The translations under genes were made by a program, and so were the position numbers. Below, piece after piece: positions 1 through 25,290 of a stretch of 25,290 nucleotides of DNA. The stretch is taken from positions 1 through 25,290 of IMG/VR virus record IMGVR_UViG_3300042450_000527; one strand, written 5' to 3'. Each line of letters begins with the position of its first letter. Within the stretch, counting starts at the first letter, position 1. Under the pieces are notes generated by a model, which saw nothing but the letters and a program-made list of their open reading frames with translations, did not search any database and was not told the DNA's origin. This stretch comes from a virus.

Positions 1-431
1 TCAATCACTTGTTCTTCTAGCAAACGGGCTACTTCTTTGGGACTATAATACTCTGCAAATACATCAAACAGAGGTCTAGTCCACGGTTCCATTTTAGCGT
101 TAATATCACCTGGTAGGAAACCATGTTTCTCATCATCCACCCCTACCGCTGGACGAGTTAGTACAATCTTCTTCACCTCCCCTTCTTTATAGGCTTTAAT
201 GCCGGCTAACACGGCTAACATGGTTTTACCCGTACCGGCTGGACCTGTAGCAAACACTATACTCTTGCTATCATTGGTCAATAAACTAATATATTCTTCT
301 TGGTTAATACTCTTAGGAATTAAATTTACTGTTTTTCGTTGCTGAACGTAACTGTTAAAACTTACGACTGTGTTATCTACTGCGAATGCTGTTGAGTTGT
401 TACTGCGTGATGATCGACGATGTCTTGGCAA
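1..431 (-). CDS. phoH: PhoH-like P-loop ATPase (N-terminal part; gene runs off the left edge)
   Basis: Cytoplasmic P-loop NTPase of the PhoH family, common in marine T4-like phages; its exact role there is not settled. About 143 residues lie in the window. After a basic N-terminal tail, residues 63-70 form the Walker A motif GPAGTGKT, followed by family blocks around TRPAVGVDDEKHGFLPGD and EPWTRPLFDVF. I place the start at a TTG (plus-strand 429-431) because a clear AGGAG sits six bases upstream on the minus strand (plus-strand CTCCT at 438-442) and no ATG precedes the conserved part in frame. The C-terminal half lies outside the window. It is divergent from the gene at 628. Family assignment is firm; the TTG start is an inference. 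Confidence 0.93.
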   Translation of the reverse strand, partial: MPRHRRSSRSNNSTAFAVDNTVVSFNSYVQQRKTVNLIPKSINQEEYISLLTNDSKSIVFATGPAGTGKTMLAVLAGIKAYKEGEVKKIVLTRPAVGVDDEKHGFLPGDINAKMEPWTRPLFDVFAEYYSPKEVARLLEEQVI

Positions 432-600
432 TTGAAGCTCCTTTGAAGTGTTGTACAGATTAAAGGCATCATGTACACAGGTATTTAATGAGCCAATTTT
501 AATTTTTTTGTGAGCAGTTAAATTATTTTTATCTGGACTAAGTATTAAGCTATCCAACACAGTCAACTTAACTCAAACTTATCATCAAGCCTGCGCATTT

Positions 601-608
601 GATAAATA
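601..608 (+). promoter_or_regulatory. T4-type late promoter box GATAAATA
   Basis: GATAAATA lies about 20 bases upstream of the ATG at 628, leaving a leader of roughly 14 bases with AAGAG as a weak ribosome site. It fits the NATAAATA form of the T4 late -10 box, which needs no -35. The same box recurs before many genes in this window. Confidence 0.6.
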
Positions 609-627
609 ATAAAAAAGAGTTTTAACT

Positions 628-1152
628 ATGGCTAAACCAATCACAGACGTTATTAACAACACCAAAGACATTTTCATGACTGATAGCAGTTTGTCTACGC
701 TATTAGACTTTGAACGTGTGTTAGATGAATTAGACACCTACGTATTTGCTAACTGGAAAGAAGGCGAATTAGTAGAAGGTCCGGTATACGAAAAATATTT
801 TGTAACCTGTACTTTTATGTGGCCTCACAAAATGATGCCAGATCCACGCGGCGGCGAACGCTTACTTAGCTATGACTGCGAAGTATTTTACGCTAAAGAC
901 GATCTTGAATATCCGGTGGATATCAAATCCCCAGATGATTTTGAACCGGGCACCAAAATGCCTAAAATGGCTAAAAAGCCAATTTGGTTAGTTACCATTG
1001 TTATGCCTAAAAAATTAATGCAGGAAATTCAACAGGGTAGTTTAGAGTTAGAAAGTGCTACACTAGACCTAGAAGACATTGAACAAGCCTACGAAGAAGG
1101 TGATGATCAATCAGCCGAATACGATCAAGAGGAAGAAGAACAAAATGTCTAA
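628..1152 (+). CDS. Conserved-looking phage protein of unknown function, acidic tail
   Basis: A 174-residue soluble protein that I cannot assign to a function. It has no signal peptide or membrane segment. The first 130 residues look like a folded alpha/beta domain rich in Trp, Tyr and Pro. The last 35 residues are strongly acidic, with a run of Glu near the end, and are probably disordered. It has its own late-type promoter box at 601 and overlaps the next gene by eight bases, so the two are probably co-translated. Both lie between phoH and the lysis genes. A structural or assembly role would fit late expression, but nothing in the sequence proves it. Confidence 0.8.
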   Translation: MAKPITDVINNTKDIFMTDSSLSTLLDFERVLDELDTYVFANWKEGELVEGPVYEKYFVTCTFMWPHKMMPDPRGGERLLSYDCEVFYAKDDLEYPVDIKSPDDFEPGTKMPKMAKKPIWLVTIVMPKKLMQEIQQGSLELESATLDLEDIEQAYEEGDDQSAEYDQEEEEQNV

Positions 1153-1702
1153 ATCCTTTTTAAAAGAAAACTTAGAAATGGGCGATTTAAAACGCCTAGT
1201 TCACCCTGAGCTACATATTGACGAATACAAAAGTAAAATGGGCGATGACAGTGATGTTAGCGTAGTCAGCTTTAAAGTTTCAGGCAAAGAGCCCAGTGCT
1301 GACTTGGTTAGCTTTATTGAAAAGGGCTATGACTGGGTATTAGATGCTGATGTTAGCTCAGGTGAAAAAGAAGGTGGCGACTACCTAGTGTTTGTTGAAT
1401 TAGAACGTAGTTCACTTCTTCCAAAACAAATTATGGAAGTTATGAATGATCTAATGAATCTAACAGAACAAACTGTTGATGAATGGCGTGTTCGCTACTA
1501 TAAATCAACAACCGATCACGATCTGTCAGAAGAATCTCTAGCAAACATTATTGCGCTAAGTCCAGAAGAATACGAACGCAAGTACAATAGAGAGCAAGAA
1601 GACATTGACAAATTAAAAACAGCCGCTGGTGTAGAAGTTACAACTAAAGCACCAAAGAATGACTTTACGGAGAGCTTAAGAATAGCAGCCGGACTAAAAT
1701 AA
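1145..1702 (+). CDS. Phage protein of unknown function, charged alpha/beta
   Basis: A 185-residue soluble protein without a recognised domain. I chose the ATG at 1145 over an in-frame upstream ATG at 1079. The later start follows a purine-rich ribosome site (GAGGAAGAAG) at suitable distance, and it overlaps the upstream stop by only eight bases. The N-terminal half, with SVVSFKVSGKEP and DWVLDADVSSGE, looks like a small beta-rich domain. The C-terminal half is helical and highly charged. It probably works with the preceding gene, to which it is translationally coupled. Function unknown. Confidence 0.8.
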   Translation: MSKSFLKENLEMGDLKRLVHPELHIDEYKSKMGDDSDVSVVSFKVSGKEPSADLVSFIEKGYDWVLDADVSSGEKEGGDYLVFVELERSSLLPKQIMEVMNDLMNLTEQTVDEWRVRYYKSTTDHDLSEESLANIIALSPEEYERKYNREQEDIDKLKTAAGVEVTTKAPKNDFTESLRIAAGLK

Positions 1703-1717
1703 AAGAGGACATCAATT

Positions 1718-2563
1718 ATGCAAATTACAGCAGGTATAATCAAAGCACTATTTCCAAAATATAAACATCCAGAAGACCTAGCAGAAGTACTTACAGAGCA
1801 GTTTGAAAAGTATGAAATCAACACTGTTAATCGTGCGGCAGGCTTCTTAGCACAGTGCGGTCATGAATCAGCAGGCTTTACAATTCTCAAAGAAAACTTA
1901 AACTACTCAGCAGAGGGTTTAAATAAGATCTTTAAAAAATACTTTCCTACACTAGCAAGTGCGCAACCATATCATCGTCAACCAGAAAAGATTGCTAACA
2001 AAGTCTACGGTGGACGTATGGGCAATGGTCCAGAAGCAAGTGGTGATGGATTTAAGTTTTGTGGCCGTGGTGCTATTCAACTGACAGGGCGCGACAACTA
2101 CACTAAGTTTGCTAAATCAGTAGGCCTAACAGTAGAAGAAGCAGTAGCAGACTTAGAAACACTAGATGGTGCTATTGAATCAGCATGCTGGTTTTGGAAA
2201 ACAAATGGCCTAAACGCTATCTGTGATGCAGATGATATTGTTAAAATGACCAAACGCATTAACGGTGGTACAATTGGCCTAGAAGACCGTACCAAGCACT
2301 ACAAAGAAGCTAAACACTTATTAGGCGGTGGGCACGTGGCAGAGTCACACACAGCACCTGCCACAGCTACAGAGTACGTAACAGTGCGTGTCGGTAGCAA
2401 CAACGACACAGTTAAAGCGGTACAAAAGGCTCTCGGACAAACAGCAGATGGTAAGTTTGGCCCAGGTACAGAGAAAGCAGTTAAAGCGTGGCAAACAGCA
2501 CACGGCTTAACAGCAGATGGTATTGTCGGGCCGGCAACTATCAAAAAAATGTTAGGAGAATAA
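1718..2563 (+). CDS. Endolysin: GH19 (chitinase class I fold) with peptidoglycan-binding domain
   Basis: A 281-residue cell-wall hydrolase. Residues 1-205 form a GH19 domain: the block AGFLAQCGHESAGF carries the likely catalytic Glu50, and a later block reads FCGRGAIQLTGRDNYTKFA. GH19 endolysins cut the N-acetylmuramic acid to N-acetylglucosamine bonds of peptidoglycan. After a short linker, residues 220-281 are a PG_binding_1 domain, with paired motifs of the type DGKFGPGTEKAVKAWQ and DGIVGPATIKKM. There is no signal peptide, so it needs the holin (3980) to cross the inner membrane. A good ribosome site (AGAGGA) precedes the ATG. It opens the lysis cassette. Confidence 0.95.
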   Translation: MQITAGIIKALFPKYKHPEDLAEVLTEQFEKYEINTVNRAAGFLAQCGHESAGFTILKENLNYSAEGLNKIFKKYFPTLASAQPYHRQPEKIANKVYGGRMGNGPEASGDGFKFCGRGAIQLTGRDNYTKFAKSVGLTVEEAVADLETLDGAIESACWFWKTNGLNAICDADDIVKMTKRINGGTIGLEDRTKHYKEAKHLLGGGHVAESHTAPATATEYVTVRVGSNNDTVKAVQKALGQTADGKFGPGTEKAVKAWQTAHGLTADGIVGPATIKKMLGE

Positions 2564-2564
2564 T

Positions 2565-3017
2565 ATGTGGATGTTGACATTTATTCCGGATAGCATCTTA
2601 CATGCGTTCGTTAATTCTGTATTCTATGCTGGTATCATTACTTCATTATTGGGCTTTGTATTCAATTTTAGTTATCTTAGACCCTATCGACTAATAGTAC
2701 AGGTTGTAGGCATTATGCTGTTGGTAGCAGGTGTATATTTTAAAGGTGGCTACGAAGTTGAGATGCAGTGGAGAGAGCGTGCTGCAGAATTACAGGCTAA
2801 AGTAGATGCGGCTGTGGTTAAAAGCCAAGAAACAAACACAGTGATCAAAACTAAAGTAGTTACTAAAATTAAACGAGTTAAAGAAATACAGGTCCAACTA
2901 CAGAAAGAAATTGTAGAAAAAGAAAAGATTATCAACGGTGAATGTGTAGTGCCTAAAGAAGCTATTGAAATTCTAAACAAAGCCGCAGAAGGTCCTAGCA
3001 AGGAGGAAACTAAATGA
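2565..3017 (+). CDS. Rz-like inner-membrane spanin candidate
   Basis: A 150-residue membrane protein. Two hydrophobic stretches (about residues 12-34 and 42-60) are followed by a long charged helix with coiled-coil character (about 64-125). The C-terminal block has INGECVVPKEAIEILNKAA, which resembles the end of Rz-type inner-membrane spanins with their single Cys. Spanins connect inner and outer membranes and disrupt the outer membrane at the end of lysis. Two membrane segments rather than one is somewhat unusual. AGGAGA precedes the start, just inside the endolysin end. Its stop overlaps the following lipoprotein gene (ATGA), as expected for an i-spanin/o-spanin pair. Confidence 0.75.
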   Translation: MWMLTFIPDSILHAFVNSVFYAGIITSLLGFVFNFSYLRPYRLIVQVVGIMLLVAGVYFKGGYEVEMQWRERAAELQAKVDAAVVKSQETNTVIKTKVVTKIKRVKEIQVQLQKEIVEKEKIINGECVVPKEAIEILNKAAEGPSKEETK

Positions 3018-3274
3018 GATATCTATTAATAGTATTATTGCTCTCAGGTTGTTCAACTCTAGTGCCAGTTAAAGCAACATTTCCAGATGTTCCTAGTGAA
3101 CTTGCTATAGATTGCCCTGTTCTTAAACAACTACCGGCAGACACCAACAAACTAAGTGATGTTGTGGGCAATGTAAGTGAAAATTACAGCACCTACTATG
3201 AGTGTCAAGCTAAACATGAAGCCTGGGGTATTTGGTATAAAGAACAACGTCGTATCTACGAGGAAGTTAAATGA
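3014..3274 (+). CDS. Small lipoprotein, probable outer-membrane spanin partner
   Basis: An 86-residue protein with a short signal peptide ending in the lipobox LLLSGC, so the mature protein would begin with lipidated Cys13 and sit in the outer membrane. The mature part contains Cys, Trp and Tyr and ends in a helix with AWGIWYKEQRRIY. Position directly after the Rz-like gene with an ATGA overlap suggests it is the o-spanin. It is longer and less Pro-rich than lambda Rz1, so the assignment rests on lipobox plus context, not on homology to Rz1. Confidence 0.72.
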   Translation: MRYLLIVLLLSGCSTLVPVKATFPDVPSELAIDCPVLKQLPADTNKLSDVVGNVSENYSTYYECQAKHEAWGIWYKEQRRIYEEVK

Positions 3275-3684
3275 AAAAACTAGCTTTAGTTAGTCTAGTA
3301 GTTCTATTGTCAGGTTGCGCCAGCATTAATACTATAATTGATGCTTACCGTATGGCTAAGTTTGACAACAACGAATACAGTTTAGTTAATCAAATTCATA
3401 CACAAGCACAAGTAGGCGTGACTAAATGCGGTACTAAAGAAGTGTTAGCCTATGTAGACACTGTGTATGTTAAGAGTATAGAACTTCGTAACTATTCAGC
3501 AAGTATTCCGCACAACAAAGATACAGTAACAATGACCACAGAACTTGCTGTTATTACTAAAGGTCTTAAAGATCGGTATGACAGCGGTGACGAAGTTAGT
3601 AAAAAGTACTGCGAACTTAAATTTAACAATATCGAAAACAGTTCAGGTACAATGAAAACAGTAATAGGAGCTAAACCAAGATGA
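3271..3684 (+). CDS. Second lysis-cassette lipoprotein, function unknown
   Basis: A 137-residue predicted lipoprotein: MKKLALVSLVVLLSGC is a signal peptide with a lipobox, giving a mature N-terminal Cys16. The mature domain of about 120 residues contains two further Cys and mixed alpha/beta composition, with no family I recognise. It overlaps the previous gene by ATGA and the next gene in the same way, so it belongs to the lysis operon. It could be the real outer-membrane spanin, a lysis regulator, or a superinfection-exclusion lipoprotein. The sequence does not decide between these. Confidence 0.72.
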   Translation: MKKLALVSLVVLLSGCASINTIIDAYRMAKFDNNEYSLVNQIHTQAQVGVTKCGTKEVLAYVDTVYVKSIELRNYSASIPHNKDTVTMTTELAVITKGLKDRYDSGDEVSKKYCELKFNNIENSSGTMKTVIGAKPR

Positions 3685-3935
3685 GCAGCGTAGATGTAAA
3701 ATTAGCAGAATTAATTGGCTGTAACAATGTTAATGCTGTGGCATTTGCTAAACAGGCCGCAGAGCTAAAAACACTAGTAGAAAGTCGCGCAATCAGTCGT
3801 GTTGAGTACGAAGAATTAGTTAATGATTTAAAACGTACACACACTATTGCTAGTGCGGCTGATGACTTGGCATTTAAATCAGCATTAAATGAAGTATTAG
3901 TCGGTATCGAGAACCTGGCTACAGCACTTTTATAA
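3681..3935 (+). CDS. Small helical protein within the lysis operon
   Basis: An 84-residue, all-helical, soluble protein with no signal peptide or membrane segment. The middle contains ELKTLVESRAISRVEYEELV, a helix-turn-helix-like pattern seen in short phage proteins; I see no clear DNA-binding signature. It overlaps the preceding lipoprotein gene by ATGA and precedes the holin promoter. It could be a regulator or cytoplasmic partner of the lysis proteins. Function unknown. Confidence 0.7.
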   Translation: MSSVDVKLAELIGCNNVNAVAFAKQAAELKTLVESRAISRVEYEELVNDLKRTHTIASAADDLAFKSALNEVLVGIENLATALL

Positions 3936-3943
3936 ATTATAAA

Positions 3944-3951
3944 AATAAATA
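3944..3951 (+). promoter_or_regulatory. Late promoter box AATAAATA before the holin
   Basis: AATAAATA is placed so that transcription would start near 3957, about 23 bases before the holin ATG, with AGGAG (3968-3972) as ribosome site. It fits the NATAAATA late box. The first base is A, so it is a weaker match. Confidence 0.45.
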
Positions 3952-3979
3952 TTATTACAATAACACTAGGAGCAAGACA

Positions 3980-4270
3980 ATGACAACTCAAGCAGAAAAA
4001 AAATCAGAAGATTGGATGACCACAAAATGGCGTCCGTTAATGGCTATAACATACATGGCTACAATCTGGTTTGATTTTATTTTAGGACCAGTCCTATTCA
4101 ATATACTACAATACTGGAACCCAGGACAAGCAATTGGCATGTGGGTACCGTTAACACTACAAGGTGGTGGGTTATACCATATCTCCATGGGTGCTATCTT
4201 AGGTATTGCGGCATGGACACGCGGTAAAGAAAAAGTAGCAAGCATTGAAGCAGGTGACGCGGGAAAATAA
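3980..4270 (+). CDS. 3TM-type phage holin
   Basis: A 96-residue inner-membrane protein. After a polar N-terminus, the pattern KWRPLMAITYMATIWFDFIL followed by two further hydrophobic stretches matches the 3TM phage holin family. The segments are about residues 20-42, 43-60 and 66-78, with WNPGQ and GGGLYH between them. Holins form membrane lesions that let the endolysin reach the wall and so set lysis time. It has a late promoter box and a strong AGGAG site. The reading frame stops exactly after a GGGAAAA heptamer, and the -1 frame stays open for 71 more codons, so the true product may be longer (see 4261-4267). Confidence 0.88.
   Translation: MTTQAEKKSEDWMTTKWRPLMAITYMATIWFDFILGPVLFNILQYWNPGQAIGMWVPLTLQGGGLYHISMGAILGIAAWTRGKEKVASIEAGDAGK
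4261..4267 (+). promoter_or_regulatory. Putative -1 ribosomal frameshift site at the holin stop
   Basis: GGGAAAA is in the correct phase (G GGA AAA, then the TAA stop) for -1 slippage. It is of the same type as the GGGAAAG heptamer that drives the lambda gpG/gpGT frameshift. A small GGGT...ACCC stem (4273-4276 with 4285-4288) starts five bases downstream and could assist. Slippage would avoid the stop and enter an open frame ending at 4482. An alternative is a sequencing or real indel in the G/A run. Confidence 0.5.
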
Positions 4271-4482
4271 CAGGGTTTGAAGACACCCCCGTAGCAAGTT
4301 CTTCCGAACCAGTTTGGTTAAGCCAAAGCGCACCAGAGGATAACGTACCTGTAGCTGATGTAGCACCTGTAATGAACGACCCAGTAGTGGCAGAAGAGTA
4401 TGCGAATGCTGTAGCAGGTATGCCGGCAGAAACTCCAGCAGCAACAGACTCGGATCGCCCGTTGCGTAGAAAGAAAACTTAA
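4267..4482 (+). CDS. -1 frame C-terminal extension of the holin
   Basis: The frame is open from 4258 to 4482 and has no good start codon before ATG 4378, yet it looks coding. From the slippage site it encodes 71 residues rich in Ala, Pro, Val and acidic residues, ending with a basic DRPLRRKKT. That pattern fits an extramembrane holin tail: flexible linker, then a positive C-terminus on the cytoplasmic side. It would add to the 96-residue holin to give about 167 residues. It starts within the holin's last codons and ends 25 bases before the terminator stem, filling a gap that would otherwise be empty. Whether it is made by frameshifting or is a broken tail is open. Confidence 0.5.
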   Translation: MTGFEDTPVASSSEPVWLSQSAPEDNVPVADVAPVMNDPVVAEEYANAVAGMPAETPAATDSDRPLRRKKT

Positions 4483-4492
4483 CTTCGGTTAA
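4479..4492 (+). other. Small UUCG-tetraloop hairpin at the end of the holin region
   Basis: TTAAC and GTTAA pair around a C(UUCG)G loop, a very stable RNA tetraloop. It overlaps the stop of the -1 frame extension and lies just ahead of the main terminator. It may protect the 3' end of the transcript. Confidence 0.4.
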
Positions 4493-4506
4493 ATTAAGTA
4501 GTAAAT

Positions 4507-4538
4507 AAAAGGGTAAGCATTGACGCTTACCCTTTTTT
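4507..4538 (+). terminator. Rho-independent terminator closing the lysis operon
   Basis: AAAAGGGTAAGC (4507-4518) pairs perfectly with GCTTACCCTTTT (4525-4536) across a six-base loop, and the T run continues. It is a 12-bp stem, the strongest terminator in the window. It separates the lysis genes from the chaperone genes. Confidence 0.9.
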
Positions 4539-4548
4539 ATTATATAAT
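4520..4548 (+). promoter_or_regulatory. Sigma-70 consensus promoter for the dnaJ-like gene
   Basis: TTGACG (4520-4525), 17-base spacer, TATAAT (4543-4548). The -35 box lies in the loop and right arm of the terminator. The predicted start of transcription (about 4555) coincides with the ATG, and no ribosome site is visible, so the mRNA may be leaderless. Confidence 0.75.
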
Positions 4549-4554
4549 TAACAT

Positions 4555-5379
4555 ATGGCAAACGCATACGAAACCTTAGGCGTAGGTAAAAACGCTACAG
4601 AATCAGAGATTAAAAAGGCCTATCGATCCATGGCCAGCAAACACCACCCCGATAAAGGTGGCGACACTGCTAAGTTCCAAGAGATACAGTCAGCATACGA
4701 AACACTAACTGACCCTCAGAAACGTCATCAACACGATAATCCCAATCCGTTTGGAGGTGGTGGCCATCACGAATTTCATTTTAACAGTGGCCCCGAAGAT
4801 ATTTTTAGTCAATTCTTTGGCGGACATAATCCCTTCCAACAGCAACAACGCCAAGCACGAAGAAACAAAGATCTACGAATTAATATAGTTATTAATTTAG
4901 CCAGCACATTAGAGCCGCAGACTAGAACAGTTAGTGTACAAACAACCAAAGGTGATAGATTTAATGTAGATGTTAATATTCCACGTGGAGTAAGCAACGG
5001 CACTACAATTAAATACAGCCAACTCGGTGATAATATGTTTGAAACATTGACAAGAGGCGATCTTTATGTTATAATTAGTATACAGCCTGAAGTTAAATTT
5101 GAAATACATGGAATCAATTTGTTTACAGAACTAACCATTGACAGTATTGATGCTATGACAGGTATAGACAAAGAAATTTCCGGAGTTGACGGGCGTGTTT
5201 GGTTAGTTAAAATACCAGCAGGTGCCCAATACGGTACTAGATTTTCGCTACAAGGACAAGGACTGTATCAGATGAATAGCAGTGTTCGTGGTGATTTAAT
5301 AGCACAGTTAACTATTAAAACCCCATCACTATCAAACGAACAATTAAATATACTTAGAACCCTAAAGTCTAGTCTATAA
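4555..5379 (+). CDS. DnaJ/CbpA-type co-chaperone (Hsp40 without zinc finger)
   Basis: A 274-residue Hsp40. Residues 1-65 form a J domain with the essential HPD triad at 31-33, which stimulates Hsp70 ATPase activity. Residues 70-100 are a Gly/Phe/His-rich linker. Residues 105-274 form the two beta-barrel substrate-binding domains. The Cys-rich zinc finger of DnaJ itself is absent, which makes it CbpA-like (class B), and its length is slightly short for that class. No phage Hsp70 is in the window, so it probably redirects host DnaK. It is transcribed from a host-type sigma-70 promoter, apparently leaderless, and is followed by a ClpA-type unfoldase, so the pair looks like a protein-quality or host-takeover module. 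I see no capsid-targeting leader on it. Confidence 0.93.
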   Translation: MANAYETLGVGKNATESEIKKAYRSMASKHHPDKGGDTAKFQEIQSAYETLTDPQKRHQHDNPNPFGGGGHHEFHFNSGPEDIFSQFFGGHNPFQQQQRQARRNKDLRINIVINLASTLEPQTRTVSVQTTKGDRFNVDVNIPRGVSNGTTIKYSQLGDNMFETLTRGDLYVIISIQPEVKFEIHGINLFTELTIDSIDAMTGIDKEISGVDGRVWLVKIPAGAQYGTRFSLQGQGLYQMNSSVRGDLIAQLTIKTPSLSNEQLNILRTLKSSL

Positions 5380-5382
5380 ATA
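5375..5382 (+). promoter_or_regulatory. Late promoter box TATAAATA before clpA
   Basis: An exact T4 late -10 sequence, TATAAATA, overlaps the stop codon of the dnaJ-like gene (5377-5379). Predicted transcription start is near 5388, giving a leader with the ribosome site AAGGAAGAAGG before GTG 5407. Confidence 0.65.
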
Positions 5383-5406
5383 TTTTTATAAGGAAGAAGG
5401 TACTCT

Positions 5407-7707
5407 GTGAGCAATATGAAATCAAATCCCGATATAGAACAAATCATAGCCAAAGCATGTATTATTGCTAGAGACTATAATCACCAATACGTAACGTTAG
5501 AACATCTCTTAGTTGCGCTGGTCGAATTTGATAGTTTTAATAGGTTAATGACAGAATTTGGTGTAGAAGTTGAAGAACTTATACGGGATCTCTATGACTA
5601 TCTAGGTAAACAAGATAGTCTAATAGACCTTGCTAATAATGAAAGTGTTCCACAAAAAACTCATGCGTTAGAACGTGTGTTTAATCGTGCGTTTACTCAG
5701 GTGCTATTCAGTGCTCGCGAAATGATGGAGCCAATTGATTTATTCCTAAGCATTAGTCAAGAACCACAAAGTCATGCGGCTTACTTCTTATTAAAATGGG
5801 GTATCAATCGCAAAGACCTAGTGGCATTCTACGCACAAGAAAATATACGCTACAACAATCGTAAAGAAAACAAACCGAAAGAATCACAAGCAGATCGTGT
5901 ACTTGCTGAATATTGTACTAACCTTAATAAGGAAGTTACAGACGGTAAAGTTGATCCGTTGATTGGTCGTGAATACGAAATTGAAGAAATTACACAGGTC
6001 CTAGCTCGCCGTAACAAATCAAATGTATTGATGATTGGTGATCCCGGTGTAGGTAAAACGGCTATTGCCGAAGGCATCGCATATAAAATTATACACAGTG
6101 ACATTCCGGAATACTTAAAAGACTACACAGTATATAATTTAGAAATCGGTAGTTTACTTGCTGGCAGTAAGTATCGTGGTGAGTTTGAAGAAAAACTTAA
6201 AGATGTGTTGGCCGCATTGAGCAGTAAAGGTAAAACTATTTTGTTTATCGACGAAGCACACCAAATGCAGGGCGCAGGCGCCGGCAGTTCAAGTAGTGTA
6301 GATTTTGCTAATATGCTTAAACCAGCACTGGCTAAAGGTAATATTAAAGTCATTGCTTCAACTACTTTTGAAGAGTATACCCAGTCGTTTGAAAAAGACC
6401 GTGCTTTAATGCGCAGGTTCTACAAACTTAATATTGATGAGCCTAGTCCGGCAGTGGCCAAGGACATCTTGCGTGGCTTACGTGGACACTTTGAACGCTT
6501 CCACGGTGGGGTTATTAGTGACGATGCTATCGATAGCGCAGTAGATTTAAGTGTACGATATCAAACAGACAAACGCTTACCAGACAAAGCCCTAGACTTA
6601 ATTGATATGAGCTGTGCTAAACTTAAAATTAAGAGTCCCGATTTTGCTGTGACTAAACTTGATATTATCGAAACACTAGCCAAAGCAACTAAGATTCCTA
6701 AAGAAAATCTATTAGGTGAAAAAGCAACAGATACCCTTATTAGTTTAGAGTCAACTATTAAAGATCGTTTATACGGTCAAGACTCAGCTGTTGATGAGGT
6801 ATTAGAAAAGATCTATGTAGCCAAGGCTGGTATGAAGGCTCATAACAAACCAGTAGGTAACTTCTTATTCTTAGGACCAACAGGTACTGGTAAAACAGAG
6901 TTATGTAAGTTGCTAAGTGAAAATTTAAGCATGAAGTTAATACGTTTTGATATGAGTGAATATCAAGAGAAACACAGTATGGCCAAACTTATCGGTGCTC
7001 CTCCGGGCTATGTTGGCTATGAAGATGGCAACTTGGGTGGTGGCTTGTTGATTAGTGAAGTTGAGCGTAACCCGCATTCAATTATCTTACTAGATGAAAT
7101 TGAAAAAGCTCACCCAGACATTAGTAACTTGCTGTTACAGGTTATGGACGAAGGATATATTACCGGTTCGAATGGTAAGAAAGCAGACTGCCGAAACGCA
7201 ATCTTAATTCTAACTAGTAATCTAGGTGCTAGTGACGGTGAACAAAACGCCATTGGATTCGGACGAGATCAGCAAAAGACAGGAACAGATGACGAAGCGG
7301 CTAAGAAATTCTTTAAACCGGAGTTCCGCAATCGTTTAGATGCTGTGGTTAAATTTAATAAACTAGACAAGATTTCGATGAAGAAAGTCGTAGTTAAATT
7401 CTTAAATGAATTAAACGACCTATTAGTTGAAAAGAATATTAAGATACGTACCACAGAAGCACTAGTTAATCACTTAACTGAAGTTGGATTTGATCCTGCT
7501 ATGGGTGCTAGACCTTTAGCACGCAAGATTAATGAACTGATAAAAGTTCCGTTAAGTAAAAAGATTTTGTTCGAGCATGTAGAAAGTGGCAGTGTTGTTA
7601 CTGCTGATTGGGCAGATGATCAGGTTAAATTTATCATCATTCCGCCAGCAACAATTGATCTACTAGAGAACAAAACACTTGACGAGAACGGAATTATTTT
7701 AGCCTAA
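5407..7707 (+). CDS. clpA: ClpA-type AAA+ unfoldase
   Basis: A 766-residue double-ring AAA+ protein, close in length to bacterial ClpA. Residues 1-145 are a Clp N-domain. The first ATPase module has Walker A GDPGVGKT at 211-218 and Walker B ending in DE at 282-283. The second has GPTGTGKT at 490-497 and DE at 563-564. There is no ClpB-type coiled-coil insertion, so it is an unfoldase and not a disaggregase. IGF at 616-618 sits where ClpA and ClpX carry the ClpP-docking tripeptide, so it could feed host ClpP. I prefer the GTG at 5407, six bases after a purine-rich ribosome site, over ATG 5416. It has both a late box and read-through from the dnaJ-like gene. Confidence 0.95.
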   Translation: MSNMKSNPDIEQIIAKACIIARDYNHQYVTLEHLLVALVEFDSFNRLMTEFGVEVEELIRDLYDYLGKQDSLIDLANNESVPQKTHALERVFNRAFTQVLFSAREMMEPIDLFLSISQEPQSHAAYFLLKWGINRKDLVAFYAQENIRYNNRKENKPKESQADRVLAEYCTNLNKEVTDGKVDPLIGREYEIEEITQVLARRNKSNVLMIGDPGVGKTAIAEGIAYKIIHSDIPEYLKDYTVYNLEIGSLLAGSKYRGEFEEKLKDVLAALSSKGKTILFIDEAHQMQGAGAGSSSSVDFANMLKPALAKGNIKVIASTTFEEYTQSFEKDRALMRRFYKLNIDEPSPAVAKDILRGLRGHFERFHGGVISDDAIDSAVDLSVRYQTDKRLPDKALDLIDMSCAKLKIKSPDFAVTKLDIIETLAKATKIPKENLLGEKATDTLISLESTIKDRLYGQDSAVDEVLEKIYVAKAGMKAHNKPVGNFLFLGPTGTGKTELCKLLSENLSMKLIRFDMSEYQEKHSMAKLIGAPPGYVGYEDGNLGGGLLISEVERNPHSIILLDEIEKAHPDISNLLLQVMDEGYITGSNGKKADCRNAILILTSNLGASDGEQNAIGFGRDQQKTGTDDEAAKKFFKPEFRNRLDAVVKFNKLDKISMKKVVVKFLNELNDLLVEKNIKIRTTEALVNHLTEVGFDPAMGARPLARKINELIKVPLSKKILFEHVESGSVVTADWADDQVKFIIIPPATIDLLENKTLDENGIILA

Positions 7708-7717
7708 GGAAGACTCC

Positions 7718-7725
7718 GATAAATA
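7718..7725 (+). promoter_or_regulatory. Late promoter box GATAAATA with leader hairpin
   Basis: GATAAATA is followed by a 7-bp AT-rich hairpin (7725-7731 with 7735-7741, loop GCA) and the strong site AAGGAG (7742-7747) before ATG 7754. T4 late box type. The hairpin could stabilise the 5' end of the message. Confidence 0.6.
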
Positions 7726-7753
7726 ATAATAGCATATTATTAAGGAGCCTGAA

Positions 7754-7921
7754 ATGGCAAAATTACACGAAGAAGTAGTAGTAATCAAAGTAAGCACATT
7801 GTTGAGAGACGATGTTACCGCAATACCAGTAATCTTAACTGACGAAGTTACACAAAGTTTAGAAGCAGTAGTACAAGAACTAGCAGGTGCTAGCACACTT
7901 GTAGAAATTCAAGTAGCATAA
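7754..7921 (+). CDS. Very small acidic protein, 55 residues
   Basis: A short gene with its own late promoter box and the best ribosome site in the region (AAGGAG, spacing six), so I regard it as real despite its length. The product has alternating hydrophobic residues in VVVIKVSTLLRDD and VTAIPVILTDEV and a final VEIQVA, suggesting a compact beta-alpha-beta fold. No domain is recognised and there is no signal or membrane segment. It stands alone ahead of the glycosyltransferase gene, 25 bases away. Strong expression signals suggest an abundant product. Confidence 0.75.
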   Translation: MAKLHEEVVVIKVSTLLRDDVTAIPVILTDEVTQSLEAVVQELAGASTLVEIQVA

Positions 7922-7946
7922 TTCAATTAATAAAGAGAGATTTTCA

Positions 7947-8741
7947 ATGGCAACTAAATCAAAACGCATCAAACCTAACGCACCACAAATGATCACTCAG
8001 GCACCACAGGCCCAGCCAGGTCAATATGACTTTAGTAAGGTACATATTCACTTTGGTATTCCTTGTTATGGTGGTCAAATTACAGAGCCTTGTTTCACAA
8101 GTTTCTTACGTTTCATTTTAATGGCTAGCCGTTACGGTCTACAGTGGAGTTTAGACACAATGGTTAACGAGTCACTAGTAACACGTGCTCGTAACAACTT
8201 GATGGCTAAGATGATGACCAACGATAAAGCCACACACTTTATGTTTATTGATGCTGATATTCGTTTCCAACCAGAATCAATCTTTCAAATGATTGCTACA
8301 GATAAAGATGTTATCGGTGGATTGTATCCTAAGAAAGCATTACCGATCCAGTATGTGATCAATGTTAAACCAGGTACACAGATCATCAATGATATTTTCC
8401 CAGTAGACACAATGGGCACAGGCTTTATGATGTTTAAACGTCATGTGTATGAAAAACTAATTGCCGCGCATCCAGAATGTAAGTATGTAGATGATGTTGG
8501 CCTAGGTAAACAGTTTGAGCCACACATGTATTCAATTTTTGACACAGCAATCGACGAAAAAGGCCACTATCTGAGTGAAGATTGGTTGTTCTGTCGTCGT
8601 TGGGCGGCTATTGGTGGTGAGATCTATGCTCATGCTAAAGTACTATTGAATCACAGTGGTCACTACGAGTTTGCTGGTGACTTAGATGTGTTAACTGGTA
8701 AGAAACAAGCAGAACACCCGAACGCACATCAACCTAAATAA
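7947..8741 (+). CDS. GT-A-type glycosyltransferase
   Basis: A 264-residue cytoplasmic enzyme with a GT-A (GT2-like) fold. The N-terminal HFGIPCYGGQI begins the nucleotide-sugar-binding Rossmann part. ARNNLMAKMM precedes the metal-binding DAD motif in HFMFIDADIRFQPE (about residue 95-110). A C-terminal block, SEDWLFCRRWAAIGGEIYA, carries the usual acidic residue of the acceptor site. It transfers a sugar from an activated donor; the acceptor could be phage DNA, a virion protein or the host envelope. Extreme N-terminal residues are basic and disordered. AGAGAG lies upstream. Its stop overlaps the next gene (TAATG). Confidence 0.85.
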   Translation: MATKSKRIKPNAPQMITQAPQAQPGQYDFSKVHIHFGIPCYGGQITEPCFTSFLRFILMASRYGLQWSLDTMVNESLVTRARNNLMAKMMTNDKATHFMFIDADIRFQPESIFQMIATDKDVIGGLYPKKALPIQYVINVKPGTQIINDIFPVDTMGTGFMMFKRHVYEKLIAAHPECKYVDDVGLGKQFEPHMYSIFDTAIDEKGHYLSEDWLFCRRWAAIGGEIYAHAKVLLNHSGHYEFAGDLDVLTGKKQAEHPNAHQPK

Positions 8742-9187
8742 TGTCCGAAGAAACTCTCAATTTCTATGTTGAATTAACAGGAACACACTGGGGCAAATTG
8801 CCCCAGTTTTCTGTCTGGATAGATGACCAAGTAGCAATTCAATCTGAGATATCAAAAGAACCACATATAGTAGAATTTCAACGTAGGTTATCCGAAGGCC
8901 CACATACATTAAAAATTCGCCTTGAAAATAAAGATAACAGTGATACTGTCAAAGATGAAACTGGTGAAATAGTTAAAGACATGTTACTAAACATCAAAGA
9001 TATACGTATCAATGATGTAAGTTTAGGTCATATACTATGGTTGTCAGACTACACATTGGACCACCCACAAGAATATCAAGGCAAGACTATTACTAAATTA
9101 GATAACTGTGTTAATCTAGGATGGAATGGTACTTACACTTTAAATTTTAACAGTCCTTTCTATATTTGGCTGCTCGAAAAACTTTAA
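8741..9187 (+). CDS. Beta-rich small protein, carbohydrate-binding-like
   Basis: A 148-residue protein predicted to be mostly beta strand, coupled by TAATG to the glycosyltransferase. The first 70 residues, with FYVELTGTHWG, FSVWIDDQ and GPHTLKIRLENK, resemble the jelly-roll of calcium-dependent carbohydrate-binding modules of the xylan-binding type. A second half, ILWLSDYTLDHP to the C-terminus, carries Trp-rich strands. A sugar- or surface-binding role would match its neighbour, but the family match is by pattern only. Residues 11-40 resemble the start of the protein at 10003, so the two may be distant paralogues. A terminator-like hairpin lies inside its 5' end. Confidence 0.72.
   Translation: MSEETLNFYVELTGTHWGKLPQFSVWIDDQVAIQSEISKEPHIVEFQRRLSEGPHTLKIRLENKDNSDTVKDETGEIVKDMLLNIKDIRINDVSLGHILWLSDYTLDHPQEYQGKTITKLDNCVNLGWNGTYTLNFNSPFYIWLLEKL
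8787..8810 (+). terminator. Terminator-like hairpin inside the 5' end of the 8741 gene
   Basis: ACTGGGGC (8787-8794) pairs perfectly with GCCCCAGT (8800-8807) over a five-base loop and is followed by TTTT. It lies about 45 bases into the coding sequence. It could act as a leaky terminator reducing downstream expression, or be a chance product of coding sequence. Confidence 0.4.
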
Positions 9188-9266
9188 CTTGCAATTATCA
9201 CCGTGCCATCTGTAGTAATTTGGACGTCCACCAATAAGTGATTTACAATTGTTTAATTTACTATAA

Positions 9267-9274
9267 GATAAATA
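9267..9274 (+). promoter_or_regulatory. Late promoter box GATAAATA
   Basis: It lies in the 108-base gap between 9187 and 9296, with predicted transcription start near 9280 and a short leader without a clear ribosome site. The rest of the gap holds a perfect 10-base palindrome, TGGACGTCCA (9221-9230), and nothing else I can identify. Confidence 0.6.
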
Positions 9275-9295
9275 TAGTAACGGAATTAACTTACT

Positions 9296-10003
9296 ATGTT
9301 TTTATCACAATTATTCGAAGCAATAGACAATAAAAGACATGCTGCCTTTTGTTTTGGTCGTATGAATCCGCCCACTGTTGGTCACGGGCAATTAATCGAC
9401 ACTGTGGCTAAGGCTAGCCGTGGCGGTGATTATTTTGTATTTGTTAGTCAAACACAAGATAAGAAAAAGAACCCGTTGGGCTATGCTACTAAAGTTAAAT
9501 TTGTTCAAGCATTGTTTCCCTCACACTCAAAGCATGTAGTATACAATCTAGAACTAAAAACAATCATACAAGTAGCTGAATGGTTATACAGTAAAGGCTA
9601 TCGCTCAGTTACATTTGTAGCAGGCAGTGATAGACTATCTCAATTCCAAGAACTATTAAACAAATACAATGGTCAAGAAGGCAGTTACCAATTCGATAGT
9701 ATTAATTTTGTCAGCAGTGGAGATCGTGACCCAGACGCTGATGGTATTGCTGGTGTTAGTGCTAGTAGCGCACGTGAGGCAGCAGCCGCAGGTAACTTAG
9801 AAGCATTTGCGCAGGCCACTGGTGCTGGAAAATTAGCTGAACCATTATACCAAGCAGTACGTAAAGGTATGTTGTTAGAGTGTAGCGGATACATTCCAAA
9901 GAACAAGAAAGAAGCAAAAGATCCACGCTGGTCAAACGCTTTAAGTGTTGATGTAACTCCGCAAACTCCTACCAAAAACGCCAAAGCCCTTAGATTAGTA
10001 TAA
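9296..10003 (+). CDS. Cytidylyltransferase-like nucleotidyltransferase with probable capsid-targeting leader
   Basis: A 235-residue enzyme of the HxGH nucleotidyltransferase superfamily (NMN adenylyltransferase / FAD synthetase type). FGRMNPPTVGHGQL (20-33) is the first signature, with TVGH in place of HxGH, and VSASSAR (154-160) is the ISSTxxR-like second signature. Such enzymes join a nucleotide monophosphate to NMN, FMN, pantetheine phosphate or similar; the substrate cannot be read here. The start MFLSQLFE|A matches a prohead-protease leader, with cleavage after Glu8. A second site, LLE|C after Glu195, precedes a separate C-terminal module (GYIPKNKKEAKDPRWSNAL). The gene overlaps the next by TAATG. 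Confidence 0.88.
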   Translation: MFLSQLFEAIDNKRHAAFCFGRMNPPTVGHGQLIDTVAKASRGGDYFVFVSQTQDKKKNPLGYATKVKFVQALFPSHSKHVVYNLELKTIIQVAEWLYSKGYRSVTFVAGSDRLSQFQELLNKYNGQEGSYQFDSINFVSSGDRDPDADGIAGVSASSAREAAAAGNLEAFAQATGAGKLAEPLYQAVRKGMLLECSGYIPKNKKEAKDPRWSNALSVDVTPQTPTKNAKALRLV

Positions 10004-10338
10004 TGCTTGATGTAAATATCAACTTTCAAATTTTTTGTACAAGACCCGGCTGGGCTATAACTAATACCAATCCCAAATACACTGACACTAGATATAGAAT
10101 ATACTTAGATGAAAATCTAATTACAGAACGTTCTTGGGTATGGGATAACAACATTGCGCTACACGAAGAAATATTTGCTAAGATAGACCTACAACAAGAC
10201 CATAGGTTACGGTTAGATCCAATCACCTACAGTGATAATCAAGCCGCATTTGAAATGCATTATCTACGCAGTGCTGGCAGAGAATTTGTAGTAATAAAAG
10301 CAGTCACTCCCTTGGACATACTTTTTAGAATAGCATAA
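10003..10338 (+). CDS. Small beta-rich phage protein
   Basis: A 111-residue protein, coupled by TAATG to the nucleotidyltransferase gene. Predicted mostly beta strand: RYRIYLDENLITERSWVWD and HRLRLDPITYSDN suggest a jelly-roll. The pattern of a charged edge strand (YLDEN) followed by HRLRLDPI parallels FSVWIDDQ and HTLKIRLENK in the protein at 8741. It has no signal or membrane segment. Possibly a virion decoration or sugar-binding protein; function not established. No obvious leader motif at its N-terminus, in contrast to its neighbours. Confidence 0.75.
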   Translation: MLDVNINFQIFCTRPGWAITNTNPKYTDTRYRIYLDENLITERSWVWDNNIALHEEIFAKIDLQQDHRLRLDPITYSDNQAAFEMHYLRSAGREFVVIKAVTPLDILFRIA

Positions 10339-10341
10339 ATA
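10334..10341 (+). promoter_or_regulatory. Late promoter box CATAAATA overlapping a stop codon
   Basis: CATAAATA includes the stop of the 10003 gene. The predicted transcription start (about 10347) falls on the next ATG, so it would make a leaderless message for the 54-residue protein or serve dps downstream. Confidence 0.45.
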
Positions 10342-10346
10342 CATAT

Positions 10347-10511
10347 ATGAAAATTAACGAAGTATTAAATAAACCAATCAAGGAATGTTCAGCTGGCGCA
10401 ACAGGAACTAGTTCAATTGCTACCAGCATGGGCGGCGGCAACGGATTCCTCAATGGCGGAGTTGGTACTATATCTCGCACTAGACCTAAAAATAAAAAGA
10501 GTAAAAAATAA
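10347..10511 (+). CDS. Small Gly/Ser-rich protein with basic end, 54 residues
   Basis: Begins MKINEVLNKPIKECSAGATG. The segment SSIATSMGGGNGFLNGG is typical of short modules I recall at the ends of phage virion-associated proteins, and the last ten residues are strongly basic (KNKKSKK). IKE|C after Glu13 fits the hydrophobic-x-Glu cleavage pattern seen in neighbouring genes, so this could be a packaged internal peptide. The gene overlaps dps by TAATG, which supports translation. No enzyme function is indicated. Confidence 0.7.
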   Translation: MKINEVLNKPIKECSAGATGTSSIATSMGGGNGFLNGGVGTISRTRPKNKKSKK

Positions 10512-10948
10512 TGGATAAGTTTGTAAATCAATTAAAAATCGCATTTGCTAGCCAATATGCATTTGCTATTAAAGCACAAAACTTTCACTGGAACGTAGAA
10601 GGGCAAGATTTCTATCAACTACATCAATTGTTTGATACTATCTACGAAGAAGTATATGGTGCTGTTGATGCGTTTGCGGAAAATATCCGTAAGATCAAAG
10701 CCTATGCTCCAGCAAGTTTAGAACGTTTCTCGGCACTATCAGCAGTCAGTGACGAAGTAGAAGTATTAGCACCGCAGGCTATGGTAGCAGAACTACTACG
10801 TGACGCTGAAAAGATGCAGGAAATTATGAAAGTATTATTTACGGAAGCAGAAGCACGCGGTGAAAACGGTCTGTCAAACTTCTTAGCAGATCGTCAAGAC
10901 GCATTTGCTAAACACGCATGGTTCCTACGTGCTACAGCAAAGGTGTAA
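10511..10948 (+). CDS. dps: Dps-like ferritin
   Basis: A 145-residue Dps-family miniferritin. The signature AQNFHWNVEGQDFYQLHQLF, then EEVYGAVDAFAENIR, contains the His, His, Asp and Glu positions that build the inter-subunit ferroxidase centre. Dps proteins form 12-subunit shells that oxidise iron with hydrogen peroxide, store it, and often protect DNA. The N-terminus is short and lacks the Lys-rich DNA-binding tail of E. coli Dps. It has no capsid-targeting leader. It is coupled by TAATG to the preceding small gene. With the superoxide dismutase at 23724, it points to an oxidative-stress function for this phage. Confidence 0.9.
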   Translation: MDKFVNQLKIAFASQYAFAIKAQNFHWNVEGQDFYQLHQLFDTIYEEVYGAVDAFAENIRKIKAYAPASLERFSALSAVSDEVEVLAPQAMVAELLRDAEKMQEIMKVLFTEAEARGENGLSNFLADRQDAFAKHAWFLRATAKV

Positions 10949-10951
10949 TCT

Positions 10952-11620
10952 ATGGAAATGCGTAAACTATTAGAAGCAATGAATAAATTTGCCAGTGCGC
11001 CTGTAAATGAAGGTAAGGTAAAAGAAGTTAGTATGGATCTTAAAGATCTAACCGACGCAGAGTTCAAACAAAAATACAACAAAACCAAAGAAGAAATGCG
11101 AGCATCTTTAGGCGAAAGCTATAATATGTTAGGCGAGCTTAGTCAATTATCACAAGATATGTCTGTTGAAAACAAACTTAAAGAAATGTGGGCTAAGTTT
11201 AACGAAGATGACATCGGTGTAGCACCCAACCGTCCACATCGCAAAGGCACACGTGCTGATAAACTAGGGCGTCGTGGGCATAAAGAACAACCACGTTATA
11301 TCACAGTTAAAGAAGTTGAAACAATTGCTCCAATTAAACCAATTAAACCGGGTAATGCTCCGGCTAATCCAGCCGCAGATCCAAACGCAATTAAACAAGC
11401 AATAGCCGCGACAGCCGCTATGAAGGCAGCCACGGGATCATCTGCTCCGGCGCCTAACTTAGCCAAAGCACTAGATGCTGCTAGTCAAGGCAAACCAATC
11501 TCTAGCACAGATGCTAAAGTAATGGAGCCTATAATGGATATCGTTAGCAAAGCCGCACAAGATCCTAAACTAGCAAATCAGTTTAAGACACTAGCACAGC
11601 AGGCTAAAAATACCCTTTAA
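10952..11620 (+). CDS. Ala/Lys-rich internal-protein candidate with cleavage leader
   Basis: A 222-residue protein. The start MEMRKLLE|A carries a cleavage-type motif (Leu-x-Glu|Ala), and PVNE|G at 17-21 is a second site, so maturation could remove the first 20 residues. Residues 25-90 are helical. A basic stretch follows (NRPHRKGTRADKLGRRGHKE, about 91-110), then an Ala/Pro-rich linker and helical C-terminus. This composition resembles internal head or scaffold-core proteins and might bind DNA. An in-frame ATG at 10958 would start directly at MRKLLE and fits as well. Its stop overlaps, tail to tail, that of the minus-strand gene. Function otherwise unknown. Confidence 0.72.
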   Translation: MEMRKLLEAMNKFASAPVNEGKVKEVSMDLKDLTDAEFKQKYNKTKEEMRASLGESYNMLGELSQLSQDMSVENKLKEMWAKFNEDDIGVAPNRPHRKGTRADKLGRRGHKEQPRYITVKEVETIAPIKPIKPGNAPANPAADPNAIKQAIAATAAMKAATGSSAPAPNLAKALDAASQGKPISSTDAKVMEPIMDIVSKAAQDPKLANQFKTLAQQAKNTL

Positions 11621-12069
11621 TCTTCCGATTCTTCGTAGGTAGCTACAGTTTGTCCGTGTTGCTGTAGCTCTTTATCTAGTTTTTTAATAAATGCTTTTAC
11701 ACTGGTTAACTTGTTAAACAAGCGTGCTGACCGTTTTTTATTAAGATATAAACAAAACTTACCATCAAGTTCTTTCTTAACTTCAGCAACTACACCTTTT
11801 AAATAGCCAATTTCGGCAGTGTATACTGGTGTAGCATCAGCTAGTGTATCAAATGACAACAGGATGCTGTCACCACGCTGACCAATTTTAACCAGATTAA
11901 CACCAAACATGCCACTAGTATTAGCCTTACGCATAATCATTGCGGCTACTTTGGGGTTATTGTCATAGACCTGAATGTAACCCTGTTCGTCTACACAAAA
12001 GTCTTCACCTTCGTAGGGCCCGTCGATAGGGTCTGAAATAATATCTAATAGTAATTCATTTGTTGACAT
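11617..12069 (-). CDS. Isolated minus-strand gene, unknown function
   Basis: A 150-residue soluble protein, the only complete gene on the minus strand in the window. It begins MSTNELLLDIISDPIDGPYE. The middle (QRGDSILLSFDTLADATPVY, GYLKGVVAEVKKE) suggests a small beta-barrel and strands, and the end is helical and charged. No recognised domain and no leader motif. It is read from a perfect sigma-70 promoter (plus-strand 12099-12127) with a leader of about 23 bases, unlike its late-promoter neighbours, so it is likely made early by unmodified host polymerase. Its stop overlaps that of the convergent gene ending at 11620. Confidence 0.78.
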   Translation of the reverse strand: MSTNELLLDIISDPIDGPYEGEDFCVDEQGYIQVYDNNPKVAAMIMRKANTSGMFGVNLVKIGQRGDSILLSFDTLADATPVYTAEIGYLKGVVAEVKKELDGKFCLYLNKKRSARLFNKLTSVKAFIKKLDKELQQHGQTVATYEESED

Positions 12070-12098
12070 TTTATGGTCTCACGACTGTGGAAAGTTAC

Positions 12099-12127
12099 AT
12101 TATACATTCTTTCTCTAATATTGTCAA
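12099..12127 (-). promoter_or_regulatory. Perfect sigma-70 promoter for the minus-strand gene
   Basis: On the minus strand: TTGACA (plus-strand 12122-12127), exactly 17 bases, TATAAT (plus-strand 12099-12104). Both boxes are the exact consensus. Transcription would start near 12092 and run leftwards into the gene at 12069. Confidence 0.85.
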
Positions 12128-12140
12128 GAGATAAAATGAA

Positions 12141-12148
12141 GATAAATA
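12141..12148 (+). promoter_or_regulatory. Late promoter box GATAAATA
   Basis: It lies 29 bases before ATG 12177, divergent from and only 14 bases away from the early-type minus-strand promoter. It would drive the small modular protein and probably the adhesin operon. Confidence 0.6.
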
Positions 12149-12176
12149 TTCATATAAAAGAAATCCGGATTCATAT

Positions 12177-12518
12177 ATGTTTATAAGTGAAATGTTTGAA
12201 CATGCAGACTATACGACAAAAACAACAACTGTTGAAGCTAAGAAAATCTCATCGTCAGACGACCCGTGTTGGAATGGTTACCGTATGGTGGGCGCAAAAA
12301 GTAAAGGATCTAAAGAAGTTCCTAACTGCGTGCCTGTAAAAGAAGATAACAGCATGTCTGACGTGCTTCGCGCACGTGAATATATCAATCATGCGGTACG
12401 TGATCCAAACACTAAACATGAATACTTTGATTTCTTAAAATCATTAAGAACAAAACATGGTGCTGACTATAGCACACATGTACATCAGCAAGCCGCTAAA
12501 TTAGCAAAAGGGTTTTAA
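12177..12518 (+). CDS. Small modular protein with leader and CWxGY motif
   Basis: A 113-residue protein. MFISEMFE|H looks like a prohead-protease leader with cleavage after Glu8. Residues 31-53 form a small module, CWNGYRMVGAKSKGSKEVPN with a final CV, which recurs in the protein at 22531 and which I recognise from other marine phages; its two Cys suggest a metal site or disulfide. VKE|D at Glu56 could be a second cut. The C-terminal 57 residues are a helical module ending VHQQAAKLAKGF. It directly abuts the adhesin gene with no spacing. The role is unknown; capsid cargo is an inference. Confidence 0.75.
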   Translation: MFISEMFEHADYTTKTTTVEAKKISSSDDPCWNGYRMVGAKSKGSKEVPNCVPVKEDNSMSDVLRAREYINHAVRDPNTKHEYFDFLKSLRTKHGADYSTHVHQQAAKLAKGF

Positions 12519-15500
12519 ATGTCTTTAATTTTTAGTACTACACAACTAACAACGCCGGGTGTATATACATACACTGTGCCATCTGGCGTTGGCGAAATTG
12601 AAATGCATCTTTGGGGAGCTGGTGGTGGCGATGGTGCCAAAGGCCCAGATACATCTGTAACTTTAGACCCAGGTAAAGCCGAAGTATACATCCCCGGCAA
12701 TACGGTACCTCTGTCTGCTACTGGAAAATTAGTAGTTCCACCATTGGTTACTGCTGTTAGTATAACAGCCGTCGGTGGCGGTGGTGGTGGTGGTGGTTCA
12801 GATGGCGGCGATAAAAATCATAATATATACGGTACTGCGGGCGGTGGTGGCGAAGTAGCTGCCACTAAAGTGTCAGTAGAACCTAATTCAGTAATTTATG
12901 CTAGTATCGGTAGTGGCGGTAGGGGTGGTGGAACTGCTGCCAGCGGCGCGGCAGGTACTGCTACTGTTGTAGATATAAACGGAGTAGTTGTTGTTACTGC
13001 TGACGGCGGCGCCGCTGGTGTTGGGCGTGCTGTTAGGTCAAATTCTCCAGCAAGGGCAGTTGAAGGTAACGCCGGCGCTGGCTCAGCCACTGGTTATGGT
13101 TCGGGTGGGTCAACAGGTGGTAGCGGGCAAGTATTTGTATCATGGGAACCTATAACTATCCCAGCCGTGCCGCCCGTAACTACATCAGTGTCGGGCGCAA
13201 CAGGTGGTAAAGGTGCTGGTGGTGGATATGCTTACTCTAAAGTACGTATATATCCGGGTGATATTATTACGGTTGCTGTAGGTAAACGTGGGTCAACTGG
13301 ATCTGGTGGTACTAGCGCAACTTCTCCAATTAACTTTGGTGGTGGTAGCGCAAGTGGTTCTAGCGCAGGAGGTGGCGGAGGCGGTGCTACAGTTTTATTA
13401 GTTAATAATACAGTAATCGCTGTAGCCGCAGGCGGTGGCGGAGGCGGTGCTGGTGGCAGAAAAGGCTATAGCCTGACTCCTACATCGGTTACTAGTAGTG
13501 CATCAGGTCAACGATATTTTGACACTATCGGAGTTGAAAACTGGACCGTTCCCCAAGGTGTGAATTCTATTAACATAGACCTAGTAGGTGCTGGCGGCGG
13601 TGGAGGTGGTAATGATAGTCATATTGGCTACAGCGGGTCAGCAGGTAAGTCAGTAACCGGAGCACTATCAGTAAGCCCGGGCGATGTTGTTACAGTTGGA
13701 GTAGGCCAAGGTGGTCGTCCCGGATTATCTGCTAGACGCGGTGATGGTGGTGGAGCAGGTGGCGCTTCACTCAATGGACAATATTCAGGTGGTACTGGTG
13801 GTAATGCTGGTGGCTCGGGTACATCAGGTGCTGGTGGTGGTGGCGGTGGTTCAACTGTTATTTTAGTAAACGGAGTCCCGCGAGCAGTAGCCGCAGGTGG
13901 CGGCGGTGGTGGTGGAGGTGGCAATCACAGTAATGGCAATGCCAATGCCGGTGAATCCACAATTAGTGGTAGTGTAGGTGCTAACGGTGTAAACAAATCC
14001 GGCGACGGTGGCGGTGGTGGTGCTGGTGGTGGCGGATTATCCGGTGGGTCTGGCGGAGCTGCAGGCAGTGGTGACAACGGCGGATACACAGGGTCTAAAG
14101 GCAGTAATTTAATTCCATCTGGTGGTTCAGAAGGTACTGGTGCTGCAGGCGGAACATATGGTGGTGGTGCCGGGGGTGATGGTACTGCTAGAATTTCTTG
14201 GGCGCAATCAGTTTCACAACCAGGAGCATCAATTATTTCAGTTGCTGGCGGTGCTAGCGGAATTGGTGAAGATGGACTTCCGGCAACTAATTCCGGAGTT
14301 GGGTATAATACCCGAGGGACAGGACAATCATCAGGGGCTGGCGGATCAGCTGGCGGTGGTGGTGGTGGTGGCTACTACGGAGGTCTTGCTGGTGTAAGCG
14401 GCACTATCGGTGGCGGTGGCAAGGGCGGTACTAATTACGGTGCTGTTGTATTAGCAGGGTCCGGGCGAAATCCGGGAGGCCTAGGTGTTGCTGAATATCC
14501 AGGCAAAACAGTGGGATATGCCGGACTAGACGGCGCAATTGTATTTAATTTTATTCGATCATTTACACTAGCAGTTAAAAAATCAGACCAATGGAAATTG
14601 GTTGATCAGGCATGGGTTAAAGTAGCAAATACTTGGAAACCTATTTTTAATGGCTGGATTAAAGTTGACGGAGTTTGGAAACTATTAGTAGCTAATCCAA
14701 ACGCACAAGTAGTAGCACCAACATATTCAATTGGTGCTAATTTATCAACTGTTAATGAAGGGGCAGCAGTAAGTTTTACACTGTCTACTACAAATGTGCC
14801 AACTGGACATATTATTCCATACACAGCATTTGGATTGACTAGTAGCCAACTGTTATCTGGTTCGTTAACTGGTAGCTTTACTGTTGGTTCAAGCGAAACT
14901 ATTACATTCGTACCAAAAATAGACAATGCTACTACAGGTCCGCGTACATTTACTGTCGAACTAAACAATCTAGGGATACGTAGTAATGTTACAATTGGCG
15001 ACACATCACTAACTCCATTAGCTACATTAACTGCTAATGTGGGCAGTGCTAGCGAAGGTGGTGCTGTATCATTTACAATATCTACTACAGGAGTTGACAG
15101 CGGAACTGTTATTCCATATATTATTACAGGTATCACTAATAGTGATTTAAGTGTGGAACTAGTAACCGGTAACTTAGTTGTCGGTGCTGATGAGACCAGA
15201 GTACTAGTGTTATCCGCAGACCTAACAACAGAAGGCGTAGAAACTATGACCATGCGTACTACTGGTGTTGTTAGTGCGTCAGCATCAATTACAGTCAATG
15301 ATACATCAATAACTCCAATTTATACGTTAGCCGGCAATGTATCAGTATTAGAGGAATATTATCCTCCAAATCGAGCAATAAGATATACATTAACAACTAA
15401 TGCTCCGACAGGGGAAACTGTAGCATATACTATCACTGGTATAACATCAGCTGATTTATCATCTGGTTCTTTAACTGGCAACTTTGTGGTTGGCACTACT

Positions 15501-16019
15501 AACTACATCGATCTAGCTGTGGCGGCTAACAGTGGTGTCGAAGGTGTAGAAACACTACTATTATCATTAGATAATAATTACGCTAGAATAGCTACACGAG
15601 TTAGTGATTACTACTATGCCTTTACTCCTACAGCTGATACCTGTTCTGGTGGTAATGCGTATGCTAGCAAAGGTATGCCAAGTGACTACACCGCTAGCTA
15701 TCACGGTCAGGTAATTTGGCCGAACAGTGGTAATAATGGATATGTTGGAGTAAGAATTGTTCCTACTACTACTAAACTTAACATACAAACAACCTGTGAC
15801 AATGCTTTTAATGTATACCTAAATCAATCTACTAGTATTTTAAGTGGCGGTAGTTGGGGAACTTGGTATAGTGCAACTATTGACGTTGTTCCAGGCGTGC
15901 CAATTTACCTATCATGGAACGGCGTTGACTATGGCGGGTTATGGGGTATAGCAGCAAGAATTACTGACGCTAACGGTGCGGTAGTAGCACTCAGTAACTA
16001 TAACTGGTCAAGTACTTAA
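12519..16019 (+). CDS. Giant glycine-rich tail adhesin with Calx-beta-like repeats
   Basis: A 1166-residue protein, probably the host-recognition tip of a tail fibre. Residues 1-680 are extremely Gly-rich. They contain repeated units in which a beta segment (ENWTVPQGVNSINIDLVGAG), a polyglycine run and a strand such as STVILVNGVPRAVAAGGGG alternate. This resembles glycine-rich domains that fold as packed polyglycine II helices, known from T-even-type gp38 adhesins. Residues 686-724 hold three W(V/I)KV..WK repeats, common in phage fibres. Residues 730-1020 are three Calx-beta-like domains. Residues 1030-1166 form a separate beta-rich C-terminal domain with paired Cys, perhaps the binding tip. 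It overlaps the 2OG oxygenase gene by TAATG. Family by composition and pattern; receptor unknown. Confidence 0.85.
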   Translation: MSLIFSTTQLTTPGVYTYTVPSGVGEIEMHLWGAGGGDGAKGPDTSVTLDPGKAEVYIPGNTVPLSATGKLVVPPLVTAVSITAVGGGGGGGGSDGGDKNHNIYGTAGGGGEVAATKVSVEPNSVIYASIGSGGRGGGTAASGAAGTATVVDINGVVVVTADGGAAGVGRAVRSNSPARAVEGNAGAGSATGYGSGGSTGGSGQVFVSWEPITIPAVPPVTTSVSGATGGKGAGGGYAYSKVRIYPGDIITVAVGKRGSTGSGGTSATSPINFGGGSASGSSAGGGGGGATVLLVNNTVIAVAAGGGGGGAGGRKGYSLTPTSVTSSASGQRYFDTIGVENWTVPQGVNSINIDLVGAGGGGGGNDSHIGYSGSAGKSVTGALSVSPGDVVTVGVGQGGRPGLSARRGDGGGAGGASLNGQYSGGTGGNAGGSGTSGAGGGGGGSTVILVNGVPRAVAAGGGGGGGGGNHSNGNANAGESTISGSVGANGVNKSGDGGGGGAGGGGLSGGSGGAAGSGDNGGYTGSKGSNLIPSGGSEGTGAAGGTYGGGAGGDGTARISWAQSVSQPGASIISVAGGASGIGEDGLPATNSGVGYNTRGTGQSSGAGGSAGGGGGGGYYGGLAGVSGTIGGGGKGGTNYGAVVLAGSGRNPGGLGVAEYPGKTVGYAGLDGAIVFNFIRSFTLAVKKSDQWKLVDQAWVKVANTWKPIFNGWIKVDGVWKLLVANPNAQVVAPTYSIGANLSTVNEGAAVSFTLSTTNVPTGHIIPYTAFGLTSSQLLSGSLTGSFTVGSSETITFVPKIDNATTGPRTFTVELNNLGIRSNVTIGDTSLTPLATLTANVGSASEGGAVSFTISTTGVDSGTVIPYIITGITNSDLSVELVTGNLVVGADETRVLVLSADLTTEGVETMTMRTTGVVSASASITVNDTSITPIYTLAGNVSVLEEYYPPNRAIRYTLTTNAPTGETVAYTITGITSADLSSGSLTGNFVVGTTNYIDLAVAANSGVEGVETLLLSLDNNYARIATRVSDYYYAFTPTADTCSGGNAYASKGMPSDYTASYHGQVIWPNSGNNGYVGVRIVPTTTKLNIQTTCDNAFNVYLNQSTSILSGGSWGTWYSATIDVVPGVPIYLSWNGVDYGGLWGIAARITDANGAVVALSNYNWSST
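14712..15600 (+). repeat. Three Calx-beta-like domain repeats in the adhesin
   Basis: Three diverged units of about 95 codons begin near 14712, 15020 and 15312. Each has an opening strand with VNEGAAVSFTLST-type sequence, a middle I(P/A)YT(A/I)xG(I/L)TSxxL block, a GSLTGxFxVG strand and a closing E(T/N)-rich strand. The third has an insertion (EEYYPPNRAIRYTL) at the acidic loop where calcium would bind. Confidence 0.75.
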
Positions 16020-16552
16020 TGGATGTAGTAGATAGTTGTCTAAGTGATGACGATTTTTCTATAATCAAAAATACTTTGTTGGGTTCGGATTTCCCTTGGT
16101 ATCTATGCCCAACAAAAGTTTTATATACTGAACCGTCAACAGTAGCAGACAAATACAATTATCAGTTTACACATATATTCTACAACAATTCTATTGTGCG
16201 CAGTGATTGGTTTAATATCCTATCGCCGTTGCTTAAATTAATTATACTGCCAAATAAAGTAACTGAACTTGTAAGAATAAAAGCAAACCTGCTACCATGT
16301 ACTGATGATATAATCGTATACGACTATCATACCGATGTTGACTACTCAAGCGAGTATGATAGTTTTGAGAAAAAAACTGCGGTATTCTATGTAAACACAA
16401 ACAACGGTTTCACACAATTTGAACAAGGCACAAAGGTTAATTCAATTGAAAATCGTTTGGTAACATTTGATGCTGGCGCTAAACACACCGGTTCATCATG
16501 CTCTGATCAAAGGACCAGATGTGTTATTAACTTGAATTACGTTTATAAATAA
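16019..16552 (+). CDS. 2-oxoglutarate/Fe(II)-dependent oxygenase
   Basis: A 177-residue enzyme of the prolyl-4-hydroxylase-like 2OG-Fe(II) superfamily. The facial triad is visible: His104 and Asp106 in YDYHTDVDY and His156 in AKHTGS, with Arg165 or Arg167 ten residues further as the 2-oxoglutarate salt bridge. The core strands, KTAVFYVNTNNGF and TRCVINLNYVYK, complete the double-stranded beta helix. Such phage enzymes are widespread in T4-like marine phages; the substrate is unknown. Start overlaps the adhesin stop (TAATG), so the two are made together and the adhesin is a possible substrate. No leader motif. Confidence 0.85.
   Translation: MDVVDSCLSDDDFSIIKNTLLGSDFPWYLCPTKVLYTEPSTVADKYNYQFTHIFYNNSIVRSDWFNILSPLLKLIILPNKVTELVRIKANLLPCTDDIIVYDYHTDVDYSSEYDSFEKKTAVFYVNTNNGFTQFEQGTKVNSIENRLVTFDAGAKHTGSSCSDQRTRCVINLNYVYK
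16544..16551 (+). promoter_or_regulatory. Late promoter box TATAAATA before the endonuclease
   Basis: Exact TATAAATA overlapping the end of the oxygenase gene (stop TAA 16550-16552). Transcription would start near 16558, with GAGGGA as ribosome site before ATG 16572. Confidence 0.6.
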
Positions 16553-16571
16553 AACAACGAGGGAAAATTCA

Positions 16572-17285
16572 ATGAAAAAGTTTTTATTAGTATTATCAAT
16601 TTTAACATCATCAACAGCATGGGCAGGTATTAATCAAGAGTGTCCTGCCCTAACAGCCGCAGGAGCCGCAACATACGCAGCCAAACCAGGCGACCAAGAA
16701 ATTTGTCACAAGAACTATGCTGTAATTCATAGCTGTGCTGTTAAAGCACCTATCGCAGTATTTGAACGTTTGTCCTTGGAAGACATGACAGGTCCTGCTA
16801 AACGTAAAGATGACTTCCGTCCAGATCCAAAAGTTACACCAGCTTGTTCAGCTACATTAGCTGACTATGCCACAGTGGGTCGTACACATGACCGTGGTCA
16901 TATGAGTCCAGCAGGTAATAACACACAAGATCCAGTGGTCATGAGTGAAAGTTTCTTCCTAAGCAACATGGAACCACAAATTGCCAATAACAATCGTGGT
17001 ATTTGGAAACAATTAGAAACATTTGAACGTGAGTGGGCTCGTCAACCAGGCACAGACTACTACATTATCAGTGGCGGGATCTTTGATGCTGGCCATCAAA
17101 AAACAGGCAACGGCTTAGGTATTCCTACACGCTTATACAAGATTGTTATTGAAAAGAACAGCAAAAAAGTTCGCGCATGGTTAATGCCAAATGGCCCATT
17201 ACCAGTAGCAGACTTACCTAAGTACGAAACTACCGTGACTGCTGTAGAGCAAGCATCAGGATTAAAATTTGCCTTACCTAAGTAA
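16572..17285 (+). CDS. Exported DNA/RNA non-specific endonuclease (NucA type)
   Basis: A 237-residue beta-beta-alpha-metal nuclease. The signal peptide MKKFLLVLSILTSSTAWA predicts export through Sec with cleavage at Ala18. The catalytic motif is HDRGHMSPAGNN, with His110 of DRGH as general base. SNMEPQIANNNRGIW supplies the metal-binding Asn141, so the active site is complete. Five Cys in the mature part suggest disulfides, as expected for a periplasmic or released enzyme. It degrades DNA and RNA without sequence preference. Export would keep it from the phage's own DNA during infection. It has its own late promoter box and is followed by a terminator. Confidence 0.92.
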   Translation: MKKFLLVLSILTSSTAWAGINQECPALTAAGAATYAAKPGDQEICHKNYAVIHSCAVKAPIAVFERLSLEDMTGPAKRKDDFRPDPKVTPACSATLADYATVGRTHDRGHMSPAGNNTQDPVVMSESFFLSNMEPQIANNNRGIWKQLETFEREWARQPGTDYYIISGGIFDAGHQKTGNGLGIPTRLYKIVIEKNSKKVRAWLMPNGPLPVADLPKYETTVTAVEQASGLKFALPK

Positions 17286-17297
17286 CTAATCCAAACC

Positions 17298-17324
17298 AAA
17301 AGACCGCCCAAGTGGCGGTTTTTT
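17298..17324 (+). terminator. Rho-independent terminator after the endonuclease
   Basis: ACCGCC (17303-17308) pairs with GGCGGT (17314-17319) over a five-base loop, and flanking A and T runs extend the stem before the T tract. Followed at once by a sigma-70 promoter. Confidence 0.85.
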
Positions 17325-17325
17325 A

Positions 17326-17354
17326 TTGACTTTTACTTCGTTTTCATGTATAAT
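17326..17354 (+). promoter_or_regulatory. Sigma-70 consensus promoter for the right-hand operon
   Basis: TTGACT (17326-17331), 17-base spacer, TATAAT (17349-17354), directly after the terminator. Transcription would start near 17361. The late box at 17373 lies inside the leader, so the operon at 17388 has both early-type and late-type promoters. Confidence 0.75.
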
Positions 17355-17372
17355 GTGGTATATTGAAACTAC

Positions 17373-17380
17373 GATAAATA
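17373..17380 (+). promoter_or_regulatory. Late promoter box GATAAATA
   Basis: GATAAATACTAAAT resembles the extended T4 late sequence. The predicted start is at or next to ATG 17388, so late transcripts may be leaderless. Confidence 0.55.
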
Positions 17381-17387
17381 CTAAATC

Positions 17388-17927
17388 ATGAGAGCAGAAG
17401 AACTAATTAGAGCAACCACAAACACTAAAATCTATCTAGACATGGATGGAGTTCTTGCTGATTTCTTTGCGGAATACGCAAAGTTGGCAGGTGTCACTAG
17501 TGGTAGTTATAGAGATATTCCCCCAGCTAAACAAGACCCTACATTAGATCAAATGATAGGCACAGACTTCTTCCATCGCTTACCTAAGTTCCCCACAGCA
17601 GACGGACTAGTTGCCTTAGCGTTAAGCTACACACCAACGTATGCTATTTGTTCAAGCCCATTGCGCGGCGATCATGCCAACAGCGAAAAGTGGAAACGTG
17701 CGTGGATTGGTGATCATTTAAATCCGCTACCTAGTGAGATTGTTATCACAGGTATGAAAGAGCACTATGCGGTTAATAAGGACGGTAGCCCCAACATCTT
17801 AATTGATGATCGTGGTGCTAACATTAGCAAATGGATAGCTCGTGGTGGCATTGGTATTAAGTATCAAGCAGACGAAGATAGCTTAAATATAGTAAAGGCC
17901 GGATTGGCCAAGGCATATGGACGATGA
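17388..17927 (+). CDS. HAD-family 5'-nucleotidase-like phosphatase
   Basis: A 179-residue HAD hydrolase of the 5'(3')-deoxyribonucleotidase type. KIYLDMDGVLADFFAEY provides the nucleophile Asp18 and the acid/base Asp20. ICSSPLRGD is motif II, and NILIDDRGANISKW contains the metal-binding acidic pair of motif IV. It would dephosphorylate nucleoside monophosphates and so adjust nucleotide pools. The N-terminus MRAEELIRATTN begins like the leader family (MRAxEFI) but has no Glu at the cleavage position, so it is a degenerate case. Its end overlaps the next gene (ATGA). First gene of the long right-hand operon. Confidence 0.85.
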   Translation: MRAEELIRATTNTKIYLDMDGVLADFFAEYAKLAGVTSGSYRDIPPAKQDPTLDQMIGTDFFHRLPKFPTADGLVALALSYTPTYAICSSPLRGDHANSEKWKRAWIGDHLNPLPSEIVITGMKEHYAVNKDGSPNILIDDRGANISKWIARGGIGIKYQADEDSLNIVKAGLAKAYGR

Positions 17928-18652
17928 ATTTAACAGAAGGCGGCAACGTTTTTAAGAATCAAGACGGTAGTGAAGCAACTACACGTATTGCTCGCAATGC
18001 TGTTGTACCCACAGTACAATGGCTAGAACAACTTACAGGTCTTAGTCTAGTAGATAATATGCTAGGCACTACAGGTCGAAAAGAAACATCGGGTGATTTA
18101 GATCTAGCAGTAGATGCCAACGCAATTAGTAAAGACGTCTTAATACAGCAACTATTAACCAAAGGTATACCCAGTACAGATCTTAAAAAGTCTGGTGATA
18201 GTGTACACTTAAAAACTCCTATCCTAGGTGATGCGAGTAATGGTTATGTACAAACAGACTTTATGTTTGGTAACCCAACCTGGCAACAATTTAGTATGCG
18301 AGGTAGCCCAGAGGGCAGTACATTTAAAGGTGTACATCGTCATGTATTAATGGCCAGCGTTGCCAAAGCTCAAGGTATGAAATGGTCATACAAAAACGGA
18401 CTGATAAATAGAGAAACAAATGAAGTTATTAGTACCAACCCACAAGAAATAGCAAAGGTGTTAATTAATGGTACCCCTGCTGATTTAGAGTCAGTTGAAA
18501 CTATCATTAAGAAAATTAAAGGTCGTCCCGACTACCCAGCATTGGTAGCAGATGCTAAAGAAGCGTTTGCTAAAGATAATTTAGAATTACCCGAGAGCAC
18601 TGCCCTGCCAGGCACAGGCGCTTGGTATAGACAATGGAGCAATAGACTATGA
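17924..18652 (+). CDS. Pol-beta-type nucleotidyltransferase fold protein
   Basis: A 242-residue protein. LGTTGRKETSGDLDLAVD (about 47-64) matches the hG(S/T)...DxD signature of the polymerase-beta nucleotidyltransferase superfamily. A third acidic residue is expected near QTDFMFGNP (about 105-112). The C-terminal part is helical. Members transfer nucleotides to proteins, RNA, drugs or DNA ends; the target is unknown here. MNLTE|G gives a very short cleavage-type leader. Joined by ATGA overlaps to the HAD enzyme before it and the large modular protein after it, so the three are made together. Superfamily likely, function open. Confidence 0.75.
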   Translation: MNLTEGGNVFKNQDGSEATTRIARNAVVPTVQWLEQLTGLSLVDNMLGTTGRKETSGDLDLAVDANAISKDVLIQQLLTKGIPSTDLKKSGDSVHLKTPILGDASNGYVQTDFMFGNPTWQQFSMRGSPEGSTFKGVHRHVLMASVAKAQGMKWSYKNGLINRETNEVISTNPQEIAKVLINGTPADLESVETIIKKIKGRPDYPALVADAKEAFAKDNLELPESTALPGTGAWYRQWSNRL

Positions 18653-20985
18653 GATTTGGCGAAATTAAAAAACAATTAGCAGAGGGTTGGAACACAGGCC
18701 GTGATCGTGTAACATTACCAGATAGCCCACATACTTACTGGAGTGGTACTGGCGCATTACAAAAAGAATATGATGCGCTATATGAAAAATTAGTACCAGC
18801 ACAGGGTGCGGCAGAAACTATTGAAGGTGAAGTATTACGTGCGGCTAGCAAAATTGTTTATCGCCACTACAATGACGGTGATGAATTTAATCGCGCAAGT
18901 TATAGACAACTAGAACAGTATATTGGTCCAGTTACCAGCTACGACGATCTAGCACACAAAGCTACAGAGTTTGCTCTTAAAGCCAATGGTAACTATCACC
19001 CTAACCAAGGTTGGGACAGTTTAGACGTTATGGACTACGGTCCTGCGGAAGAAGAAGATGATGATGAAGATGATGATTGGGAAGATGACGATAGCTGGGA
19101 TCATGATGACGACGAAGATTTATTAGGAGAAGGCATGGAAGAATTTGCCAAATCTCAAGCTAAACAACGTGCTGAAAAAAGAAAATCAATTCCTTGGCCT
19201 AAAGAAGTTCCAACTGATGCTAAACAAGAGCGCGATCGCACTCGTGACGAAGAAGAAAACGATCCACATCCTTATGCAGACACCCCGGACTTAGATGAAG
19301 GTGCAGCCGATGTTTACTCAATAACATCAGAAAGAAATGGTAGAGAGCGTAGCAAGTCCGGAACATTGGCTGAACTTATTGAATACTACAGCTACACATT
19401 AGAAACTGGTAAATCATACGAACATGAACGTGGTAACAGAAAAATTAATCTTAACCCAAAGAATATTGAATCATTGGTACAAAATTTAAACAATGCTAAA
19501 AGTAATGCGGCGGCCAATGGACAAAGTAGCGAACGCTTTTACGTAGATCATGGTAACATGGCAGAAGGTCGTGGTCCTAGCAAAGGACTACACAAAAAAG
19601 TTACTATTGTTAAAGGTCGTGATGCTGGTAAAACTGGATATGTTCGTCAGATTAAAACTGACAAGTTAAGAAATCGTGTGTATCTTGACCTAGACTTAGA
19701 AGACGGTGGACAAGCAGTAGTGCTTAAACAAGATGTACGCCTAGTAAAAGACCTAGCAGAAGGCTATACTGGTCGTGAGACTAAAGATGGTGTTTGGCGT
19801 GTATTTAAAGATGGTCAAGCAGTAGCAGCAGCTGGCCCATTTAAATCAGCTGAAGAAGCTAATTCTTGGATTAAAAAGCAAAATCAAGGGGTGACAGAAG
19901 CACGTACTACTTGGAACAACGATTTCTATGTGTACGACCCAAAAACTAAAGTAGTTAAAAAGAAATTCCGCACACACAAAGGTGCTACACAGTACGCAGA
20001 AGCCAATGGCTTAAAAGTAGCAAGTGCTGAATACTATCATGATTCTGTTAGTAAAGGAGTAGAAGAAGGTTGGGAAAGTGGTCCTGAAGAACGTACTAGA
20101 GTTGAACGTGATCCAGACGCTGAATATGATGCACGTCGTCAAGAGAAACTAGATGCGCCTTATGCTCAAAAAGAACCAGAAGCTAAAGGGTATCACGTAG
20201 TTAGCCTCGATACACGTCAGCCAGTTACCGACAAAGTGTTCCCAACTAAAGGGCACGCTATGGCCTACATCCAATCTAACCATAGTAAAAACTTAGCTTA
20301 TCGTGCTATTAATGAAGGCATTGAATCTAACGATCCAGTTGAGGGTGCTGTACTTAAAGCTGTACAAGAACTTATTCAACAGGGACACACAGAAGTTGCT
20401 CCAGAAGTTATTACTAATATGGTAGTAGCGGCTACAAGTCAACCATTCTTACTTAAAGATCTAGTTGATGCTAACAATAATAGTCCAGCAGTACAACACT
20501 ATGTCGACAGTATTAATCCAACTAAAGTTAAATTTAGTTCAGATATCTTAACAGTTAAGAACGAAGATCCGTTAAAAGATAAAAAACAAGCGCAGGCTGG
20601 TGTAGCTAATATGGCTGCCAAAGCTGCTAATCGTCCACGTTTAGGCGAAGGACAGTCAACACCATTGCGTGATCGTGATGACTATCAAGCTAAACAAAAA
20701 GCATTACAAGACATACAAATGGATCCAAGCACAGGTAAAGATCCAAAGTTAAGTTCAGAACTAGCTCGCCGTAAAGCAGAGTTAATTCAACAGGCTAAAC
20801 AGTTAGGCATCAGTGAAAGTCGTGCGCATAAACTAATTGCTAACAAGCTAAAACAAATTGAATTACAACGCAATCCGGGTACTAAAGCAGAACAAGACGC
20901 TGCTCACAGTAACCATATTGAACGTATGAAAAAATCCAAAGAAGAATACTTGGCTAAAAATCCAAATAGCATTTACAAGAAGTAA
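18649..20985 (+). CDS. 778-residue modular protein, putative prohead-protease polyprotein
   Basis: A large soluble protein without an overall known family. Nine sites fit hydrophobic-x-Glu|Gly/Ala, after Glu12, 161, 217, 306, 371, 417, 473, 556 and 667. They fall between recognisable modules: a helical domain ending in a very acidic run (13-161), a basic helix (162-217), an alpha/beta module (218-306), a KOW/SH3-like module with KKVTIVKGRDAGKTGYVRQI (307-371), and three related small modules (372-417, 418-473, 474-556). A helical domain (557-667) and a basic coiled-coil tail (668-778) follow. Complete cutting would yield fragments of 12 to 149 residues. The leader is MRFGEIKKQLAE|G. It overlaps the previous gene by ATGA. 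The polyprotein reading is inference. Confidence 0.8.
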   Translation: MRFGEIKKQLAEGWNTGRDRVTLPDSPHTYWSGTGALQKEYDALYEKLVPAQGAAETIEGEVLRAASKIVYRHYNDGDEFNRASYRQLEQYIGPVTSYDDLAHKATEFALKANGNYHPNQGWDSLDVMDYGPAEEEDDDEDDDWEDDDSWDHDDDEDLLGEGMEEFAKSQAKQRAEKRKSIPWPKEVPTDAKQERDRTRDEEENDPHPYADTPDLDEGAADVYSITSERNGRERSKSGTLAELIEYYSYTLETGKSYEHERGNRKINLNPKNIESLVQNLNNAKSNAAANGQSSERFYVDHGNMAEGRGPSKGLHKKVTIVKGRDAGKTGYVRQIKTDKLRNRVYLDLDLEDGGQAVVLKQDVRLVKDLAEGYTGRETKDGVWRVFKDGQAVAAAGPFKSAEEANSWIKKQNQGVTEARTTWNNDFYVYDPKTKVVKKKFRTHKGATQYAEANGLKVASAEYYHDSVSKGVEEGWESGPEERTRVERDPDAEYDARRQEKLDAPYAQKEPEAKGYHVVSLDTRQPVTDKVFPTKGHAMAYIQSNHSKNLAYRAINEGIESNDPVEGAVLKAVQELIQQGHTEVAPEVITNMVVAATSQPFLLKDLVDANNNSPAVQHYVDSINPTKVKFSSDILTVKNEDPLKDKKQAQAGVANMAAKAANRPRLGEGQSTPLRDRDDYQAKQKALQDIQMDPSTGKDPKLSSELARRKAELIQQAKQLGISESRAHKLIANKLKQIELQRNPGTKAEQDAAHSNHIERMKKSKEEYLAKNPNSIYKK

Positions 20986-20988
20986 TAC

Positions 20989-22341
20989 ATGAGAGCACGT
21001 GATTTTTTAATAGAGTACAGTAGAGAAAAGACTGCTACAGTGTTTGGCAACAAACTTGTTGCGGCATTAGGCAAGGATAAGAGTCACACTCTTTCTGGTA
21101 CACAATTAGGCACAGATCGTGCGTTCATTGATCAAAAGATCAAAGTTAATGATGTGATTACAGCAGAACAACGTCAAATAATTATCGATCATATCATGGT
21201 TGTAATTGAAAATTCCGACCCTACGCCAAACAAAGAGTATGTACAGTGGTTGACTAAAGTATATGCCAATCAAGGTATCAAATTAGAAGATATAATAAGT
21301 CGTGGTAATAGTGCGCTTAAAATGTATCACGAGTTTAAAGTTAAAAAAATATTACCAGCAGAATATAGAGACATTGGTCGTATTGACTTTGCTGGCCTAG
21401 AATCAATAGCACAAAACCTTGACTTACGTAATGCCTTGGCCGCTAAAGAAGAACAAGAAGCCGCTAAAACTGTAGACAAAGGCGAAGCTGAAACTGTATT
21501 CGATAATGCTGCAGTGCGTATCGTTGTGCCTAAGAATGAAGCGGCATCCTGCTACTATGGACAGGGTACACGTTGGTGTACTGCTGGACGTGACAACAAT
21601 ATGTACGATCGCTATGCCAAAGATGGTGACTTGTATATCTTACTACCTAAACAACCTGACTACGAAGGTGAAAAATATCAACTACACTTTAGCAGTAACC
21701 AGTTTATGGACGAAGGTGATAACTACGTAGACAGCGTAAAAGACCTAATAACTAAACGCTTTGGCAATCTATTACCATTCTTTATGGAGCGCGAGCCTTC
21801 ACTTAAAGATTGGTTAGTGTTTACTCCAGATGAGGTATTAGAACCATTATTGGCTAAAATTAAAACAGCCGTAAACGACCACGTAAGCGAAATAGTCAAC
21901 GACTGGGAAGTACAAGACGACTACTGGTGGGATTACCTACGTAAAGAAGGATATGTATACCCAGAAGGCCACGAAGAAGAAGGCGAGATTGACTTTGATG
22001 CTGCGGCAGATGCCGATCTAAGTTACACTGATTGGAACTACGAAGCCAGCGACTTTATTCGAACAATTAATAATGCTGTAGATCTAACGCCAGAAGAAGT
22101 GCGCGAAATTGCCCAAGAGGAAGAAGATGATTACAACGGAGATGTGGGTGTTAATGACCTTGATACTATCATAGAACGCAGTATATCAAAAAATATTGGT
22201 AGAAATAGTAGTGACGGTGGTGTGATAGAATGGATTAAAGATCACATTTATATTAAGAAAACTGGTGGTGACGGCGCATGGGACGTTAGTTTGTTATACA
22301 CAGGCAAAGACGGTAAGCGAGTGGAGTACCCAATCCACTAA
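20989..22341 (+). CDS. Leader-bearing phage protein with TRWCTA motif
   Basis: A 450-residue protein. The leader is MRARDFLIE|Y. Residues 20-165 are helical. Residues 170-222 contain the block YGQGTRWCTAGRDNNMYDRY and then DGDLYILLPK, a signature I have seen in phage and mobile-element proteins and which looks like an enzymatic or binding pocket with conserved Arg, Trp and Cys. The biochemical function is not known to me. The remaining 220 residues are very acidic with many Asp/Glu and Trp. The start follows the previous stop by three bases. Packaging into the head is inferred from the leader. Confidence 0.78.
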   Translation: MRARDFLIEYSREKTATVFGNKLVAALGKDKSHTLSGTQLGTDRAFIDQKIKVNDVITAEQRQIIIDHIMVVIENSDPTPNKEYVQWLTKVYANQGIKLEDIISRGNSALKMYHEFKVKKILPAEYRDIGRIDFAGLESIAQNLDLRNALAAKEEQEAAKTVDKGEAETVFDNAAVRIVVPKNEAASCYYGQGTRWCTAGRDNNMYDRYAKDGDLYILLPKQPDYEGEKYQLHFSSNQFMDEGDNYVDSVKDLITKRFGNLLPFFMEREPSLKDWLVFTPDEVLEPLLAKIKTAVNDHVSEIVNDWEVQDDYWWDYLRKEGYVYPEGHEEEGEIDFDAAADADLSYTDWNYEASDFIRTINNAVDLTPEEVREIAQEEEDDYNGDVGVNDLDTIIERSISKNIGRNSSDGGVIEWIKDHIYIKKTGGDGAWDVSLLYTGKDGKRVEYPIH

Positions 22342-22342
22342 T

Positions 22343-22534
22343 ATGAGAGCGAATGAATTTATCATTGAAAACTTTGCAGATGGTAAGGGCCCAGGTCGCC
22401 CAGGTGATAGTCAACGTCATGGTATACCTAAAGGTGCTACTATGGCAGAATTAGAGAAAGCCGCTAAAGCACCAGGTCGTAAAGGACAGCTGGCTCGTTG
22501 GCAAATAAATATGCGTAGAGGGAAAAACAAATGA
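22343..22534 (+). CDS. Small basic leader-bearing protein, 63 residues
   Basis: I place the start at ATG 22343, one base after the previous stop, because it begins with the leader MRANEFIIE|N shared by its neighbours. An upstream in-frame ATG at 22265 lies inside the previous gene. After the leader comes a basic module, GRPGDSQRHGIPKGATMAEL, ending RKGQLARWQINMRRGKNK, a compact family I recognise from other marine T4-like phages with no known function. The strong positive charge would suit DNA binding in the head. Its stop overlaps the next gene (ATGA). Confidence 0.8.
   Translation: MRANEFIIENFADGKGPGRPGDSQRHGIPKGATMAELEKAAKAPGRKGQLARWQINMRRGKNK
22504..22511 (+). promoter_or_regulatory. Possible internal late promoter box AATAAATA
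   Basis: AATAAATA near the end of the 63-residue gene, about 20 bases before ATG 22531. Its position matches other late boxes, but it lies in coding sequence and may be chance. Confidence 0.3.
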
Positions 22535-23289
22535 AATCAAATGAATTTTTATCAGAATCTGAAAAACAAAAAGGTGTAGACGGTAAGGCTTGTTGGGATG
22601 GTTACAAGCGCATGGGCACTAAGAAGAAAGGTGGCAAGACCGTTGACAACTGTGTTAAGATGGAAGAATCTAATGATGAGTATGATGACGAAGCTGGTAT
22701 GGTTGACAGTAATTTAGAAACAATTAAACGTGCCGCTGAAGAACTAGATCAAGTGCTGGGCCAAGATGATAACATGGCTGAATGGGCACAAGAAAAATTA
22801 GCAGTGGTCAAGAGCATGCTAGTTGCTGTTAAGGACTACGTAGTTAGTCAAAAATCCACAGGTATTGATCCGCAAGTAGACAAAGAGTTTGACATGATTG
22901 AATCTGTTATCGAATCGCTAGCAGTACGCAATCAAGTTGATGCTGAAGTTATTTGGGAAGATCTAGAATCACTTACAGAAGACGAACTATACGTGTTTGC
23001 TGTTACCCAAGAGCCAGTAAATGAAGATTGGCAAAAAGTTAACAAGAAAGATAAAACAGACGGCATGAGCAAGAAGGCAGTTAATGCTTATCGTCGTGAG
23101 AATCCAGGTAGCAAACTAAAAACAGCAGTGACTACTAAACCTAGTAAGTTGAAAAAAGGTAGTAAAGCCAGCAAACGTCGTAAGAGCTATTGCTCACGTA
23201 GCAAAGGTCAAATGAATATGCACAATATTAGCTGTGCTAAAACTCCAGACAAGGCAATTTGTAAAGCACGTCGTCGTTGGAACTGCTAA
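22531..23289 (+). CDS. Modular leader protein: CWxGY module, helical module, basic DUF6321-like end
   Basis: A 252-residue protein built of separate pieces. MKSNEFLSE|S is the leader. Residues 21-42 are the CWDGYKRMGTKKKGGKTVDN module, also found at 12177. Residues 58-108 are a helical module with MAEWAQEKLAVVKSML. Residues 176-252 are a strongly basic C-terminal domain (GMSKKAVNAYRRENPGSKLK and a Cys-bearing end), which matches what I know as DUF6321 in phages. Possible cuts are after Glu9, Glu46 (MEE|S) and Glu165 (VNE|D), each at a module border. Basic C-terminus suggests DNA contact. Function not known. Confidence 0.82.
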   Translation: MKSNEFLSESEKQKGVDGKACWDGYKRMGTKKKGGKTVDNCVKMEESNDEYDDEAGMVDSNLETIKRAAEELDQVLGQDDNMAEWAQEKLAVVKSMLVAVKDYVVSQKSTGIDPQVDKEFDMIESVIESLAVRNQVDAEVIWEDLESLTEDELYVFAVTQEPVNEDWQKVNKKDKTDGMSKKAVNAYRRENPGSKLKTAVTTKPSKLKKGSKASKRRKSYCSRSKGQMNMHNISCAKTPDKAICKARRRWNC

Positions 23290-23293
23290 TTTC

Positions 23294-23722
23294 ATGAGAG
23301 AACTAATTACTCTGATAGAAGCAGTGAGTCGTGGTTGCCCTGTGGCAACTGCGGACATCCATGTCAATTTGAAAAATAGACAACACGCCATTGATGAGTA
23401 TCATTATGGTCCTGCCAATCCTGATAAACCAGAAAACTATTGGAAAGAATCCGCTAAGGTATTCAACGTTAAAGAAGCCACTGCCAAAACTATGTTATGT
23501 GGCAACTGTGCGGCTTTTGATGTTAGTGACAGTATGCGAGATTGTATAGCTAAAGGCATTCAAGGTGACGAGAAACACATAGATGCCAATGCCACTATCA
23601 ATCTTAGCGACCTAGGCTACTGTAACTTTCTACACTTTAAATGTGCTGGCGAACGTAGTTGTTCTGCTTGGGTAACTGGCGGACCTATTACAGAAAAAGA
23701 CAAGGGTAAAAAGGCAAACTAA
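23294..23722 (+). CDS. Cys-cluster protein with leader
   Basis: A 142-residue protein. I start it at ATG 23294, four bases after the previous stop, since this gives the leader MRELITLIE|A; an ATG at 23234 in frame is inside the upstream gene. After an N-terminal motif NLKNRQHAIDEYHYGPANPD comes a Cys-rich domain: MLCGNCAAF, RDC, GYCNFLHFKC and RSCSAW. The spacing of these Cys suggests an iron-sulfur cluster (high-potential type) or a zinc site. The family is found in marine phages, function unknown to me. It lies directly before the superoxide dismutase gene, so a redox role is an attractive inference. Confidence 0.78.
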   Translation: MRELITLIEAVSRGCPVATADIHVNLKNRQHAIDEYHYGPANPDKPENYWKESAKVFNVKEATAKTMLCGNCAAFDVSDSMRDCIAKGIQGDEKHIDANATINLSDLGYCNFLHFKCAGERSCSAWVTGGPITEKDKGKKAN

Positions 23723-23723
23723 T

Positions 23724-24257
23724 ATGCGAGCAACTGAATTCTTAACAGAAAGTAAAGAAAAATTAGAGTTAACTAAGTTACCGTATTCTAGAACAGCTCT
23801 TACCCCTGTAATGAGCAAAACTACTATTGACAATCATTATGGTAAACTAGCCAAAGGTTATGTAGATCGTTACAACAAAGGCGAAGGCGACAAGACATTT
23901 AATGCCGCTGGCGCTTATCTACATAACTTATTCTTTCCACAGCTACGTGCGCCAAGATCAAGTAACAAACCAACAGGGCTAGTTAAGAATCTAATAGAAC
24001 AAAAGTTTAAAACTTTTGAAAAGTTTAAAGAAGAGTTTGCTGAAAAGGCTATGAAGCTACAGGGCAGTCATTGGATCTACCTTAGCAAGAATGGCACTAT
24101 CAAAACCATACCCAATCATCAAAAACGCACAGACATAGCCTTACTAATAGACTGGTGGGAACATGCTTGGGCTCTAGACTACGGTACTGACAAAAAGAAA
24201 TATCTCGCTAACATTTGGCGTATAATCAACTGGGACGTTGTTAATCAACGAATGTAA
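23724..24257 (+). CDS. Fe/Mn-type superoxide dismutase with capsid-targeting leader
   Basis: A 177-residue enzyme converting superoxide to hydrogen peroxide and oxygen. SOD landmarks are all present: LPYSRTALTPVMSKTTIDNH, NAAGAYLHNLFFPQL, and LLIDWWEHAWALDYGTDKKK ending in NIWRIINW. The metal ligands are His38, His67, Asp143 and His147. Gly63 at the position that holds Gln in typical iron enzymes, with His132 in IPNHQK, resembles Mn or cambialistic types, so metal choice is uncertain. The first nine residues, MRATEFLTE|S, are extra to the SOD fold and match the leader family. It is slightly short for the family (usually about 190-200). No signal peptide. Neighbours on both sides carry the same leader. 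Confidence 0.92.
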   Translation: MRATEFLTESKEKLELTKLPYSRTALTPVMSKTTIDNHYGKLAKGYVDRYNKGEGDKTFNAAGAYLHNLFFPQLRAPRSSNKPTGLVKNLIEQKFKTFEKFKEEFAEKAMKLQGSHWIYLSKNGTIKTIPNHQKRTDIALLIDWWEHAWALDYGTDKKKYLANIWRIINWDVVNQRM

Positions 24258-24258
24258 T

Positions 24259-25254
24259 ATGAGAGCACGTGACTTCATCTTAGAAAATGTTAGCGCCGGC
24301 AAGGTCTTAGACTATGTCAACAGCATACATCCAGCATCACAAAAATCTAGTAACCTAGATCGAATAATATTAGCCAATACAGAATATGTACTAAAAACTG
24401 TAGCAGTAGATCAATTACAAATTGACGCAGACGATGATCCATATGGTCGTGTAGTACACGTCGATGTAGACTATGCTGATGAAATCTCACCAGACGATAT
24501 TAAGCGTAAGCCAATTGTCATAGACAGACAAGGACATATATTAGATGGTAATCATCGTGCGTGGCAGGCAAGGGAATTAGGCATGGACATGATACCTGCG
24601 TATGTGCCTGTTAAAGAATTAACTGAATCACTAGATCCAGGAGTTGAAGAATTTTTAAATGATCTAACACCAGAAGATGTTGGTGTAGACGAAGTAGGCG
24701 ATTACCGTGTACACTTTGAAGGCTTTACTGATGACTGCCAATCCAGCAGAGATTACTGTCGTAATCCAAAAAAAGTGTTTCGAGAAGTATTTGCTGATTT
24801 TATCCGCCGTGAGGGTGGACAACAGCCTGTTGCCGCAGGTATGGTTGGCGATGAAGACTACCCTATTCTATACAGCGTGTTTAAGAACACAGTTAGAAAA
24901 AATGTGCCATTAACTCCAGAAAAAGCATACCAAATAGCATATAATAAAAAGAGGCCGTGGCCTACAGGCAGTGCTGAAGAGCAACTAATTCGTAGTGATT
25001 TCCAATTAAGTGATTTGTATGATAGGTATGTGTTGAATCAGACCGATATGAGAGCAAATGAATTTATAAGCGAAGACGAAGGATTAAGCTATCAAGGTAA
25101 TTGTACCGATGATGATGTTATTGAATATATTTTCGGTGATGCCACTACGTTTGCGCAGTTGGTTGACGAATACGGCGATGAGTTTGTATTAGATGATTTA
25201 GTAGTAAAGTATAATCCAGAAGAAGATATACACTACTTCTATTATAAGAGCTAA
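24259..25254 (+). CDS. ParB/sulfiredoxin-like domain protein with two leader cassettes
   Basis: I start it at ATG 24259, one base after the previous stop, giving leader MRARDFILE|N; an ATG at 24238 is inside the upstream gene. The product has 331 residues. Residues 50-117 form a ParB-N/sulfiredoxin-like domain with IVIDRQGHILDGNHRAWQA; DGNHR (96-100) is the nucleotide-binding or catalytic signature. ELTE|S after Glu123 is a possible cut. Residues 124-260 are an unrecognised alpha/beta module. At residue 264 a second complete leader, MRANEFISE|D, appears in frame, followed by a 60-residue acidic module, so two cassettes appear fused. Function unknown. Confidence 0.8.
   Translation: MRARDFILENVSAGKVLDYVNSIHPASQKSSNLDRIILANTEYVLKTVAVDQLQIDADDDPYGRVVHVDVDYADEISPDDIKRKPIVIDRQGHILDGNHRAWQARELGMDMIPAYVPVKELTESLDPGVEEFLNDLTPEDVGVDEVGDYRVHFEGFTDDCQSSRDYCRNPKKVFREVFADFIRREGGQQPVAAGMVGDEDYPILYSVFKNTVRKNVPLTPEKAYQIAYNKKRPWPTGSAEEQLIRSDFQLSDLYDRYVLNQTDMRANEFISEDEGLSYQGNCTDDDVIEYIFGDATTFAQLVDEYGDEFVLDDLVVKYNPEEDIHYFYYKS
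25048..25254 (+). other. Internal start and second leader inside the 24259 gene
   Basis: ATG 25048 begins MRANEFISE|D in the same frame as the larger gene, and 68 codons follow to the common stop. It may be translated on its own or released by proteolysis. No stop codon separates it from the upstream part. The module (TDDDVIEYIFGDATTFAQLV) is acidic. Confidence 0.5.
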
Positions 25255-25255
25255 T

Positions 25256-25290
25256 ATGAGAGCCAATGAATTCTTAACCGAGTCGTACGA
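25256..25290 (+). CDS. Start of a further leader-bearing gene (cut by window edge)
   Basis: Only 11 codons are in the window: MRANEFLTESY, beginning one base after the previous stop. The leader is nearly identical to those at 22343, 23724 and 25048, so the cassette array continues to the right. Confidence 0.75.
   Translation, partial: MRANEFLTESY

Follow-up and report, generated by a model that had tools for sequence, protein, structure and literature searches.

In phage T4, internal proteins are directed to the core by N-terminal propeptides of 10-19 residues, and the protease gp21 cleaves after the motif L/I-x-E (PMC9026906). The T4 capsid-targeting sequence will also take foreign enzymes into heads and then into cells (PMC9026906). 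Superoxide dismutases (SODs) are likewise known as viral proteins. The chlorovirus PBCV-1 packages an active Cu/Zn SOD, A245R, that is tied to reduced superoxide in the infected cell (PMC7019647), vaccinia packages a non-functional SOD homologue, A45R (PMC9282662), and phage Fe/Mn SODs have already been noted as auxiliary genes (PMC12542629). In a keyword search of the literature, with most subscription papers and preprints outside its scope, no paper was found on a phage virion SOD or on such a leader carried by one, and a T4-type head tag on a phage Fe/Mn SOD thus appears to be undescribed in the searchable literature. The preliminary description of this DNA had gone further in knowing of no capsid-packaged SOD, which stands for phages in the literature searched and falls for viruses at large, given the PBCV-1 and vaccinia proteins.

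The gene considered here lies near the right end of a 25,290-nucleotide stretch of viral DNA (the window; Table 1) and opens with an ATG codon. Both SOD domains of its product pass the curated Pfam cut-offs (Sod_Fe_N, 9.6e-11; Sod_Fe_C, 3.9e-23), and Pfam and structural alignment agree that the alpha-hairpin and C-terminal domains are both present. A phmmer search of the PDB matched 158 distinct sequences, with the Porphyromonas gingivalis SOD at the top (1e-27), and an AlphaFold model built with 57 sequences as input (pLDDT 94.4) superimposes on solved SODs with Z scores up to 23.9 over residues 13-177. The gene is under strong purifying selection: dN/dS of the SOD core, each relative being compared with the window copy, is ~0.05-0.10 for six of seven relatives, synonymous sites being saturated in the seventh. 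The gene belongs to a large T4-like phage, and its product is a compact Fe/Mn SOD that probably works.

Table 1. Coordinates of the SOD gene, its parts and its neighbours in the window (a slash marks the putative cut that ends a leader).
Feature	Position	Strand	Evidence or remark
Gene, leader MRARDFLIE/Y	20989..22341	+	PA5oct homologue EST35_0205, "structural protein", ESI-MS/MS note
Small gene, leader MRANEFIIE/N	22343..22534	+	
DUF6321 gene, leader MKSNEFLSE/S	22531..23289	+	
Upstream neighbour, 142 aa, Cys-rich, leader MRELITLIE/A	23294..23722	+	
Fe/Mn superoxide dismutase, 177 aa, with N-terminal leader	23724..24257	+	Pfam, PDB matches, AlphaFold model
Leader MRATEFLTE, residues 1-9, capsid-targeting-like	23724..23750	+	Predicted cut after Glu9 (LTE/S)
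Linker SKE, residues 10-12, between predicted cut and SOD fold	23751..23759	+	Structural alignments
Metal ligand His38 codon	23835..23837	+	Invariant, 59/59 aligned sequences
Metal ligand His67 codon	23922..23924	+	Invariant, 59/59 aligned sequences
His132 codon	24117..24119	+	Invariant, 47/47 phage SODs; near MnSOD Gln146 position in alignment
Ligand motif D143-W-W-E146-H147, two ligands	24150..24164	+	D143, W145, E146, H147 invariant
Glu146-His147			Counterpart of dimer double-bridge pair in known SODs
Downstream gene, leader MRARDFILE/N, second internal leader at 25048	24259..25254	+	

The four metal ligands, His38, His67, Asp143 and His147, line up with those of cellular SODs and are unchanged in all 59 aligned sequences, so that the claim of an intact fold and intact ligands, made when the gene was first noticed, is borne out by domain matches, model and alignment alike. 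Tyr46 (the equivalent of the gateway residue Tyr34), Trp117 and Glu146 are likewise invariant in these 59. The surroundings of the site have changed: the equivalent of the second-sphere residue His30 is Leu in every one of the 47 phage SODs, an alteration by which SOD activity could be affected, and the Tyr of the other gateway position is Trp in most. Gly63 is common to the phage proteins alongside this Leu and His132. A Gly/His pair at the Gln69 and Gln146 sites is known in some Fe-dependent and in some cambialistic SODs, and metal choice is therefore not confidently readable from the sequence.

Phage SOD genes had been thought unusual when the window was first described, a view that the distribution of relatives overturns. 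They are encoded by 237 IMG/VR contigs, the best 80 of which were retrieved, and by cultured phages, namely the PA5oct-group Pseudomonas jumbo phages and Vibrio phage 2.275; on this census the genes are widespread among T4-like large phages. In a maximum-likelihood tree, 36 phage SODs fall on one side of a branch with support 100/100 and 70 bacterial SODs on the other. By this analysis the phage SODs are one clade, separate from the bacterial SODs compared, within which the exact place of the PA5oct and Vibrio proteins is unsure because of their long branches. Measured from the LPY anchor, the phage core runs to ~158-165 residues versus ~184-187 in most bacteria, the difference of ~25 residues being mainly a shortened hairpin. 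No plasmid relatives were found at E < 1e-20. Several records labelled as phage (Staphylococcus, Enterococcus, Listeria, Acinetobacter) gave SOD matches of only ~28-32% identity, may be host sequence and were excluded from the analysis. Cellular-looking SODs of ~28-37% identity also occur in several short or unannotated records labelled as phage, which likewise may be host sequence.

At the N-terminus of the window protein, residues 1-10 are the sole low-confidence part of the model, the remainder having pLDDT 93-98, and structural alignments to solved SODs mostly begin at residue 12-13. The predicted cut falls at the point where model confidence rises, three residues ahead of most alignment starts. 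Eighteen residues precede the LPY anchor in the window protein and generally 18-27 in its phage relatives, versus ~7 in bacterial SODs, which, as aligned here, are without the leader. The nine-residue leader proposed to precede the fold, a disordered segment, is thus real on all three counts. The start of the protein, MRATEFLTE/S, resembles that shared by T4 ipII and ipIII (MKTYQEFIAE/A; from NC_000866). When phage SODs were clustered at 90% identity, [LIV]xE was kept in the leader of 43 of 44 clusters, versus 21.7 +/- 3.2 (maximum 33) in a null of 5,000 shuffles of the leader residues. Vibrio phage 2.275 differs in that its SOD (L083, 7968-8537) is without an N-terminal leader. The same protein ends in a C-terminal tail, KMLDE/SVNIRHLINFISK, in which an L-x-E site is combined with a segment resembling a leader; such C-terminal tails were sought in the other proteins of this phage and none was found.

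The leader is shared with the genes around it. Similar leaders are carried by five genes near the SOD, and the pattern M[RK]..[DE][FILV][LIV].E is found in 6 of 154 ATG-started frames of the window (20989, 22343, 22531, 23724, 24259 and an internal start at 25048) versus 11 of 6,300 elsewhere, the comparison frames being pooled from contigs G001 and G003, PA5oct and G014 (p=1.7e-6). The TAA of the upstream neighbour ends one base ahead of the SOD ATG, giving TAATATG, and the same heptamer forms the junction between the SOD and the downstream gene; with both junctions so built, the genes form a tight cassette. We also considered that the leader might be a shared DNA element instead of a peptide, a reading that is disfavoured because the window leaders use different synonymous codons. 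An SD-like site upstream was not useful as a filter for leader genes.

Several features of these and other window genes deserve mention in their own right. The leader of the upstream neighbour is of a second type, resembling the SOD leaders of relatives L013-L018, and the protein itself has a relative in contig G001 that is 96% identical. Its cysteines are arranged as CGNC...GYC...KC...SC, and relatives occur in 95 viral contig stretches. It gave no Pfam or PHROG match and no significant PDB match, and its likeness to a HiPIP is one seen by eye only. The internal leader of the downstream gene, MRANEFISE/DEG, lies in the middle of the protein, much as it would in a fusion of two tagged cargo proteins. 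Farther upstream, a deoxyribonucleotidase-like gene (17388-17927) is followed by a gene (17924-18652) whose product starts MNLTE/GG, and a Dps-like ferritin (10511-10948; Pfam Ferritin, 6.4e-18) has no leader and has homologues in G001 and G003. PhoH, ClpA-like, DnaJ and other genes are common to the window and PA5oct.

Head genes of T4 type were sought in the records of relatives. Six of these are large and carry the SOD, and Peptidase_S77, the gp21 family, was identified in four of them, PA5oct, Vibrio phage 2.275, G008 and G014, but not in G010 or G011. PA5oct, Vibrio phage 2.275 and G014 each have both a T4-type portal and a strong gp23 match. G008 has a strong gp23 match, and G010 a T4-type portal together with a partial gp23 match where its contig ends. 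The closest large contigs, G001 and G003, gave no S77, gp20 or gp23 match and are probably fragments.

The cultured Pseudomonas phage PA5oct offers the nearest approach to virion data. Its SOD relative, EST35_0261, begins MNDSIKKYISIAE/A, with a leader ending IAE/A, and carries an "ESI-MS/MS" note in GenBank, as do 93 listed PA5oct proteins, many of them named "structural protein"; structural proteomics of PA5oct is stated in a related paper to have been done (PMC6950013). The homologues of the window genes at 20989 and 17924 (EST35_0205 and EST35_0231) are both MS-noted structural proteins, and that of the gene at 9296 has no such note. A loose [LIV]xE test did not separate MS-noted from other PA5oct proteins. 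Strict leaders are found in 5 of the 93 MS-noted proteins versus none of 106 others examined, for which p=0.02 is optimistic, the strict pattern having been picked after the loose one failed. Among homologues of window genes, the MS note falls on three of four leader-bearing and two of six leaderless proteins (p=0.52), a difference short of significance. The MS note also stands on ribonucleotide reductase, thymidylate synthase, DNA ligase and FtsH, and proteins may therefore have been carried over from the lysate. On balance the PA5oct data lend moderate support to packaging.

Our preferred reading, and one that we hold to be likely, is that the window encodes a phage-lineage Fe/Mn SOD with a T4-type capsid-targeting sequence that is packed in the head, ejected with the DNA and active early. 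The SOD would be made late in infection, its leader would bind the prohead core, and a gp21-family head protease would cut after Glu9 during maturation, leaving tens to hundreds of molecules in the head among the DNA. Ejected together with the DNA into a new host, the enzyme would lower cytoplasmic superoxide during the first minutes and so shield the incoming DNA, as well as Fe-S enzymes that are sensitive to superoxide, ahead of phage gene expression, and the H2O2 formed would be handled by host catalase and peroxidases. Packaging, cleavage, ejection, catalysis and purpose are all steps that we infer. Virion cargo, as the gene's product had been cast from the outset, is nonetheless the best-supported reading, and a partly supported one, because of the T4-type leader and cleavage motif, their conservation, the neighbours that share the leader, the gp21-family protease found in most of the large records that carry the SOD, and the PA5oct MS note.

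A more conventional account would have the SOD be the product of an ordinary auxiliary metabolic gene, acting late in the infected cell and unpackaged, with a leader that is incidental or serves translation or scaffold contact. Viral Fe/Mn SODs have been so interpreted, for example in Microcystis phages (PMC12542629), and the likely lysate enzymes in the PA5oct MS set fit as well, but we consider this account unlikely: it leaves unexplained a conserved L/I-x-E leader at the edge of the fold, the absence of that leader from bacterial SODs and its sharing among adjacent genes. One might instead accept packaging and doubt the chemistry, such that an internal protein of SOD fold would serve as DNA-associated filler or as a decoy. 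The Leu at the His30 site, the Trp in most proteins at the other gateway position and the shortened core would all suit such a protein, for which vaccinia A45R, packaged and non-functional, is a precedent (PMC9282662). A structural relic, however, would be expected to lose its ligands, and here the four ligands, Tyr46, Trp117 and Glu146 are all invariant and purifying selection is strong; of the readings considered we think this the least probable.

Two roles had been proposed for a packaged SOD, blunting of an oxidative burst at infection and protection of the DNA within the particle, and they fare differently. That the enzyme acts mainly in the particle, shielding DNA from photo-oxidative damage in water, is compatible with the leader evidence, and many relatives come from metagenomic contigs. 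We nevertheless give this role little credence. Neither a catalase nor a peroxidase was recognised next to the SOD, which only turns superoxide into H2O2, and action at infection is for that reason judged likelier; the Dps-like protein of the window, moreover, is without a leader, and T4 internal proteins with such a tag go into the host on ejection (PMC9026906).

A broader possibility, which we advance tentatively as slightly more apt to fail than to hold, is that a general tag-and-deliver system operates in T4-like jumbo phages, in which many enzymes, SOD among them, would be tagged, packed, trimmed and injected as a toolkit at work in the host ahead of all phage gene expression. The tag appears to be swapped between genes and may have moved to the C-terminus in the Vibrio phage SOD. 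Delivery of foreign enzymes by the T4 tag is an artificial feat, and the present data suggest that large relatives of T4 may load a metalloenzyme naturally. It would then have to be asked whether phages face superoxide early on as a danger, or as a defence that the host raises at that stage. Because P. aeruginosa phages of the PA5oct type carry a relative, the cargo idea lends itself to direct tests in culture, and further candidate cargo could be listed from sequence alone by way of the leader pattern.

Compared with T4 IPII and IPIII, the window SOD has the same kind of short N-terminal leader (M-[KR]-...-E-F-[IL]-x-E), the same L/I-x-E motif with a predicted cut after Glu, and a leader common to otherwise different proteins, whereas the T4 cargo consists of small basic proteins and the SOD is a metalloenzyme of known fold. 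The P. gingivalis SOD (1ues/1qnn) and Bacteroides fragilis SodFM2 (8avl) share its fold (Z ~23.6-23.8), 35-40% identity and identical metal ligands, and these bacterial cambialistic and Fe enzymes differ from the phage protein in its leader, shorter core, Leu for His30, invariant His132 and separate clade. The PA5oct-type SOD belongs to the same family (44% identity) and joins a leader of different sequence to T4-type head genes and the MS note; it is annotated sodB in Callisto and MIJ3 and as a hypothetical protein in PA5oct. Vaccinia A45R has a Cu/Zn-type fold and is catalytically inactive, and PBCV-1 A245R, of an unrelated Cu/Zn fold, comes from a eukaryotic algal virus. Natural loading of a phage SOD, if true, would parallel this chlorovirus virion SOD.
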